A program made the translations under genes and the position numbers. A stretch of DNA of 64,000 nucleotides from Pigmentiphaga aceris. GTDB lineage: Bacteria; Pseudomonadota; Gammaproteobacteria; Burkholderiales; Burkholderiaceae_B. The stretch spans positions 2,542,001-2,606,000 of the forward strand of contig NZ_CP043046.1 of the NCBI RefSeq assembly GCF_008119665.1, written 5' to 3'. A model generated the notes under the pieces. It worked only from the letters and a program-made list of their open reading frames with translations, was not told the DNA's origin and did no database searches. Within the stretch, counting starts at the first letter, position 1. Each line of letters opens with the position of its first letter. Positions 1 through 64,000 of this stretch are shown one piece after another.

Positions 1-1091
1 GCCGCTCCAGCACCGCCACTGCCTATCTGCGCCCGGTCTTGTCGCGCCCCGGCCTGACGGTGAAGGTAAATGCACTCAGCACCCGCATCGTGCTCGAGGG
101 CGGACGGGCAGTGGGCATCGAGTATCAGCAAGACGGTGAACGCCGAGTTGCCCGCGCCGAGCGCGAAGTGTTGTTGTCAGGTGGCGTGATCAACACCCCG
201 CAGCTGATGATGCTGTCGGGCATTGGCGACCCTGCGCAACTGGCCATGCACGGCATTGACGTCAAGCTTGCCGCGCCGATGGTGGGCCGCAATCTGCAAG
301 ATCACGTGTCCGCCATCGTGATGTATCGCCGCAAGGAAACCGGGCCGTTCCACCGCATGATGCGGGTCGACCGCATTGGCCGCGAACTGATCCGCGCCTA
401 TACCACTGGTAAAGGTTTTGCCGCCGACGTGCCGGGCGGTCTGGTCGGGTTTTTGAAAAGCAGTCCGGACATCAGCACGCCTGATCTGCAGATGCTGCTG
501 ACCGCCGCGCCCTTGGGTGCTTGGCCCTACCTGAAGCCGTTTCGCCAACCCTTCCCGGACGGATTCGCATGCCGCACGGTGCTGCTGCACCCGGAAAGCC
601 GAGGCTCGGTCAGCCTGCGGTCCACCGATCCGGCCGCCGCGCCGCGCATTCATCAGAACTTTCTGGCAACGGATTACGACTGGAAAGCGCTGCGCAGCGC
701 CATCCGCATGATCCGCGAGATTGCGCAGCAACCCGCGCTGTCTCCCTTTATTGGGGCCGAAATCGCCCCGGGGCCGACATTGAACACTGACGCCGAGATC
801 GATGCCTTCATCCGCAAGACGGCGATCACCGTGCATCACCCGGCCGGCACCTGCCGCATGGGTGCCGCGGGTGATCCACGTGCGGTGGTGGACGGACACC
901 TGCGTGTCTTTGGCATCGACGGGCTGCGAGTGGTTGATGCTTCGGTCATGCCCGATCTGACCACTGGCAACATCAACGCCCCGGTGATCATGATTGCGGA
1001 AATGGCTGCCGACATGATTCGCGGTCGCGCCTTGTTGGGTGCCGGTCAACCCGCCATGTCCGCTGCCGCGCCTGCAGCGCTGGCCGCTTGA
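1..1091 (+). CDS. GMC-family FAD oxidoreductase (choline/alcohol dehydrogenase-like), 5' end missing
   Basis: C-terminal two thirds of a glucose-methanol-choline oxidoreductase. The frame is open from base 3, so the gene begins upstream of the window. Visible family signatures are the FAD-proximal stretch with [17 protein letters not shown], the catalytic-region motif [10 protein letters not shown] near the C-terminus, and the terminal [18 protein letters not shown] block. Such enzymes oxidise alcohols with FAD as cofactor. The substrate cannot be told from this fragment. The truncated dehydrogenase that follows starts 10 bases after the stop, so the two were probably once co-transcribed in an alcohol or sugar-acid pathway (inference). 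Confidence 0.9.
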
Positions 1092-1101
1092 GGCCACGAC
1101 G

Positions 1102-1524
1102 ATGCGAGCGGGTGGTATGGGTGGTTTGACCTTGGCGCGGCATCGCGTGGTGTGCACATGGGCACTGCCGCCCGCCGTGCACGCGCGACTCGACCGATTT
1201 TTTGATGTGTCCTGTGCCGACACGGCGTTTGACGGTGCATCAGCCTTGTTGATCGACGAGCGCCTGTGTGTGGATGCCGAACTGCTGTCGAAACTGCCCT
1301 TGCTGCGCGCCGTGTGCAGCGTGGGGCCGGCGCACCTGCATCTGAATCTGGGCATACTGACTCAAGCGGGGGTGATTGCCACCAACACGCCCGCGTTGGG
1401 CGAGGAAGAAGCCGCCTGGGCTGCGGCTGAAAACCTGATTGCGGCCTTTGGCTTCGGGCGTCTGGGGGGATATCCGTCGAATCTGCTCAACCAAGACTTG
1501 GCCTGCATGGGATGCTGTCTGTAG
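1102..1524 (+). pseudogene. D-isomer 2-hydroxyacid dehydrogenase with the NAD-binding domain deleted
   Basis: A 140-residue open frame from ATG 1102. Residues 1 to about 100 resemble the N-terminal substrate-binding half of GhrB-type glyoxylate/hydroxypyruvate reductases (LLRAVCSVG, GVIATNTPAL). The family would continue with a Rossmann NAD-binding domain of about 170 residues. Instead the frame jumps to what looks like the family's extreme C-terminus (AAENLIAAFGFGR followed by PSNLLNQD). The GxGxxG loop and the catalytic Arg/Glu/His are therefore absent, although no stop codon interrupts the frame. The simplest reading is an in-frame internal deletion of roughly 500 bases that leaves a catalytically dead remnant. 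Confidence 0.65.
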
Positions 1525-1703
1525 GTGCTTGCTGATTGTTGAACCTGCGGTGCTGTCTTCAATAAAGAACTGTCGCTGATCAGCGCCAACGCTTCAGCAA
1601 CGCTCTACCACCGAGCAGTCCTTTTGGGGGCTGGTTCCGCCGCCCGTTCCAGACGATGATCCGTTGAGGATCGATGGCGATCCACGCTGGTTGAGGATTG
1701 ACC

Positions 1704-3353
1704 ATGGCACATCCGCGAATGGCAGACGCGTTTCCGATTCTGGGCGCACACGATATCGAGCGCACTGCGGCATTCGGCTCGCTGCGAAATTACGAGAAAG
1801 ATTCCCGCCTGTTCCACTCAGGGCAGACGGGCGATGGCCTTTTCCTGATCCTGTCCGGACACGTGACGCTGTGCCAGCGCGATGGCCTGGGTGCCAGCGA
1901 ACCCATGTACGAAGCCGGGCCAGGCCAGTTTCTGGGTGAAATCGGCCAGTTGTCGGGCAACCGGGCCTTGGTGGACGCCATTGCTCAAGGCGAGGTCAGA
2001 ACGCGCTTGCTTACGCCAGGCTGCCTGCGTGAACTGGTTGTTATTGACGCCAGCCTGGGCGAACGCATCATGCGGGCACTGATTCTGCGTCGGGTCATGC
2101 TGATCGAACGCGGCATCGGCGGCCCTTTGCTGATCGGCCCGGGCGGCTCCAGCAACATGACACGCATCCGGGGCTTTCTGACCCGCAATACCTTGCCGCA
2201 TCGGGTGCTGGACCCCGCGTCTGACGCACGCGCCAAAGCCATGCTGGACGCACACTCACCATCACAGGAAGAACTGCCTTTGGTGGTCTGCCCAGACGGC
2301 ACCATCTTGTGCAATCCCGCCGAAAACACGTTGGCCACCCACTTGGGCATGCTCGACTTGCCCGACGAAGACAAGGTGTACGACGTGGCCATCGTGGGGG
2401 CCGGCCCCGCCGGACTGGCCACGGCGGTGTATGCAGGGTCGGAAGGGCTGTCGGTCATCGTGCTGGACGGACGATCGTTCGGCGGCCAGGCAGGAGCCAG
2501 TGCCCGTATTGAGAACTACTTTGGCTTTCCAACGGGCATTACCGGTCAGGCGCTGACTGCCCGCGCTTTTGTTCAAGCACAAAAGTTCGGCGTGAAAATG
2601 CGCATCCCCACCCAGATCAAGCACCTGGATTGTTCACGTAAAGACGGCGATCTGTTGATCAAGGGCGAAGCGGGGAGCCAAATACGAGCCAGGACCGTGG
2701 TGGTGGCAACCGGTGCCCGTTACCGTCGGCCAGACATTGCGCAACTGTCCACCTTCGAAGGGCGAGGGGTCTGGTACTGGGCATCGCCTATCGAGGCGAA
2801 AATCTGCGCCGATCAGGACGTGGTGCTGGTGGGCGGCGGCAATTCTGCCGGGCAGGCGGCGGTTTACTTGGCTGCGCACGTCGCCAAAGTGCGCATCATG
2901 ATTCGGCGCGAGTCCTTGGTGGCCACCATGTCCCGCTACCTGATCGACCGTATTGCCGCCACGCCAAATATCGAATTGATCGCCAATGGCGATATCGTTG
3001 CCCTGGAAGGAGATGCCGACGGCCATCTGATTGCGGCTCATTGGCGCGAACGGGGTAGTGGCACGGAACATCGGCTACCCACCGCCAATGTGTTCCTCTT
3101 CGTCGGGGCCGATCCCGAAACCGACTGGCTGGCCGATTGCGGCGTTGTTCTGGACAAGTCGGGCTTTGTCGTCACGGGCGTTGCCTCAGAGACGAACCCC
3201 GCACCCGCAATGCTGGAATCGTCTGTGCCCGGCGTGTTCGCGGTTGGGGATGTGCGCTGCGGTTCCGTCAAACGTATTGGCGGGGCAATAGGAGAGGGCG
3301 CGCAAGTTGTGCCGGCGCTGCATGCCTTTGTGGCGGTCGCGGCAAGCGTTTAG
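1704..3353 (+). CDS. Cyclic nucleotide-binding domain fused to a thioredoxin-reductase-like flavoprotein
   Basis: A 549-residue cytoplasmic protein. ATG 1704 is preferred over TTG 1698 because GAGG lies 7 bases upstream. Residues ~20-130 form a cNMP-binding/Crp-like beta-roll (GQTGDGLFLILSGHV, GEIGQLSGNRALVDA). Residues ~225-549 form a TrxB-type flavoprotein: FAD loop VAIVGAGPAGLA, NADPH loop VVLVGGGNSAGQAA near 372, and C-terminal FAVGDVR. The redox-active CxxC of true thioredoxin reductases is missing; that region reads GVWYWASPIEAKIC. It is thus more likely an NAD(P)H-flavin oxidoreductase gated or localised by the N-terminal domain than a bona fide thioredoxin reductase. The electron acceptor is unknown. 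Confidence 0.85.
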   Translation: MAHPRMADAFPILGAHDIERTAAFGSLRNYEKDSRLFHSGQTGDGLFLILSGHVTLCQRDGLGASEPMYEAGPGQFLGEIGQLSGNRALVDAIAQGEVRTRLLTPGCLRELVVIDASLGERIMRALILRRVMLIERGIGGPLLIGPGGSSNMTRIRGFLTRNTLPHRVLDPASDARAKAMLDAHSPSQEELPLVVCPDGTILCNPAENTLATHLGMLDLPDEDKVYDVAIVGAGPAGLATAVYAGSEGLSVIVLDGRSFGGQAGASARIENYFGFPTGITGQALTARAFVQAQKFGVKMRIPTQIKHLDCSRKDGDLLIKGEAGSQIRARTVVVATGARYRRPDIAQLSTFEGRGVWYWASPIEAKICADQDVVLVGGGNSAGQAAVYLAAHVAKVRIMIRRESLVATMSRYLIDRIAATPNIELIANGDIVALEGDADGHLIAAHWRERGSGTEHRLPTANVFLFVGADPETDWLADCGVVLDKSGFVVTGVASETNPAPAMLESSVPGVFAVGDVRCGSVKRIGGAIGEGAQVVPALHAFVAVAASV

Positions 3354-3857
3354 CGCTTGAGTACCGCATCGCCGACATCTCACGGCCGTAAACTCGGCCA
3401 TCTTTTATTTCAAACTATCGAAATCAAAAAACTCATCAATATGAATGAATAAAAATGCGCCAATTGGCGCATTTTTTTGTTCTGAACATTATGGGTGATC
3501 AGTAATTCATAATATTCAAATATTTGCCTAGGCTGCGATCAGAAAAACAATAATAATTTTTCGTAGCAGGTATATGGAGTTCCCGGAGAGGATGTCATGA
3601 ATCGTCAGATAGATCGGGGGCTTACCCTTATTGTTGTGCCGAATCATCGGTAGAGAAAAATATTTTCTGGGCTTCGCATCCACGAAACCAACTCGGCCGT
3701 ATCCTTACCTGACGAAATCTGACGCCGACAAAATCGAAACTATCTTTTGTTCGTAATGATTGACTTCTGATTCGTTGCCTAGTCCGCGTTCTTGTTTTTA
3801 CCCCTTCGATAATCTCTGGCTCGCCTGCTGGCGGCGTGCCTCACTACCTTGTGTCCG
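3354..3857. other. Long AT-richer intergenic region
   Basis: About 500 bases without a convincing gene. It begins with a strong hairpin terminator (listed separately). From about 3480 to 3780 it is clearly more AT-rich than its surroundings. An 18-codon frame at 3597-3653 has a GGAG/GAGG-like ribosome site but no recognisable product. The 3' end should contain the promoter for the exported protein at 3858, but no convincing -35/-10 pair stands out. Confidence 0.5.
3451..3478. terminator. Rho-independent terminator, bidirectional
   Basis: A perfect palindrome ATGCGCCAATTGGCGCAT is flanked by five A on the left and a run of T on the right. It lies about 100 bases after the flavoprotein fusion gene. 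The A and T tracts allow it to act on either strand. Confidence 0.85.
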
Positions 3858-4451
3858 ATGAATCGTCTCTGTCTGTTCACCGTCTGTTCGCTGATGTTTG
3901 CGTCGTCTGCCTCTGCACTGGAACTGGAAACATCCTGGTTCGAAGGCGCGTCGTTCCGGCAAGCCACGCACCTGATCGAACTGCGCCAAGGTTCTTACCT
4001 GTCGCGCAACGCGGCGAACCTGCGCAACGGCGGTTATCAGCTGGCGGGCGGTGACCAGGTGAACATGAACCGCTGGTACGACACGAAGTGGGTAGATGTC
4101 GGCGCAAGCTGGATGACGCAGCTGACCGACAATGTCGGCCTGATCTACGGCCTGAGTACCGGCGAACAAGCGCAGAAATACAAGATTGCTCCCAGCCTGA
4201 AGCTTGGCCTGGTGGCACAGATCAAACCGGCCTCGAACATGGTGGTGTCCTTCCGGGCCACGACCATCCTGGGCGGCGCATTGAACGAAAAAAGCTGTAC
4301 CGCTGATTACGGCGACATTGGTGGCGTGCAACAAGTGAACTGCCGCCTGGCCGCCTCCACGCTCGCCCCGCAAGAAACCCTGAATTACCTGATCCGACAA
4401 CGGCCGCTCTATCGCAACGAAGTGTCCGTCACCTTCAACTGGAAGTTTTGA
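3858..4451 (+). CDS. Exported small outer-membrane-like protein of unknown function
   Basis: A 197-residue protein. ATG 3858 is chosen because it opens directly into a signal peptide (LCLFTVCSLMFASSASA then LELE); an upstream TTG at 3849 is less likely. The mature part alternates polar and hydrophobic residues, is rich in Tyr, Asn and Gln, and ends in NWKF. A terminal aromatic residue is typical of BAM-dependent outer-membrane beta-barrels. Two cysteines near residues 150 and 162 could form a disulphide. It is followed after 37 bases by a secreted subtilase, so the two are probably one transcription unit. No family was recognised with certainty; a small barrel partner of the protease is an inference. 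Confidence 0.7.
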   Translation: MNRLCLFTVCSLMFASSASALELETSWFEGASFRQATHLIELRQGSYLSRNAANLRNGGYQLAGGDQVNMNRWYDTKWVDVGASWMTQLTDNVGLIYGLSTGEQAQKYKIAPSLKLGLVAQIKPASNMVVSFRATTILGGALNEKSCTADYGDIGGVQQVNCRLAASTLAPQETLNYLIRQRPLYRNEVSVTFNWKF

Positions 4452-4488
4452 ACTTCAGTCTCCTTTTCCCTGCACAGGAATGAATCAC

Positions 4489-5376
4489 ATGAAAGCCATT
4501 GCATTTGCTGGTTTGCTTACCCTCGCTGCCATCCCCTTCGCCACGCACGCACAAACTGCCCAGTCGTGGATGCACTCAGACGTCAAAAGCGCCTGGAGCC
4601 AAGGCTACAAAGGTCAAGGCACAACGATCACCGTGATCGATGACTACACCAGCAACAGCATGCTGACCGGCAACTTCGGAACCGGCACCAAGACCCAGCG
4701 TCATGGCGACTTCACGCTGCTCGAAGCCAGCATGGTTGCCCCGTCGGCCAACGTGCGCGCCATGGACTTCAGCAACACCGGCGCGGTGGGCTTGAACAAG
4801 GGCCTGAACGTGTTGAACGCCAGCTACGGCATGTACGCCGCCAATGGTTATGCCAACAACCAGATTGGCTGGAGCGGTCGCGAAGCCTCGATGATTTCCT
4901 ACGCCAAGACCGGCGCAGCCGTAGTCGTGAAGGCAGCAGGCAATGACAGCGTGGCAGTGACCGGCGTGAATTCCGCTGGCAACGCCGACTACCTGAACCG
5001 CGCGCTGGTCGGTGCCCAGTCGGCTATCTTCGTGGGCGCACTCAGCCGCAATGGCAGCAACATGATTCTGTCGCAAGCATCGCTGGCTTCGTATTCCAAC
5101 TTCGCCGGCAGCGACAAGTCCGTGCAGAACAACTTCGTGGTGGTCGGTGTCGATTCGTCGCAAACGCGCTTGCAGGGCACTTCGTTTGCCGCACCGATCG
5201 TCAGCGGCTACGTCGCCATTCTGGGCAGCAAGTTCACCCAGGCATCGGCCACGCAGATCACCAACCAACTGCTGAACACGGCACGTACCGACACCATCGC
5301 CAACTACAACGCCGCCACGCACGGCCGAGGCGAAGCCAGCCTGTCGCGCGCGCTGGCCCCTGTGGCCATCAAGTGA
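4489..5376 (+). CDS. Secreted subtilisin-family (S8) serine protease
   Basis: A 295-residue exported protease. ATG 4489 is preferred over 4480 because AGGA (4476-4479) is 9 bases upstream of it. A signal peptide ends around FATHAQTAQ. The S8 triad is visible: Asp in ITVIDDYTS, His in QRHGDFT, Ser in GTSFAAP, with the oxyanion Asn in VKAAGND. The enzyme is short for the family and lacks an obvious I9 propeptide, because catalytic sequence begins about 25 residues after the predicted cleavage site. It follows the small outer-membrane-like protein in the same orientation. The substrate is unknown. Being compact and without an autotransporter barrel, it may depend on that neighbour for folding or display (inference). 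Confidence 0.85.
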   Translation: MKAIAFAGLLTLAAIPFATHAQTAQSWMHSDVKSAWSQGYKGQGTTITVIDDYTSNSMLTGNFGTGTKTQRHGDFTLLEASMVAPSANVRAMDFSNTGAVGLNKGLNVLNASYGMYAANGYANNQIGWSGREASMISYAKTGAAVVVKAAGNDSVAVTGVNSAGNADYLNRALVGAQSAIFVGALSRNGSNMILSQASLASYSNFAGSDKSVQNNFVVVGVDSSQTRLQGTSFAAPIVSGYVAILGSKFTQASATQITNQLLNTARTDTIANYNAATHGRGEASLSRALAPVAIK

Positions 5377-5418
5377 TCGACGGCATCAATCATCCAGTAT
5401 TGATTCAAGCTTAGTGAT

Positions 5419-5832
5419 TCAAGCCCGTACCGCGTCGACCCGCTGTTGCAGGTCGACGATGAAGGCCTCGCGTTCGCGCGGGGAAACCAGTTGGGTGCCG
5501 TGTCTGAAGTTGATCTTCACACGGCGAATTGACAGCGCCGGAGCCGACAACAAGCTGCGGCTCGGCGCGATGCCGGTAATGTCGGCATAAGCAATGCGTT
5601 GGCGGATCATGCCGCAACGAATCAGCAAATGATTTTCTTCCAGTTCGTAGCGGCATGGCATCGTCATCACCGCTACGATTGCGCCTGTGAAAATGGCCAC
5701 GCCTAGCGAGATCAGGGCTGCCAGCGGCGCGGTCCGCAGCAGCAAAACGCCGTGCGTCACCACCAGCCCGATCGTTCCGCCAATCACCAGCACCAGCCAT
5801 GCATCAATGCGTGAAGGATAGGCGTGCGTCAT
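5419..5832 (-). CDS. Membrane protein with bacterial PH-like domain
   Basis: A 137-residue protein with two N-terminal hydrophobic helices (residues ~12-31 and ~38-57), then a soluble beta-rich domain. The YELEENHLLIRCGMIRQRIAYADI stretch is typical of short bacterial PH-domain proteins (here positions ~62-85). The domain probably sits at the inner membrane, facing the cytoplasm. It converges with the subtilase gene and is divergent from nfeD. The specific role is unknown. Confidence 0.65.
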   Translation of the reverse strand: MTHAYPSRIDAWLVLVIGGTIGLVVTHGVLLLRTAPLAALISLGVAIFTGAIVAVMTMPCRYELEENHLLIRCGMIRQRIAYADITGIAPSRSLLSAPALSIRRVKINFRHGTQLVSPREREAFIVDLQQRVDAVRA

Positions 5833-6019
5833 GGCGGGGTTCCGGTAATTAATCGCAGCGCGAGTGTACGGTGTCCTGACATCGGGTCGATGCCGTTCAC
5901 CGCCATCAGCCCATCAGATGGCTTCGTCAATGCAAGCATCGGTGTGTCTGCGTGAAGCCAGCCCATCTTGTGAGTGATAATGGCAGTCGATACGCCGTGG
6001 GCGGCGAAAGGATGAATCG

Positions 6020-6484
6020 ATGAGCTTGTCGTGGATCTGGTTTGGCCTGGCGGTGTTGGCCTTGATCGGAGAGGTACTCAGCGGGACGTTTTACCTGTTG
6101 GTCATCGCTGCGGCCTTTGGCCTGGCAGGTTTGGGCGCGTGGTTCGGCCTGACCTGGGCGCTGCAGATGGCAATCGTCGCCGTCGCCGCCATACTGGGCG
6201 TGCTGGTGCTGCGCCGGGCAGGCGTATTGCGCAAAGTGCGCAGCACGGATGACCGTCGTGACGTAAACGTCAATCTCGATATCGGTCAGGTTATTCATAT
6301 AGATGCCTGGCGCGACGACGGCACTTCTCGCGCGCGTCATCGCGGTGCGCAATGGGAAGTCAAACTTGTGCCCAACGTGCCGCAGGCCCCTGGTTTGCAT
6401 CGAATCGTTGAAGTTCGCGGCAGTCAGTTCCTGGTAACGCCGCATACGAGCTTGAATACCCCCGCGCACGAAACCCACACGTAA
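6020..6484 (+). CDS. NfeD-family membrane protein
   Basis: A 154-residue protein with three to four tightly spaced hydrophobic helices in the first ~75 residues. A soluble OB-fold-like C-terminus follows (GQVIHIDAWRDDGTSRARHRG). This is the short NfeD (YbbJ-like) form, which accompanies SPFH proteins. An AGGA lies upstream of ATG 6020. The QmcA-like SPFH gene follows after 100 bases on the same strand, the classical ybbJ-qmcA pairing, and the pair is associated with membrane microdomains and protein quality control. Confidence 0.85.
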   Translation: MSLSWIWFGLAVLALIGEVLSGTFYLLVIAAAFGLAGLGAWFGLTWALQMAIVAVAAILGVLVLRRAGVLRKVRSTDDRRDVNVNLDIGQVIHIDAWRDDGTSRARHRGAQWEVKLVPNVPQAPGLHRIVEVRGSQFLVTPHTSLNTPAHETHT

Positions 6485-6584
6485 TACCGCTGGCACGCGC
6501 TGCCACTGGCAGCCGAGACATTGCAGAAACCCCGTTCCGCCTGCAGGCAGAACGCCGACGACTTTTCTTAAATAGGGCAGGCCG

Positions 6585-7547
6585 ATGATTCTGGACGTCT
6601 TTTCGATCGTATTGATCTTTTTTGTAGTCCTCGCCGTCTTGATCGTCTTCAAGGCGATCGCAATCGTGCCGCAGCAAAACGCGTGGGTGGTAGAGCGCCT
6701 GGGCAAGTTTGACCGGGTCCTGTCGCCCGGCGCGGGTTTTGTGATTCCCTTCATCGAACGCGTGGCCTACAAGCACTCGCTGAAAGAAATCCCGCTGGAT
6801 GTGCCCAGCCAGGTGTGTATCACCAAGGACAACACACAGCTGCAAGTCGACGGCGTGCTGTACTTCCAGGTGACTGACGCGATGCGCGCGTCTTACGGCT
6901 CATCGAATTACATCGTGGCGATTACGCAGTTGTCGCAGACCACGCTGCGTTCGGTCATCGGCAAGATGGAACTGGACAAGACCTTCGAAGAACGCGAGTT
7001 CATCAATCACAGTATCGTGTCGGCGCTGGATGAAGCCGCGCTGAACTGGGGTGTGAAGGTCTTGCGCTACGAGATCAAGGATTTGACGCCCCCGAACGAA
7101 ATTCTGCACGCCATGCAGGCGCAGATCACGGCTGAACGTGGAAAGCGCGCGCTGATCGCAGCGTCGGAAGGTCGTCGCCAAGAGCAGATCAATATTGCAA
7201 CCGGTGAACGGGAAGCATCGATTGCGCGCTCGGAAGGTGAAATGCAGGCGCAGATCAATCAGGCCAAGGGTGAAGCAGCCGCCGTGCTGGCCATTGCCGA
7301 GGCTACCGCCAGCGCCATCACGCAAGTGGGTGAAGCCGTGCGCGCACCTGGTGGTATCGAGGCCGTGAACCTGAAGGTGGCCGAACGTTATGTGGATGCC
7401 TTCAGCAACCTGGCCAAGACCAACAACACCTTGATCCTGCCCGCCAACCTGGGCGATGTAGGCTCGCTGATCGCGTCTGCGATGACGGTGGTGAAGGGCG
7501 TATCGGTGCCGGGTTCGTCGATCGGTTCTTCGATTGTGCAGAAGTGA
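6585..7547 (+). CDS. qmcA: SPFH/stomatin-family membrane protein QmcA
   Basis: A 320-residue protein with one N-terminal membrane helix (residues ~3-25) and an SPFH/band-7 domain (QQNAWVVERLGKFDRVLSPG, then KDNTQLQVDGVLYFQVTD). A long charged Ala/Glu/Gln-rich coiled coil covers residues ~180-240, and the C-terminus is Gly/Ser-rich. Length and order match E. coli QmcA and stomatin-like proteins, which form large ring assemblies in the inner membrane and modulate FtsH-type proteolysis. NfeD upstream is the usual partner. A very strong terminator follows 65 bases after the stop. Confidence 0.9.
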   Translation: MILDVFSIVLIFFVVLAVLIVFKAIAIVPQQNAWVVERLGKFDRVLSPGAGFVIPFIERVAYKHSLKEIPLDVPSQVCITKDNTQLQVDGVLYFQVTDAMRASYGSSNYIVAITQLSQTTLRSVIGKMELDKTFEEREFINHSIVSALDEAALNWGVKVLRYEIKDLTPPNEILHAMQAQITAERGKRALIAASEGRRQEQINIATGEREASIARSEGEMQAQINQAKGEAAAVLAIAEATASAITQVGEAVRAPGGIEAVNLKVAERYVDAFSNLAKTNNTLILPANLGDVGSLIASAMTVVKGVSVPGSSIGSSIVQK

Positions 7548-7611
7548 TTGGCTGAGGTCAGGGTGCAGAAGTAGCGCATACCTGGCGCACCGGTAATGAG
7601 TGCGGAAGTAA

Positions 7612-7650
7612 AATTCGGGGGCTTGCTGGCAAGCCCCCGAATTCATTTTT
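7612..7650 (+). terminator. Rho-independent terminator after qmcA
   Basis: Fifteen-base perfect arms (7612-7626 and 7629-7643) contain GGGGGC/GCCCCC cores and are followed by CATTTTTA. It separates the nfeD-qmcA unit from tag, whose start codon lies only 13 bases beyond, so the tag promoter must overlap this region. Confidence 0.85.
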
Positions 7651-7662
7651 ACGCGTTTCATC

Positions 7663-8256
7663 ATGCATATCTCGCACATTCCGACCCGCTGTGCCTGGGT
7701 CGGTAACGATCCCTTGATGCAGTCCTATCACGACGAAGAGTGGGGCGTGCCGCTGCACGATTCCCGCATGCTTTGGGAAATGCTGATGCTGGAAGGTTTC
7801 CAAGCGGGGCTGTCGTGGATTGTGGTGCTGCGCAAGCGCGAGGCGTTTCGCAAGGCATTCGCAGGCTTCGATCCCGTCAAGGTGGCCAAGTTTGACGAGG
7901 CAGACATCGAACGTCTGATGGGCGACGCAGGCATTGTCCGTGCACGTGCAAAGATCGAAGCCACAATTCGTGGCGCACAGATCTATCTGGACATGCAGGC
8001 GCACGGCGAAAACTTCAGCGACTTCTGCTGGTCGTTCACCGACGGCAAAGTCATCACCACCGAAGGCGGGCCACGGCTGACCTTGTCGCCCGTGTCGGAA
8101 GCTGCGTCCAAAGAGATGAAACGCCGGGGCTTCAAGTTCGTCGGGCCAACCATCGTTTACGCGTGGATGCAGGGCGTGGGCATTATCAATGACCACTCGA
8201 CGGATTGTTTTCGGCGCGCTGCGCCCGAAGTCGTCGGTAAAAGGTGCTGCGGCTAA
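7663..8256 (+). CDS. tag: DNA-3-methyladenine glycosylase I
   Basis: A 197-residue base-excision repair glycosylase that removes 3-methyladenine from alkylated DNA. Diagnostic blocks are present: RCAWVGNDPL, SYHDEEWGVP, LEGFQAGLSW with the base-recognition Glu, and C-terminal GIINDHSTDC. The four zinc ligands are visible as Cys10, His23 and the final His and Cys. Its 3' end overlaps the convergent sigma-54 regulator by 71 bases. The family's conserved end (NDHSTDC) is reached just before the overlap, so the last ~12 residues may be dispensable. Confidence 0.95.
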   Translation: MHISHIPTRCAWVGNDPLMQSYHDEEWGVPLHDSRMLWEMLMLEGFQAGLSWIVVLRKREAFRKAFAGFDPVKVAKFDEADIERLMGDAGIVRARAKIEATIRGAQIYLDMQAHGENFSDFCWSFTDGKVITTEGGPRLTLSPVSEAASKEMKRRGFKFVGPTIVYAWMQGVGIINDHSTDCFRRAAPEVVGKRCCG

Positions 8257-10537
8257 GCCCCATGGCACGTGCGGCTGCGCTTGCGCCGCCGTGCTGGCGG
8301 ATGAGGTCATCGCAGTCTGGTTCCCGGTCGTCAGACTGCGCGGCAGTTGACGTGGTCTGGTCCGAGCGCATTGCCCCGAGCGATTTTCCGCGTGTCGGCT
8401 TGGTTGTATTTGCGGCTGTTTGGCTGCCCGTTTCTTCGCCGATTTTCCCGCTTTCTTCCTCATAAACGAGCGGAGCCATCGCGCCACCGCGCATCTCGGC
8501 AAACAATGCCACCGGCAGGTCTTCGATATGGATCGTGCCACCGTCATCACACAAGGCCAGCAAGGTCGCCACCAGGTTGTCCAGCTGGCGCAGATTGCCC
8601 GGCCACGCGTAATGCAGGAAGGCTTGCCGTAGCGGCGGTGACAGCAGAATGTTTCGCTCATGGGCATGGTGCCGTCTTGCGACTGCGTCGATGATGTCGG
8701 CCAAGCCCGGCCGCTCGCGCAAGGGCGGCAGGGTCAAGGGATAGTGGTTGATCCGATAGAACAAGTCCTCCCGGAAGCTGCCCGCTGCCACCAGCGCAGG
8801 CAGGTCGCGGTGGGTTGCGCAGATCAGCCGGAAATTGGCCTGGCGCGGCCGCCCGCCGCCCAGGGGTTGGACCACGCGGTCTTGCAATACGCGCAGCAGT
8901 CGGGTCTGCATTGCAAGCGGCATGTCCCCAATCTCGTCCAGAAACAGAATGCCGCCGTCGGCTTCCACGAGCCGGCCCGGCATGCCCTTGCGGCGCGCGC
9001 CCGTGAACGCACCTTCTTCGTAGCCGAACAGTTCAGCTTCAATCAGGCTTTCCGGAATCGCAGCGCAGTTGATGGCCACAAAGGGACGTGCGGCCAAGGG
9101 GCCGTGGTCATGCAACCAATGCGCAAGCACGTCCTTGCCGGTCCCTGTTTCGCCGTGCAGCAGCACCGGTATGTCCGCAGCCAGCAACCGCTGCGCTGTG
9201 TCGAGCAGCCGCTGGCTCAGGCCGGGCAGGGGAGTGGGTGAGGTTGCTTGTGAGGACGGCAGAGCCGGGCTGATTGCAGTAGAGGAACGGGCTGCTTCAT
9301 CGGCCGAGTGCGCGGTCGATGACGCTGGCTGAGCCGTTGTATCTTGCTGATCAAGACCACGTGCAGATGAAGAAGGGTTGTTCAGCCAATCCGAGCCGCC
9401 ACCTGATCTTTGGTTTGATCCCTGCGGATCTGCTGTCTGTGCTTCAGATGTCCGTACTTCAGACGTCCGACCTGCCACCCCCCACGCGCCTGACCCACTT
9501 GTCGACGCGTGCTGACCGTAAGCCCCACGTTCAATCGCCGGCCGCAGCAACTGCGCATGCACTCGTGCCTCCGCCAATCGCTGCGGCGAACGCCCGCGTT
9601 GCAAGCTGTCCACCAAGCGTCCCAAGCCGTCTTGGCACCATTGCGCCAGGGCTTGCGCAGCCAACGGCGATTGCGCCTCCCTAAGCTGGCTGATCCCCAG
9701 AATCACCCCATCCCGGTCGACCGCCAGCAACTGCGCATCCGGCATGCCCAGCCGAGCCGGGTCAGCATGCAGCGCAATGATGTGCGCATTGGGCCAAGCT
9801 GCCAGAAACAGCTGCTGCTCGATAATGGCACTGGTCTCGCAGACCCGGTTCAGCAGGTCGTCGGGCGCGCGCTCGGGCGGGCCAGACACGTCGATCAAGC
9901 CGGCCAGACTGCCATCTGCGTAGTGGAAGGGCGCAGCCGAGCAAGACAAGCGATGGTGACGACGAATGAAGTGTTCGTTGCCGTGCACCCGCACCGCAGC
10001 GCCCGTGGCAATACCCGTCCCGATCGCATTGGTGCCACGCGCAACTTCGCTCCAGCAGGCACCCGGCCGCAACGCCAGGCGCTCGGCGTCGCGCAAAAAA
10101 GCCGCATTTCCCAAAGAGGCCAGGATCATCCCTTCGGCATCACACAGCACCGCCACCTGTCCGGCCGTTGCCACCTGCGCGTATAGCGATTGCAGCAGCG
10201 GGCGGGCACTGCGCAGCATGTCGCCGGCGGCTTCCTGCCTGATGCTCAGTTCGCCGTGCGTCAGCAGACTGGGATCAGGCCGCGTTTCGGTATCCAGACC
10301 AGCGCTTCGGCAGCGGTGCCACGATCCGACAATGGCATCGTGCATGAAGGTGCTTGCTGTGCGCGCGGTGTGTCGCAGGCCAGGGGCAGCGCGGGTGCTG
10401 GCGTGGGCGGCCGTGGACGGGCCTGCGGAATTGCCTGTGAATTTGCTTGCGGGCGCAGGTGTGGGCGTAAAGGCTGACGTGAGTGCGGGCGTGATCGCGG
10501 ACGCGCTTGCAGACCTGCCGGGGGAGCGATGGGACAT
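8186..10537 (-). CDS. Sigma-54-dependent transcriptional activator, AcoR type
   Basis: A 783-residue enhancer-binding protein. ATG 10537 is chosen because GCAGGAG sits 5 bases upstream; the frame is open up to 10630. The first ~65 residues are low-complexity. A GAF-type sensor follows (~100-290), then an unusually long Ser/Thr/Gln-rich linker (~340-435). The AAA+ domain carries Walker A GETGTGKD (~462), the sigma-54 loop GAFTGA (~510) and Walker B GGILFLDEIGDM. A second Ser/Thr-rich linker leads to a Fis-type helix-turn-helix (GGASAAARAMGLSRSTFYRR). It is divergent from exaC/DUF779, the standard arrangement for activators of alcohol or acetoin-derived aldehyde oxidation. Confidence 0.93.
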   Translation of the reverse strand: MSHRSPGRSASASAITPALTSAFTPTPAPASKFTGNSAGPSTAAHASTRAAPGLRHTARTASTFMHDAIVGSWHRCRSAGLDTETRPDPSLLTHGELSIRQEAAGDMLRSARPLLQSLYAQVATAGQVAVLCDAEGMILASLGNAAFLRDAERLALRPGACWSEVARGTNAIGTGIATGAAVRVHGNEHFIRRHHRLSCSAAPFHYADGSLAGLIDVSGPPERAPDDLLNRVCETSAIIEQQLFLAAWPNAHIIALHADPARLGMPDAQLLAVDRDGVILGISQLREAQSPLAAQALAQWCQDGLGRLVDSLQRGRSPQRLAEARVHAQLLRPAIERGAYGQHASTSGSGAWGVAGRTSEVRTSEAQTADPQGSNQRSGGGSDWLNNPSSSARGLDQQDTTAQPASSTAHSADEAARSSTAISPALPSSQATSPTPLPGLSQRLLDTAQRLLAADIPVLLHGETGTGKDVLAHWLHDHGPLAARPFVAINCAAIPESLIEAELFGYEEGAFTGARRKGMPGRLVEADGGILFLDEIGDMPLAMQTRLLRVLQDRVVQPLGGGRPRQANFRLICATHRDLPALVAAGSFREDLFYRINHYPLTLPPLRERPGLADIIDAVARRHHAHERNILLSPPLRQAFLHYAWPGNLRQLDNLVATLLALCDDGGTIHIEDLPVALFAEMRGGAMAPLVYEEESGKIGEETGSQTAANTTKPTRGKSLGAMRSDQTTSTAAQSDDREPDCDDLIRQHGGASAAARAMGLSRSTFYRRLRAQRAENNPSSGH

Positions 10538-10644
10538 GGCTTCTCCTGCGATGGCCGGTGCTCGGGGCACCGATCTTGTTGTCGTGCCAACTGTGTCATC
10601 CGGTTCAGGTTGACCAGCTATCCATGGCATCAGTGGAACAGGTG

Positions 10645-10808
10645 TGACACAGCTTTCAGCGCGTGGGTCGAAGCGACCTGCTAAATGTCAGCAAGCCTGT
10701 CAGTGCTGGTCATGGATGGCAGCACCCTAACCGCGAGTCACGTGCCATAGCCCGTGCTTTGACACACCACGTGGCACACCTGACACAGCAACAGCGGTGG
10801 CTGACACA
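10645..10808. promoter_or_regulatory. Phased TGACACA repeats, candidate enhancer sites
   Basis: TGACACA occurs at 10645, 10760, 10781 and 10802. The last three are exactly 21 bases apart, two helical turns, so they lie on one face of the DNA. They sit 150-320 bases upstream of the candidate sigma-54 promoter, a normal distance for enhancer-binding proteins. The adjacent divergent gene encodes such a protein. Binding is inferred. Confidence 0.5.
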
Positions 10809-10949
10809 CTTCAGCGAACGATCATCGGCTTTTTTGGCACGCCGATCAATCAGCCTGGACCCGCACATCTGCTGCGCTGCCGCAGGTTTTTCGCTGCTTT
10901 CCCATCACAGCAGCAATATCCCCTGATTGCACCGCAGCACAAGGCGACC

Positions 10950-10965
10950 CGGCATGGATTTCGCT
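10950..10965 (+). promoter_or_regulatory. Candidate sigma-54 (-24/-12) promoter for exaC
   Basis: CGGCATGGATTTCGCT has GG at 10951-10952 and GC at 10963-10964, the obligatory 12-base GG-to-GC spacing. The match to the full consensus is moderate (TCGC instead of TTGC). Predicted transcription would start near 10976, about 50 bases before the exaC start. Confidence 0.35.
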
Positions 10966-11027
10966 CTATTGCTCTGCGTGGAATCACCCCGAATCGGACT
11001 TACCCCAGAACCGAACAGGAGCAGAGC

Positions 11028-12557
11028 ATGGATAGCAAAACACAAGTCACGCCGGACAAATACGGCACACCCATCCATCTGAAAGCCCGCTACGACAACT
11101 TCATCAACGGTCGCTGGCAAGCGCCCGTGGAAGGCCGTTACTTCGACAAGGTCACGCCGGTGACCGGTGCTTTGCTTGCACAAGTGGCACGGTCCAGCGA
11201 CAAGGACATTGAGCTTGCGCTGGATGCCGCCCACGCCGCCGCGCCCAAGTGGGGAGCCACCTCGGTGGCCGAGCGGTCTCGCATACTGAACCGCATTGCG
11301 GATGTGATCGAAGAAAACCTGGAACTGCTGGCCACGGTCGAAACCTGGGACAACGGCAAACCCATCCGCGAAACCCGTGCAGCCGACCTGCCGTTGGCCG
11401 TTGACCATTTCCGCTACTTTGCAGGCGTCATCCGCGCCCAGGAAGGCGGCATCTCGCAGATCGACAACGACACGGTGGCCTATCACTTCCAGGAACCGCT
11501 GGGCGTGGTCGGCCAGATCATCCCCTGGAACTTCCCGCTGCTGATGGCAACGTGGAAGATCGCGCCCGCGCTGGCGGCCGGCAACTGCATCGTGCTGAAG
11601 CCTGCGGAACAAACGCCCGTATCAATCCTGGTGCTGGCCGAACTGCTGGCCGACATCCTGCCTCCGGGTGTGCTGAACATCGTCAACGGCTTTGGCCTGG
11701 AAGCAGGCAAACCGCTGGCATCCAGCCGCCGTATTGCCAAGATCGCGTTCACCGGTGAAACCACCACCGGTCGCCTGATCATGCAGTACGCATCGCAGAA
11801 CATCATCCCCGTCACGCTGGAACTGGGCGGCAAGTCGCCCAACATCTTCTTCGAAGACGTGGCCTCGAAAGATGATGCTTTCTTCGACAAGGCCATCGAA
11901 GGCTTCGTGATGTTCGCGCTGAACCAAGGCGAGGTCTGCACCTGCCCCAGCCGCGCACTGATTCAGGAATCCATCTATGACAAGTTCATGGAACGCGCCC
12001 TGAAACGCGTGGCCGCCATCAAGCAAGGCAACCCGCTCGATGCCGACACCATGATCGGTGCCCAGGCATCTACCGAGCAGCTGGAAAAGATCCTGTCCTA
12101 TATGGATATCGGTCGCCAGGAAGGCGCAGAAGTGCTGGCGGGCGGCGCGCAGGCGAAGTTCGACGGCGATCTGGCCGGTGGCTACTACGTGCAGCCCACG
12201 GTCTTCAAGGGCCACAACAAGATGCGCGTGTTCCAGGAAGAAATCTTCGGCCCGGTGGTGTCGGTCACCACCTTCAAGAACGCCGAAGACGCCTTGGAAC
12301 TGGCCAACGACACCTTGTACGGCCTGGGCGCAGGCGTGTGGTCGCGCGATGGCAATACGGCATATCGCATGGGCCGGGCGATCAAGGCAGGTCGGGTCTG
12401 GACCAACTGCTATCACGCCTATCCGGCGCACGCAGCCTTCGGTGGCTACAAGCAGTCCGGCATCGGCCGTGAAAATCACGCGATGATGCTGAACCACTAT
12501 CAGCAGACCAAGAATCTGCTGGTCAGCTACGCCGAAAGCAAACTCGGGTTCTTCTAA
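11028..12557 (+). CDS. exaC: NAD-dependent aldehyde dehydrogenase, ExaC/AcoD type
   Basis: A 509-residue aldehyde dehydrogenase that oxidises acetaldehyde or related aldehydes to acids with NAD. ATG 11028 has AGGAG 6 bases upstream; longer upstream frames lack this. Catalytic features are LELGGKSPN with the general base Glu (~264) and the nucleophile Cys in [10 protein letters not shown] (~303). [13 protein letters not shown] and the C-terminal [13 protein letters not shown] block are also present. The DUF779 gene directly downstream and the divergent sigma-54 activator support the ExaC/AcoD subgroup, used in ethanol or acetoin catabolism. Confidence 0.92.
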
Positions 12558-12574
12558 AAGCAGGGGGCGACATC

Positions 12575-12955
12575 ATGGCAGTCACTACCGCACGTGTCGT
12601 CGCCACCCCCGCCGCGCTGGTTTTCATCGAACAGTTGCGGGCCAAGCATGGCGACCTGATGTTCCACCAGTCGGGCGGCTGCTGCGACGGCAGCGCCCCC
12701 ATGTGCTACCCGCTGGGGGAGTTCATGGTGGGCGGGTCCGACGTGTTGCTGGGCGAGATCGGCGGCACCCCGTTCTATATGGGAGCCGACCAGTTTGAGT
12801 ACTGGGAACACACGCAACTGATCATCGATGTGGTGCCCGGGCGCGGCGGGGCGTTCTCGCTGGATAGTGCGGAAGGGCAGCGTTTTTTGACGCGGTCACG
12901 TCTTTACACTGATGAAGAATGGGCGGCAGTGACACCGGTGGCGCGGGCGGGGTGA
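12575..12955 (+). CDS. DUF779 protein, aldehyde dehydrogenase partner
   Basis: A 126-residue DUF779 protein starting 17 bases after exaC, behind a GGGGG-containing ribosome site. The family hallmark HQSGGCCDGSAPMC with three cysteines is present at ~35-48, followed by EYWEHTQLIIDVVPGRGGAFSLDS. DUF779 genes almost always sit beside ExaC/AcoD-type dehydrogenases. The cysteine cluster suggests metal binding or a redox role, but the biochemical function is not established. Confidence 0.85.
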   Translation: MAVTTARVVATPAALVFIEQLRAKHGDLMFHQSGGCCDGSAPMCYPLGEFMVGGSDVLLGEIGGTPFYMGADQFEYWEHTQLIIDVVPGRGGAFSLDSAEGQRFLTRSRLYTDEEWAAVTPVARAG

Positions 12956-13329
12956 AGGACAGATGAAGGTTCTATGTTGAAGGTGGCTTGAAGGACATCG
13001 TCTGAGCTGTTCCGTATTTCCGTGACTTCGCCATCAGTGCCAGACCACGCCCCAGCATCTGGATACCATTCAGGTGATGGGGCGTTTTTTCATCTGGATG
13101 CGTCCGTCGCCAACCCGGCACCTGGCTGGTGCCTGGACGTGATTTCAACGCCTGTCCGTGCACACTTTCCGCGCACCGATCCCGTCCCCACAGATGCAAT
13201 CAATCAGGGCACGCAACGCGCGTCTTTTTGCTTGCGCACGGGGGCATCTTCGGCAGCATCTGCTACTGACCCCGGCTTAGACTAAAGCCTGAAGCAGCCT
13301 CGTTTGGCTGCACGCAGGAAACGTGAAGC
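12956..13329. other. Intergenic region with terminator
   Basis: It separates the exaC unit from the next operon. A terminator is at 13048-13090. Plus-strand frames here (e.g. around 13022-13285) show no protein-like composition and run through the hairpin. The ~70 bases before 13330 presumably contain the promoter of the flavin oxidase gene; no clear elements were recognised. Confidence 0.5.
13048..13090 (+). terminator. Rho-independent terminator
   Basis: Arms CGCCCCA (13048-13054) and TGGGGCG (13078-13084) are followed by six T. The stem can be extended with an ATC/GAT pairing across a small bulge. It lies about 95 bases after the DUF779 stop codon. Confidence 0.65.
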
Positions 13330-14430
13330 ATGAGTCGAGTAGTCATCATCGGTGCCGGTATCGTCGGCCTGTCCACCGCCCGCGCAGCAGTCAAGCGCGG
13401 GCACGAGGTGGTCTTGCTGGAAAAAGGCCCGATGCCCAATCCGCAAGGCGCGTCCTTCGACCTGCACCGGATGATCCGCGCCCACTATGGCGCAATGGAA
13501 GGTTATGCACGCATGATCGCCCCGGCCTTCGATGCCTGGGACCGCGTGTGGAACGACCTGGGCAAAGAACACTTCGAAAACACCGGTGCCGTGGCAATCT
13601 CGCTGTCCCCGGACGACTACGCCGATAAAACGCTTCAAACCTTCCGCAAGATCGGCCTGGATCATGAAGTGCATGATCGTGCCGGCATGGAAGCGCTGGC
13701 ACCACATCTGGATTTGCCGGAAGGTGCCTGGGGCGTAACCGGTGGCCGTGGCGGCCCGCTGTTTGCCAGCGCCATCGTGACGGAACTCACTGACTGGGTA
13801 CGCCGACACGGCGTCGACATGCGCGACAACACCGAAGTGAAAGCCATCGACCGTGCAGCCGGCATCGCCGTGCTGGCCGACGGCACCACGGTGCAAGGTG
13901 ACCTATTGGTGATCGCAGCCGGTGCATGGGTGTCGAACCTGCTGCCCGAACTGGACGGCAACCCGGTGTATCGCCAGGCCCTGTGCTACGTCGAGCCGCC
14001 CGCCGACTACAAGGAAAGCTGGCGCAACGCGCCCGCCATCGTCGCTATTGGTGACCACGGCGGCTACACCTTGCCCGATCGCCGTGGTGCCGGCCTGAAG
14101 TTCGGCCACGGTGGCCATCGCCGCCTGCAACGCCCTGACATCACCGGTTTTGGGTCCGACCTGAAAGCCGAAAGTGACATTGTGCTGGGTGCCTTCCGCC
14201 CCTTCCTGAAGCAGCCCGACCACTACACGCCGCAGCGTATGCAGGTGGGCTACTACGTGCTCGACCCGTCGCGCCGTTTCAAGGTCGAGACCAACGGGAA
14301 GAGCGTGTTGGTGACCAACTGCGATGGGCAGATGTTCAAGTTCGGCCCCCTGATGGGCGAGCAGATCATGCGCGCCTTCCACGGCGAGCAAAGTGCAGCA
14401 GAACTGACGAATTGGGCTGCTGCCTATTGA
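13330..14430 (+). CDS. DAO-family FAD-dependent amine oxidase (sarcosine oxidase-like)
   Basis: A 366-residue flavoprotein of the D-amino-acid-oxidase superfamily. The dinucleotide-binding loop VVIIGAGIVGLSTA is at the N-terminus, with an acidic end (VLLEKG). The family's central VIAAGAWVSNLLP motif occurs near residue 195. Length and the MSRVVIIGAG start resemble monomeric sarcosine oxidase and N-methyltryptophan oxidase, which oxidise N-methyl or secondary amines. The true substrate cannot be assigned. A haloacid-dehalogenase gene follows after 150 bases on the same strand. Confidence 0.8.
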   Translation: MSRVVIIGAGIVGLSTARAAVKRGHEVVLLEKGPMPNPQGASFDLHRMIRAHYGAMEGYARMIAPAFDAWDRVWNDLGKEHFENTGAVAISLSPDDYADKTLQTFRKIGLDHEVHDRAGMEALAPHLDLPEGAWGVTGGRGGPLFASAIVTELTDWVRRHGVDMRDNTEVKAIDRAAGIAVLADGTTVQGDLLVIAAGAWVSNLLPELDGNPVYRQALCYVEPPADYKESWRNAPAIVAIGDHGGYTLPDRRGAGLKFGHGGHRRLQRPDITGFGSDLKAESDIVLGAFRPFLKQPDHYTPQRMQVGYYVLDPSRRFKVETNGKSVLVTNCDGQMFKFGPLMGEQIMRAFHGEQSAAELTNWAAAY

Positions 14431-14580
14431 CCAAGCCCTGAACCAAACCTGATCAGAATTCCTGAGATGCATCGGCCAAACCACCCGTGCATCGCACCTT
14501 AACCGTCATTCCAATCCCCGCAAGCCGTCATCTTGCCGCCAGCCAGCGGTCGACGCGCACCGATCCCCAGGAGCGTTTTC

Positions 14581-15249
14581 ATGTCGTTCAAGACCCCGAA
14601 ATTCATCACCTTCGACTGCTACGGCACCCTGACCAACTTCGAGATGGGCCCGGCGGCGCGCAAGCAGTACGCCAACCTGGTGCCGGCCGACAAGATGGAT
14701 GGTTTCGTTGAATCCTTCCGTGGTTTCCGCCTGGACGAAGTCCTGGGTGCCTGGAAGCCCTATTCGGAAGTGGTGCACAACTCGATCGAGCGCACCTGCA
14801 AAGTGTGGAACGTGAAGTTCGATGCCGCCGACGCCCGCGCCATCTACGAATCCGTGCCCACCTGGGGCCCGCACCCCGACGTGCCGGCTGGCCTGGCAAA
14901 GATCGCCCACGAAATCCCACTGGTCATTTTGAGCAACGCCGACAACAGCCAGATTCAAAGCAACGTCGACAAGCTGGGCGCGCCGTTCCACAAGGTGTTC
15001 ACGGCAGAAATGGCCAATTCGTACAAGCCGCGTCGCCAGGGCTTCGAATACATGCTGGACCAACTGGGCTGCGGCCCGGAAGACATCATGCACTGCTCGT
15101 CCAGCTTCCGTTATGACCTGATGACCGCTTACGACATGGGCATCAAGAACAAGGCCTGGATCAACCGCGGCCACGAACCGGCATGCCCGTTCTACGAGTA
15201 CCGCGAGATCAAAGATGCAGGCGGCTTGGCAGGGCTGGTTGGTCTGTAA
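14581..15249 (+). CDS. Haloacid dehalogenase type II-like hydrolase
   Basis: A 222-residue HAD-superfamily enzyme. ATG 14581 follows CCAGGAGCG. Motif I is FDCYGTLTN with nucleophile Asp12, motif II lies in VILSNADN, the motif III Lys is in NSYKP, and motif IV lies in CSSSFRYDLMTAYDMG. This is the type II (L-2-haloacid dehalogenase) layout, which hydrolyses 2-haloacids or similar small acids. Many family members lack dehalogenase activity, so the substrate is open. It may be co-transcribed with the upstream amine oxidase. Confidence 0.85.
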   Translation: MSFKTPKFITFDCYGTLTNFEMGPAARKQYANLVPADKMDGFVESFRGFRLDEVLGAWKPYSEVVHNSIERTCKVWNVKFDAADARAIYESVPTWGPHPDVPAGLAKIAHEIPLVILSNADNSQIQSNVDKLGAPFHKVFTAEMANSYKPRRQGFEYMLDQLGCGPEDIMHCSSSFRYDLMTAYDMGIKNKAWINRGHEPACPFYEYREIKDAGGLAGLVGL

Positions 15250-15400
15250 GCCGTAGCCTGTGGATCGGCCGATTGTCTGCGTGTGAAATCATGCAGCGTT
15301 GGCCGATTCATGGTTGCCGGTGTGAACGGGCCTTGAATTGAACAAGGGTAGGGCGCGCACAGGTCGCGCCTGACTCACAATGCCCCTGGCAACAGCACGT

Positions 15401-15829
15401 TCAATACATGTAGTTCACGATCACCTGACTGCGCTCGCCGTAGATCGGCGTCATCCGGCCCGAGCCTTCCACGCGATACATCAGCAGAAATGCTCCATCG
15501 GCAGGGCGACCCGCAAACGCCTGCGTCATGGCCTTGCCGTAAGACGTGACCGGCACGCAGTCCTGCGCGGTTCGATAGCAGAGCTTCACTTCCAGCCCGC
15601 TTATTTGGCTTGATACGCCCCAACGCCACGACACCGTGGTGATCTTCCCATCACGCGGCGGTGATCCCACGGGCGGATGCACGGTGGTGTACCAAACCTT
15701 TCGGTTCGGCATGACAGGCCCTGCAGCCTCGGAGCTATAGCTGCCCGCAGCAGCGTGCACATTGCATGCAGCCAGCACCGAAGTGATTGCAAGCAGGGCA
15801 GCACCAATGCCGGGGATTGCCCCTTGCAT
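15401..15829 (-). CDS. FlhE-like exported protein
   Basis: A 142-residue protein. ATG 15829 opens a signal peptide (GAALLAITSVLAACNVHAAA). The mature part resembles flagellar FlhE: TTVSWRWGVSSQISGLEVKLC, a second Cys (TAQDCVP), and the C-terminal SQVIVNYMY. FlhE is a periplasmic protein linked to flagellar export and proton leakage. No other flagellar gene is in the window, so this copy is isolated. The longer open frame upstream overlaps smpB and is not used. Assignment rests on motif resemblance only. Confidence 0.55.
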   Translation of the reverse strand: MQGAIPGIGAALLAITSVLAACNVHAAAGSYSSEAAGPVMPNRKVWYTTVHPPVGSPPRDGKITTVSWRWGVSSQISGLEVKLCYRTAQDCVPVTSYGKAMTQAFAGRPADGAFLLMYRVEGSGRMTPIYGERSQVIVNYMY

Positions 15830-15867
15830 GGATGTGTGCCCGGCTGTTCTTCTCGTACCCACGTCAA

Positions 15868-16329
15868 TCAATCCGCGCGGCGACGCGTGTCGTGCTTCAT
15901 GATGGCGTTCTTCTCGCGCTGCCAATCGCGTTCGCGCTCGGTGTCACGCTTGTCGTGCAGTTTCTTGCCCTTGCCCAAGCCGAAGTCCAGCTTGATGCGC
16001 GAGCCTTTGTAATGCAGATTCAACGGCACCAGCGTATAACCGCGCTGTTCGACCTTGCCGATCAGCTTGCTGATCTCATTGGCCTTCAGCAACAGCTTGC
16101 GCGTACGCGTGGCGTTGGGGTGAATGTGGGTAGATGCCGTTGGCAAGGGGCTGACGTGCGCGTTGATCAGGAACAGTTCGCCATCACGCACGATGACGTA
16201 GCCTTCCTTCAGTTGCACGTGGCCTGCACGGATCGCTTTCACTTCCCAGCCTTCCAGGACCAGACCGGCCTCGAAAGTCTCTTCAATGAAGTAATCGTGT
16301 CTCGCCTTCCGATTGTCGATGATGCTCAT
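15868..16329 (-). CDS. smpB: SsrA-binding protein SmpB
   Basis: A 153-residue RNA-binding protein that delivers tmRNA to stalled ribosomes for trans-translation. The family start ([17 protein letters not shown]), [14 protein letters not shown], and the basic C-terminal tail rich in Lys/Arg/Asp ([19 protein letters not shown]) are all present. The gene is divergent from ratA by 54 bases, a conserved arrangement in beta- and gammaproteobacteria. No tmRNA gene was recognised nearby. Confidence 0.97.
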
Positions 16330-16383
16330 GCGGCGCGACCAGTAAAATAGATCATTCTATCAATACCACTGGGTTCTTTACGC

Positions 16384-16818
16384 ATGCATACCGTCCAACG
16401 TTCGGTGCTGGTCCCGTACAGCGCTGCACAGATGTTCGACTTGGTCGCCAAGGTCGAAGACTATCCCGCCTTCATGCCTTGGTGCGGGGGAACGGAAGTG
16501 CACGCGCGCGACGAACACGGCCTGGATGCGTCGGTCACCATCGCCTTCGCCGGCCTGCGCCAGACCTTCCGCACGCGCAACACCCACGACTTCCCCAAAT
16601 CCATCACCTTGAAGCTGGTCGATGGCCCGTTCTCTGCGCTCGATGGCCGCTGGGAATTCCAGCCGCTTTCTGAGGACGCCTGCAAAGTCCTGTTCACGCT
16701 GAACTACTCGTTCTCCAGCCGCCCGCTGGAAATGGTCATCGGCCCCGTGTTCAACCGCATCGCCACCGGTTTCATCGACGCCTTCACGCAGCGCGCCGAC
16801 GTGGTCTACGGCGGATGA
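16384..16818 (+). CDS. ratA: RatA/COQ10-family START-domain protein
   Basis: A 144-residue polyketide-cyclase/START-domain protein. It opens with HTVQRSVLVPYSAAQMFDLVAKVEDYPAFMPWC (residues 2-34), the standard start of RatA/Coq10 proteins, and ends in GFIDAFTQRADVVYGG. E. coli RatA was reported as a 50S-associated toxin, while the eukaryotic relative Coq10 binds ubiquinone; the latter role seems equally plausible here. It overlaps rnfH by ATGA, so the two are translationally coupled. Confidence 0.92.
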   Translation: MHTVQRSVLVPYSAAQMFDLVAKVEDYPAFMPWCGGTEVHARDEHGLDASVTIAFAGLRQTFRTRNTHDFPKSITLKLVDGPFSALDGRWEFQPLSEDACKVLFTLNYSFSSRPLEMVIGPVFNRIATGFIDAFTQRADVVYGG

Positions 16819-17261
16819 CGGTCCAACCCGACGGCGGGGCAGCAGGGCGGCGCGCCACACGCGGTTCCATCTCACAATCCGGCTCGGTGTGGGTGTCGGC
16901 GCTGACCGATCCAGCCGTGCGCAACGTTGCCCAACCCGATGTCGATGCCCCGGCTTTGCTGGTGTCCCTTTGTTATGTGTGGCCGGAAGGTAGCTGGACG
17001 CAGTCTGTGCGTATGCCGCCCGGCGCGGTGGTGGCGCAGGCCGTGTGGCTTAGTGGTTTTCTGACCGAATTCCCCAACATCGACCTGTCCACGGGCGGCA
17101 TCGGCATCTTCGGGCAGCTGTGCGGTCCCTATGAAGTGCTGGAAGATGGTGACCGGCTTGAGGTCTATCGCGCCCTGCATTTCGACCCGCAGGAATCGCG
17201 TTTTCGTCGCGTGCAGCACAAGTTAAAGCAACAACGCAGGGAAAAGTTCGGCCCTCGGTAG
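16815..17261 (+). CDS. rnfH: RnfH/RatB-family ubiquitin-like protein
   Basis: A 148-residue RnfH protein. The beta-grasp fold region contains VSLCYVWPEGSWTQSVRMP, then GIGIFGQLCGPYEVLEDGDRLEVYRAL with the conserved DGDRVEiYR-type motif. It is about 45 residues longer at the N-terminus than the minimal family; that extension is Gly/Ser/Arg-rich and unlike the conserved core. The ATGA overlap with ratA is conserved across proteobacteria. The function is not settled. Confidence 0.9.
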   Translation: MTVQPDGGAAGRRATRGSISQSGSVWVSALTDPAVRNVAQPDVDAPALLVSLCYVWPEGSWTQSVRMPPGAVVAQAVWLSGFLTEFPNIDLSTGGIGIFGQLCGPYEVLEDGDRLEVYRALHFDPQESRFRRVQHKLKQQRREKFGPR

Positions 17262-18776
<1,515 letters not shown>

Positions 18777-18793
18777 GTCGACCGGCAGTACGG

Positions 18794-18830
18794 GCGGCCC
18801 GGCGCGCAAGCGCCGGGCCGCTTGTGTTTT
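18794..18830 (+). terminator. Hairpin between guaB and guaA
   Basis: Perfect 12-base arms GCGGCCCGGCGC / GCGCCGGGCCGC surround a GCAA loop (a GNRA tetraloop in RNA) and are followed by TTGTGTTTT. It is strong enough to end or attenuate transcription before guaA, which starts 15 bases later. It could also act as an RNA-stability hairpin. Confidence 0.6.
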
Positions 18831-18844
18831 CGGCGCCCACACAT

Positions 18845-20437
18845 ATGCACGATAGAATCCTGATCCTCGACTTCGGTTCACAAGTCACCCAGCTCATCGC
18901 CCGCCGCGTGCGCGAAGCCTCGGTCTACTGCGAAGTCCACCCCTGCGACGTCACGGATGACTTCATCCGCGAAGAACAAACCAAAGGCCTGAAGGGCATC
19001 ATCCTGTCCGGCAGCCACGCGTCTTCCTACGAAGACGGCTCCATGAAAGCCCCCCAAGCAGTGTTCGAAGCCGGCGTGCCCGTGCTCGGCATCTGCTACG
19101 GCATGCAAACCATGGCAGCCCAACTGGGCGGCAAAGTCACCTACAGCGACCACCGCGAATTCGGCTACGCCGAAGTGCGCGCCCACGGCCACACCAAACT
19201 GCTGGAAGGCATCGAAGACCACCGCACGCCGGAAGGTCATGGCATGCTCAAAGTCTGGATGAGCCACGGCGACCAGGTCACCTCGCTGCCCCCCGGCTTC
19301 AAGGTCATGGCATCGACCCCGTCGTGCCCCATCGCTGGCATTGCTGATGAAGAGCGCGGCTACTACGCCGTGCAATTCCACCCCGAAGTCACGCACACCG
19401 TGCAAGGCATGGCCATGCTCGCGCGCTTCGTGCACGAGATCTGCGGCTGCGGCACCGACTGGAACATGCCCGACTACGTCGAAGAAGCGATCGAAAAGAT
19501 CCGTGCCCAAGTCGGTTCTGATGACGTCATCCTGGGCCTGTCCGGCGGCGTGGATTCATCCGTTGCAGCTGCACTGATCCACCGCGCCATCGGCGACCAA
19601 CTGACCTGCGTCTTCGTTGATCACGGCCTACTGCGCCTGGACGAAGGCAAGCAAGTGATGCAGACGTTCGCTGAAAACATGGGTGTGAAAATCATCCACG
19701 TCGACGCAACCGAACAGTTCATGAGCAAGCTGCACGGCGTCACCGACCCCGAAGCCAAGCGCAAGATCATCGGTCGTGAGTTCGTCGAAGTGTTCCAGGA
19801 CCAGGCATCGAAGCTGAAGAGCGCGAAGTGGCTGGCACAGGGCACCATCTATCCGGACGTGATCGAATCTGCAGGTGCGAAGACCGGCAAGGCCGTGACG
19901 ATCAAGTCGCACCACAACGTGGGTGGCTTGCCGGATACCTTGAAGCTGTCGCTGCTGGAACCGCTGCGTGAGCTGTTCAAAGACGAAGTACGCAAGCTGG
20001 GCGTAGCACTTGGCCTGCCGCCGGCGATGGTGTATCGCCATCCGTTCCCTGGACCTGGTCTGGGTGTGCGGATTTTGGGCGAAGTGAAGAAAGAGTATGC
20101 CGACCTGCTGCGTCGTGCGGATGCGATCTTCATTGAAGAGCTGCGCAATACCGTTGATGCCGCGACTGGGAAGAGCTGGTATGACCTGACTTCGCAGGCG
20201 TTTGCGGTGTTCTTGCCGGTGAAGTCTGTGGGCGTTATGGGCGACGGGCGGACTTACGACTATGTTGTGGCGCTGCGGGCTGTTGAGACTTCGGACTTTA
20301 TGACGGCTGGATGGGCGGAGTTGCCTTATTCGCTGTTGGGGAAGGTTTCGGGGCGGATTATCAACGAAGTTCGCGGGATCAATCGGGTGGTTTATGACGT
20401 GAGTTCTAAGCCGCCGGCTACGATTGAGTGGGAATGA
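18845..20437 (+). CDS. guaA: GMP synthase (glutamine-hydrolysing)
   Basis: A 530-residue enzyme that aminates XMP to GMP. The N-terminal class I glutamine amidotransferase starts at [17 protein letters not shown] and has the nucleophile Cys83 in [12 protein letters not shown]. The ATP-pyrophosphatase domain has the P-loop [14 protein letters not shown] (~229). The C-terminus is canonical (KPPATIEWE). Codon choice shifts from C-ending to T/G-ending codons over the last ~400 bases. The 3' end of guaA is a well-known integration site for genomic islands, and island debris follows directly. Confidence 0.97.
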
Positions 20438-20483
20438 TTCGGGAAGGCGCAAAGACGCGCATTAACGAGTAAGAGACGAGACT

Positions 20484-20510
20484 AAAGCCCTGTTTTTGCA
20501 GGGCTTTTTT
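20484..20510 (+). terminator. Rho-independent terminator after guaA
   Basis: AAAGCCCTG and CAGGGCTTTTTT form a 9-base stem with a T-rich loop and a T tail, 47 bases after the guaA stop. Confidence 0.9.
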
Positions 20511-20576
20511 CTTGGCAGGGCGAAACGAGGCGCAACGACGCGCAGCGTTAGGCAGTTTCTTTTGCTGGTTTGTGCG

Positions 20577-20719
20577 TTGGTACCTTGCTTCGGCGGTACC
20601 AGCACAGCGCAGAAATACCAGCATCTGAAAAGCTGCGCGATGATGGTACCGAACCAGGCTAACCAATTGATTATTAAGGGAAAATTTCCCAAAAAACAGC
20701 GGTTGATAATGATGGTACG
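20577..20719. repeat. Clustered GGTACC motifs upstream of integrase stub
   Basis: GGTACC occurs at 20579, 20595 and 20645, and GGTACG at 20714; a related TACCAGC is at 20616. A perfect palindrome GGGAAAATTTCCC is at 20678-20690. Clusters of short repeats just upstream of an integrase start commonly serve as arm-type binding sites; that role is inferred. The rest of 20511-21081 contains no convincing gene. Confidence 0.45.
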
Positions 20720-20736
20720 GACATGGATCAGGCACA

Positions 20737-20778
20737 ATGCTCACAGAAACGAAGCTCAAGAATCTCAAGCCCGGTGCG
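20737..20778 (+). pseudogene. Start of a P4-type tyrosine integrase (13-codon stub)
   Basis: The frame opens MLTETKLKNLKPG, the usual start of P4-family integrases. After that the frame becomes Arg-rich and unlike any integrase. A gene truncated after about 13 codons is the best reading; the stretch to 21054 remains open only by chance. On the minus strand the segment 20737-20940 is also open (…HVINSQQLRAAAKDLAP…), possibly a fragment of another gene that was joined here; it was not recognised. Confidence 0.45.
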
Positions 20779-21081
20779 CGAGCCCACGAGCGCCGCGCGC
20801 TGGGCGACTGTTGCCGCCTCCTTGTCGAACGTCGGCGGCGCCAAGTCTTTGGCGGCCGCACGCAGTTGCTGGCTGTTTATCACGTGCGGCTCTGGCGGCG
20901 AGCGCAAGCGCTCGCTTCGACGACGGTAGTCATCGGCAACTCCTTGGGGGATGAGTATGATTGGCCGGGTTTGCGGAAGGAGGCCCGCTGCCTAGTAAGC
21001 GAATGCAGCGAAGCTGCTACGCCGCCTGCATCACAAAGTGCGTCAGCAATTTAACCAAATTAGGTTGGAGTACGGACAGCG

Positions 21082-21720
21082 ATGGAAAGACTGGGAGAGG
21101 GTGCCGTTAACACCTTCATGGCGTTTCTAAAAACGCCTGAGGACTTTAAAAGGTATTTTGATGCAGGCGGGATTGGTTCCGTAGAGGCCAGGATTGAGCG
21201 GCTATTTGGAACTCGGCTGAAAGCGCTTCAGCGGAAGGTAACCATCTTGCTCGAGTGTCCTGCCGATGACGGATTTACCTCGGATTTGTTGGTGGACTCT
21301 ATTCTTGTCGACTGCCGCGCGCTTTTCTTGGAGCATCCAAATCAAAAGAAAAATGCGACGTTGCAAACGGTTTACCGCACACGAAGAATGGACGAAGCTG
21401 CTGCTAGCGTGGATTCATTGTTCGACACGGTCGTGTCGGACGATCAGTCAGTTCGGCAGGTTTTAAAGGCTTGGGTCGACAAACGGATCGTCCATATTGA
21501 CTGGCTTTGGGAAGACGAAGAGGAGAAAATGCTTGCTAACGTGAAGGCTCTTCTTTTCGGTGACGGTACGGTTGGACTTTTGGAGGTGCTTGATCGGATT
21601 GTCGAAGAGTATGAATACGTGAAGCTAACTTTCGGCGAAAACTACCGCGCCCAGATCGACAGGGCCTTTGAATTATTCACCGGTGATCCAGACGATTCGC
21701 CGAGCGATATGAGTCGGTAG
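21082..21720 (+). CDS. Helical protein of unknown function, AbiU2/HEPN-like appearance
   Basis: A 212-residue soluble, mostly helical, acidic protein. Not confidently recognised. The stretch from DLLVDSILVDCRALFLE through VLKAWVDKRIVHIDWLW looks like the hydrophobic-helix pattern with an (R/K)xxxH element seen in AbiU2/HEPN-type proteins of abortive-infection systems. The canonical Rx4-6H catalytic motif is not clearly present. It is the first intact gene in the guaA-adjacent island. A phage-defence role is an inference from location and this weak resemblance. Confidence 0.55.
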   Translation: MERLGEGAVNTFMAFLKTPEDFKRYFDAGGIGSVEARIERLFGTRLKALQRKVTILLECPADDGFTSDLLVDSILVDCRALFLEHPNQKKNATLQTVYRTRRMDEAAASVDSLFDTVVSDDQSVRQVLKAWVDKRIVHIDWLWEDEEEKMLANVKALLFGDGTVGLLEVLDRIVEEYEYVKLTFGENYRAQIDRAFELFTGDPDDSPSDMSR

Positions 21721-21732
21721 AGCGTGATTCTT

Positions 21733-21917
21733 TCAGAACGAAATATCGTCGGCCAGGTCGTCGAAGTTCGGTGCTGGGCAGAATGTCTGGCTCGGGCGGC
21801 TGTCGCCCAACGCCTGGCGCTGCGACGGCGGCCTTTGGCCGCGCTTTGTTCTTGATCCGCGTCATTACGGCCACCCAGCATCTGTATTTCGTTCGCCACG
21901 ATATCGCTTCTCTTCAT
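21733..21917 (-). pseudogene. C-terminal remnant of a single-stranded DNA-binding protein gene
   Basis: Read on the minus strand, the segment opens with RSDIVANEIQMLGGR, the end of the SSB OB-fold. It loses frame in the linker, then ends in another frame with PNFDDLADDISF and a stop, a typical acidic SSB tip. At least one frameshift separates the halves and the N-terminal OB-fold is missing. It is a decayed copy, probably left from a conjugative element. Confidence 0.65.
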
Positions 21918-21957
21918 TGGCGATGGGTATGATTGCCGCGTCTACTTGGGAGTGGTA

Positions 21958-22668
21958 ATGGACAATGCGTGGAAAGACTGGCGGTACTGGATGATGCTTG
22001 TCATCGGGGTCGTTGCCGGCTGGATCTGCTCGACATGGCCCAGTCCGAGCCGCTTGTTTCCCGACAAACCATGGGAGGCTGCCGCTGCATTGGCTGGTGT
22101 CTTAGGCTCGCTCGTCGCTCTCCACCTCGCTGGTAGAGAGCGACGTCAGCGAGAGATAGATAGGAAGCGGAGGTCTGCGATCGTTCGGGAAATCGTTGCT
22201 CCCGAAATTGACCTCATGTTGAGCCACGTGTCGAGATCGCTCACCAGGATCTATGTGACGCTTAGGCGCCTGCCCGAAAGTAAGGATGTGTCAGGGCTAC
22301 TAAAGGGCCTAAGTGATTACGCTAGATGTATCGACCTTCCTGTATGCAGAGCAGAGAGATCTGAGTTTTCAATATTGCCGGAGGCAGAAGCGCTGGCGTT
22401 GGCAAGCTTGATTGGGCGGGTCGCCACATATCGGGAATTTCTCCAAGAATGCGCGAGCTCAGATGCTGATACCCTGCCTGCGCTGATTGAACTTTCGAGT
22501 CCCGGCCCAGATGATGCAGGCGCTGAGCTCTTGAGACTTGCAAATATGGTTGTGCCGGGGCGTTTCGGTCGAAGGCTCGGATTGGGTGCGATCGCGGGAG
22601 AGCTGAAGGCTTGCTTTAAACGACGAGAGGATCTCGTATTGCAGCGGCGTGTCGAGCACATCCCCTAG
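21958..22668 (+). CDS. Membrane-anchored protein of unknown function
   Basis: A 236-residue protein. ATG 21958 is preferred because TTGGGAG lies 5 bases upstream. Two hydrophobic helices (residues ~10-27 and ~40-60) are followed by a highly basic stretch (GRERRQREIDRKRRS). A helical cytoplasmic domain of ~160 residues completes it. No catalytic motif was recognised. Its stop codon overlaps the stop of the minus-strand ssb remnant. It belongs to the plus-strand cargo of the island. Confidence 0.6.
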   Translation: MDNAWKDWRYWMMLVIGVVAGWICSTWPSPSRLFPDKPWEAAAALAGVLGSLVALHLAGRERRQREIDRKRRSAIVREIVAPEIDLMLSHVSRSLTRIYVTLRRLPESKDVSGLLKGLSDYARCIDLPVCRAERSEFSILPEAEALALASLIGRVATYREFLQECASSDADTLPALIELSSPGPDDAGAELLRLANMVVPGRFGRRLGLGAIAGELKACFKRREDLVLQRRVEHIP

Positions 22669-23057
22669 CACGGAATATCGTCGTACATGTCGGCGAAGTT
22701 CGGCGCGGGAGCAGGCTCAGGGCGTGCAGCCTGGCGTGGTGCAGAAGTGCGGGGCGCCGAACGCTGCTGCGGGGCCAGGCTTGCCGCTCCTGCTGCTGGC
22801 CACCACCAGAGAACTCCGGGCTGCTGACGCGGCCAACGAGCTCACGCATTGGCCTCCGCCGTTTTTGTCGTAGGTCTCGATGTGGACATCGTCGACGCTG
22901 ACGCACAGCGCCGTGCCCTTCAGCATGTGATCTGCCAGCGCCTCGACGCGCGCGCTCCACAGCGAGGCCTTGGTAGGCCGGTTGCCGTCGCCGTCCCCCG
23001 GCCGTGGCGCAGCTCCGCATCGCGGCCAAGCCGTGAGAATCCGAACAGTTGGGGCAT
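22665..23057 (-). pseudogene. Decayed ICE-type ssb gene
   Basis: Starting at ATG 23057 the minus strand reads MPQLFGFSRLGRDAELRHG, the typical start of SSBs carried by conjugative elements. A segment is then missing and the frame shifts to GNRPTKASLWSARVEALADH…VDDVHIETYDKNGGG. It shifts again to ELVGRVSSPEFSGGGQQQ, and finally to PAPNFADMYDDIPC with a stop. The last residue is Cys where SSB tips end in Phe. At least three frameshifts and an internal deletion make it non-functional. Confidence 0.75.
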
Positions 23058-23083
23058 AAATTTTCCTGTGGTGAAGTGGGTGA

Positions 23084-23562
23084 TCAGGCCGCGAGCGGCT
23101 TGGCGATCTGGTATGAGCGGGCAAACTCGGCGATGACTTCCGCGAAATACTCGCGGGCGTAGAGCACCTTCTGGAAGATCGCAACTTTCTTCGCTGCGTC
23201 GCGGGTGATCGACGGGGTCGTGAAGCGCAGCGCCTCGTGGATGTGCGAAACGACATGGAGCTGGAAGGGCTCGTAGCCGATCAGCTTCTCCAGGGTGTCG
23301 ACGAGAGCTTAGTTCACCTCCCACTCGTCGGCGTCCCACAGGGCCATGTAGCCGCGCATCTGCCATTCGTACAGCTTGTCCTCGCAGTCCGCGATGGCGA
23401 ATGTGGCGATCAACCACGACGACTTCAGGCCGTGGCCGCGGCGCCGGCTGGCGTCGAACGAGTCGCGCTCTCCGGTGATGAACCCGTTGTTGCGACGCTC
23501 GGTGTTTTTCTCGATGCCCAGGCCGCGCACCTGGTTCAGCAGCGCAAAAAGATCTCGGTGAG
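23084..23562 (-). pseudogene. Broken ICE-associated gene upstream of ssb (AcaB/DUF1845-like)
   Basis: The minus strand reads LLNQVRGLGIEKNTERR…KSSWLIATFAIADCEDKLYEWQMRGYMALWDADEWEVN. It meets an in-frame TAA at 23309-23311, then continues in the same frame with ALVDTLEKLIGYEPFQL…ARSYQIAKPLAA and a stop at 23084. The 5' part is missing and fused to a MazG-like fragment. The composition and its place directly before ssb fit the conserved gene found there in ICEclc/SPI-7-type elements. The family name (AcaB/DUF1845 or InrR type) is from memory and uncertain. Confidence 0.55.
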
Positions 23563-23691
23563 TTCGCCGACTTCACCCGAAAGGGCCATGACTAGGTTCT
23601 TCGGTGAGTGGAACTGCTGCCAATCACGCTCTTCCGCAAATAGCCTCAGCGCCTGCGCTGCGCCGTCGACGTTAATCAGGGTCTTTTCCAT
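23536..23691 (-). pseudogene. N-terminal fragment of a MazG-like nucleotide pyrophosphohydrolase
   Basis: ATG 23691 opens 51 codons ending in TGA at 23536. Residues ~17-47 (LFAEERDWQQFHSPKNL, then MALSGEVGELTEIF) match the start of small MazG/dCTPase-like pyrophosphohydrolases, including the metal-binding E-x-x-E region. The family then needs about 60 more residues with the second metal motif, which are absent. The fragment runs within a few bases into the ICE-type remnant, so a deletion has joined the two genes. Confidence 0.65.
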
Positions 23692-23879
23692 GTTCTGCCG
23701 ATATCAGAGCGTACGGGGAAATACTCTAATCTGTGTGTACTATGGATCACACGGCTTAGTACAGCGCAGCCACGCGCAATGCCCTAGCAACCGCATGAAA
23801 CCTCGCTGCTGCAGTTGCCCACTTGTGCAGAACTCAGCGACCATGCAGTGCGCTTTTTTAATCCTACCGATTTGCCCTC

Positions 23880-24272
23880 ATGGTCAACAACGCTTGCCCG
23901 TTTTGTGCCTTACCCACGTCCAGAATTCTGGGGCAGAACGATCACGTGTTTTGGATGCGTGACGGCTTTCCAGTTTCTCCGGGTCACAGTCTGGTCATTC
24001 CGAAGTGTCATGTCGGCTCATTCTTCGAAATCGGCGAAGCGCAGCGGTCGGCATTGCTCGATCTCTTGGACGAAGCCAAGAAAGCGGCAGACCAAGAGTT
24101 CCGGCCTGACAGCTACAACATTGGCATCAACGATGGCACTGCTGCCGGCCAGACTGTCCCGCATCTGCATATCCACCTGATTCCCCGATTCGAAAAAGAT
24201 CTTGCCGATCCACGAGGTGGAGTTCGCTGGGTGATCCCACACAAAGCTGACTATTGGACTGATCGGTCTTGA
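23880..24272 (+). CDS. HIT-family nucleotide hydrolase/transferase
   Basis: A 130-residue histidine-triad protein. CPFC at the N-terminus, SPGHSLVIPKCHVGSFFE, NIGINDGTAAGQTVPHLHIHLIPR with the HxHxHxx triad (~95), and the C-terminal W…Y segment are typical of the short Fhit/HINT-like branch. These enzymes cleave nucleotide phosphoamidates or dinucleoside polyphosphates. The start has no clear ribosome site. The next gene, an HNH endonuclease, starts 2 bases after this stop, so the pair is one unit. Confidence 0.85.
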   Translation: MVNNACPFCALPTSRILGQNDHVFWMRDGFPVSPGHSLVIPKCHVGSFFEIGEAQRSALLDLLDEAKKAADQEFRPDSYNIGINDGTAAGQTVPHLHIHLIPRFEKDLADPRGGVRWVIPHKADYWTDRS

Positions 24273-24274
24273 GC

Positions 24275-25336
24275 ATGAGCGCACCGACGCCTTCGGCAGA
24301 AACCCAATTGGCGTTCCTCACGAAGATTCAACGTCTCTTTGCCGAAGGGGACTTCACCGCAACCTACAAGTTTGCGCTGTTGGTGACGCTCGCCGACTTG
24401 GCTGTGGAGTTGGGCGCTGACGATGGCGCGGCACTGCCACTGAGCAATCGCCAGATTGCCGAGCGATTCATTCAGCTGTACTGGCGGCATGCAGTGCCAT
24501 ATGGCACAAGTGGCAATGACACTGCGTCAGGTGTGCTAATTCAGAACGCTGGGACACAAGCCGCAGTGTTGACGGCAATCGCAAAGTTCAGGGCGGTTTC
24601 TCGCGCGAACACGGTGCAGCAGGCTCGGACCGAGCCTGCCTACCGTGCGTTGCTTAGCAAAGTGGCGACGGTTGTCTCCGCCCAGCCTCTGAACTATCTG
24701 CAGAACTTCGGCGGCATTACGGATCCGTTTCTGTATGAAAGAGCGGCACCTGGACATATTTTGCTTAAACCAGGTGTCGCCTACTGTTTAAGGCGTTTTT
24801 ATCCCTTAGTGCAGCAGTTGTGTCGCGTCCATTGGGTTGATCACATCAAAGGCAATCGTCAAAATCACGAGATCCTGGGTGATGCTGGCGACTTGGAAGA
24901 TTTCCTTTTCAGCATATCTCGGCAGTCTCTGACCATCATCGGTTCGGAGCTTCTAAAGCTTGATGGGCCGAAATGTTTTTATTGCGGTCTGAGTCTTCAA
25001 GACGCTGAGGTGGATCACTTCGTGCCATTCTCGCTCTATACCAGGGACGTTGCACATAACTTCGTTCTTGCCCACGCTACATGCAATCGAAGCAAATCCG
25101 ACTCACTTGCTGGTAGTCAACATCTCGAAAAATGGCTGGAGCGACTAACCAGCTACTCAAGTCAATTGGACGAAATCGGATTCGCGGCGGGTGTGCCTAC
25201 AAGTAGGGCTACCGCACATCGAGTCGCGGCCTGGGGGTACGGAAATGCCCAGTCGGTAGGGGCCCGCGCTTGGGTGAAGCCCTTGCACTATGAGCTTGTC
25301 GATGACCGTCACAGGGATCTTCTGGTTTCCCGATAG
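24275..25336 (+). CDS. HNH endonuclease-domain protein coupled to HIT gene
   Basis: A 353-residue protein. The C-terminal third carries an HNH nuclease with structural cysteines: CFYCG (~234), the active-site core EVDHFVPFS (~247), and HNFVLAHATCNRSKSDS (~260-275). The N-terminal ~220 residues are helical and were not recognised; they may be a sensor or specificity domain. An alternative TTG start at 24269 overlaps the HIT stop. The two-base spacing to the HIT gene implies coupled expression. Position within an island suggests a defence or nucleic-acid-processing pair (inference). Confidence 0.8.
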   Translation: MSAPTPSAETQLAFLTKIQRLFAEGDFTATYKFALLVTLADLAVELGADDGAALPLSNRQIAERFIQLYWRHAVPYGTSGNDTASGVLIQNAGTQAAVLTAIAKFRAVSRANTVQQARTEPAYRALLSKVATVVSAQPLNYLQNFGGITDPFLYERAAPGHILLKPGVAYCLRRFYPLVQQLCRVHWVDHIKGNRQNHEILGDAGDLEDFLFSISRQSLTIIGSELLKLDGPKCFYCGLSLQDAEVDHFVPFSLYTRDVAHNFVLAHATCNRSKSDSLAGSQHLEKWLERLTSYSSQLDEIGFAAGVPTSRATAHRVAAWGYGNAQSVGARAWVKPLHYELVDDRHRDLLVSR

Positions 25337-25372
25337 ACAAGGTGGAGAGATACTTACTATCGCCAAACTGAG

Positions 25373-25858
25373 ATGAAGCTCGTGCGAGAGATAATGATTC
25401 CGATTTCGATAGCGACACATTTAATTGCAAGGCGGAGTAACTTACTCCGTCTCGCATGCATACTGCCAATCGCATTCTGCGTTCACGCCCAGCCAGCGAA
25501 CATCGACTCAGCGCGTTTCGATAACGCCCAACCAGCCCTTGAACGCTTTATCGCAAAAGTAGAACCCCGTCCCTCTGGCGATCAGAATTTCTGCGTCGTC
25601 ACCTATCCAAGTAGCGATGGGTACGCCTGGGTGCACTGGCTGCAAGGAAACAAGTTGATTTATTGGCTTGGGGCAGCAGGCGAGCCACCGGACGACACGC
25701 TTGTGTTTTCCACTCGCAAGCTGGACCTGACAAAAGATGTCGTCGAATATGACAGGGATATTTCTGGTAGCACTTATCTCGTCAGCCGAAAATGGGTACG
25801 CGACCGTCTTGCTGATTGCCAAGCTCGCGGTAAGCGCTACGTCATTCGCGGTTTCTGA
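25373..25858 (+). CDS. Exported protein of unknown function
   Basis: A 161-residue protein; starts at 25373 or ATG 25394 are both possible. A basic N-region and a hydrophobic core (LLRLACILPIAFCVHAQPA) look like a Sec signal peptide. The mature ~115 residues contain Trp/Tyr-rich segments (YAWVHWLQGNKLIYWLG) and two cysteines that may form a disulphide. No family was recognised. It lies between the HNH gene and a chemotaxis receptor, and may be the last gene of the accessory region. Confidence 0.55.
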   Translation: MKLVREIMIPISIATHLIARRSNLLRLACILPIAFCVHAQPANIDSARFDNAQPALERFIAKVEPRPSGDQNFCVVTYPSSDGYAWVHWLQGNKLIYWLGAAGEPPDDTLVFSTRKLDLTKDVVEYDRDISGSTYLVSRKWVRDRLADCQARGKRYVIRGF

Positions 25859-26044
25859 GGCTTGATCGGCGGAATGCCCATCCAACCGCCGGGTGTTTCC
25901 CCTGCCTGTCATCGAATCCAGGACAATTAGATGCGCGACGATAAAGTTCGCGCGCCCAATGTCGATATCACTGCTGTAGTGACCCGCTTCGAGCAAATTT
26001 GCGCCGGGTTCACTCATCTAACCCATTGGGCAGTGCTAAATAAG

Positions 26045-27985
26045 ATGAAAATAAAGAACAAACTCGTCCTTGCCTTCGTATTCGCCGCATTCATTCCCGT
26101 CACTCTGATCGCGGTGATCTCAGTCCTCAACACCCGGGCTGAAGCGTTCGAAGAGTTCATGGACGGCAGCACCCGCGAAATTCGCCAGATCGATGGCAAC
26201 ATCCGGCAGTTCTTCGACGGCACCCAGCAAAACGTCGATCAAATGGCTACCGACCCCGTCTACACGTCCGTCGCCAGCCTGAAAGACTACACAGGTGCCG
26301 ATGCCGCCAGCCAGCCCCTACCCGAGTCAGCTAAGCAGGTCATCGACGCGTTTGCGCGCTATGGTCAGACGCATCCGGCAGCGGCGATTCTGTCCATTGG
26401 TCTGGAAGACGGCACCTACGCGAAATGGCCGGATGATCCGCAGCTGTCGAAGTACGATCCGCGCGTGCGCCCCTGGTACAAGGCCGCCATGGCCAGCCCT
26501 GGTAGAGCGGTAAGAACGGCGGCCTATTACTACGATAAGGATGCGGTAGCGCTGGTCGGTAGCGCCCGCGCCATGCTTGACGCAGCAGGTAAGCCCAAGG
26601 GCGTGTTTGTTGTCAGCGTGTCGCTGAAGAACCTTACCGAATTGGTCAAGAGCATCAAGCTCGGCGCAAGTGGCTATGTGATGTTGATTGAAGACGGCAT
26701 CGTGCTGGTCGATCCGCGTAATCCGGGGCACAACTTCAAGCAGCTCAAGGATCTGGGCGAGCCTTATGCCAAGTTGGCTGCTACGACGCAGGGTGCCACC
26801 GAGGTGGAAATCAATGGCGCCCGGTACATGGCCAACGTGTGGACATCGCCGGGTCTGGGCTGGCGTTACGTGGGCTTGATCGAGCACAACGAAGTCATGG
26901 CCGACGCCACGCGCATGACTTATCTGACGGTCGCTATCGTGGTGGTGCTGGTCCTGCTCTTTGCAATGCTGGCAGCGGCCTTCGCCAGGGTCATCGTCAA
27001 GCCTATCGGTCAGGTCAGCACCGGTTTGCAGTCGATTGCGGCAGGTGAGGGCGACTTGCGCCGGGATCTTGATGTGCAGGGCAAAGACGAAACGGCGGAA
27101 CTGGCAGGCTGGTTCAACAAGTTTCTTGCTGCCATACGCCAGTTGATCCAGAGCATCAGCGCGGCGTCGACCAACTTGCAGGAAGCGTCACACGTCAACA
27201 GTGAAGTGGCCAACAACATGAACCAGGCGGCTGGCCGCCAGCGCGAGGCGGTGGAATCGGTGTCTACCGCCTTCAATGAAATGGTCACCACGGCGAATGA
27301 AGTGGCGCGAGCCTGTAGCGCTGCGGCCAACTCCGCGGATAGTGGACATCATCTTGTCAGCGAAGGCAAGCAGCAGATGGACATGACCACCGACCACGTC
27401 AATCGTCTGGGTCGTCGACTGACTGAGTCTTCGCAGGCCATGCTGGAGCTGGAAGAGGGCAGTCGCAGTATCAACCAGATTCTGGGCACCATACGGGCCA
27501 TTGCCTCGCAGACCAACCTGCTGGCACTGAACGCCGCGATCGAAGCGGCGCGGGCCGGGGAGCAAGGCCGAGGGTTTGCTGTGGTGGCGGATGAAGTCCG
27601 TGCGCTGGCGCAGCGTGCGTCGGATGCCACGGGGGAAATCGACCAGGTGCTTGGTGCGCTCAGCAGCAAGACCCAGGAAGTGTCGAAGAAGATGGAAAGC
27701 TGCATGGATTTGTCGCGTGCCAGTGTGTCTTCGATTGAAAGTGCACGCGAGAGCTTTGAAGGCATCCAGCAGTCAGTGGATGAAATCAGGGATCAGAACC
27801 TGCGGATATCGACCGCCGCCGAAGAGCAGCACAGCGTGGCGGAAGAAATCAACCGGCATATCCGGCAGATCTTGCACGAGGCGCAACTGGTCGAAGGCCT
27901 CGCCAGTGCGGCGCAGGAAGACTCGGGTCGGCTTTCACATCTGTCGAATGATCTGAACGGGCTGGTCGGGCGCTTCAAGTCGTAA
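26045..27985 (+). CDS. Methyl-accepting chemotaxis protein with dCache sensor
   Basis: A 646-residue transmembrane chemoreceptor. ATG 26045 opens [18 protein letters not shown], the usual start; the longer frame from 25931 is not used. Helix 1 is followed by a periplasmic double-Cache domain (~30-300) with [12 protein letters not shown], a signature of small-molecule-binding Cache sensors. Helix 2 and HAMP lie at ~300-365. The signalling hairpin carries the invariant [34 protein letters not shown] (positions ~485-518). It sends ligand occupancy to CheA/CheW; the ligand is unknown. Confidence 0.93.
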
Positions 27986-27996
27986 GCGGCACGGTA

Positions 27997-28027
27997 AGGA
28001 ATGATCTGTGCAACGCAGATCATTCCT
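27997..28027. terminator. Hairpin between chemoreceptor and LysR gene
   Basis: Perfect 12-base arms AGGAATGATCTG (27997-28008) and CAGATCATTCCT (28016-28027) overlap the stop codon of the convergent LysR gene. There is no strong T tract, so termination strength is uncertain. Confidence 0.5.
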
Positions 28028-28913
28028 GCTTCAACTTCAGCGCACATTCTCGAAAGCGCTGCGCCGCTGCATTGTGGCCGGCCAGGCGCGACGCGACGGC
28101 CAGTGATATCCCGGCCGATGCTGGCAGGCCATCGATCGGCCGGAACACCACGTCACGTGCCGCCAGACGCGCGCTTACCGATGGGACCAGCGCCACGCCC
28201 ATGCCGCTCTGAACCAGGCTGATCACGGTCTGCACCTGGGTCGCTTCCTGCGACACGCGGGGGGACAGTCCTGCCTGCTGGAACGCCAGCATCACCATGG
28301 CATGAAGACCCGGCACGCGGGTCGAGGCATAGTCGATGAATGGCTCGCTGGCGAGCATCGCGAGCGTCAAGCGCTTCTTCTTTGCCAGCGCATGGCTAGC
28401 GGGCAGCACCGCGCAGAACACATCGCGTTCGACTACCTCGAAGCGCAGTGCGCTTGCTGAACCGGTCGGGTACCGCACCAAACCGATGTCGAGTTCACCG
28501 CTCTCTAGCTGTGCGAGCAATTCGAGGTTGGCCGATTCGCGCAGCACCAGCTCTACGTCTGGGTAACGCTGACGGAACAAGGGCAGCAGCCGCGGCATCA
28601 GCGCATAGGTGGCAGACCCCACGAATCCGACCCGCAAAAGGCCGCGCTCGCCGCCCGCCGCGGCCCGGGCAGCATCACGCAACGCATTGGCAGCGAGCAG
28701 GCATTGGTGCGCCAAGCCAAGCGCAGCGACGCCAGCGGGCGTCAGTGCGACGCCGCGCGGCTGCCGTTCGAAAAGCTGGGCACCGACCTCTTCCTCCAGC
28801 TTGCGGATGGCTACAGAAAGCGGTGGTTGCGCCATGTGCAACCGCTCGGCGGCACGCCGGAAGTTGAGCGTCTCGGCCACGGCGATGAATTGTTGCAGCT
28901 GACGAAGCTCCAC
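28020..28913 (-). CDS. LysR-family transcriptional regulator
   Basis: A 297-residue LTTR. GTG 28913 gives the canonical start (V/M)ELRQLQQFIAVAET; ATG 28940 is an alternative. The helix-turn-helix lies at FRRAAERLHMAQPPLSVAIRKLEEEVG, with LFERQPRGVALTPAG after it. The effector domain follows (LRVGFVGSATYALMP). It is divergent from the CoA-transferase/MaoC/aldolase/Bug operon, which it presumably controls in response to an acid or CoA-pathway intermediate. Confidence 0.9.
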   Translation of the reverse strand: MELRQLQQFIAVAETLNFRRAAERLHMAQPPLSVAIRKLEEEVGAQLFERQPRGVALTPAGVAALGLAHQCLLAANALRDAARAAAGGERGLLRVGFVGSATYALMPRLLPLFRQRYPDVELVLRESANLELLAQLESGELDIGLVRYPTGSASALRFEVVERDVFCAVLPASHALAKKKRLTLAMLASEPFIDYASTRVPGLHAMVMLAFQQAGLSPRVSQEATQVQTVISLVQSGMGVALVPSVSARLAARDVVFRPIDGLPASAGISLAVASRLAGHNAAAQRFRECALKLKQE

Positions 28914-29032
28914 GAGTGACTTACCTTTTATGTATCGCAAATGACATGAACGGTATTGGACGCGTTAAGCCTCCATTTCTACCATTCATGCATTCCCGAA
29001 CAACGAGGCGGCGCAATACTCCGCTACTTACG

Positions 29033-30226
29033 ATGACAACTGGATCGAACCTGCCCCTTGAGGGGGTGCGTGTGCTCGACCTGAGTACCGTCGTGCTTGG
29101 CCCCTACGCGAGCCAGAATCTGGCCGAGTACGGTGCCGACGTAATCAAGATCGAGCCGCCCGAAGGTGACTCCACACGCCGCACCGGCCCCAGTACCGAG
29201 CCCGGCATGGGTGCCATTTTTCTGGGCGTGAATCGCGGCAAGCGCAGCGTGGTGCTCGACCTCAAGCAGGCCGATGCGCGCGCCGCGCTCTTCAGACTGG
29301 TTGATACTGCCGACGTGCTGATGCACAGCATCCGTCCGCAAAAACTCGCTGCCATCGGCCTCGACCCGGACACCTTGCTGGCGCGCAATCCGCGCCTGGT
29401 CTACGTCGGTCTTCACGGTTTCGCCGAAGACGGCCCGTACGGCGGCATGCCAGCCTACGACGACATCATTCAGGGCCTGTCAGGCTGCGCGGCGCTGATG
29501 GAGCGGCAGTCGGGCGCACCGCAGTACTTTCCGACGATCGCGGCCGACAAGACCTCTGGCTTGGTCGCCACACACGCCATCCTGGCTGCGCTCTTCCGAC
29601 GCGAGCGCACCGGCAAGGGTGGCTACGTCGAAGTCCCGATGTTTGAATCGATGGCCTCGTTCAATCTGGTCGAACATCTATACGGCCATCACTTTTCGCC
29701 GCCGCTTGCCGACACCGGCTATCCGCGCCTGTTCGCCCAGCATCGCCGGCCGTATCGCACGGCCGACGGTTACCTGTGTGCCATGCCCTACACCGATGCG
29801 CACTGGCAGCGATTTTTCATCGAAGGCGGCATGCCCGACGCAGCGGCCGATGCGCGCTTCGCCAACATCACCGAGCGCACGAAGCACATCGACGCGCTCT
29901 ACACGCTGGCCGCGCAGGTGATCGAAACGCGTAGCACCGAGGCGTGGCTCGACGTTTTTGCGCGTCTTGAAATCCCGGCCTCGCGCATGAACCGGCTGGA
30001 AGTCCTGATGGACGACCCGCACCTGAAGGCGACCGGCTTCTTCAAGACCATCGATGACGCCAGGATGGGCCGCCTTCAGTTCCCCGGTTCGCCCGTGCGC
30101 ATCGACCGTCGTCAACTGCCCGTTGGCATGGCACCGCGCCTGGGCGAGCACACGCACCAGGTGTTGACCGACGCCGGCATTGCACCGCTCGGCACCGCAC
30201 CAACATCGCAAGGAGCGCCGATATGA
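29033..30226 (+). CDS. Family III (CaiB/BaiF) CoA-transferase
   Basis: A 397-residue CoA-transferase. ATG 29033 gives the family start LPLEGVRVLDLSTVVLGPYA; longer frames run into the divergent LysR. Further signatures are NLAEYGADVIKIEPPEGDSTR and GVNRGKRSVVLDLK. The region MPAYDDIIQGLSG is typical of the family's active-site neighbourhood. It transfers CoA between carboxylic acids. It overlaps the MaoC gene by ATGA. With the aldolase and the Bug binding protein it suggests uptake and CoA activation of a hydroxy or dicarboxylic acid (inference). Confidence 0.92.
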   Translation: MTTGSNLPLEGVRVLDLSTVVLGPYASQNLAEYGADVIKIEPPEGDSTRRTGPSTEPGMGAIFLGVNRGKRSVVLDLKQADARAALFRLVDTADVLMHSIRPQKLAAIGLDPDTLLARNPRLVYVGLHGFAEDGPYGGMPAYDDIIQGLSGCAALMERQSGAPQYFPTIAADKTSGLVATHAILAALFRRERTGKGGYVEVPMFESMASFNLVEHLYGHHFSPPLADTGYPRLFAQHRRPYRTADGYLCAMPYTDAHWQRFFIEGGMPDAAADARFANITERTKHIDALYTLAAQVIETRSTEAWLDVFARLEIPASRMNRLEVLMDDPHLKATGFFKTIDDARMGRLQFPGSPVRIDRRQLPVGMAPRLGEHTHQVLTDAGIAPLGTAPTSQGAPI

Positions 30227-30729
30227 CTGCACCGCAATCTTCCTACCCATTGCTGGGCCACGGCTTCTTCTGGCAAGACCTGAAAGTTGGCCAGAAATTA
30301 CAGACCTTCAACCGCACCGTGACCGAGACCGATCTGGTCAATTTCATTTCGTGCACCGGCATGCTGGAAGTCATCTTCATTGACGCGGAAGGCGCGGCGA
30401 GCGCGATTGGCGGACGCCCGGTGCCTGCAGCGCTGACCTACTCGCTGATCGAAGGTTTTATTTTGCAGACCATGATCCAGGGCACAGGCATGGCGATGCT
30501 TGAGTGCACACAGAAGGTGCTGGGCCCGGTGCGGGTGAATGACACGATTCATGCGGTGGTCGAGGTCGCTGGTGTTAAGCCGACCTCAAAAGGCAACCGG
30601 GCCATCGTCGACTCCAACGTTGACGTATTCAACCAGCGCGGCGAGCCCGTGTTGCGCTACACGGCCCGCCGCATGCTCGCAGGCCGCCCCGACGCGTCTC
30701 GGACAGACAGCAAGGACTCTGGACAATGA
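30223..30729 (+). CDS. MaoC-like hot-dog dehydratase
   Basis: A 168-residue protein with the MaoC/R-hydratase pattern: an N-terminal segment LKVGQKLQTFNRTVTETDLVNF, then PVPAALTYSLIEGF, and a beta-strand-rich C-terminus (VRVNDTIHAVVEVAGV). The family hydrates or dehydrates acyl-CoA thioesters. It is translationally coupled on both sides, overlapping the CoA-transferase and the aldolase by ATGA, so the three act on the same intermediates. The C-terminal ~20 residues are polar and probably disordered. Confidence 0.8.
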   Translation: MTAPQSSYPLLGHGFFWQDLKVGQKLQTFNRTVTETDLVNFISCTGMLEVIFIDAEGAASAIGGRPVPAALTYSLIEGFILQTMIQGTGMAMLECTQKVLGPVRVNDTIHAVVEVAGVKPTSKGNRAIVDSNVDVFNQRGEPVLRYTARRMLAGRPDASRTDSKDSGQ

Positions 30730-31517
30730 ACACCACCGTGCAATCTCGCGCCGCTTCTGTCCGCGATCGCGTGAGCGACGCCGAATGGAAAGTCCGCACC
30801 GACCTGGCCGCCTGCTATCGGCTGGTGGCGAAGTACGGCATGAGCGATCTCATCTACAACCACATCACGGCCAAGGTGCCGGGCGATGCCGCACATTTTT
30901 TGATCAACCCCTTCGGCTTGCTGTACACCGAAATCACGGCCTCGTGCTTTTATACGCTCGACCTCGACGGCAACATTGTCGACAAGCCCGAGGGCGAGTT
31001 CGGCGAGTTTCCGGTGAACCGCGCCGGCTTCATGATTCACAGCGCCGTGCACGGGGCGCGCAGCGATTTGACGTGTGTGATGCATACTCACACGCGCGCC
31101 GGCATGGCGGTGTCGGCGATGAAAGACGGCCTGCTGCCGATTACGCAGACCGCAATGCGCTTTTACGGAAGAGTTGGCTTCCACGACTACGAGCAGCCGA
31201 CAGTCGACATGGGCGAGCGCGACCGCATTGCGCGTGATCTCGGCCCACACAGCACGCTCATCCTGCGCAACCACGGCCTGGTGGCGTGTGGCCCGTCGGT
31301 GCAGGACGCATGGAACCTCATGTACTGGCTTGAGACCGCCTGCAAGGTGCAGGTCGACGTGCTGTCCAGCGGTGCCGAGATCAGCATGCCCAGCCACGAG
31401 CTTGCGGCCACGATGGCCACGCGTTATGGCCCCGACGGAAAGATCAATTTCGCGCCGATGGAGTGGCCGGCCTTGCTGCGGCAGCTCGATCGCGAAGAAC
31501 CGTCGTACAAGACTTGA
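30726..31517 (+). CDS. Class II aldolase/adducin-family protein
   Basis: A 263-residue zinc-dependent class II aldolase-like protein. Metal-binding histidines lie in MHTHTRAGMAVSA and in LRNHGLVACG. The family cleaves or epimerises hydroxy-acid/sugar phosphates, but unphosphorylated substrates are common in operons with Bug proteins. It ends in Lys-Thr, and its stop codon lies within a 12-base tandem repeat. It is the third gene of the operon. Confidence 0.88.
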   Translation: MNTTVQSRAASVRDRVSDAEWKVRTDLAACYRLVAKYGMSDLIYNHITAKVPGDAAHFLINPFGLLYTEITASCFYTLDLDGNIVDKPEGEFGEFPVNRAGFMIHSAVHGARSDLTCVMHTHTRAGMAVSAMKDGLLPITQTAMRFYGRVGFHDYEQPTVDMGERDRIARDLGPHSTLILRNHGLVACGPSVQDAWNLMYWLETACKVQVDVLSSGAEISMPSHELAATMATRYGPDGKINFAPMEWPALLRQLDREEPSYKT

Positions 31518-31546
31518 ATGAAGACCTGAATGAAGACTTGAACCAA
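31511..31546 (+). repeat. Three tandem 12-base units across the aldolase stop codon
   Basis: GACTTGAATGAA, GACCTGAATGAA and GACTTGAACCAA follow each other without gaps, and a fourth GACC begins. The aldolase stop TGA is inside the first unit. The frame stays in register, so a change in copy number would only alter the leader of the next gene, while loss of the TGA would add (D/T)-L-N-E repeats to the protein. Confidence 0.7.
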
Positions 31547-31592
31547 GACCAACGCTGCCAAGCGGCTCCTCAAATCATTACTAGAGACAATC

Positions 31593-32570
31593 ATGTCCAT
31601 CAAGCCCTTCGCACTCACCCTGGTTGTTGCGGCCGCCTGTGCTGCGCCGCTGTCCCACGCGGCAGATGTTTACCCGTCCAAGCCCGTCAGAATCGTCGTG
31701 CCGTATGCGCCTGGCGGTCCTAACGACATCGTTGCGCGTCTGCTTGCACAAAAGCTCGGCGAGATGGAAAAGCAGCCGTTCATTGTTGAAAACAAGGCCG
31801 GTGGTGGCTCGAACATCGGCGCTGACATCGTCGCCAGGTCGCCGGCCGACGGCTATACCTTGTTGATCGTCGCCACCTCGCACGCGATCAACATGACGCT
31901 GTTTCCAAAGGAGCAGCTCAAGTACGACCTGTTGACGGACCTGACGCCCGTGTCGATGATCATGACCGGCCCGCTGGTGCTCGTGACGCGGCCCGGCTAT
32001 CCGGCCAACAACCTGAAAGAGCTGGTTGCCGCCGCCAAAGCCAAACCGGGCGAGTTGTCATTCGCCTCGTCGGGCAACGGCTCGTCGACCCACCTGGGCG
32101 GCGAGATGCTCAACACCGCAGCTGGTATCAAGACCATCCACGTGCCGTACAAAGGCAGCGGCCCGGGCCTGACCGATGTGATAGGCGGCCAGACCACCTA
32201 CATGCTCGACACCATGATCTCGGCGACGCCCTTCATCACCTCCGGCAGGCTCAAGGCGCTGGCGGTTACCAGCAAGGCGCGCTCGCCCGTGCTGCCCGAT
32301 GTGCCAACGGTGGCTGAGCAGGGCTATCCCAACTTCGAAGCGGTCGCCTTCATCGGGATGATGGCACCGGCCGCCACGCCCAGGCCGATCGTGGACAAGA
32401 TCAATGCCAACTTGCAGACCGTGCTGGCCATGCCCGACATCAAGGAGAGGCTCGCGTCACAAGGCTTTACCGCCGAATGGATGAAGCCGGCCGAGTTCGG
32501 CAGCTACCTGCAAAAGGAAGTCCTCAATTGGGGTGCGATTGTGAAGCGCAGCAACGTCAAGATCGATTGA
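31593..32570 (+). CDS. Bug-family tripartite tricarboxylate transporter substrate-binding protein
   Basis: A 325-residue periplasmic binding protein. The signal peptide ends around AAPLSHAADVYPSKP. Family signatures are PVRIVVPYAPGGPNDIVAR, IVENKAGGGSNIGAD and IHVPYKGSGPGLTDVIGGQ. Bug proteins bind small carboxylates with a Venus-flytrap fold and are massively expanded in Bordetella and relatives. No TctA/TctB membrane genes are adjacent, which is usual for these orphan binders. The operon context suggests that it captures the substrate of the CoA-transferase pathway. Confidence 0.93.
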   Translation: MSIKPFALTLVVAAACAAPLSHAADVYPSKPVRIVVPYAPGGPNDIVARLLAQKLGEMEKQPFIVENKAGGGSNIGADIVARSPADGYTLLIVATSHAINMTLFPKEQLKYDLLTDLTPVSMIMTGPLVLVTRPGYPANNLKELVAAAKAKPGELSFASSGNGSSTHLGGEMLNTAAGIKTIHVPYKGSGPGLTDVIGGQTTYMLDTMISATPFITSGRLKALAVTSKARSPVLPDVPTVAEQGYPNFEAVAFIGMMAPAATPRPIVDKINANLQTVLAMPDIKERLASQGFTAEWMKPAEFGSYLQKEVLNWGAIVKRSNVKID

Positions 32571-32741
32571 TCGACGAGGCGCGGAGCAGTGGTTTTCTAG
32601 CCGGAGGGCGATGGATGGTCAGGCCATCATGCTTGGCACGCTGGGCAGGCTAGGTGGCCGACATCCGGGCCACTACAGGATGGCTGGTGGTGTCGCAGTG
32701 GAGACGCTCATATCCTTAACAGCCGCTGCTAAAGCGTAAGA

Positions 32742-32759
32742 TGTCCAAAATATCGGACA
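32742..32759. promoter_or_regulatory. Candidate operator of the XRE/AbiEii pair
   Basis: TGTCC-N8-GGACA is an inverted repeat with the same N8 spacing as HipB operators (TATCC-N8-GGATA). It lies just after a plausible promoter (TTAACA 32716, TAAGAT 32737) and overlaps the most upstream ATG of the XRE frame, so transcription probably begins within it. Autorepression by the XRE protein is inferred. Confidence 0.5.
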
Positions 32760-32773
32760 AATCTGGAGGCGAA

Positions 32774-33268
32774 GTGAGTTATCTCTCTGACATAGGCCGT
32801 GCTGTACGCGCCCGTCGGGCTGAACTCGGTTTGTCGCAGAACCAATTGGCGCATCTGAGCGGACTGTCTCGGCAGACCTTGGTCGGGCTTGAGAACGGAC
32901 GGCTCAGCGATCTTGGTGTGAATCGAGTAGCCCAGCTCGCATCCGTGTTGGGACTTGAAGCGGCTCCGTTAAGCACGGCAGGGCGTCTTAAAAAACGCGG
33001 TCTTTGGATGGCTGCCAAGACAGCCAGCGTCAGTTATGCGAGCGAACTTTCACCAGAAACCTTGTGCGAAATCCTGGTTGCTGGCGATGTGCCTGCGTCC
33101 TTTGTTCCCCACTTGGCCTCTTTGCTTGACGAGGCTCCCGTGCCGGTAGTGGTCATGGCCGTGGAGGAGGCCGCTGCGCTTGCCAATACCCCGCCCAAAG
33201 CAATCTGGCTCAATGTCGCCAAGCTGGCGAAGGCCGTTTCGGTTCACCGGCAGGTACTGTGGTCATGA
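32774..33268 (+). CDS. XRE-family antitoxin/regulator
   Basis: A 164-residue DNA-binding protein. GTG 32774 is chosen because GGAGG lies 4 bases upstream and the ATG at 32741 lies within the candidate operator. The helix-turn-helix covers ELGLSQNQLAHLSGLSRQTL and continues with LENGRLSDLGVNRVAQLASVLG. The C-terminal ~90 residues are helical and acidic, probably binding the partner. It overlaps the nucleotidyltransferase gene by ATGA. This is the usual order of type II/IV antitoxin-toxin operons. Confidence 0.8.
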   Translation: MSYLSDIGRAVRARRAELGLSQNQLAHLSGLSRQTLVGLENGRLSDLGVNRVAQLASVLGLEAAPLSTAGRLKKRGLWMAAKTASVSYASELSPETLCEILVAGDVPASFVPHLASLLDEAPVPVVVMAVEEAAALANTPPKAIWLNVAKLAKAVSVHRQVLWS

Positions 33269-33921
33269 TGAACAGGACATTGCCGGAAGGACCCTGGAAA
33301 ACACTCTTCCCTCGAGCGCTGACCTTGATTGAAGAGATCCGCCGTTATGGCGGTGTCGAAGATCCGTTCTGGACTTTTGGCGGTGGCACAGTGCTGATGT
33401 TTCGGTATCAGCATCGCATGAGCAAAGATATCGATATCTTTGTACCGGATCCTCAGTACCTGGGGTATGTGACTCCACGCCTGAGTGATATCGCTGCGGA
33501 GATGACGCAGGACTACACAGAGTCAGGCAAGAGTTTCGTCAAATTGCAGTTCGAGGAAGGCGAAGTCGATTTTGTCGCGTCCCCGAATTTGCTTGCAGAC
33601 GCGTGGGAGCTCTGGGATATCGACGGACATGCGGTCAAGGTCGAGACAGCTGCGGAAATTGTCGCCAAGAAGCTGTATCACCGCGGCAACCGTGCGACGG
33701 CGCGAGACCTGTTCGATATTGCGCTTGTTGTCGAACGCGAGCCTGAGCAACTGCGCCAAGCTGAGCCGTTTCTAGTGAAACACCGCGACGCTTTTCTAAG
33801 CCAGGTGCGTCAACCGCATCCCAGCTTGCGAGCGGCGTTCGACGCGATTGCTGTACTGGACTACCGACCCAGCTACGAGCACTGTGTGTCGGTAGTCGAC
33901 GAGTTCTTGACGCAGTGGTGA
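33265..33921 (+). CDS. AbiEii-type nucleotidyltransferase toxin
   Basis: A 218-residue protein of the AbiEii/MenT nucleotidyltransferase fold. The catalytic core FGGGTVLMFRYQHRMSKDIDIF shows the Gly pair and the D-x-D metal ligands (positions ~34-55). The downstream KKLYHRGNRATARDLFDIAL block is also characteristic. ATG 33265 overlaps the XRE stop. AbiEii toxins transfer nucleotides to RNA or protein targets and cause growth arrest, acting in abortive phage infection. Pairing with an XRE regulator supports an antitoxin-toxin module. Confidence 0.82.
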   Translation: MMNRTLPEGPWKTLFPRALTLIEEIRRYGGVEDPFWTFGGGTVLMFRYQHRMSKDIDIFVPDPQYLGYVTPRLSDIAAEMTQDYTESGKSFVKLQFEEGEVDFVASPNLLADAWELWDIDGHAVKVETAAEIVAKKLYHRGNRATARDLFDIALVVEREPEQLRQAEPFLVKHRDAFLSQVRQPHPSLRAAFDAIAVLDYRPSYEHCVSVVDEFLTQW

Positions 33922-33988
33922 GCGGTAATCAAGGGCGAGAGGCCCGCCCCTGGCTACGCAGCGCCTCGCGCTGCGCATCGCCAGCGCG

Positions 33989-34483
33989 CTAGCGCTTCGG
34001 CAACACCCAGCCGGGGCGGGGAAAGTGGCAGGTATACCCGTTCGGGTACTTCTCCAGATAATCCTGATGCTCGGGCTCAGCCTCCCAGAAATCGCTCACC
34101 GGCTCAACCTCAGTAACCACCTTCCCATCCCACAGCCCAGACGCATCCACATCGGCAATCGTCTCTTCCGCGACGCGCTTTTGCTCCTCGTCGACGTAGT
34201 AGATGGCCGACCGGTAAGACAGCCCGCGATCATTACCCTGGCGGTCCTTGGTCGACGGATCGTGGATCTGGAAGAAGAACTCCAGGATGTTCCGATAGCT
34301 CGTCACCGCCGGGTCGAAGATGATCTCGATCCCCTCGGCATGCGTGCCGTGATTGCGATAGGTGGCATTCGGTACATCGCCGCCCGTGTAACCCACACGG
34401 GTCGTGATGATGCCGGGTTGCTTGCGGATCAGATCCTGCATGCCCCAAAAACATCCGCCTGCGAGAACAGCGCGCTGATGCAT
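33989..34483 (-). CDS. msrA: Peptide-methionine (S)-S-oxide reductase
   Basis: A 164-residue repair enzyme that reduces the S form of methionine sulfoxide. The catalytic motif GGCFWG is at the N-terminus, with [21 protein letters not shown] and [10 protein letters not shown] following. The thioredoxin-recycled C-terminal cysteine pair of larger MsrA forms is reduced to one Cys (YTCHFPRPG). The msrB gene ends 1 base upstream, so the two are co-transcribed in the order msrB-msrA. Confidence 0.96.
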
Positions 34484-34484
34484 G

Positions 34485-34928
34485 TCAGATCTCCTCTACC
34501 TGGTCGATATATTCGCCATACCCCTGGCTTTCCATCTGCTCGCGCGGGATGAAGCGAAGGGATGCTGAATTGATGCAGTAACGCAAACCGCCGCGGTCGG
34601 CAGGCCCGTCAGGAAATACGTGGCCAAGATGGCTGTCGCCGTGTGCAGACCGGACCTCTGTGCGGATCATGCCGTGCGTACCGTCTTGCAGCTCGTTCAC
34701 GTTTGCCGGCACGATCGGCTTGGTGAAGCTGGGCCAGCCACAACCGGAGTCGAACTTGTCCGACGAGGCGAACAGCGGCTCTCCCGATACGATATCGACG
34801 TAGATGCCCGGCGCTTTGTTGTCGTTGTACTCCCCGGTGAAAGGCCGCTCTGTACCCGACTCCTGGGTTACCCAGCGTTGCTCGGGAGTGAGGCGATCAA
34901 GTGCTGCCTGCGACTTTTCAAATTTCAT
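34485..34928 (-). CDS. msrB: Peptide-methionine (R)-S-oxide reductase
   Basis: A 147-residue enzyme for the R form of methionine sulfoxide. ATG 34928 gives the usual start [17 protein letters not shown]. The resolving Cys is in [11 protein letters not shown] and the catalytic Cys in [17 protein letters not shown] and GLRYC are conserved. The two CxxC zinc sites of many MsrB proteins are absent, so this is the zinc-free type. It is coupled to msrA. Confidence 0.96.
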
Positions 34929-35130
34929 GACGGTCTCCGATGCGGTTAGAGGGCTAGCCACTCTGTATTCACCACTGTATCAGTCATGGCGTCGACCAGC
35001 GCGGCGGCGGTCCGCTTGAGACGGAGGGTGTCTTGGGCGTTCGCGGGGTGATGCACGTTGTGCAAGGCATAGCAAAAAGCTTGCCGGGAAATCCGGCTAG
35101 CATGACTGTCAGCCGTTTTGTGTACCCCCC

Positions 35131-35418
35131 ATGCCGATTGATTCCGCCCGCATCGAGAAAGCGATCTTCGACCTGCTGGACGAGCGCGCCCCCGACAAAA
35201 CCATCTGCCCCTCAGAAGTCGCTAGACAGCTGGCTCCGGATGATTGGCGTCCGTTGATGCCGCAGGTGCGAGCGGTGGCAGTCGCGCTGGCTGACAAGGA
35301 AGCGCTCAGTATTTTTCAGAAGGGGCTTGTCGTCCCTCACGATTTGCCGTTTCGCGGGCCGATCCGCCTGGGTCGCCGCGCAGGCTCGGCCGGCTCAAAG
35401 CACAAGGACACGAAGTAG
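35131..35418 (+). CDS. DUF3253 protein
   Basis: A 95-residue protein with the DUF3253 pattern: IEKAIFDLLDERAPDKTICPSEVARQL, then WRPLMPQVRAVAVALADKEALSIFQKG (positions ~8-60). It looks like a small winged-helix domain, with a basic Gly/Arg-rich tail. The function is unknown. It stands alone between msrB and a LysR gene. Confidence 0.75.
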   Translation: MPIDSARIEKAIFDLLDERAPDKTICPSEVARQLAPDDWRPLMPQVRAVAVALADKEALSIFQKGLVVPHDLPFRGPIRLGRRAGSAGSKHKDTK

Positions 35419-35518
35419 GGGGGTACCTTCCAATCCTTCTGCATGCGCAGGTCAATGTTGCGACTACTCAGTCATACGCTCGCAAGGCAGGCCAGCAAAC
35501 CCGCGAGACAGGGTTTGG

Positions 35519-36409
35519 CTACGCCCCCACATACGCCGCCAATTCCTCCGCCGTCCCCTCCGGAAACGCCTCCCTCAAATACTCCAAAAACGCCGACACC
35601 CGCACGCTCAACAACCGTCGCGATGGATACAGCGCCCACAACGCAATCTCCGGCCCGGGCACATCGCCCCAGTGCACCAAGGTGCCTACCGCCAAGTCAT
35701 GACTGACCAACGATATCGGCAAGCGCGCAGCCCCTACGCCCGCCCGGACAGCATCCCGGACCATCAGCAGTGATGCCAGGTGCAAGACAGGTTCCACCGC
35801 GATACGTGACGGTCCACTTGGGTTCTCGACATCCCACGACGTGCGCGTATCGCCGGTTCCGTGCATGACGGCAGGCACTGCGCCACCAGAAGCCTGCACA
35901 AGCCCAGGACTGGCAACCACCACCTGCCGGTCACGCAGAAATATCCGACCGACCAGGTTTTCGTCTGGAGCTGGGTTGACCCGAATCACCAGGTCATAAG
36001 CCTCTTCCACCAGGTCAACGGATCGGTCTTCTGTGGTGACCTCCAGCCGAACTTCTGGATACCGCAGCGCGAAGCCGGCCGCGAGTTTGCCCATGGCGAC
36101 TTGTGAGAAGAGCATGGGTGCGCTGATCCGCAGGCGGCCACGCGGCATTTGTCCACCGGACGAAATCTCGGTCGCTGTTTCTTCCAGCTCGGTTAGCAGC
36201 ACGCTGGTCTTCTCGTGAAGCGCCCGACCCTCATGCGTGAGTTTCAGCACGCGCGCGCCGCGCTCGAATAAGCGCACCCCCAGGCCGCTTTCCAGCTCCG
36301 CTACCCGACGCGACAAGGTTGCCTTAGGCCGCCCAGTCGCCCGTGCAGCGCGTCCGAAGCCTCCGTGGCGGGCAACGAGGTTGAAGTCGGTCAAGGCAAG
36401 CAGGTCCAT
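35519..36409 (-). CDS. LysR-family transcriptional regulator
   Basis: A 296-residue LTTR. ATG 36409 gives the family start MDLLALTDFNLVARHGGFGR. The HTH continues with AARATGRPKATLSRRVAELE, and an effector domain follows. This is the CrgA/AaeR-like subgroup. It is divergent from nmrA-ataL with a ~100-base shared promoter region and probably controls them. Confidence 0.9.
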   Translation of the reverse strand: MDLLALTDFNLVARHGGFGRAARATGRPKATLSRRVAELESGLGVRLFERGARVLKLTHEGRALHEKTSVLLTELEETATEISSGGQMPRGRLRISAPMLFSQVAMGKLAAGFALRYPEVRLEVTTEDRSVDLVEEAYDLVIRVNPAPDENLVGRIFLRDRQVVVASPGLVQASGGAVPAVMHGTGDTRTSWDVENPSGPSRIAVEPVLHLASLLMVRDAVRAGVGAARLPISLVSHDLAVGTLVHWGDVPGPEIALWALYPSRRLLSVRVSAFLEYLREAFPEGTAEELAAYVGA

Positions 36410-36512
36410 AGTGTTCCACTGGTAAGACAGTCCGTCCAATTATGAGGTCTATCGGCCCGTCTGTGAATCAATCAAAGTGGAGACATCAACCAACCAACAC
36501 CGGAGAAATTCC

Positions 36513-37382
36513 ATGACCATCCTCGTTACCGGCGCAACTGGCGCTGTCGGCCGCCAAGTAATCGATCAACTCGTCAAGCGCAATGCTCAGGTTCGTGCGC
36601 TGGTTCGCAATCCTGCCAAGGCTGATTTCCCTTCAAGCGTCGAGGTCGTGCAGGGCGACCTGCTGGACGTCGATGCACTGCGCAAGGCCTTCGCAGGGGT
36701 GTCCACGCTGTTCCTGCTGAATGGGGTAGTGCCTGACGAGTTCACGCAGGCGTTGATCGCGCTCAACGTGGCACGTGACGCGGGCATTCAGCGAATCGTC
36801 TATCTGTCGGTGATCCACAGCGACGTCTACGTGAACGTGCCGCACTTTGCGGGCAAGTTTGGCGTGGAACGCATGATCGAGCAGATCGGCATGAGCGCCA
36901 CGATTCTGCGGCCGGCGTATTTCATGCAGAACGACCTGACGATCAAGGATGTGGTGCATCAGTACGGCGTGTATCCGATGACGATCGGCAGCAAGGGGTT
37001 GGCCATGATCGACGTGCGTGACATTGGCGAGATCGCGGCCATTGAGCTGGTTCGCCGTGAACAAGCGGTAGCGCCGTTGCCGCTTGAGCGGATCAACCTG
37101 GTTGGCCCGGACTCGTTGACGGGTGCAGGTGTTGCGGCGATCTGGTCGGAAGTGCTGGACCGTCAGATCTCATACGGTGGGGATGACACTGCCGGTTTCG
37201 AGCAGAACCTGAAGCAGTTCATGCCGGCGTGGATGGCCTACGACATGCGTTTGATGAGCGAGCGTTTCTTGAGCGAGGGCATGTTGCCCGAGGCTGGTGA
37301 CGTGGACCGCCTGACCCGCATGTTGGGTCGTCCGCTGCGGTCTTATCGCGACTTGGCGGCCGAGACGCTGGTCTCCGCTTGA
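36513..37382 (+). CDS. NmrA-family NAD(P)-binding protein
   Basis: A 289-residue atypical short-chain dehydrogenase/NmrA protein. ATG 36513 follows CACCGGAGAAATTCC. The N-terminal Rossmann loop is TILVTGATGAVGRQVIDQL, and RALVRNPAKADFP follows. Members reduce quinones (QorB-like) or sense NADP redox state. The catalytic Tyr-x-x-x-Lys of classical SDRs is not obvious. It is likely co-transcribed with the AtaL-like gene downstream under the divergent LysR regulator, a common oxidative-stress arrangement. Confidence 0.85.
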   Translation: MTILVTGATGAVGRQVIDQLVKRNAQVRALVRNPAKADFPSSVEVVQGDLLDVDALRKAFAGVSTLFLLNGVVPDEFTQALIALNVARDAGIQRIVYLSVIHSDVYVNVPHFAGKFGVERMIEQIGMSATILRPAYFMQNDLTIKDVVHQYGVYPMTIGSKGLAMIDVRDIGEIAAIELVRREQAVAPLPLERINLVGPDSLTGAGVAAIWSEVLDRQISYGGDDTAGFEQNLKQFMPAWMAYDMRLMSERFLSEGMLPEAGDVDRLTRMLGRPLRSYRDLAAETLVSA

Positions 37383-37415
37383 TTGCCCCTGCAACGCTTC
37401 AACAAGGAGTTCATC

Positions 37416-37901
37416 ATGATCTATTCGACTGCCACGGTGCCGGTGAACCCGGCAGGTGAGACCCCACTGACCCGCGCCCAAGCCTGGCAAGGCTTGGTGC
37501 TGAAGGCGCGCGACGCTCGCCTGTTCCTGCCGCCTGGCCTGTGCACCCATTGCGAGGTCGTGGAAGAAAGCGCCACGCACATCGTGCGCGAGGCGACGAT
37601 TGCCGGGGATGCGCTGCGCGAGATCATCAGCTTCGCGCCCGAGCGCAAGGTGACGTTTTTCCAGGTCTCCGGCCCACGCGAGGGTGCGATCATCAACGAG
37701 CTGTTCGAAGACGAAACCGGCGCGTTGCAGCTTCGCTTCTATTGTTATCTGGGCCTGCGCGGAAAAGCGCCGAATGGGCCGGAAGAGCAGGCCGAGCAAG
37801 CCTGGATGGATAGCGACAAGGGGTATCGCAGCGCTTTGCTGGCGACGCTGAAGCGCACTCGGGAGCTGGTGGCGGGCGGCGCAGAAGCCGCTTTGCAATA
37901 G
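37416..37901 (+). CDS. AtaL-like/DUF1857 SRPBCC protein
   Basis: A 161-residue START/SRPBCC-fold protein behind a good AAGGAG site (ATG 37416). Signatures: LTRAQAWQGLVLKARDARLFLP, then EREITF-like RKVTFFQVSGP, and LRFYCYLGL. It likely binds a hydrophobic ligand. It is 33 bases downstream of the NmrA gene and in the same unit. Confidence 0.75.
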   Translation: MIYSTATVPVNPAGETPLTRAQAWQGLVLKARDARLFLPPGLCTHCEVVEESATHIVREATIAGDALREIISFAPERKVTFFQVSGPREGAIINELFEDETGALQLRFYCYLGLRGKAPNGPEEQAEQAWMDSDKGYRSALLATLKRTRELVAGGAEAALQ

Positions 37902-37964
37902 TCACGGGTGACAGGTGTCGGCGGCGTTGGCTGCGTGTTGGCATAACGCCGCCATCCCGTCCCT

Positions 37965-38858
37965 TCAGCCCGGCCCCTCGCTCCCAGCCGCTAGCAACGG
38001 CACCACGAAATCACTGATCGGCGTGGCAATCCCATGCACCCGTCCGCGTCGCTGCACAACCCCGTTCCGAATATCCCATTCCAGCGGTTGGCCAGCCTGC
38101 CGATCCGCAAGAATCGAGGTCCCCATATCCGCCGGTGCCTTCTGAAAACCATCGAGGATTTCCTGCGGCACCTCATCACCCAAGGTCGCGCCTTCTGCAC
38201 GGGCAACGGCCAAGCATTCCTGCAGATACGCCAGGCCCAGGTCAGCAATGTCAGGGCGTGAAAACATCCCGGCGCGACGCCCCGTCAGCACCATCAGGCC
38301 CGCCACCGCGTTGACCAGCAGTTTCCGCCACGCCACAGAGGTGAAGTCCGCCGTCGTATCGACCGCACATCGTGTGCCCTGCAAAGCCGTAACCACCGTC
38401 TGCGCAGCTGGCGTATCCGGCAAGGTCAGCCGCGCTGCCCGACGCAGCCAGACCGATGCATCCGGCTCGCGCTGCGCGGGGAACCACACCACCGAGGGCA
38501 GCACTTGTTCGCTGGACAGGTAGGGCGCGAATAGCTCGTTCTGCTCGACACCGTTCTGCAGCACGCAGACAACTGTTTTCGCATCGCATAGTGCAGACAA
38601 CCATGGGGCTGTTGCGGCTATCTGCGTGGTCTTCACCGCGACGAAGACCAGGTCGAAGCTGTGCTTGATCTGGGCAGGATCCGTCTGCACCGGCCCGGGC
38701 ACAACGATGCTGCCGCCATCGAAGCGCAGCGACAGTTGTTCGTAGGCTGTGCGCCCGCAAATCGTCGGCGTCCGCCCGACTTCATGCAGGGCGGCTGCGA
38801 TGGTGGTGCCGATTGCGCCCGGTCCGATAAGGGCGATGCGTGGGTATTCAAAGCTCAT
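37965..38858 (-). CDS. 2-dehydropantoate 2-reductase family protein
   Basis: A 297-residue ketopantoate-reductase-fold protein. ATG 38858 gives MSFEYPRIALIGPGAIGTT with the NADPH loop. Family features: VFVAVKTTQIAATAPWL, LQNGVEQNELF, and the catalytic Lys in SVAWRKLLVNAVAG. It converts 2-dehydropantoate to pantoate if it is the true PanE. Burkholderiales carry many paralogues of unknown substrate, so the symbol is withheld. Confidence 0.85.
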   Translation of the reverse strand: MSFEYPRIALIGPGAIGTTIAAALHEVGRTPTICGRTAYEQLSLRFDGGSIVVPGPVQTDPAQIKHSFDLVFVAVKTTQIAATAPWLSALCDAKTVVCVLQNGVEQNELFAPYLSSEQVLPSVVWFPAQREPDASVWLRRAARLTLPDTPAAQTVVTALQGTRCAVDTTADFTSVAWRKLLVNAVAGLMVLTGRRAGMFSRPDIADLGLAYLQECLAVARAEGATLGDEVPQEILDGFQKAPADMGTSILADRQAGQPLEWDIRNGVVQRRGRVHGIATPISDFVVPLLAAGSEGPG

Positions 38859-38963
38859 CGTTATCCTGTCTTGATTGTCGTTGCTGCCTTGTTGGTCGCG
38901 TGGCAACCATCAGCTTGCAGTTGATACGCCAGCGTCTTTTTAGCGGACGCCGGCCATGATGAA

Positions 38964-39398
38964 CTACAGCGACCCCCACATGTACAGTCCCTTGCCCTGC
39001 GTCAAGGCTTCACCAGAAAGCTCAACAAGCGCCCGCACCACCGGCAATATGGCTTCCGCTTCGCAGTTCAGCTCTTCAGACGCTCCCCATTCCTGCGCGG
39101 CGGCTTGCATGCCCTCAGCGTCAAGCGCAGCAAGCAATCGAAGGTACTCGTTCTGGAATTGATGCAACCACGATTCGTTGTCCTCGCCGAACGCCACGTC
39201 GATCAGCATGTGGCGGTCGACGTCCCATTCCTGCTTTTCCAGAATGGCCCAGAGCGTGCCGAATTCCAGGCTGGTAAGGCCTTTGAACTCACGGACCGAC
39301 ACACCCTCGGATCGGTTGTCGGCACCTTGGGCCGCCTTGTGGGCGTAGGCCAAGGCTGCGTCGTGGTCGGCGGTGAACAGATCGCACAGTAAACCCAT
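38964..39398 (-). CDS. Small acidic protein of unknown function
   Basis: A 144-residue protein. ATG 39398 is chosen because AAGGA lies 9 bases upstream; the longer frame overlaps the next gene upstream. It is Ala/Leu/Glu-rich, soluble and helical (LTSLEFGTLWAILEKQEWDVDRHMLIDVAF). It is not recognised. It is the last gene of a minus-strand trio with a hydrophobic-hairpin protein and a coiled-coil membrane-active-looking protein. A protective (immunity-like) partner is conceivable, but only from position. Confidence 0.6.
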   Translation of the reverse strand: MGLLCDLFTADHDAALAYAHKAAQGADNRSEGVSVREFKGLTSLEFGTLWAILEKQEWDVDRHMLIDVAFGEDNESWLHQFQNEYLRLLAALDAEGMQAAAQEWGASEELNCEAEAILPVVRALVELSGEALTQGKGLYMWGSL

Positions 39399-39465
39399 TG
39401 ATGTCAGTCCTTCAAAGCAGACCGTTAAAGCAGCCCGTTCAGCACGGTCGATGTTCGGATCCAGA

Positions 39466-40434
39466 TCACGCTGCAAACAACAGAATTTCTTTGGATTCAG
39501 CAGCTTTCGCCAAGGTACCGGGATGACTGACATCGACACCGATCAGGTCTGCCTGGTAGGAAAGCGCGGGCACCACCTCTTTGCCGCTTCGCAAGAAGCC
39601 ACGCACATTCCTGTATTGGTCTTGCGTTACCCTTGAAGCAAACGCGTGGTCAGTCGTCAGGGCCTCTATGCGCGTCTTGTTCAGATCGACAATATCCTCT
39701 GCCAGCCCGCGAAGCGCTGCCTGTGCGTACACCGGTGTGCCAGCGCGTAGCTGAACATGGGCGAGCATGAGTCCCATGTTGATAAGCCGATTCTGAAGCA
39801 GGGAGATGTCGTCGAAGCGGTCCACATTGCTCGCTGCCGAGCGCGCGTGTTTTTGCAGTACCAGTTTGGTGAACTGATACTCCTTCGTGAAGGGCAGGAC
39901 GAGCGATTTCAGCTGTGCGACATCAACATGTTCGCAAAACTGCTGTGCCGTCATTATCAGAGAACGGAACTGCGCCTCGTCGCCCAACAGGCTTCGATCG
40001 TGCGCCTCACCGACCATCTTCAATGTTTCGATGATTCCCTGCGACTGCGCCTGTATTTTTGCGCTAAGGGCATCCAGCTTCTTGCACACTACGATGAAGC
40101 CTGCGGTGGACACCGCCAGGTTCAAGCCGGAAAGCGCAAGATTGGCCACTTGCAGACCTTGAAGCACACCCATGCTCTGTTGGACTTGGTCCAGCCCGCC
40201 TTGCAAAGAGCCTAAGCCTTCCTCAATCACCGTCTGGAGTTTTTCGATGCTTTGCTGCGTTTGCTGAGCATCGCCAGGGAACAAGAGGTGGCCGACAATC
40301 TGGCCCCCTTGCTCTGTTCCGGCTGCGTGACGAACCACGCCGCCATGCAGGGTGTACTGGCCGTTTGCGATCTTGTCCAAGACGTCGGGCAAGTCGGGTA
40401 GTGTGCGCCACAGGGCGTCATCCGTCAGAGGCAT
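39466..40434 (-). CDS. Coiled-coil protein with one central hydrophobic segment, unknown function
   Basis: A 322-residue protein. A Gln/Glu-rich amphipathic coil (~55-90) leads into a hydrophobic stretch (VANLALSGLNLAVSTAGFIVV, ~95-117), followed by another coil (KKLDALSAKIQAQSQGI) and a helical C-terminus. A hydrophobic patch flanked by coils resembles alpha-helical membrane-inserting proteins of the ClyA kind in layout only; no homology is claimed. It has no signal peptide. Its start overlaps the upstream YaaW-like gene by 10 bases, so the two are translationally coupled. Confidence 0.65.
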   Translation of the reverse strand: MPLTDDALWRTLPDLPDVLDKIANGQYTLHGGVVRHAAGTEQGGQIVGHLLFPGDAQQTQQSIEKLQTVIEEGLGSLQGGLDQVQQSMGVLQGLQVANLALSGLNLAVSTAGFIVVCKKLDALSAKIQAQSQGIIETLKMVGEAHDRSLLGDEAQFRSLIMTAQQFCEHVDVAQLKSLVLPFTKEYQFTKLVLQKHARSAASNVDRFDDISLLQNRLINMGLMLAHVQLRAGTPVYAQAALRGLAEDIVDLNKTRIEALTTDHAFASRVTQDQYRNVRGFLRSGKEVVPALSYQADLIGVDVSHPGTLAKAAESKEILLFAA

Positions 40435-41129
40435 TCACGGAGTCCTTCGCAATAGGTTTCGAGGTCGGCGTCGAATCGCGCACGACGAATGATGGCTACT
40501 TGCAGCACCGCTGGAACGGTAATGCGGAATGCAGGCCCGACGGCTTGGAAAAGAGTGAGGCCGGCAATGGCAATCGCAGCAGGCGGAAGGGCTAGCGCGG
40601 CTGCGCGGCCGCCAACGGCCCCAACGATTGCAGCCGTTCCTCCTGTGGCCGCGATGCCCGCCACGGTGCTCGATGCGCCAGCCAGGCCCGCGACTATTTG
40701 CTTCAGCAACTCCGACACAGCGGCGCGACTGTAAAACGGCGACTCGCCGCCCTCTGGCACGAATTGGCGGATGGACTGCTCAATGATGATCTCTTCAATG
40801 GCAAGGACGTCATCATCTGGCTTTGGCTTGCCATCGAGCTTTTTGGCCACATCGACCGCAATCTCGCGATAAGTGACGCCGCTGGACCGAAACAAATTAA
40901 TCAGGCTGTTGCCACCGAAGGCTCGAATCTCAGCCTCCAGCACGCTTGCAATCTCACACAGCGTCTTCTGCTCGCGGTGTTTCAGGATGGTGGTTTTCAC
41001 TTGACCGTCCAGAGCAACTCGGCCGTTGCCCTTGTCTGTGATGAGGTCGGCCAGAACCTCTAGGTCTGGAGGGATGGCCATTGAAAACAGGTCGGTCAAA
41101 CTCCGATCGCGTGGCACGATCAATTCCAC
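40425..41129 (-). CDS. YaaW/UPF0174 (DUF3944)-like protein with hydrophobic hairpin
   Basis: A 234-residue protein. The blocks EIRAFGGNSLINLFR, GVTYREIAVDVAKKL and PAFRITVPAVLQVAIIRR resemble the YaaW/UPF0174 family. Between them sits a long Gly/Ala/Val-rich hydrophobic hairpin (~145-205: IVAGLAGASSTVAGIAA…ALALPPAAIAIAGLTLFQAVG). The hairpin suggests membrane insertion without a signal peptide. The family's function is unknown. This is the first gene of the trio. The 231 bases upstream (41130-41360) hold no gene and should contain the promoter. Confidence 0.7.
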   Translation of the reverse strand: MELIVPRDRSLTDLFSMAIPPDLEVLADLITDKGNGRVALDGQVKTTILKHREQKTLCEIASVLEAEIRAFGGNSLINLFRSSGVTYREIAVDVAKKLDGKPKPDDDVLAIEEIIIEQSIRQFVPEGGESPFYSRAAVSELLKQIVAGLAGASSTVAGIAATGGTAAIVGAVGGRAAALALPPAAIAIAGLTLFQAVGPAFRITVPAVLQVAIIRRARFDADLETYCEGLRECL

Positions 41130-41360
41130 GGTTCCCCCGTTATTGATGATGTTGGTGTAGCCCCTGTGTTGCAGTCTTCAGTGGCTTCTGGGGGATTTTA
41201 GCGACATGGCGCAAGGCCATGCGCGTGGGATGTGGGCAAAACTACCGCTGCGATCAAATGAAACCTAGCGTTGACGCTTCTCCAGCCGCAGCGCAGGAGA
41301 AGCGTCAATGTCAGATCAGGAATGCACCCAATGCTGATCTTTCGGACAACGTGCTATCCG

Positions 41361-41822
41361 TCACTTTCGAGGATCTGCAATGATCCGCGCAGGTGAGCCG
41401 TAAAGAACAAGAACGCGGTCGCCGACTTGGAAACTCGCTTCAGGGCCTTGTACCAAGGTCATGAGATTGCCATTCTCTGTCTGTACGACGTACTCCATGC
41501 CGATCTGTTTGGTCGCATTTTGCTCAATCGCAGCACCGGCCAGCCCACCCACGACCGCGCCACCAATCGCGCCCAACAAGTTTGCACGCCCACTGCCTCC
41601 GATTGCAGATCCGGCAACCGCGCCGGCACCCATGCCAACCCCTGCACCGGTTCCTGTCGTGCCTGAGATGTCGACCGGACGGGCGCTGATGACGTTGGCG
41701 GAAATCGTGCGGTTGACCTGTCCAACCGCCTCCACCGAGTAAGAATGTGGGCTAACGTTTGTCGCGCAACCTGACAGGAATCCGAGGGTCAGCAGCCCGG
41801 CCGCGATGCTGACTTTTCTCAT
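41361..41822 (-). CDS. Glycine-zipper outer-membrane lipoprotein (SlyB/Pcp-like)
   Basis: A 153-residue lipoprotein. Lipobox LGFLSGC places the acylated Cys near residue 19. A glycine-zipper segment (~60-100: GAGVGMGAGAVAGSAIGG…GGAVVGGLAGAAIEQ) is followed by a beta-rich domain (EYVVQTENGNLMTLVQGP). The layout matches SlyB/Pcp lipoproteins that stabilise outer-membrane proteins. It overlaps the preceding lipoprotein gene by ATGA. Confidence 0.88.
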   Translation of the reverse strand: MRKVSIAAGLLTLGFLSGCATNVSPHSYSVEAVGQVNRTISANVISARPVDISGTTGTGAGVGMGAGAVAGSAIGGSGRANLLGAIGGAVVGGLAGAAIEQNATKQIGMEYVVQTENGNLMTLVQGPEASFQVGDRVLVLYGSPARIIADPRK

Positions 41823-42376
41823 TGCTGCGTTGGGGCAGGGAACATGGGCTTGTTCACGTCTACAGATCCCAGGGCCTGCAAGAACTGGGAGATATTATTT
41901 TGCACCGAGCGATTAATTGATTCTCGTGCTCGGACAACGCCCACGAAAGCGTGGTTAGCCGGCACTACGCCATCGGCAGCAATTTCCTGCGTGTAGATAA
42001 TGCTGCCGGTAGCACGGTCAATGATTTCGTAGCGTGCAATGGTTTTGGTGGTAAACGATGCACCAAATACAGGAATATTCAAGGCCAGTACTTTTACCTG
42101 AATATTGACCTTGCGCGCTGCGTCGTCTTTGAAGATTGCCATGCGATCAATGGCTTCTTGCAGTGCTGTCTGCCACATAGCCGTCGTAGCTTCGATCCCC
42201 ATCGGAAGATCTCCCTTGGCCTCGTCAGGGCGACCAAGTGTCACTGTCATCGACCTCAGTTCAGCATCAATTTTTTTCGGACTTACGCCGACATTGGGAA
42301 CCGAAAAATTCAAAGGTGGCATGGGCGTGCAACCGCCAAGCAGCAGGAAAAAAACAACGACAAGAACTTTATTCAC
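41819..42376 (-). CDS. Lipoprotein of unknown function
   Basis: A 185-residue lipoprotein. GTG 42376 is chosen because GGAG lies 8 bases upstream and the frame then opens VNKVLVVVFFLLLGGCTP, a clean lipoprotein signal peptide. The body (KIDAELRSMTVTLGRPDEAKG… and NIQVKVLALNIPVFG) resembles UDP-N-acetylglucosamine acyltransferase-like or CsgG-like periplasmic lipoproteins only loosely. It is co-transcribed with the glycine-zipper lipoprotein. Confidence 0.7.
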   Translation of the reverse strand: MNKVLVVVFFLLLGGCTPMPPLNFSVPNVGVSPKKIDAELRSMTVTLGRPDEAKGDLPMGIEATTAMWQTALQEAIDRMAIFKDDAARKVNIQVKVLALNIPVFGASFTTKTIARYEIIDRATGSIIYTQEIAADGVVPANHAFVGVVRARESINRSVQNNISQFLQALGSVDVNKPMFPAPTQQ

Positions 42377-42477
42377 TAAAAACTCCAGAGTGCAAAGCCA
42401 GTCGGCAGCGATAAAAACCAATGCAGTTCAAAGAAACAATATGTCTTCATTATGACATATGGTTACATTGAGATCGT

Positions 42478-42505
42478 AAAAAAAGCCGGCTGCTTTGCCG
42501 ACTCT
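42478..42505 (-). terminator. Rho-independent terminator on minus strand
   Basis: Read on the minus strand, GTCGGC-AAAGCA-GCCGGC is followed by seven T. It lies 90 bases after the photolyase gene that is transcribed in this direction. Confidence 0.65.
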
Positions 42506-42595
42506 TGATCGATGGTCTCATTTGAACTGATTGGCAGCAACTGAATTTACATGTCGGTCTTGATGTGACTTGCGGACTCATGTCTGCCTTGGTTT

Positions 42596-44155
42596 CTACA
42601 AAACCTCCAATCGCCCGCGCAGTTCCGCAGCTCGCGCACGCAATCCTTCTCGCTGCGCCTCCGGCATCTTCTCCAACTGCCGATACACAAACACCAGCCG
42701 TGAATTCCCCTCGAACACCGACGCGTGCCGTTCGAAAAAGTCCCAATACAGTGCATTGAACGGACAAGCACGCTCGCCGATTTTCTCGCCTGGATCGTAG
42801 GCGCAGCCTTTGCAGTAGTCGCCCATGCGTTGCAAGTACGCAGCGCTGCTGACATACGGTTTGGTCGCGATCACGCCGCCATCGGCGCGCTGACTCATGC
42901 CCAATGTGTTGGGCAGTTCCACCCACTCGAAGGCATCGATGTAGATGCCCAGGTACCAATGGTGCAGCTCCTGGGGTGACAAGCCGGCCAGCAACGCAAA
43001 ATTCCCGATCACCATCAGCCGCTGAATGTGGTGCGCATGGGCGGTCTGCAAGGACTGGGTGATGGCCAGGTGCAGGCAACGCATGCGGGTGTCGCCGCTC
43101 CAGAACCAGTGCGGCAGCGGCAGGTGGTGGGCCAGCGCATTTTGCGTGTCGTAGCCGGGCATGTGCGCCCAGTAAATGCCGCGCACGTACTCGCGCCAGC
43201 CCAGAATCTGGCGCACGAAACCCTCAACCGCTGCCAGCGGCGCTTGGCCTGCACGCCAGGCTTGTTCGGCACGCTGGATGACTTCCAGCGGGTGCAGCAT
43301 CTTTACGTTCAGCGCGAACGACAGCAGCGAATGGAACAGACGTGGCGCACTGCTGGCCAAGGCATCTTCAAAATCGCCAAAATTCGGTAGTGCCGTGGTG
43401 ATGAAAGCATCCAGGCAGGCCAGTGCTTCGCTGCGATTTAAGGGCCAGCGCAAGGCTGCCGCTTGCGGGTCGCCAAAACTCGCTACGCCCGCACGCTGCA
43501 CCATGTCCCACAACGCGCTGTGGTCGTGCTGGGGCCGCCAATCCACGGGCTCGGCGGGTGTGCCGGGCCAGCGTTTGCGGTTGTCTTTGTCGAAGTTCCA
43601 TTGCCCGCCTTCCGGTGCACCTTTTGCCGTCAGCAGCACTTGCCAGCGGCGTCGCATGTGCTGATAGAAGTGTTCCATCAGCCACTGTTTGCGCCCCTGC
43701 ATGAAGGCTTCAAGTTCGCTGCGTTCGGTCAGGAAATGTTCGCTGTCCACGGCTTCACAGCTCAGGGTCTGCGCATGAGTCTGAGTCTTGCCCCAGTCTT
43801 TCAGTTGCGCGTCCAGCCGCCACTCATCGGGATGCTGCCATTGCACTTGCCCGGCACCGTAGTGCGTGGCCAGCGCGGCCAGGTTGTCGGGGATGGATTG
43901 GCGGTTGCTTGGGTGGTCCAGCGCCACGTAACGCACGCGATGTCCTGCTGCGCGCAGGTGGCGGGCGAAGTCGCGCATGGCGGCGAAAATCGCCAGGATC
44001 TTCTGGGCGTGGTGCAGGACGTAGTCGGTTTCCTGGCGCACTTCCATCAGCACGTAGACCACGTGTGGGTCTACCTGGGCAAACCAGCTGTGGTTGGGGT
44101 TCAACTGGTCTCCCAACACCAGGCGCAGGGTAGATGCAGTCACGCCGTGCCCCAC
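42596..44155 (-). CDS. Cryptochrome/photolyase-related protein of the Fe-S (FeS-BCP, PhrB) type
   Basis: A 519-residue flavoprotein. The N-terminus LRLVLGDQLNPNHSWF is the class start. Four cysteines likely ligate a [4Fe-4S] cluster: RMRCLHL (~355), the pair in YCKGC (~450) and ACPFN (~464). NALYWDFFERH is conserved. Bacterial members repair (6-4) photoproducts using light. The start overlaps the DASH cryptochrome by 16 bases; an internal GTG (VTASTLRLVL) would shorten this. The operon joins two distinct photolyase classes. Confidence 0.93.
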   Translation of the reverse strand: MGHGVTASTLRLVLGDQLNPNHSWFAQVDPHVVYVLMEVRQETDYVLHHAQKILAIFAAMRDFARHLRAAGHRVRYVALDHPSNRQSIPDNLAALATHYGAGQVQWQHPDEWRLDAQLKDWGKTQTHAQTLSCEAVDSEHFLTERSELEAFMQGRKQWLMEHFYQHMRRRWQVLLTAKGAPEGGQWNFDKDNRKRWPGTPAEPVDWRPQHDHSALWDMVQRAGVASFGDPQAAALRWPLNRSEALACLDAFITTALPNFGDFEDALASSAPRLFHSLLSFALNVKMLHPLEVIQRAEQAWRAGQAPLAAVEGFVRQILGWREYVRGIYWAHMPGYDTQNALAHHLPLPHWFWSGDTRMRCLHLAITQSLQTAHAHHIQRLMVIGNFALLAGLSPQELHHWYLGIYIDAFEWVELPNTLGMSQRADGGVIATKPYVSSAAYLQRMGDYCKGCAYDPGEKIGERACPFNALYWDFFERHASVFEGNSRLVFVYRQLEKMPEAQREGLRARAAELRGRLEVL

Positions 44156-45447
44156 AGGTGTCGGTATGCGCCATCGGGATCGTAAGCGGTGGCTTGCTGC
44201 TCGGGGTTGAAGCGGCGGCCACCTTGGGGGTCGGTGCCTCGGCCTGCGATGTACAGCCAGTTGCCCTGGTTGCTGTAGACGTCGTAATCCACCAGATGAT
44301 GTTCAAACCATGCCGCGCCGACACGCCAGTCGCAGGCGAAGTCGTTCACCAGATAGCTTGCGGCCACTTGGCGCACGCGGTTGCTCATGTAGCCAGTGGC
44401 GGCCAGTTCGCGCATGGCCGCATCGACCAACGGCTGACCTGTCTGGCCCGCGCACCAAGTAACAAACCGAGCTGGGTCGTGCGGGGTGTCCCGTGCCGAG
44501 CCAAGCCCGCGAGCGCGATACAGCGCGCGACCATGCTGTAAATGCAGGAAGCGGAAGTAGTCGCGCCACAGCAGCTCGAACCAAAGCCAGTAGCTGCCGT
44601 CGCTTGCTCCGTGTTCGGCTTCGAACTGGTTCAGCTGCGCCATGGCTTGTCGTGGTGACAACGCACCGGTAGCAAGCCAGGGTGACCACTTGCTGGAATA
44701 GTCCATGCCGATCAGGCCGTTGCGCGTGCGTTTGTAGTCGGTGGGCAGACCGCGTGCCAAGTACTGCGTCAGGTGGTTCAGTGCGGACTGCTCACCGTCG
44801 TTTTGCGCGGGCTGCTGGTAGGGAAAAGCACTGCGCACATCCAGGGCAGGGCGCGCGCCTGCAAATGCGGCCAGGGTCTCATCCTGACCATGCAGATAGT
44901 TATCGGGCACACCCTTGGGCCAGGGCGGCAGGCTGGTGGGCGCAGGCAGTGGTGCATCCGGACGCAGACGCGCCTTTTCAACCGCCTGCCGAAACGGCGT
45001 GAAAACACGCGGCAGTTGCGACACCGGCCAAGGCAGCCGGGCCGGATCGAGAAGGCTGCTTTGCCAGACGGTGCGCACTTGCAGGCCGGCAGCGCGCAAT
45101 GCATGCACGTCCGCCTGTTCTTCGGGCGCGGCAATGTCTTCGCACACAATTGCGTCTGCACCCACGGCTTGTGCCAGCGCGGGCAGGGCGGTGGTGGGTG
45201 CTTCCGTACAGACCAGCAGCGGACAGCCCAGGGCCTGCAAATTCTGGCGCAGGTTTTCAATCGTGGATGCCCACCAGGCACGCCGGTGCGGCCCCATGCG
45301 TGCAAAACCCCAGCCGCTGTCTTGCGCGGCGTCGGGCAGGCACAGCACGGGCAACAGGTGTTGGGTGCCCTGCGCACAGGCCGCGCGCAACGCCAGTTGG
45401 TCGTGCAGACGCAGGTCGTTGCGGAACCAGAACAGCACCGTGCTCAT
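44140..45447 (-). CDS. DASH-type cryptochrome/photolyase
   Basis: A 435-residue photolyase-family protein. The antenna domain begins TVLFWFRNDLRLHDQLAL. The FAD-binding core includes DYSSKWSPWLATGALSPR, YWLWFELLWRDYFRF, and GYMSNRVRQVAASYLVNDF with DYDVYSNQGNWLYIAG. These are DASH signatures. DASH proteins repair cyclobutane dimers, mainly in single-stranded or loop DNA. The DUF2256 gene upstream overlaps by 4 bases. Confidence 0.93.
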   Translation of the reverse strand: MSTVLFWFRNDLRLHDQLALRAACAQGTQHLLPVLCLPDAAQDSGWGFARMGPHRRAWWASTIENLRQNLQALGCPLLVCTEAPTTALPALAQAVGADAIVCEDIAAPEEQADVHALRAAGLQVRTVWQSSLLDPARLPWPVSQLPRVFTPFRQAVEKARLRPDAPLPAPTSLPPWPKGVPDNYLHGQDETLAAFAGARPALDVRSAFPYQQPAQNDGEQSALNHLTQYLARGLPTDYKRTRNGLIGMDYSSKWSPWLATGALSPRQAMAQLNQFEAEHGASDGSYWLWFELLWRDYFRFLHLQHGRALYRARGLGSARDTPHDPARFVTWCAGQTGQPLVDAAMRELAATGYMSNRVRQVAASYLVNDFACDWRVGAAWFEHHLVDYDVYSNQGNWLYIAGRGTDPQGGRRFNPEQQATAYDPDGAYRHLWGTA

Positions 45448-45605
45448 GGTTGAGTACTTTGCGACGGCGAGCTTGCCCGGTTACGGCGGCAGCGCTCGGA
45501 ACAGTATTTGACCTCGTCCCACACCTTCTCCCACTTCTTTCGCCAGGCAAAAGGTCGGCCGCAGCATAGGCAGGGCTTCTGGGGGAGATGCGGTTTGCGG
45601 TGCAT
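45444..45605 (-). CDS. DUF2256 zinc-ribbon protein
   Basis: A 53-residue protein; ATG 45605 opens MHRKPHLPQKPCLCCGRPF. Two cysteine pairs (CLCC and CSERC) form a likely zinc ribbon around KKWEKVWDEVKY. DUF2256 genes regularly neighbour photolyases. It overlaps the DASH gene start by ATGA and is the first gene of the light-repair operon. Confidence 0.85.
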   Translation of the reverse strand: MHRKPHLPQKPCLCCGRPFAWRKKWEKVWDEVKYCSERCRRNRASSPSQSTQP

Positions 45606-45717
45606 GGCGTGAAAATCCGGGTTGCGCAGCAGGGGGCACGGGTTGCCCCACCTGGCCGCCAATCATCACACCGGGCGCTTGATCCAGGTTGGCGCAAGCG
45701 TATCCCCCTGCAACCAC

Positions 45718-46587
45718 TCAACCTTGCAAAGCCGGCTGCCAGGGTTCTTGCGCCGCGTTGCTCAGGAACTGTGCGGGTCGACGCAATGCCGGATCGAAGG
45801 GATTCAGCTGTGCGCTGATTGCCGCCGCCTCCTTGCCCAGCGCCTTCACAATCTGCGGCAAACGCTCCGCATTCACCCGTTCCGCCAGCGTCCCGATACT
45901 GATCGCCGCCATCGCCGTCCCCTGCTGATCCAGAATCGGCACCGACACACCCGCCATCCCCGAAATCGGCCCCTCCCCATGGTCCGTCGCGGCATACCCC
46001 AGCGCCAACGTCTTCTCCACGCTCGCACGCAGATAGATCTCATCGAAATACGCCAGGTTGTGCAGCCTCGGCACATTGAAGCGAATGATCTCCTCGCGCT
46101 CCGCCTCGGGCATATAGGCCAGCATCAACAGCCCCGCCTGGCCCACGCCCAGCGGCACCCGGCCACCGATATCACCCGTGTACGACCGGATCGGCAGCGG
46201 CCCATCCACCCGGTCCACGCAGATCGCATCCACCCCCGCCCGCACCAGCAGGAACACTGTGTCCTTCAGCATGCCCGACAGCCGCAACAGGGCAGGGCGG
46301 CACAAGGCTTTCAAGGTGCTGTGCCGTCCGCCTGCGCGCGCCGCCAGCGAGAAGAATTCCACGCTCAACCGATACGACTTGCCGCCTTCGGGTTGTTCCA
46401 CCATGCCTTCCAGCGTCAGGCTGCGCAGAATCCGGTGCGCGGTTGCCTGAGCAAGGCCGGCCTGGGTGGCGATCTCGGTCAGTCGCAATCCTTCGCAGGG
46501 CGAGTTGGCCAACGCCCGGATGATCGCAAAGCCGCGCTGCAGCCCGCCTTGCGAATTATCGGAATCTTCAGAAGCCTGTTTGGCCAT
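45718..46587 (-). CDS. IclR-family transcriptional regulator
   Basis: A 289-residue IclR regulator. ATG 46587 opens MAKQASEDSDNSQGGLQRGF. The winged HTH is LRLTEIATQAGLAQATAHRILRSL. The effector domain carries DRVDGPLPIRSYTGDIGGRVPL and GMAGVSVPILDQQG. It is divergent from the ABC transporter/dehydrogenase operon and has IclR-type palindromes between them, so it is the likely local repressor or activator. Confidence 0.92.
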   Translation of the reverse strand: MAKQASEDSDNSQGGLQRGFAIIRALANSPCEGLRLTEIATQAGLAQATAHRILRSLTLEGMVEQPEGGKSYRLSVEFFSLAARAGGRHSTLKALCRPALLRLSGMLKDTVFLLVRAGVDAICVDRVDGPLPIRSYTGDIGGRVPLGVGQAGLLMLAYMPEAEREEIIRFNVPRLHNLAYFDEIYLRASVEKTLALGYAATDHGEGPISGMAGVSVPILDQQGTAMAAISIGTLAERVNAERLPQIVKALGKEAAAISAQLNPFDPALRRPAQFLSNAAQEPWQPALQG

Positions 46588-46601
46588 CTGCTGCCTTTTT
46601 T

Positions 46602-46689
46602 CGGAAATAATTTTGCAAAGTATAAGTCTCAATTCCGTTGAATGGAAAAATTGCCAAATAAATTCTGTCTGTCGGAATATTTGTTGACG
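46602..46689. promoter_or_regulatory. Candidate IclR operators and promoter of the ABC operon
   Basis: CGGAAATAATTTTG (46602-46615) matches most of the IclR-family consensus TGGAAATnATTTCCA. TTCCGTTGAATGGAA (46633-46647) is a near-perfect palindrome, and CGGAATATTTG occurs at 46673. A TTGACG -35-like element at 46684 has a weak -10 (TTAGAC) 17 bases later. The segment is AT-rich relative to both flanking genes. Confidence 0.45.
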
Positions 46690-46748
46690 CTCGACAAGGC
46701 TGATTTTTAGACTGCATGCATACCAAACGTAATTGCGGGGCAGGACTC

Positions 46749-47816
46749 ATGGCGTTTCTCCGACTGGACCGAGTGTCCAAGTACTACGGCGACAACTGTG
46801 TCGTCGCCGACTTCGATCTGTCGGTGGAAAAGGGCGAGTTTGTCTCGCTGCTGGGCCCGTCGGGCTGTGGCAAGACCACGACCTTGCAGATGATTGCGGG
46901 CTTTGCTGACGTGACCAAAGGCCGCATCGAACTCGACGGCCGTGACATCACCCATGTGCAGCCGAACACGCGCGGCCTGGGCATCGTGTTCCAGAGCTAC
47001 GCGCTGTTCCCGCACATGACCGTGTCGGACAACGTCACCTTCGGTTTGAAGATGCGCAAGGTGCCGAAGGAAGAGCGTGTGGAACGCACGCGCGAAGCGC
47101 TGGCGCTGGTGAAGCTGGACAAGTTCGGCGACCGTTATCCGCGTGAAATGTCGGGTGGTCAGCGCCAGCGCGTGGCCCTGGCGCGCGCCTTGGTCATCAA
47201 CCCGCCGGTGCTCTTGCTTGACGAGCCGCTGTCCAACCTGGATGCCAAGCTGCGCGAAGAAATGCAGTACGAGCTGCGCCGCATTCAGCGCAAGGTTGGT
47301 ACGACCACCATCATGGTGACCCACGACCAGGCCGAGGCGCTGTCGATCAGCGACCGCGTGGTGGTGATGCAAGACGGCCGTGCTACGCAAGTCGATGCGC
47401 CTTACCAGATGTACGAACATCCGCGCTCGGAATTCATTTCTACCTTTGTGGGCAAGACCAATCTGGTTGCCGGCAAGGTGGTGGGCTTGGCGGGTGGTCA
47501 GGCAACTGTGGAAAGCGGTGCCTTGCATGTCGAGGTGGACGGCGCAGGTCTGGCCTTGGGTGACGCGGTGCAGATTTCGCTGCGCCCGGAAAAGCTCATC
47601 GTGGTGCCGGCAGGGCAGGGCAAGTTGCCCTGTTCAGTCGCCGTGCGTTATTTCCTGGGCACGCAATGGATGTACGAACTGGACAGCCCGCTGGGCCGCC
47701 TGACGGTATTGGCTCCCAACGACGGCAGCCGCCGCCCGCAAGACGAAGGCGACGCGGTGGGCCTGGACTGGGCCGCAGGCGTAGTGCGCGTGCTGGCAGC
47801 AGGGAGCGCGAAATGA
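46749..47816 (+). CDS. ABC transporter ATP-binding protein, polyamine/opine type
   Basis: A 355-residue PotA-like ATPase. ATG 46749 is preferred over 46716 because it gives the family start LRLDRVSKYYGDN. Walker A is GPSGCGKTTTL, the Q-loop FQSYALFPH, the signature MSGGQRQRVALARAL, Walker B LLLDEPLSNLDAKL, the switch His in VTHDQAEA. A TOBE domain lies at ~270-350. It energises import through the two permeases encoded next. Confidence 0.95.
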   Translation: MAFLRLDRVSKYYGDNCVVADFDLSVEKGEFVSLLGPSGCGKTTTLQMIAGFADVTKGRIELDGRDITHVQPNTRGLGIVFQSYALFPHMTVSDNVTFGLKMRKVPKEERVERTREALALVKLDKFGDRYPREMSGGQRQRVALARALVINPPVLLLDEPLSNLDAKLREEMQYELRRIQRKVGTTTIMVTHDQAEALSISDRVVVMQDGRATQVDAPYQMYEHPRSEFISTFVGKTNLVAGKVVGLAGGQATVESGALHVEVDGAGLALGDAVQISLRPEKLIVVPAGQGKLPCSVAVRYFLGTQWMYELDSPLGRLTVLAPNDGSRRPQDEGDAVGLDWAAGVVRVLAAGSAK

Positions 47817-47850
47817 TCTTGTCTGCAACCCTGATTCGCGGGGTGCCGGT

Positions 47851-48744
47851 ATGAACACGGCTACCCACGCTTCCGGTGCGCCGGCAGCTTCCAACAAAAT
47901 TCCGGCCACGACCAAGGTCGCCATTGCAGGTGCCTTGCCGCTGACCATTGTCTTCCTGACACTGGTACTGGCCCCGCTGATACTGACGCTGCTGCTGTCG
48001 TTCAGCCAATACGATTTCGCCAAGGGCATTCAGCCCGGCTACACGGTTGCCCACTACTGGGCCATCGTGACCGACGATTATTTCCTGAAGATTTTCTGGC
48101 GCACTTTCTGGATCGCCGGCCTGACGACGCTGTTCTGCATTTTGATCGGCGCACCGGAAGCCTATGTGCTCAGTCGGATGAAAAAGCCCTGGCGCTCGAT
48201 CTTCCTGCTTGTGGTGTTGTCGCCCTTGCTGGTCTCGCTGGTGGTGCGTGCCTTCGGCTGGAGCATGCTGCTGGGTCCGCATGGCGCAGTGGGCGCGGTG
48301 GCCGACAAGCTTGGGTTTGGGCCGCTGCTGTACACGCCGACCGCCATCATCATTGCCTTGGTTCACGTGATGTTGCCGTTCATGGTGATCCCGGTCTGGA
48401 CCTCGCTGCAAAAGCTCGACCCCACGGTTGAACAGGCTGCGTATTCGCTCAACGCGTCTCGCTTCCAGACACTGTTCAAAGTGGTGATGCCGCAAGCCAT
48501 GCCCGGCATTCTGTCCGGCAGCCTGATTGTGTTCGGCTTGGCCGCAAGTTCCTTCGCCATTCCCGCACTGCTGGGTGGCCGTCGCCTGAAGATGGTTGCC
48601 ACCATTGTTTACGACGAGTTCATGACCGAACTCAACTGGCCGCTTGGCGCCGCCATCGCCATCCTGCTGCTGATCGCCAACGTGATCATCATGCTGGCCT
48701 ACAACCGTGTGGTCGAGCGCTCGTACAAGCGCAGCCTGGGCTAA
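47851..48744 (+). CDS. ABC transporter permease, PotB type
   Basis: A 297-residue membrane protein with about six helices. The EAA loop for the ATPase is EQAAYSLNASRFQTLFKVVMPQAMPGI. It pairs with the second permease 10 bases downstream. The type corresponds to spermidine/putrescine or opine importers. Confidence 0.92.
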   Translation: MNTATHASGAPAASNKIPATTKVAIAGALPLTIVFLTLVLAPLILTLLLSFSQYDFAKGIQPGYTVAHYWAIVTDDYFLKIFWRTFWIAGLTTLFCILIGAPEAYVLSRMKKPWRSIFLLVVLSPLLVSLVVRAFGWSMLLGPHGAVGAVADKLGFGPLLYTPTAIIIALVHVMLPFMVIPVWTSLQKLDPTVEQAAYSLNASRFQTLFKVVMPQAMPGILSGSLIVFGLAASSFAIPALLGGRRLKMVATIVYDEFMTELNWPLGAAIAILLLIANVIIMLAYNRVVERSYKRSLG

Positions 48745-48754
48745 GGAGGCCGAC

Positions 48755-49549
48755 ATGCTCAAGAATGGCCCGATCGCACTGGCGTTCAATTTCCTGGTGG
48801 TGGTGTTTGTATTGGCACCGCTGGTCATCGTGTGTCTGGTGGCGTTCACGCCCGAGACCACCTTGTCGGTGCCGACCACCAGCTTCTCGCTGCGTTGGTT
48901 CGAAGCCGTGTTCCAGCATGGCGACTTCATGCAGGCGTTCAAGAACAGCCTGTGGCTGGCAGCCATCTCAGCCACCATCTCCGTGGTGCTGGGCGTGCCG
49001 GCAGCATTGGCGATTGCCCGCCACAGTTTCCCCGGCCGCGATGCGCTGAACGCATTGTTCCTGTCGCCGCTGATGATTCCGCACTTGGTGCTGGGCGTTG
49101 CGCTGCTGCGTTTCTTCGCGTTGATCGGCAGCGCGGGCAGCTTTGGCTGGCTGGTGTTTGCGCACGTGGTGGTGATCACGCCCTACGTGTTGCGACTGGT
49201 GCTGGGCGCGCTGATCGGCTTCGACCGCAGCATTGAACATGCAGCCTTGTCGCTGGGTGCAAGCCGCACCACGGTGTTCTTCCAGGTCACCTTGCCGCTG
49301 ATCATTCCTGGCGTGTCGGGGGGCTGGTTGCTGGCCTTCATCAACAGCTTCGACGAGCTGACGATGTCGGTGTTCATTACCGCACCGTCTACCGTCACGC
49401 TGCCGGTGCGCATGTACATGTATGCCACGGAATCGATCGACCCGATGATGGCCGCAGTGTCTGCATTGGTGATCGCGCTGACTGCGGTGACCATGTTCCT
49501 GCTTGATCGCATCTACGGTCTGGACCGGGTGCTGGTCGGCTCGAAGTGA
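48755..49549 (+). CDS. ABC transporter permease, PotC type
   Basis: A 264-residue membrane protein. ATG 48755 follows AAGGAGGCCGAC. Its EAA loop is EHAALSLGASRTTVFFQVTLPLIIPGV, with about six helices. This is the second half of the membrane channel. A 145-base gap follows before the dehydrogenase subunits. Confidence 0.92.
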   Translation: MLKNGPIALAFNFLVVVFVLAPLVIVCLVAFTPETTLSVPTTSFSLRWFEAVFQHGDFMQAFKNSLWLAAISATISVVLGVPAALAIARHSFPGRDALNALFLSPLMIPHLVLGVALLRFFALIGSAGSFGWLVFAHVVVITPYVLRLVLGALIGFDRSIEHAALSLGASRTTVFFQVTLPLIIPGVSGGWLLAFINSFDELTMSVFITAPSTVTLPVRMYMYATESIDPMMAAVSALVIALTAVTMFLLDRIYGLDRVLVGSK

Positions 49550-49694
49550 CGGTTGCGAAATGATGTTTGCGAAATGATGTCTGTGAAGTGAATTCGGCCA
49601 CGATCCGCTTCATGCCTGTTCTTCTTACCTGTTCGAATCAGAGCCGTGGGCACGTTGCCCCGGTTCTGGCCACCATGCCTGAGAGCGTGTTCCC

Positions 49695-50024
49695 ATGTCT
49701 TTGCTGAAGCGCCTGGTCGATACCGAGCGCGCCCCCGTGGCATTTGTGCTGGATGGCAAAGCCTGCCAGGCCTTGCTAGGCGATACCGTCCTGACGGCGG
49801 TGCTGACGCAGGCCGATCGCCTGCGGCAGTCTGAATTCAGCGGGCGTCCGCGCGCCGGTTTCTGCATGATGGGGGCCTGTCAGGATTGCTGGGTACGCAC
49901 GGAAGATGGCCGTCGTCTGCGCGCTTGCTCGACCTTCATCGAAGAAGATATGCAGGTGGTAACGACGATTGTCCAGGTGCCGGTGGCAACGCAGGCTGCC
50001 GCTTGGCCGGAGGATGAAACGTGA
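49695..50024 (+). CDS. (2Fe-2S)-binding subunit of a heteromeric amine/opine dehydrogenase
   Basis: A 109-residue ferredoxin-like protein. Cysteines in GFCMMGACQDC and RACSTF bind a plant-type [2Fe-2S] cluster, as in HcnA and the small subunits of opine or D-hydroxyproline dehydrogenases. It overlaps the next flavoprotein by ATGA. It shuttles electrons from the flavin subunits to the respiratory chain. Confidence 0.88.
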   Translation: MSLLKRLVDTERAPVAFVLDGKACQALLGDTVLTAVLTQADRLRQSEFSGRPRAGFCMMGACQDCWVRTEDGRRLRACSTFIEEDMQVVTTIVQVPVATQAAAWPEDET

Positions 50025-51415
50025 TCGGCACTAACAACGACGCCACCGCGATTCAGCCCGTTATCGTTGGAGCAGGCCCGGCTGGGGTGCGTGCAGCCGA
50101 AGCGCTGGTGGCAGCCGGTCTGCGGCCCATAATGCTGGACGAAGCGGCGCGTGCCGGCGGACAGATCTATCGCCAGCCGCCGCCCGGGTTCAAGCGCCCG
50201 AAGTCGGCTTTGTACGGGTCGGAACACCACAAGGCCGATGGCGTGCATCGCAGCATGGATGCCTTGGCCGGCAAGATCGATTACCTCACCCAAGCACTGG
50301 TCTGGCATTGCGAAGGCAATGTGCTCGACGTGCTGGTCGATGGCGTCACACGCACGATTCCGTATTCCCATCTGATTCTTGCCACCGGTGCAACCGATCG
50401 CGTGTTGCCGTTCCCGGGTTGGCTGACACCGGGTGTTTACACCCTGGGCGGCTCCCAAGTGGCGTTGAAGTACCAAGGCTGTGCGATTGGTGCCGACGTA
50501 GTGTTCGCGGGCACCGGTCCTTTGCTGTATCTGGTGGCTTATCAATACGCCAAAGCCGGTGCACGGGTTCGGGCGGTGCTGGACACGGCACGGGTATCGG
50601 ACCATGCAGCAGGCTTGACCGGCATGCTGCGTGCGCCCGGTCTGTTGGCCAAGGGCCTGTATTACATGGGCTGGCTGCGCGCACATGGCGTACCCATCCA
50701 TAACGGGATTCGTCCGGTGCGCGTGCTGGGCGACGAACGTGTCAGCGGCATCGTCTGGCGTGACGCGCAAGGCCGCGAACTACAAGTGGAATGTGACGCC
50801 GTGGGCTATGGCCTGGCCTTGCGGTCCGAGACCCAGCTGGCAAGCTTGGCGGGTTGCCAATTCGACTTCAACCGGCAAGACCGAGCATGGCTGCCCACGC
50901 GTGACCGCGCCGGTCGCAGCTCGGTATCGGGTGTCTACGTGGCGGGTGATGGCGCGGGCATTGCCGGTGCCGATGCGGCCGAACTGGCTGGTGAACGTGC
51001 AGGTCTTGCGCTGATTGAAGACCTGGGCATGAAGGTGGACGCGGCACGTGCGCAAGACCTGGAAAAACAATTGGCTGGCATCGGCCGGGTGCGTCAGGCG
51101 CTGGAGCGTTCATTCCCGTTCCCGACCGACTGGGCAGAAAGCGTGCAGGACGACTTGGTGATCTGCCGCTGTGAAGAAATCACGGCAGGCACTTTGCGAG
51201 CCTGTGTGGCGGAAACCGGCGCACGCGAGATGAACCGTGTTAAAGCCTTGACCCGCGTAGGCATGGGCCGTTGCCAAGGCCGCATGTGCAGCGCGGGCGC
51301 GACCGAGCTGTTGGCGCACGCGCTGAAAGTCGGCCCGGAACAAGTGGGTCGCTTGCGCAGCCAGCCGCCCGTCAAACCGTTCCCGATTCGTGTGATGGTC
51401 GAGGAACAATCATGA
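50021..51415 (+). CDS. FAD/BFD-type flavoprotein subunit (HcnB/OoxA-like)
   Basis: A 464-residue pyridine-nucleotide-disulphide-like flavoprotein. The N-terminal FAD loop is QPVIVGAGPAGVRAAEAL, followed by ARAGGQIYRQPP. A C-terminal BFD-like [2Fe-2S] domain contains ICRCEE and GMGRCQGRMC. This architecture is that of HcnB, OoxA and the alpha subunit of D-hydroxyproline dehydrogenase. It is coupled on both sides by ATGA overlaps. The binding protein type suggests an amine or opine substrate. Confidence 0.9.
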   Translation: MIGTNNDATAIQPVIVGAGPAGVRAAEALVAAGLRPIMLDEAARAGGQIYRQPPPGFKRPKSALYGSEHHKADGVHRSMDALAGKIDYLTQALVWHCEGNVLDVLVDGVTRTIPYSHLILATGATDRVLPFPGWLTPGVYTLGGSQVALKYQGCAIGADVVFAGTGPLLYLVAYQYAKAGARVRAVLDTARVSDHAAGLTGMLRAPGLLAKGLYYMGWLRAHGVPIHNGIRPVRVLGDERVSGIVWRDAQGRELQVECDAVGYGLALRSETQLASLAGCQFDFNRQDRAWLPTRDRAGRSSVSGVYVAGDGAGIAGADAAELAGERAGLALIEDLGMKVDAARAQDLEKQLAGIGRVRQALERSFPFPTDWAESVQDDLVICRCEEITAGTLRACVAETGAREMNRVKALTRVGMGRCQGRMCSAGATELLAHALKVGPEQVGRLRSQPPVKPFPIRVMVEEQS

Positions 51416-52596
51416 CCGAACATCTGCGAACCGAGGTTGCGATCATTGGCGGCGGCATCGTCGGCGGCAGCGCGGCGCTGTTCCTGCGCAAGCGCGGCAT
51501 TGACGTCACCTTGCTGGAAACCGCCGTCTGCGGTGCCAAGGCCAGTGGCGTGAACTACGGCGGCGTGCGTCGTCAGGGCCGTGCGGTGGATCAGTTGCCG
51601 CTTGCGCGACGGGCGCATGCGCTGTGGGCAGAACTGCCTGCGCTGATCGGCACCGATGGTGAATACGTGCGCGCCGGGCACTTGAAGCTTGCGCGCAATG
51701 AAGAAGACCTGGCGCTGCTGGAAGCCTATCGCGCCAAGACGCGCGGCTATGGGTTGAACCTGGAAATCATTGCCGGCGAACGCTTCCGTCAGTTGTACTC
51801 CTGGCTGGGCAAGGGCGTGATCGCAGGGTCCTTGTGTCCCGAAGACGGTCATGCCAATCCACGCTTGGTTTCACCCGCGTTTGGTCGTGCAGCAGCCCGC
51901 TTGGGTGCACGCGTGCTGGAAAACCACCGGGTCACGGCAGTGCATCACGACGGCAAGGAATTTGTGCTGCGTGTGGGCGATGCGCTCGAAATCCGCGCGC
52001 GCGTGTTGCTTAATTGCGCAGGAGCCTGGGGCAACGAGTTTGCCCGTGCATTCAATGAGCCCGTGCCCGAAGAAGCCATCCATCCGCTGATGATGGTGAC
52101 GGAGCCGTTGCCAGTGTTTTCCGATCTGAGCCTGGGTATTCAGGGCGGCAGCATCTACGCGCGCCAGGTTGCGCGTGGCAACGTCATCATTGGCGGTGGA
52201 CGCGGCATCAGCGCTGGCCCGGACTTCGCACAACCTGATTTTGCCCGACCCGGTCGGGCAGCCATTCCGACATTGCTGGCAGCAGTAGGGCGTGTCATGC
52301 CCGCGCTGGCCAATGCGCATGTCATTCGTTTCTGGTCGGGCGTGGAAGGAAATATGCCCGATCACAATCCGGTGCTTGGCCCCAGCGGGACCACGCCCGG
52401 TCTGTTCCATGCTTTCGGTTTTTCCGGTGCCGGTTTCCAGATCGGTCCGGCGGTGGGAGAGGTGCTGGCCGATCTGGTCACCACCGGCACAAGCGCCATT
52501 CCCATCGACACCTTTGGCATTGCCCGATACGCCACGTCCACCCGGACGCAGGTTGATCAATCCCATCCCGCTGGAACCCACGAGGAGACAACATGA
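51412..52596 (+). CDS. DAO-family flavoprotein subunit (HcnC/OoxB-like)
   Basis: A 394-residue D-amino-acid-oxidase-family protein. The FAD loop is VAIIGGGIVGGSAALFLRK, and ASGVNYGGVRRQGR follows. The C-terminal GPSGTTPGLFHAFGFSGAGFQIGP block closes the FAD site. It is the substrate-oxidising beta subunit in HcnC/OoxB/sarcosine-oxidase-beta complexes. ATGA overlaps tie it to the BFD subunit and the binding protein. Confidence 0.9.
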   Translation: MTEHLRTEVAIIGGGIVGGSAALFLRKRGIDVTLLETAVCGAKASGVNYGGVRRQGRAVDQLPLARRAHALWAELPALIGTDGEYVRAGHLKLARNEEDLALLEAYRAKTRGYGLNLEIIAGERFRQLYSWLGKGVIAGSLCPEDGHANPRLVSPAFGRAAARLGARVLENHRVTAVHHDGKEFVLRVGDALEIRARVLLNCAGAWGNEFARAFNEPVPEEAIHPLMMVTEPLPVFSDLSLGIQGGSIYARQVARGNVIIGGGRGISAGPDFAQPDFARPGRAAIPTLLAAVGRVMPALANAHVIRFWSGVEGNMPDHNPVLGPSGTTPGLFHAFGFSGAGFQIGPAVGEVLADLVTTGTSAIPIDTFGIARYATSTRTQVDQSHPAGTHEETT

Positions 52597-53666
52597 AACA
52601 CCAATCCCTGACTGTCAGCGCCCTTGCCGGCGCAATCAAGTGCCTGGCGGGCGCAGCCGTGCTGGCTGCCGTGTCGACCGGTGCCATGGCACAGACCAAG
52701 ACCCTGTATGTCGGCATGAACGGCGGCGACATGGAGCGCGCGTTCACGCAGCACGTGTTCCCCGATTTCGAGAAAGCCAACGATGTGAAGATCGTGGTGG
52801 TTCCGGGCACCTCGGCCGATATTCTGGCCAAGGCACAAGCCTTCAAGGACAAGCCGCAAATGCACGTCATGTTCCTGGACGACGGCGTGATGGTGCGTGC
52901 CGCGTCGATGGGCCTGTGCCAGAAGCTGGGCGACGACCCGGTGATGAAAGAGGTCTACCCGACGGCGCGTCTGAACGGTGACATGGCTGTCGGCATCGAC
53001 ATGGGCATGACCGGTCTGGCCTACAACACCAAGATGTTCAAGGACAACGGTTGGGCACCCCCGACGTCGTGGATGGATTTGGCTGACCCGAAGTACAAGG
53101 GCAAGGTCGTGTTCCAGTCGGCCGCGTCCAGCACTTTCGGTCTGCATGGCTTCCTGATGTACAACCGCATCAAGGGTGGCGACGAGAAGAATGTGGACCC
53201 GGGCTTCAAGGCTTGGTCGGGTGATGTGGGCAAGAACGTGCTCGAATACATCACGAATTCGGCCAAAATTGCTGAGATGGTGCAGACTGGTGAAGCGGCG
53301 ATTTTCCCGCTGACGCCGACTGCTGTGGGTCGTCTGCAGAAGCGTGGCATTCCGGTTGAGTATGTGCAGCCGAAGGAAGGTTCGGTGATTCTGATGGTGG
53401 CTGAGTGTGTGATCGCGAACAATAGCGAGCCGGAATTGGCGCAGAAGCTGGCTCACTATCTGTTGTCGGCACCGGCTCAGGCTAAGGCGCTTGAGTTCGG
53501 CAATCACTTCCCGTCGAATACGAATGTGACGGCGTCTGGTGAGGCCAAGCCGTATCTGGATAAGTTCCAGGGCTATATGAAGACGGCGACGGTGCTTGAT
53601 TGGGATCTGATCAATGCAAATCGTCAGCAGTGGAATACGCGTTGGAATCGCGCTGTAGAGCAGTGA
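52593..53666 (+). CDS. Periplasmic substrate-binding protein, PotD type
   Basis: A 357-residue extracellular solute-binding protein. The signal peptide ends near VSTGAMAQTKTLYVG. Family features: FEKANDVKIVVVPGTSADILAK, GMTGLAYNTKMFKDNG and WMDLADPKYKGKV. It captures a polyamine-like or opine-like cation for the upstream transporter. Its place at the end of the dehydrogenase cistrons shows that uptake and oxidation are one unit. Codon use changes to T/G-ending codons in the last ~330 bases. Confidence 0.92.
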   Translation: MKHQSLTVSALAGAIKCLAGAAVLAAVSTGAMAQTKTLYVGMNGGDMERAFTQHVFPDFEKANDVKIVVVPGTSADILAKAQAFKDKPQMHVMFLDDGVMVRAASMGLCQKLGDDPVMKEVYPTARLNGDMAVGIDMGMTGLAYNTKMFKDNGWAPPTSWMDLADPKYKGKVVFQSAASSTFGLHGFLMYNRIKGGDEKNVDPGFKAWSGDVGKNVLEYITNSAKIAEMVQTGEAAIFPLTPTAVGRLQKRGIPVEYVQPKEGSVILMVAECVIANNSEPELAQKLAHYLLSAPAQAKALEFGNHFPSNTNVTASGEAKPYLDKFQGYMKTATVLDWDLINANRQQWNTRWNRAVEQ

Positions 53667-53695
53667 TTTTTTGCTGATCTGCTGATGGTTGTGTG

Positions 53696-53728
53696 AACGG
53701 CTTCTGGGTTTCTGGGAGCCGTTTTTTT
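53696..53728 (+). terminator. Rho-independent terminator after the binding-protein gene
   Basis: AACGGCT (53696-53702) pairs with AGCCGTT (53717-53723), followed by TTTTT. It lies 30 bases after the stop codon. Confidence 0.75.
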
Positions 53729-53744
53729 ATGGGCGTTTTGTTTG

Positions 53745-54131
53745 TTCTTTTGCCAGTCGTGGGTGGTGGGGCCGGGTTGGCTGCCCCGCTTGACTTAGGC
53801 GTCGGGTCTGCGCCCTCCACCTTGTCCAGAAGGGCAGCCAACCCGGCCCCACCACCCACGCCTTCAAAGACGTTTGGTTAAAAGCTGATCCCGCCTTTGG
53901 GCGGCTGCCGTTTTTCTGGCCGCCGGGTGCTGGACTTGGTTCTCGGCATGCGTGGGCCGCCATTCTTGATCTCCAAGCGGCTTGTCTCGGGGATTGGCTG
54001 GCCAGGTCGCCACGAAGCGGTTTCTCCGGCTCACGGTTTGGTGGGTTCTTCAGTTGCCTTTTACGGCAGCGCCACGCAAGGAAATTTGCGCGTCTGTTTG
54101 GTGGTGGGGTGACACCGAAGCGGGTGGCCGC
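53745..54131 (+). repeat. Hairpin repeat element, copy A
   Basis: A ~387-base element starting TTCTTTTGCCAGTCGTGGGTG. It opens with perfect 29-base inverted arms (53758-53786 and 53832-53860) around a 45-base spacer. A body of about 270 bases follows, ending GAAGCGGGTGGCCGC. Copy B (55191-55576) is the same element in the opposite orientation, with spacer and body clearly alignable (e.g. GGGGATTGGCTGGCCAGGTC and CGCCACGAAGCG in both). The arms differ at six positions between copies, yet remain perfectly paired in each. Both copies lie directly 3' of a gene on the same strand. Confidence 0.85.
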
Positions 54132-54370
54132 CGCATTACGGCATGCGGAGAGGGGTAGCGACGATCGTGGCGCTGGCGGGTGATTTGCGTAAAGGCGCTT
54201 GTGCTGTGTAGGTCGAGGCACCTGCCTTTGGTGCCTGAAGCCGTCTTTATTGGAAAAAATAACTTATAAATCAATAAGATACGATCTTAAAAAGTACTTT
54301 TCCGTTTCGGGAAAAATTCATCGGCCCTATCAACTGGTGCACAGAGGAAGCCTGTCTTGACTGCTTTAAA

Positions 54371-54392
54371 ATACTGTATAAAAATACAGTAT
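54371..54392. promoter_or_regulatory. LexA-like SOS box upstream of the GFA gene
   Basis: ATACTGTAT-AAAA-ATACAGTAT is a perfect palindrome containing CTGT-N8-ACAG with an AT-only centre. It matches the gamma/betaproteobacterial LexA consensus TACTGTATATATATACAGTA except at the centre. It ends 17 bases before the ATG, and a TTGACT -35-like element lies at 54357. LexA binding here would block transcription of the GFA gene. Confidence 0.75.
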
Positions 54393-54409
54393 TGGTAAAA
54401 GGAGTTCCG

Positions 54410-54802
54410 ATGATAAATGGCAGTTGCTGCTGCGGCGCAATCAAATTTCAGTTGACTTCACCTCCTGGCATGATGGGCATGTGTCACTGCTCTCGCTGCC
54501 GTAAGGTTGGGGCAAGTGCTTTGGCATTCGTAGATAAAGGCTCATTCAACTTACTTGAGGGGAAGGAGTTTATTCAACGATATGAGCCGGAAGCACCTTT
54601 TAAGTATGCAAGGACTTTCTGCAAAAACTGTGGGACTTCATTGGGTGAAATTGGCTCGGAAAGTGAGTCATTTCCAATTTCAGTCAATTGCTTGGATGAT
54701 GACCCAGAGGTAAGAACACAATTTCACGTATATGTTGGTTCCAAGCCTGCTTGGTATGAGATTTGCGATAGCGCGAAGCAATTTGAAGAGAGTGCTGCCT
54801 AA
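54410..54802 (+). CDS. GFA-family (glutathione-dependent formaldehyde-activating-like) zinc protein
   Basis: A 130-residue protein; ATG 54410 follows AAAAGGAG. The GFA/DUF636 zinc motifs are GSCCCGAIKF, MCHCSRCRK and FCKNCGTSL. The family includes Gfa and CENP-V-like proteins; most bacterial members have no proven substrate. Base composition is much more AT-rich than that of neighbouring genes. It sits alone between two inverted repeat copies and behind a LexA-like box, so it may be a laterally acquired, DNA-damage-induced gene (inference). Confidence 0.88.
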   Translation: MINGSCCCGAIKFQLTSPPGMMGMCHCSRCRKVGASALAFVDKGSFNLLEGKEFIQRYEPEAPFKYARTFCKNCGTSLGEIGSESESFPISVNCLDDDPEVRTQFHVYVGSKPAWYEICDSAKQFEESAA

Positions 54803-55190
54803 TAAAAAACCATTTATATAACTGGATTTTTATTCTCTATTGCATACTTGGCAATATCTAGGTTTCCAATATAAGTGCAATATCAATCCCCTGACTGGCA
54901 TTTCGATGCTATTAAATTCAGGCTGATTGTCAAGGCCGAATAAAAATTAAATTGCCCTGGCGAGAAATTGTCAGGGCAATTTTTCTATGCACCAGTTAAT
55001 TCTCGCGGTTCGAGAAATTGCTAACGCGAATGGCTGCTCAGTTCTTCTTCTAACTCCACACTTTACCGTTCATCACTGCCTCGAACATTCGTCATCGCTC
55101 CGAACGTTGATCATCAGCCCGACCGCTCAATGCGCAGCATTAAAAGCGCGAATCTGCAGCGCCCCGCCTTTTCGTCGCATTACCTGGTGT
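54803..55190. other. AT-rich segment after the GFA gene
   Basis: It holds a terminator at 54951-54985 and otherwise no gene. A plus-strand frame at 54987-55271 runs through the terminator tail into repeat copy B and is not accepted. Confidence 0.6.
54951..54985 (+). terminator. Rho-independent terminator downstream of the GFA gene
   Basis: ATTGCCCTG (54951-54959) pairs with CAGGGCAAT (54972-54980), followed by TTTTCT. It lies 148 bases after the GFA stop and would close a monocistronic transcript. Confidence 0.8.
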
Positions 55191-55576
55191 GCGGCCACCC
55201 GCTTCCAAGTCACCCCACCACCAAGCAGGCGCGTGACATCGTTAAGTGGCACTGCCGTAAAAGGCCCCTGAAAGACGGCCCGAGACGTGAGCCGCTGAGT
55301 CGCTTCGTGGCGACCTGGCCAGCCAATCCCCGAGGCCAGCCGCGTAGCGATGAAGGACGGTGGCCTACAAAGGCCGAGAACCGCATCCAGCACCAAGCAG
55401 CCAGAAAATTGCAGATCGCCCAAAGGCGGGATTGGCTTTTAACCAAGCCGCTTTGAAGGCGTGGGTGTCGGGGGCGTGGCGGCTGCCCTTCTGGACGACG
55501 TGGAGGGCGGGAGACCCGACGCGTAGGTCCAGCGGGGCAGCCGCCACGCCCCCGACACCCACGACTGGCAGAAGAA
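55191..55576 (-). repeat. Hairpin repeat element, copy B (inverted)
   Basis: The same element as copy A but on the minus strand. Read from 55576 downward it starts TTCTTCTGCCAGTCGTGGGTG. Perfect 29-base arms lie at 55460-55488 and 55535-55563 around a 46-base spacer that aligns with that of copy A (GCGTCGGGTCT and GTCCAGAA shared). It ends in GAAGCGGGTGGCCGC at 55191. It lies ~60 bases downstream of the Lrp gene in the same orientation. Open frames on both strands are not conserved between the copies. Confidence 0.85.
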
Positions 55577-55634
55577 CCACCACACCGTCACAAAGCAACA
55601 AAACAAGAAGCGCAAACGCCCCTCAACCCTCACA

Positions 55635-56141
55635 TCAACCGCGCTGATCAACACCATCTTCAGGTACAGGAATGCGAGTAACCGCCTTGATCTCACGTAA
55701 GGCCAAGCTGGACTGGATCGCGGTAATGCCCGGCTGTTTGCGCAAGACTTCTTCCACGAAGCGACCGTAGCTTTCCAGGTCGGTTGCCAACACGCTGAGC
55801 ATATAGTCGGCGGCACCCGTCACCTTATGGCAAGACAGCACTTCGGGATGATCGAGGATGATGCGTTCGAAGTTATCGGGTGCATTGGCGGAATGATCGC
55901 CGAAGGTGACCTGCGCAAACGCGAGCACGTCGTAGCCTAACTTACGCCTGTCCAGATTGGCCTGATAGTCCTTGATGATGCCCTGATCTTCCAGACGCTT
56001 GCGGCGACGCCAGCACGGGGTGACGGTCATCGACAGACGTTCTCCCAGCGCTGCGCTGCTCAGACTGCCGTCTTCCTGCAAGTGATGCAGCAGGGCACGA
56101 TCTGTCTCGTCTAGCTCAATCAAGGGTAAGCATTTGCTCAT
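55635..56141 (-). CDS. Lrp/AsnC-family transcriptional regulator
   Basis: A 168-residue regulator. ATG 56141 opens MSKCLPLIELDETDRALLHHL. The HTH is LSSAALGERLSMTVTPCWRRRKRLE. The RAM/ligand domain follows (VLSCHKVTGAADYMLSVLATDLESY). It is divergent from the deacetylase-like gene with 124 bases between them and probably controls it in response to an amino acid or amine. Confidence 0.92.
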   Translation of the reverse strand: MSKCLPLIELDETDRALLHHLQEDGSLSSAALGERLSMTVTPCWRRRKRLEDQGIIKDYQANLDRRKLGYDVLAFAQVTFGDHSANAPDNFERIILDHPEVLSCHKVTGAADYMLSVLATDLESYGRFVEEVLRKQPGITAIQSSLALREIKAVTRIPVPEDGVDQRG

Positions 56142-56265
56142 TTTGATGGGTATCGGCGAATAATTTTGCCGTAGTGACAAATAGTGGACAGTTTAAAGCA
56201 AAGCTTTTTCCACGCGCCGCCACCATAATTTTCCGTTCGCAATCTGCTTTCGAACAGGAATTTTC

Positions 56266-57297
56266 GTGATCACCGTTTTCAGCACCGCCCACCGTCTGCA
56301 CCATGGCTCCGAGCTGAAAGACGGTGCGATCAAACCCTCTTTCGAGGCACCGCAACGCGCCGAGATCGTGCTGGATCGTGTGCAGCAAACCGGGCTTGGG
56401 CAGGTGCTGCCGGCGCAAGAATTCGATCGCACCTGTTATGTCGCCGCGCACAGCGAACGTTACGTGCGCTTTCTGGAAACAGCCTGGTCTGAATGGGCGG
56501 CCACCGGCAAGACGCACCATGCCTTGCCGCTGGTGTGGCCCGTGCGTGATCTGGCCACTGATCAAGAGCCGGGCTTCATCGATGGCAAACTTGGGTTCTA
56601 CGCCATGGATGCTGGCGCGGCAATCACGCCGGGAACCTGGGATGCGGTGCGCGGCAGCGCAGACGTCGCGCTGACTGCTATGGAGCAGGTCATTGATGGC
56701 GCAAAAGGTGCGTTTGCGCTGTGCCGTCCACCGGGGCATCACGCTGCACGGGAATACATGGGTGGCTACTGCTATCTGAACAATGCGGCCATTGCGGCGG
56801 AACGCTGCCTGAGTCGTGGTGCAGAAAGGGTGGCGGTGCTGGACGTGGACTTCCATCACGGCAACGGCACGCAGAACATTTTCTACGACCGCCCGGATGT
56901 ATTTTTCGCGTCCATCCACGGGGATCCGCAGGTGTCCTACCCGTACTTCTCGGGCCACGCTCATGAACAAGGGGCGGGTGCGGGGGTGGGCTTCACGGCC
57001 AACTATCCCCTGGCCAAGGGCACGGCGTGGGACCGCTATCAAGTTGCTTTGAAAGATGGGCTGGGCCGCATTGCCGCGTTCAAGCCAGCGTTCCTGGTGG
57101 TGTCCTTGGGTGTCGATACTTTTGAAGGCGATCCCATCAGCCATTTCAAGCTGACCAGCGACGACTTTCTGCGTATGGGGGCGATGATTGCCAGCATCGG
57201 CATTCCCACAGTGTTCGTGATGGAAGGCGGATACATGGTGGATGAAATCGGCGTCAATGCCGTGAACACCTTGCAAGGCTTTGACGGCGACAGCTGA
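56266..57297 (+). CDS. Histone-deacetylase-family protein, acetylpolyamine amidohydrolase-like
   Basis: A 343-residue zinc hydrolase starting at GTG 56266. Active-site motifs: RPPGHHAAR with the His pair, GGYCYLNNAAIAA, zinc ligands in LDVDFHHGNGTQ and SLGVDTFEGDP, and the transition-state Tyr in MEGGYMVDE. The fold and the N-terminal HRLHHGSELKDG match AphA-type acetylpolyamine amidohydrolases. It would release polyamine or amine from its acetyl form. Together with the polyamine-type ABC operon nearby it hints at amine catabolism in this region. Confidence 0.9.
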   Translation: MITVFSTAHRLHHGSELKDGAIKPSFEAPQRAEIVLDRVQQTGLGQVLPAQEFDRTCYVAAHSERYVRFLETAWSEWAATGKTHHALPLVWPVRDLATDQEPGFIDGKLGFYAMDAGAAITPGTWDAVRGSADVALTAMEQVIDGAKGAFALCRPPGHHAAREYMGGYCYLNNAAIAAERCLSRGAERVAVLDVDFHHGNGTQNIFYDRPDVFFASIHGDPQVSYPYFSGHAHEQGAGAGVGFTANYPLAKGTAWDRYQVALKDGLGRIAAFKPAFLVVSLGVDTFEGDPISHFKLTSDDFLRMGAMIASIGIPTVFVMEGGYMVDEIGVNAVNTLQGFDGDS

Positions 57298-57436
57298 TTA
57301 TTGGTGAAGCACGGTGTGCCCCGCGAGGCCATGATGCCTGCCTGGTTCATGACTCGCGGAGCAGGGCTGGTCACCCGACAGGCGAAAGGCCCTATGCTCG
57401 GCAAGTACGCCATGCTTACCGAGGGCATGGCTTGTG

Positions 57437-57470
57437 AAAAAAGGCTTGTCACACGACAAGCGACAAGCCT
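57437..57470 (-). terminator. Rho-independent terminator after phnN
   Basis: On the minus strand AGGCTTGTC (57470-57462) pairs with GACAAGCCT (57450-57442), followed by TTTTTT (57442-57437). It closes the phnF-DUF1045-phnN unit 20 bases after the phnN stop. Confidence 0.8.
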
Positions 57471-57490
57471 ATGTCATCACGCCAGCCGAA

Positions 57491-58069
57491 TCAGCACATC
57501 ACCGCTGCTTTCCTCGGCCAGCCCTCCAGACATTCCAGCGCATCCAGCAATTGTTCGCCAGCCTCATCCAGCGTGCTGTCGTTGCGGATCTCGATTGCGC
57601 CCGCGCCCATCGGCCAAGCCAGATGCGCAGCCCGTGCAATGCGCGCTTCGACCATCTCTGGTGTTTCACGGCCACGCGACAGCAGACGCTGACGCAAGGT
57701 GTCTGCGCTTGCCGTGATGTGCAGTACGGTCAGGCCGGGAAACTTTCTGGCGGCTTGCGGCAGATGTGCCCGCGAGCCGTTCACCAGCACCCATGCGCCG
57801 TCTTGCAAGGGTGACAACTCTGCTTCGCGCACGCCGTATTGCAAGTCGTTGGCGGTCCAGTCGAACACGAATGCCTTGCGTGCGCGCAAGTATTCAAACT
57901 CGTTGGCATCCACGCTTTCATGCGGCTCGCCGCCGACATGCGACGGTCGGCTGACGGTGCGGCGGGCCAAGTGAACCGGGGCGTTCGATGGCAGGTTGCT
58001 GCGCAGCCAACCAAGCAGGCTGTCTTTGCCCGCACCCGACGGTCCTACCGTGTAGATCAGACGATTCAT
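57491..58069 (-). CDS. phnN: Ribose 1,5-bisphosphokinase
   Basis: A 192-residue kinase. ATG 58069 opens MNRLIYTVGPSGAGKDSLLG with the P-loop. ARRTVSRPSHVGGEPHESV is the guanylate-kinase-like substrate region. It converts ribose 1,5-bisphosphate to PRPP, the last step of C-P lyase metabolism. It overlaps the DUF1045 gene by ATGA and belongs to the phn region. Confidence 0.93.
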   Translation of the reverse strand: MNRLIYTVGPSGAGKDSLLGWLRSNLPSNAPVHLARRTVSRPSHVGGEPHESVDANEFEYLRARKAFVFDWTANDLQYGVREAELSPLQDGAWVLVNGSRAHLPQAARKFPGLTVLHITASADTLRQRLLSRGRETPEMVEARIARAAHLAWPMGAGAIEIRNDSTLDEAGEQLLDALECLEGWPRKAAVMC

Positions 58070-59175
58070 GCACCCAGCTCCATGCGATCGAGATAAAGGA
58101 AATCCGCACCCGGGGTGGGTTCGGCAAACAGCGATACGGCGTCGACACGCAGCGGGGGCAGGGCGGCGAACCACTGCTCTGCTGCGTCTTGCAAAGCGGC
58201 TATGGTCTCTGGGGCTACGTCACGCAAGGAACCAGTCAGCGAGAAGTGCAGCCGGAACTGGTCCATGACGTAGGGGTAGCCCCAGCGTTGCAGCAGTCGG
58301 TCTTGTTCGGGTGTCAGGCCGCTTGCGCGTCGGCGGGCGAGTTCGGCTGGCGACAAGGGGGCGGCCAGCGCATGCAGGTGGCTGACGCAGCTGCGGGCCA
58401 AGGCGTCGCTGTCGCGGGTGTTGTCGGCATTGTCGCTGTCTTGCGTCTCGCCTGCTGTGTCTGCCGGCACCAGCGCCAGGAAGTCGCCAAGCAGCGCCAC
58501 GCGAAGCGGCAGCAGGAAAGACCGACGCTCGCGGCACAGCGCGGTAAGGCGACCTTGCAGCATCACCGCGTCGGCATCCTCGGCCAGCGTGAACGGGGCT
58601 CGCAGAGTGGCGTGCCAGCCGTAGCGGCGCGGGGCTTCCGTCAGGCGTTGCTGCGTGGACATCGACACGCCCGGAATCAGCGGTTGCGACACCACTTGTC
58701 CGGTAGCTGCGTCGCGCCCAAGCCAGCTGCTGCCTGCCTTCCACCACGCGGTGTCCGGGGCAGGGGAAAGGTAGATGGCAAAGCGGTGCATGGGCACCGG
58801 ACCAGGCGGCCGGATCTCCGGGCCTTCCTGGTAGGCGGCGTTTGCGGCGGCAATCAGCTGGCCGCTGCTGGTGTTGGTGGCGTTGGTGATTCGGGGGCCA
58901 GCCTTGAAAGCGCTGCGCGCCAACAAGGATTGCTGACGCGCCTGGTGGGCATCACTGTAGTCCGCAACGTTTGCCAGCGCGGGGTTCGACAGCCCCGATC
59001 CGGTCGCCAAACCCCGGGACGCCAGCTCGCCAAGCGGCGAGGTTCCGCCGCTCGCACCGCTCGATAATCCCGCACCAGCCATTGGTCCCGCCTTCGCCAC
59101 CGATTCACGCGGGGTTTGCTCGGCCAGCGGCTTCACCGTGCCATCGGCGCGTCGTGTCGGGTCTTGTTCACGCAT
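58066..59175 (-). CDS. DUF1045 2H-phosphoesterase-like protein of phosphonate metabolism, N-terminally extended
   Basis: A 369-residue frame. Residues from about 128 (MHRFAIYLSPAPDTAWWKAG) form the DUF1045 core with two H-x-(T/S) motifs, WHATLRAPF and LHFSLTG, the 2H phosphoesterase signature. The usual family start is that internal Met (58794). The preceding ~125 residues are low-complexity Ala/Gly/Ser. ATG 59175 overlaps the phnF stop by 8 bases, which favours translation of the extension. DUF1045 genes accompany phnN; cyclic phosphate hydrolysis is a plausible role. Confidence 0.82.
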   Translation of the reverse strand: MREQDPTRRADGTVKPLAEQTPRESVAKAGPMAGAGLSSGASGGTSPLGELASRGLATGSGLSNPALANVADYSDAHQARQQSLLARSAFKAGPRITNATNTSSGQLIAAANAAYQEGPEIRPPGPVPMHRFAIYLSPAPDTAWWKAGSSWLGRDAATGQVVSQPLIPGVSMSTQQRLTEAPRRYGWHATLRAPFTLAEDADAVMLQGRLTALCRERRSFLLPLRVALLGDFLALVPADTAGETQDSDNADNTRDSDALARSCVSHLHALAAPLSPAELARRRASGLTPEQDRLLQRWGYPYVMDQFRLHFSLTGSLRDVAPETIAALQDAAEQWFAALPPLRVDAVSLFAEPTPGADFLYLDRMELGA

Positions 59176-59932
59176 CGTGGCTCACCGTCAATGTGATGCG
59201 GTCGCCCGCAAACCAGGCGGTGGCGAACTCGATGGGCACGCCGTCCATGTCGGTGTTCACGCTTTCCACCATCAGCACAGGCCGATTCATGGGTTGGCGC
59301 AGTCGCCCGGCCAGCGTGGCGTCGGGCATCTGGGCGGTGATACGGCTTTCCGACCGCGTGTAGTCGGACACGCCACGGGCATTGAACGCGGCGGTGATCG
59401 ACCCGGTTTCGCGCACCACATCTTCCAGCCCGGCAAAGCGTGGCAACGGGAAAAAGCGCTCGCTGACATGCAGCGGTTGCGGTTGGGACTGGGCCTGTGC
59501 CAGCACATGCAGGCACAACAAGGTGCTACGTGCTGGCACTTTCAGCGCGCGTGCCTGCACGGCGTTTGCGCGCACGTTGCTTGCGTCGATCACTTGCAGC
59601 CCCCCACGCAGCCCGGCCATTGCCATGTTCTGTTGATGACGCGTGCGTTTGGCCAGCACCAGGTCCACCGCGAACTCCTCGACGTAGGTGCCGCTGCCTT
59701 GCGTAACGCGCAGCAATCCCTGGTTGCACAGACTGGCCAGCGAGCGCCGGATGGTGTGGCGATTCACCCCGAATTGTTCTGCCAGCGCGTGCTCGGACGG
59801 CAGTCGTTGGCCAGGCAGGTAGGTGCCATGGGCAATGGCTTCGGTCAGGTCGGCGGCGATGCGCGGCCAGAAGCTGCCGCGGCCTGCTGGGGCTGCGGGA
59901 GTGGCGATTTGGGGAGGGGTCATCACTGTCAT
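59168..59932 (-). CDS. phnF: GntR/HutC-family regulator PhnF
   Basis: A 254-residue regulator. The wHTH is LPSEHALAEQFGVNRHTIRRSLASL. The UTRA ligand domain follows (LHVSERFFPLPRFAGL). ATG 59932 has AGG upstream; 59923 is an alternative. It is divergent from phnG with HutC-type operator palindromes between them. PhnF represses C-P lyase genes until a phosphonate or phosphate signal is sensed. Confidence 0.9.
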   Translation of the reverse strand: MTVMTPPQIATPAAPAGRGSFWPRIAADLTEAIAHGTYLPGQRLPSEHALAEQFGVNRHTIRRSLASLCNQGLLRVTQGSGTYVEEFAVDLVLAKRTRHQQNMAMAGLRGGLQVIDASNVRANAVQARALKVPARSTLLCLHVLAQAQSQPQPLHVSERFFPLPRFAGLEDVVRETGSITAAFNARGVSDYTRSESRITAQMPDATLAGRLRQPMNRPVLMVESVNTDMDGVPIEFATAWFAGDRITLTVSHDA

Positions 59933-59976
59933 CAAACCTACATGCACGCCTTTTAATCTGGCGTCAGTTATTCAAC

Positions 59977-60010
59977 TTGTCTAGACAACTTGTCCCATTT
60001 GTCTACACAA
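59977..60010. promoter_or_regulatory. PhnF operator pair
   Basis: TTGTCTAGACAA (59977-59988) is a perfect palindrome. TTGTCTACACAA (59999-60010) is the same with one mismatch. Both contain the HutC-subfamily core GTCTANAC and are 22 bases apart. They lie between the phnF and phnG starts, so they can control both units. Confidence 0.7.
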
Positions 60011-60029
60011 ATTCGAGAGTACTCATTCC

Positions 60030-60569
60030 ATGTTTCAAGCCTCTGACAGCGCTGGCACCACGCGGCCCCTGGATCGGACCACGAGCAGTCACCTGACGCG
60101 ACCGCAGTGGATGGCTTTGTTGGCACGAGCGCCGATCGACTTGCTTGAACCTGCGCTGGGCAGTCATGCAAGTGTCGCACCGCAATGGCTACGTATGCCT
60201 GAAACCGGGTTGATGATGGTACAGGGTCGTGCGGGCGGAACGGGCGAGCGTTTCAATCTGGGTGAGGTCACCGTGACACGTTGTGCCCTGCGTCTGCCGG
60301 ATGCCGTGCCAGGTCAAGCTGCCGTTGGCGTGGCTTATGTAATGGGACGTTCACACCGCCACGCCCGGCTTGCCGCGTTGGCCGACGCGCTGCTGCAAGA
60401 CCCGGCAAAGCAGGCAGCACTGGACGCTGCGCTGTTGACGCCTGTGCGCGCGCACTTGGCGCAGCTGCGCACGCAACGTCAGGCACGTGCCCAGAGCACC
60501 AAGGTTGAATTTTTCACGGTGGCGCGCGAAAGCAGCGGCATCGAGGGCGACCAGGAGGAAGACGCATGA
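60030..60569 (+). CDS. phnG: C-P lyase core subunit PhnG
   Basis: A 179-residue subunit. PQWMALLARAPIDLLEPALG and PETGLMMVQGRAGGTGERFNLGEVTVTRCALRL are family blocks (positions ~25-95). GHRYVMGRSHRHARLAALADAL-like VAYVMGRSHRHARLAALADA is near 115. PhnG is part of the PhnGHIJ complex that attaches phosphonate to ribose. It overlaps phnH by ATGA. Confidence 0.95.
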   Translation: MFQASDSAGTTRPLDRTTSSHLTRPQWMALLARAPIDLLEPALGSHASVAPQWLRMPETGLMMVQGRAGGTGERFNLGEVTVTRCALRLPDAVPGQAAVGVAYVMGRSHRHARLAALADALLQDPAKQAALDAALLTPVRAHLAQLRTQRQARAQSTKVEFFTVARESSGIEGDQEEDA

Positions 60570-61279
60570 GTTCAGTGATGACTGTTGGACAGATGGTTGG
60601 GCAAGCGACCGAATCTACGCGGTCTGCCGCATCGCACGCGGTAGGTTCTGGCGCAGTCGACCTGTCGACCTTGGGTGCCGGCTTCGTTGACTTGGCACGG
60701 GGAAGCCAAGCCGTGTTCCGCACCACGTTGGAAGCCTTGTCGCACCCTGGTCGCCCGCTGCCCTTGCGGGCCGATGTGCAGGCTCCGCAGCATGGCAATA
60801 CGGCCGCCGCGGTGTTGTTGCTGGCTTTGCTCGATGCCGACTGCAGCTTGTGGTTGTCGCCCTCGTTGGCTGCGGGCGACGCAGGCGGGTGGTTGCGTTT
60901 TCACACGGGATGCGTGCTGGTGGCCGATGCTTCGCAAGCGCAGTTCGTCTGGGCCACGCATGCAGAAATGCCGGATCTGACGACCTTGCCGATGGGTAGC
61001 GAGGCCTACCCCGATCAATCGGCCACCTGCGTGATCGACGTGCCCGATTTCCTGAGCGTGGGTGATGGCATCGACATCGGGGCCTGGGTACTGCGCGGCC
61101 CGGGCATTCGCGGTGAAACCCGCTTGCATATTGCCAACCTGGCACCCGCCACCACCGCCGACTTCCTCGCGCAGCGCGCCGTCAACCACGCCAGCTTCCC
61201 GCGCGGTGTGGACGTATTCCTTGCCTCGTCAGACCGCATTGTCGGCCTGCCGCGCAGCACCCAGGTTTCAGAGGTCTGA
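60566..61279 (+). CDS. phnH: C-P lyase core subunit PhnH
   Basis: A 237-residue subunit. Family features are GSQAVFRTTLEALSHPGRPLPL and ALLDADCSLWL, with the C-terminal FPRGVDVFLASSDRIVGLPRST. A 23-codon frame (61281-61352) fills the gap to phnI; its reality is uncertain. It is coupled to phnG. Confidence 0.95.
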   Translation: MSSVMTVGQMVGQATESTRSAASHAVGSGAVDLSTLGAGFVDLARGSQAVFRTTLEALSHPGRPLPLRADVQAPQHGNTAAAVLLLALLDADCSLWLSPSLAAGDAGGWLRFHTGCVLVADASQAQFVWATHAEMPDLTTLPMGSEAYPDQSATCVIDVPDFLSVGDGIDIGAWVLRGPGIRGETRLHIANLAPATTADFLAQRAVNHASFPRGVDVFLASSDRIVGLPRSTQVSEV

Positions 61280-61353
61280 GATGACACGCTTCCCACGTTC
61301 AACGTCTGTGCCGGGGGCATTGCAGCCTTGCCAGGCAGACTCGCGGAGCTGAT

Positions 61354-62529
61354 ATGTACGTTGCAGTCAAAGGCGGTGAGACCGCCATCCGCAATAGCTA
61401 TCGCCGGCTTGCCGAGCAGCGCCGTGGTGACACGTCCGTGCCGGAACTGTCGGTCACGCAGATTCGTCAGCAGATGAAGCTGGCGGTTGATCGGGTCATG
61501 ACCGAAGGGTCGGTCTACGACCCGGAATTGGCCGCGCTGGCCATCAAGCAAGCCTCGGGGGATCTGGTCGAAGCCATTTTCCTGCTGCGCGCCTACCGTG
61601 CCACCTTGCCGCGCCTGGGTACGACCCTGCCGCTGGACACCACGCGTATCGAGATGGACCGGCGTGTGTCGGCGACCTTCAAGGATCTGCCCGGTGGGCA
61701 GGTGCTTGGCCCGACTTACGACTACACCCAACGGCTGCTGGACTTCTCGTTGCTGGCAAATGCGGACCAAGTTGCACAAGACCTGCCCGATGACGAAGCC
61801 CCGGCCGCTATTGATGCACCGTTGCCCGTCATCCCGCGCGTAGTCACCTTGTTGAATCAGGAAGGGCTGATCGAGACACACCCGGTGCCGCCAGACGATC
61901 CGGCACCGGTTGACCTGACACGTCAGCCCCTGCGTTTCCCGGCTGATCGCGCGACGCGCCTGCAGAATCTGGCACGTGGCGATGAAGGTTTCTTGCTGGC
62001 CATGGCCTATTCGACTCAACGTGGCTACGCCCACAGCCACCCGTTTGTCGGTGAAGTGCGCCTGGGCAGCGTCGAGGTCGAAATCGCGCCGGAAGAGCTG
62101 GATTTCACCTTGTCGATCGGCGACATGGAAATCACCGAATGCGAAATGGTCAACCAGTTCGGTGGCAGCAAATCCGAGCCGCCGCAATTCACGCGCGGAT
62201 ACGGCTTGGCCTTTGGCCACTGCGAACGCAAGGCAATGGCCATGAGCCTGGTCGACCGGTCATTGCGGGCGGACGAGCTGGGCGAGGCCATCGTATCGCC
62301 CGCGCAGATGCAGGAATTCGTGCTGTCCCACAGCGACAGCCTGGAAGCATCGGGCTTTGTGCAGCATCTGAAGCTGCCGCATTACGTCGATTTCCAGGCA
62401 GAACTTGCCCTGGTTCGGCAGATGCGCGCGGCGATGGTCACGCAGGGCTCGACAGCCGATACCGACCTTGATGCATTCCCCGACACCGGCATCAACACAG
62501 ACCCGCTTACGACCCGGAGCGCCGCATGA
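61354..62529 (+). CDS. phnI: C-P lyase core subunit PhnI
   Basis: A 391-residue subunit. It starts MYVAVKGGETAIRNSYRRLAEQRRG, the invariant PhnI start. PhnI is a purine nucleosidase-like component that exchanges the base of ATP for methylphosphonate. GFLLAMAYSTQRGYAHSHPF and GYGLAFGHCERKAMAMSLVDR are conserved. A CGGAG precedes the start. It overlaps phnJ by ATGA. Confidence 0.96.
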   Translation: MYVAVKGGETAIRNSYRRLAEQRRGDTSVPELSVTQIRQQMKLAVDRVMTEGSVYDPELAALAIKQASGDLVEAIFLLRAYRATLPRLGTTLPLDTTRIEMDRRVSATFKDLPGGQVLGPTYDYTQRLLDFSLLANADQVAQDLPDDEAPAAIDAPLPVIPRVVTLLNQEGLIETHPVPPDDPAPVDLTRQPLRFPADRATRLQNLARGDEGFLLAMAYSTQRGYAHSHPFVGEVRLGSVEVEIAPEELDFTLSIGDMEITECEMVNQFGGSKSEPPQFTRGYGLAFGHCERKAMAMSLVDRSLRADELGEAIVSPAQMQEFVLSHSDSLEASGFVQHLKLPHYVDFQAELALVRQMRAAMVTQGSTADTDLDAFPDTGINTDPLTTRSAA

Positions 62530-63476
62530 ACGCCCCGCATGATTTCCCGCAAGACGCGGTGACCCAACGCCAGCCAGGCACGCCCTGGTCGGAGCCTGCC
62601 GACACCGGCTCCGAGATCAACTTTGCATACCTGGACGAACGCACCAAGCGCATGATCCGCCGCGCCATCCTGAAAGCCGTGGCGATCCCCGGTTATCAAG
62701 TGCCGTTCGGCTCGCGCGAGATGCCCTTGCCCTATGGCTGGGGCACGGGCGGCATTCAGGTGACGGCGTCTGTCATCGGTCCGCAGGATGTGTTGAAGGT
62801 CATCGACCAAGGCTCCGACGACACGGTCAATGCGGTCAACATCCGCAGGTTCTTCGAGCGCACCACGGGCGTGGAAACCACCACCGTGACTGAAGCTGCC
62901 ACGCTGATCCAGACGCGTCACCGCATTCCGGAAACGCCGCTTGCCGAAGGCCAGGTGCTGGTCTATCAAGTGCCGATGCCCGAGCCGATGCAGAAGCTGG
63001 AACCGCGCGAAACCGAAACCCGCACGCTGCACGGCCTGGCCGAATACGGCCTGATGCACGTGAAGCTGTACGAGGACATCGCGCGCTACGGCCACATTGC
63101 CACCACCTACGATTATCCGGTGCTGGTGAACCATCGCTACGTGATGTCGCCGTCGCCGATCCCCAAATTCGACAACCCCAAGATGCACATGAACCCGGCG
63201 CTGCAGTTGTTCGGTGCCGGCCGTGAAAAGCGCATCTACGCCGTGCCGCCGTACACCGCCGTGGAAAGCCTTGGCTTCGAAGACCACCCCTTCGAGGTAC
63301 AGCGCTGGGACGTACCCTGCGCCATCTGCGGATCGACCGAGAGTTTCCTGGACGAGATCGTGACCGACGACGCCGGCACTCGCATGCACGTGTGCTCGGA
63401 TTCGCATTACTGCCAGTCGCGTCCGCCGGTGCCGGACTTGGTCGACATACCTCGCGCCGTGCCGGGGATCGCATGA
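62526..63476 (+). CDS. phnJ: Alpha-D-ribose 1-methylphosphonate 5-phosphate C-P lyase PhnJ
   Basis: A 316-residue radical-SAM enzyme that cleaves the C-P bond. It opens with FAYLDERTKRMIRRAILKA. The four cysteines of the cluster and active site are in CAICGSTESFLDE and VCSDSHYCQSR. Length is a little above the E. coli enzyme because of an N-terminal extension of ~25 residues. It overlaps the acetyltransferase gene by ATGA, where phnK would be expected. Confidence 0.97.
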   Translation: MNAPHDFPQDAVTQRQPGTPWSEPADTGSEINFAYLDERTKRMIRRAILKAVAIPGYQVPFGSREMPLPYGWGTGGIQVTASVIGPQDVLKVIDQGSDDTVNAVNIRRFFERTTGVETTTVTEAATLIQTRHRIPETPLAEGQVLVYQVPMPEPMQKLEPRETETRTLHGLAEYGLMHVKLYEDIARYGHIATTYDYPVLVNHRYVMSPSPIPKFDNPKMHMNPALQLFGAGREKRIYAVPPYTAVESLGFEDHPFEVQRWDVPCAICGSTESFLDEIVTDDAGTRMHVCSDSHYCQSRPPVPDLVDIPRAVPGIA

Positions 63477-63946
63477 GCGCCGTCGACGTTTCCCAAGACA
63501 TCGCCGCGCTCACACTGCGCGTGGCCAACCCCGCCGACTTGCCCGCCGTGCTGGGTTTGTACGCGCAGCCCGGTATGGACGACGAGACGCTGAGCGTCAC
63601 GCAAGCCGAGTTCGTGCTGGCGGAGTTTTCACGCTACCCCAGCTACCGCTTGTTCGTGGCTTGCGAGGCCGACGGCAGCATTGTTGGCACCTACGCACTG
63701 CTGATCATGCACAACCTTGCGCATAACGGCGCACCATCGGCCGTGGTCGAAGATGTGGTGGTGATCGCCGGACGGCGCGGGCAGGGCATCGGTCGTCAGA
63801 TGATGGCCCATGCGATTGCCGAGGCACGTGTGGCGGGTTGCTACAAGCTGGCGCTGTCGTCCAACGCCAAACGCGTGGGCGCACATGCCTTCTACGAATC
63901 GCTCGGCTTTGCGCAGCATGGCCTGAGTTTTGTGATCGAGCCTTGA
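63473..63946 (+). CDS. GNAT-family N-acetyltransferase in the phn operon
   Basis: A 157-residue GNAT protein; ATG 63473 overlaps the phnJ stop by ATGA. The acetyl-CoA loop is VVIAGRRGQGIGRQMMAHA, preceded by the strand SAVVEDVVV and followed by CYKLALSSNAKRVGAHAFYESLGF. It could acetylate aminoalkylphosphonates like PhnO, but similarity to PhnO itself is only that of the fold. Its insertion between phnJ and the following gene indicates a role in phosphonate use. Confidence 0.85.
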   Translation: MSAVDVSQDIAALTLRVANPADLPAVLGLYAQPGMDDETLSVTQAEFVLAEFSRYPSYRLFVACEADGSIVGTYALLIMHNLAHNGAPSAVVEDVVVIAGRRGQGIGRQMMAHAIAEARVAGCYKLALSSNAKRVGAHAFYESLGFAQHGLSFVIEP

Positions 63947-63960
63947 TAGGGGCCAGCCGA

Positions 63961-64000
63961 TGAATTCTCTGAAGCAGTCGATGACGGCGTCCGGTACCAG
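63961..64000 (+). CDS. Start of a further gene in the phn operon, truncated by the window
   Basis: ATG 63961 lies 14 bases after the acetyltransferase stop, behind TAGGGGCC. Only 13 codons are visible (MNSLKQSMTASGT), too few to identify. By operon convention phnK, an ABC-type ATPase, is expected here; this is inference. Confidence 0.5.

What the first reader, a model, noticed from the sequence alone, without database searches (positions are those of the whole stretch)
53745..55576. Inverted pair of ~387-base repeats with covarying 29-base hairpins
Copies A (53745-54131) and B (55191-55576) face each other around a 1.06-kb AT-rich segment. In each copy the 29-base arms are perfectly complementary, yet the arms differ between copies at six positions. 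Every change is matched on the opposite arm, which implies that the hairpin itself is maintained, as an RNA structure, a cruciform or a protein target, or by arm-to-arm conversion. Each copy sits directly 3' of a gene on the same strand (potD-type, lrp). No transposase is visible, so this looks like a non-autonomous or REP/BIME-like family.
Basis: seen in the sequence. Interest (0 to 1): 0.72.

Follow-up and report, generated by a model that had tools for sequence, protein, structure and literature searches.

The report
Paired giant hairpin repeats skewing neighbours
A bacterium carries dozens of facing pairs of long hairpin-forming DNA repeats between its genes, and beside them the base make-up of one DNA strand is shifted over about a thousand bases, as if something repeatedly starts there and works outward.

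Summary

I read this as a strand-specific process that starts at each arm and runs outward; its enzyme is unknown, and selection for Rho termination is the main rival.

The parts
53745..54131 (+). Arm A (R repeat, 387 bp), Y-type inner junction; well conserved from about 53752 inward
53758..53860 (-). Hairpin of arm A; the strand that keeps pairing across the family is the minus (outward) strand
54132..54230 (+). Y-type conserved inner segment (end approximate)
54410..54802 (+). Cargo gene in the AT-rich interior, GFA family (PF04828); not part of the conserved element
55076..55190 (-). X-type conserved inner segment (end approximate), with degenerate CGTTC-containing repeats seen by eye
55191..55576 (-). 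Arm B (R repeat, 386 bp), X-type inner junction
55460..55563 (+). Hairpin of arm B; structured strand is the plus (outward) strand
52745..53744 (+). Skewed flank of arm A: + strand GC skew .30, .23, .19, .08, .07 in 200-nt steps outward; T over A only in the first 400 nt
55577..55776 (-). Skewed flank of arm B: GC skew .25 in the first 200 nt, then -.08, -.02, .16; a weak case
52593..53666 (+). Flanking gene: extracellular solute-binding protein
55635..56180 (-). Flanking gene: Lrp/AsnC-type regulator

Best explanation
SHOWN: a family, found so far in one genome, of two-armed non-coding repeat elements. The hairpin of each arm keeps its pairing as a single strand, on the strand that runs outward from the element into the neighbouring gene. 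The arms are also the inner edge of a ~1 kb zone in which the inward-running strand is poor in C and A and rich in G and T. INFERRED (likely): the zone is the footprint of a recurrent strand-specific process that starts at the arm and moves outward, leaving the inward strand single-stranded or copying it with errors, so that C becomes T and A becomes G on it. INFERRED (my best guess at the step): the outward strand makes a structured RNA (or an unwound ssDNA hairpin) whose outer end is a primer or nick site; repair-type synthesis runs outward for some hundreds of bases and fades, much as ColE1 RNA II primes a stretch of polymerase I synthesis (recalled). A facing pair then works in both directions and a single arm in one. 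The element persists mainly between converging genes, where outward activity harms least.
For: Family: 87 arms, 41 facing pairs, 5 singles. Single-strand pairing: 330 G.U to 2 A.C cells and 62 to 1 parsimony changes from Watson-Crick (P 1e-17, which treats changes as independent); X-type arms 138:0, Y-type 76:0; outward strand more stable with RNA parameters in 87 of 87; on 30 chosen arms 95.6% of cells paired and 11 of 42 pairs changed on both sides, reached by 0 and 6 of 500 shuffles. Not coding in the one frame tested: median 22 codons to a stop; no clear 3-base periodicity. Zone: R-strand GC skew .31.25.17.09.03.01 in 200-nt steps, 82 of 82 paired arms positive in the first 200 nt and 95% in the next; at 4-fold sites of 68 genes ending at an arm C falls from about .39-.44 beyond 1 kb to .14, while 232 baseline ORFs are flat; two-fold sites show both C to T (T share .26-.31 to .65) and A to G (G share .54 to .84). 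Present with neighbouring genes in either direction; in 5 single arms on the arm side only, and not next to the inner end in 4 long interiors. Five unrelated facing hairpin pairs in a genus mate show none; pooled MurJ of 10 relatives is flat. Long tandem arrays (39 bp x 3.8, 18 bp x 9.6) sit at the outer ends of one L051 and one L067 arm.
Against: No transcript, promoter or enzyme has been shown. 65 further changes go from Watson-Crick to other mismatches and 184 cells are such, mostly in the inner part of the stem, so pairing there is loose. Skew strength does not follow hairpin energy (rho .11, P .29). The effect at 4-fold sites is about half as strong where the neighbouring gene starts at the arm, so gene transcription or selection may contribute. 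Copy B in the window has only a short skew. R as a whole is not short of C (C .32, G .32). G rises more than T at 4-fold sites, so C to T alone does not describe it. L063 and L064 elements are 95.6% identical yet their flanks are shifted, so the zone is older than the last copying event or mutates much faster. By general knowledge ssDNA also tolerates G.T better than A.C, so RNA is not proven. No close relative was found to polarise the changes.
Confidence: 0.4

Rival explanations
1. Selection, not mutation: outward transcripts from the element would run antisense into the converging genes. The flanks have been selected to be C/A-rich and G-poor on the outward strand so that Rho binds and stops them, with the arm hairpin as part of a two-way Rho-dependent terminator.
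For: Outward strand at the arm's outer edge is A .43, C .35, G .14, T .09; 24 of 40 classified pairs lie between converging genes against 39 of 201 baseline gaps, and 0 of 40 against 40 of 201 between diverging genes. REPs are reported to aid Rho-dependent termination (PMC2817692, passages seen).
Against: The shift reaches 600-800 nt into coding sequence and is also present where the next gene is read in the outward direction, where a Rho site could hurt.
Confidence: 0.25
2. Nick or break at the arm followed by resection: a hairpin endonuclease (SbcCD-like or HUH-type) cuts the outward-strand hairpin, the outward strand is resected or unwound, and the inward strand stays single-stranded and deaminates.
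For: Polarity, one-sidedness and the C to T plus A to G pattern fit a 3'-ended single strand; tandem arrays at the outer edge of two arms.
Against: No Y1 transposase domain found in the genome; other HUH enzymes were not sought. Single arms show no shift on their inner side, which a two-ended break would predict.
Confidence: 0.25
3. R-loops of the neighbouring genes: RNA polymerase stalls at the arm and the non-template (inward) strand is exposed behind it.
For: The effect is stronger where the gene is read toward the arm: G+T share at 4-fold sites .81.80.74 against .57.61.65.
Against: Still present for the 15 or 16 arms whose gene is read away from the arm.
Confidence: 0.15
4. A plain local duplication with arm-to-arm (quasi-palindrome) correction.
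For: Both window copies have perfect arms.
Against: 87 copies and a 330:2 strand bias of the G.T/A.C mismatches.
Confidence: 0.01

Closest known systems
REPIN / BIME (REP doublets, RAYT-mobilised)
   Same: Inverted pairs of hairpin units acting as one unit, extragenic, with compensatory stem changes, in many copies (PMC3116915: abstract and passages; PMC2817692: passages).
   Different: Arms of ~387 bp, where REPs are 20-40 bp (PMC3733652, abstract start in the listing); asymmetric X/Y interior; no Y1 transposase found; pairing kept on the outward strand; ~1 kb one-sided composition zone.
Unrelated ~80-bp facing hairpin pairs in genus mate G008
   Same: Facing (+...-) pairs, 81-98 nt apart; 5 pairs among 18 hits in 400 kb.
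   Different: Arm A finds no match in G008, and these pairs have no flanking skew.
ColE1-type RNA-primed origin (recalled)
   Same: A structured RNA read toward the synthesis start; a fading polymerase I stretch of the order of 1 kb.
   Different: Chromosomal, 46 loci, mostly two facing arms; no replication shown.
Strand gradients of mitochondrial DNA (recalled; only abstract starts seen in the listing)
   Same: Exposed strand gains G and T at synonymous sites in a gradient.
   Different: Here local, ~1 kb, at many loci of a bacterial chromosome.

Membership tests
REP/REPIN/BIME | Short (20-40 bp) palindromic unit | tested here: not met
   Arm 386-387 bp with a 103-104-bp hairpin in the window
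REP/REPIN/BIME | Units in inverted pairs | tested here: met
   41 of 46 loci are facing pairs
REP/REPIN/BIME | Extragenic (gene 3'-end preference is recalled) | tested here: met
   24 convergent, 16 tandem, 0 divergent of 40 classified, 1 unclassified; a cruder caller gave 24, 16 and 1 divergent of 41
REP/REPIN/BIME | Cognate RAYT (Y1 transposase) in the genome | tested here: not met
   PF01797: 0 matches; positive in 5 of 14 control genomes
Retron / mobile group II intron | Reverse transcriptase in the genome | tested here: not met
   PF00078: 0 matches; positive in 3 of 14 control genomes
MITE | Target-site duplication | tested here: inconclusive
   None seen by eye in the outer flanks, no systematic search; no empty site available
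Known structured RNA (Rfam 15) | Match at the gathering score | tested here: not met
   0 in the 64 kb window; matches below gathering, mostly to long-hairpin families, in the permissive search
Intrinsic terminator | U-run after the hairpin on the transcribed strand | tested here: not met
   Outward strand at the arm's outer edge is 9% T, family mean
RNA-primed origin | RNA-DNA switch and DNA synthesis at the site | not testable with these tools
   Needs end mapping

The most novel reading that the evidence does not exclude
The pairs are chromosomal, RNA-dependent start sites: each arm makes a structured outward RNA that primes DNA synthesis into the neighbouring gene, leaving a permanent strand-specific mutation footprint of about 1 kb. 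That would be a new class of repeat that locally and directionally rewrites the DNA beside it without a transposase or reverse transcriptase. A second, unrelated giant hairpin family in the same genome with shifted 5' flanks (3 copies) could be a second instance.
Probability: 0.2. Interest if true: 0.95.

Novelty: new variant of a known kind. Interest (0 to 1): 0.8.

Why it matters
Composition skews are normally read as traces of genome-wide replication or of transcription. Here dozens of defined sites carry a one-sided ~1 kb gradient that ends at a structured repeat, so the cause of a strand asymmetry can be tested locus by locus, with 46 replicates, single-arm cases and a control genome. It also gives a strand test (G.U against A.C) that tells single-strand function from cruciforms for other repeat families.

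Tried and rejected
Local duplication: refuted. Cruciform and quasi-palindrome correction: rejected by the strand bias. Protein coding on the outward strand: rejected for the frame tested; a window ORF across arm A has no Pfam match. RAYT/IS200 and RT-based models: no such domain found in the genome. Fold of one arm on the other: within-pair identity .811 equals the overall mean .812, so no selection for arm-arm pairing was seen. Replication-fork direction: shift on both sides (GC skew .21 and .27). A guiding motif in the flanks: none stood out among 7-mers. Structure of the R body outside the hairpin was not resolved. Enrichment of loci toward the terminus is weak (KS P .024). Promoter consensus in X and Y junctions: none recognised by eye. 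Arm A found nothing in plasmid and phage records; one exact motif each found nothing in viral contigs and in the species-genome collection. One search used wrong reading frames for the relatives and was replaced. My searches of an open-access library showed no description of this repeat or of such zones in their listings; papers outside that library were not searched.

Full report
What is there. Copies A and B are as described: both have exact 29-base arms, differing between copies at six positions. A pattern from the body finds 43 forward and 44 reverse copies in the 6,165,255-bp genome, against 0 for the reversed control; a second pattern from the inner end finds 42 and 44. They form 46 loci: 41 pairs, all facing inward, and 5 single arms; neighbouring loci are at least 5.3 kb apart. 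These counts are lower bounds for diverged copies.

The unit. The sequence inside each arm is of type X, Y or a Y-like type Z. The 41 pairs are 30 X-Y, 5 X-Z, 4 Z-Z and 2 Y-Z; X-X and Y-Y do not occur, and X is on the left in 18 and on the right in 17. Interiors are 132-512 nt in 37 of 41 pairs; four are longer (1,059-3,088 nt) and hold other genes, such as the GFA gene in this window. L063 and L064 agree at 95.6% over 914 bp, and the match stops within about 10 nt of the outer arm ends, so the pair moves or converts as a whole. Arms within a pair are no more alike (.811) than any two arms (.812). The outer edge continues into a G/T-rich tail of degenerate ~40-bp units, seen by eye. Of 63 tandem arrays that TRF reports over the 46 loci, 7 lie at outer ends; two of these are long (39 bp x 3.8 and 18 bp x 9.6).

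Where. Of 40 classified pairs 24 lie between converging genes, 16 between tandem genes and 0 between diverging genes, against 39, 122 and 40 of 201 baseline gaps of 60 nt or more. The gene calls come from a home-made codon model trained partly on these loci; a cruder first caller gave 1 divergent of 41.

Who has it. Copy A finds nothing in 60 relatives, 10 of them of the same genus. A covariance model of the hairpin finds no other genome among 267 of the family and 398 of the order (overlapping sets). For such large sets the tool uses strict filters, and the answers show 14 and 9 candidates scored in the genomes listed. Plasmid, phage, viral and species-genome collections gave no match to arm A or to one exact motif. 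By one protein, MurJ, the best named matches are Pigmentiphaga and Verticiella at 70-73%, with Achromobacter at 67-71% close behind, so this is a distant Alcaligenaceae lineage.

The hairpin is a single strand. About half of the G.U cells are two near-constant pairs; without them the ratio is near 159 to 2. On a tree of the arm bodies 62 changes go from Watson-Crick to G.U, 1 to A.C and 65 to other mismatches. X and Y arms agree. On 30 of the 87 arms, chosen by eye for diversity, 95.6% of cells pair, 11 of 42 pairs change on both sides, and sliding the partner destroys it. A cruciform or copying between arms would give G.T and A.C equally. So selection acts on RNA or ssDNA of the strand that runs from the element outward. 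It is not coding in the frame tested.

The zone. In 82 of 82 paired arms the strand running toward the arm has positive GC skew in the first 200 nt; the mean falls from .31 to near 0 by 1 kb, with T over A in parallel. At 4-fold sites of 68 genes ending at an arm, C falls from about .39-.44 to .14, G rises from .36-.39 to .60 and T from .12-.15 to .22, while 232 ORFs of 200 aa or more from 20 baseline windows are flat. Two-fold sites show C to T and A to G separately. Codon positions 1 and 2 change little. 65 of 68 such genes exceed the 95th percentile of 364 baseline genes; that baseline includes the window's own genes. The zone is one-sided: the strand running toward the arm from inside has slightly negative GC skew near the arm in all 8 inner sides of four long interiors and on the far side of all five single arms. 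It is seen with either fork direction. It is weaker where the gene starts at the arm. MurJ of ten relatives, pooled, lacks it. Five facing hairpin pairs of another family in genus mate G008 lack it.

A second case. A gene with an extreme shift outside the family (L141, G+T share .92) ends at another giant hairpin of ~250 bp. Three copies exist (one of 129 bp), and all three have shifted 5' flanks, though in two of the three the same strand is also G-rich downstream. In 458 kb of this genome the three hairpin spans of 100 nt or more (this one and the two in the window, copy B weakly) have the shift and three short ones do not show it clearly; four long spans in 400 kb of G008 do not show a clear shift. 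Against a strict link, other shifted gene ends had no hairpin that I saw.

Mechanism. The data ask for something that starts at the arm, moves outward, needs a single-stranded fold of the outward strand, works from one arm alone and leaves the other strand poor in C and A for about 1 kb. RNA-primed or nick-primed outward synthesis fits best in my view. Selection for Rho termination of outward transcripts is the main rival, since the outward strand is C/A-rich and G-poor. Literature seen: REPs interact with DNA polymerase I and aid Rho-dependent termination (PMC2817692, passages). The polymerase I gradient on ColE1 is recalled; the paper was not held.

Against this reading: hairpin energy does not predict the shift, copy B's zone is short, G rises more than T at 4-fold sites, no enzyme, promoter or RNA is shown, and L063/L064 leave the timing open.

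Noticed in passing
L141:17168-17420; also genome 2420774-2421017 and 3833954-3834082: A second giant hairpin family (about 250 bp; fold about -172 and -186 kcal/mol for the two full copies) with outer stems that differ between copies but stay complementary; 5' flanks shifted toward G and T.
   Followed up: partly
L161, L164, L166, L168, L170 (genus mate G008): An unrelated ~80-bp hairpin repeat in facing pairs with 81-98-nt spacer, no flank skew.
   Followed up: partly
window 18644-20437 (+) and L124 2847-5396 (+): Genes with strongly G/T-shifted 3' ends followed by foreign-looking DNA and no arm: possible former sites.
   Followed up: no
window 45718-46632 (-): Gene with shifted 3' end (.80) and no hairpin seen downstream.
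   Followed up: no
L054, L062, L083 interiors: IS256-like and IS3-like transposase genes or fragments inside elements (recalled by eye).
   Followed up: no
L069 interior (3,088 nt): Three cargo genes, LysR-, SDR- and GST-like by eye.
   Followed up: no
interiors of L065, L066, L067, L075, L076: 19-bp tandem repeats, iteron-like, on the X side.
   Followed up: no
whole genome: Loci lean toward the terminus half (KS P .024; terminus placed near 3.2 Mb from sampled GC skew).
   Followed up: partly
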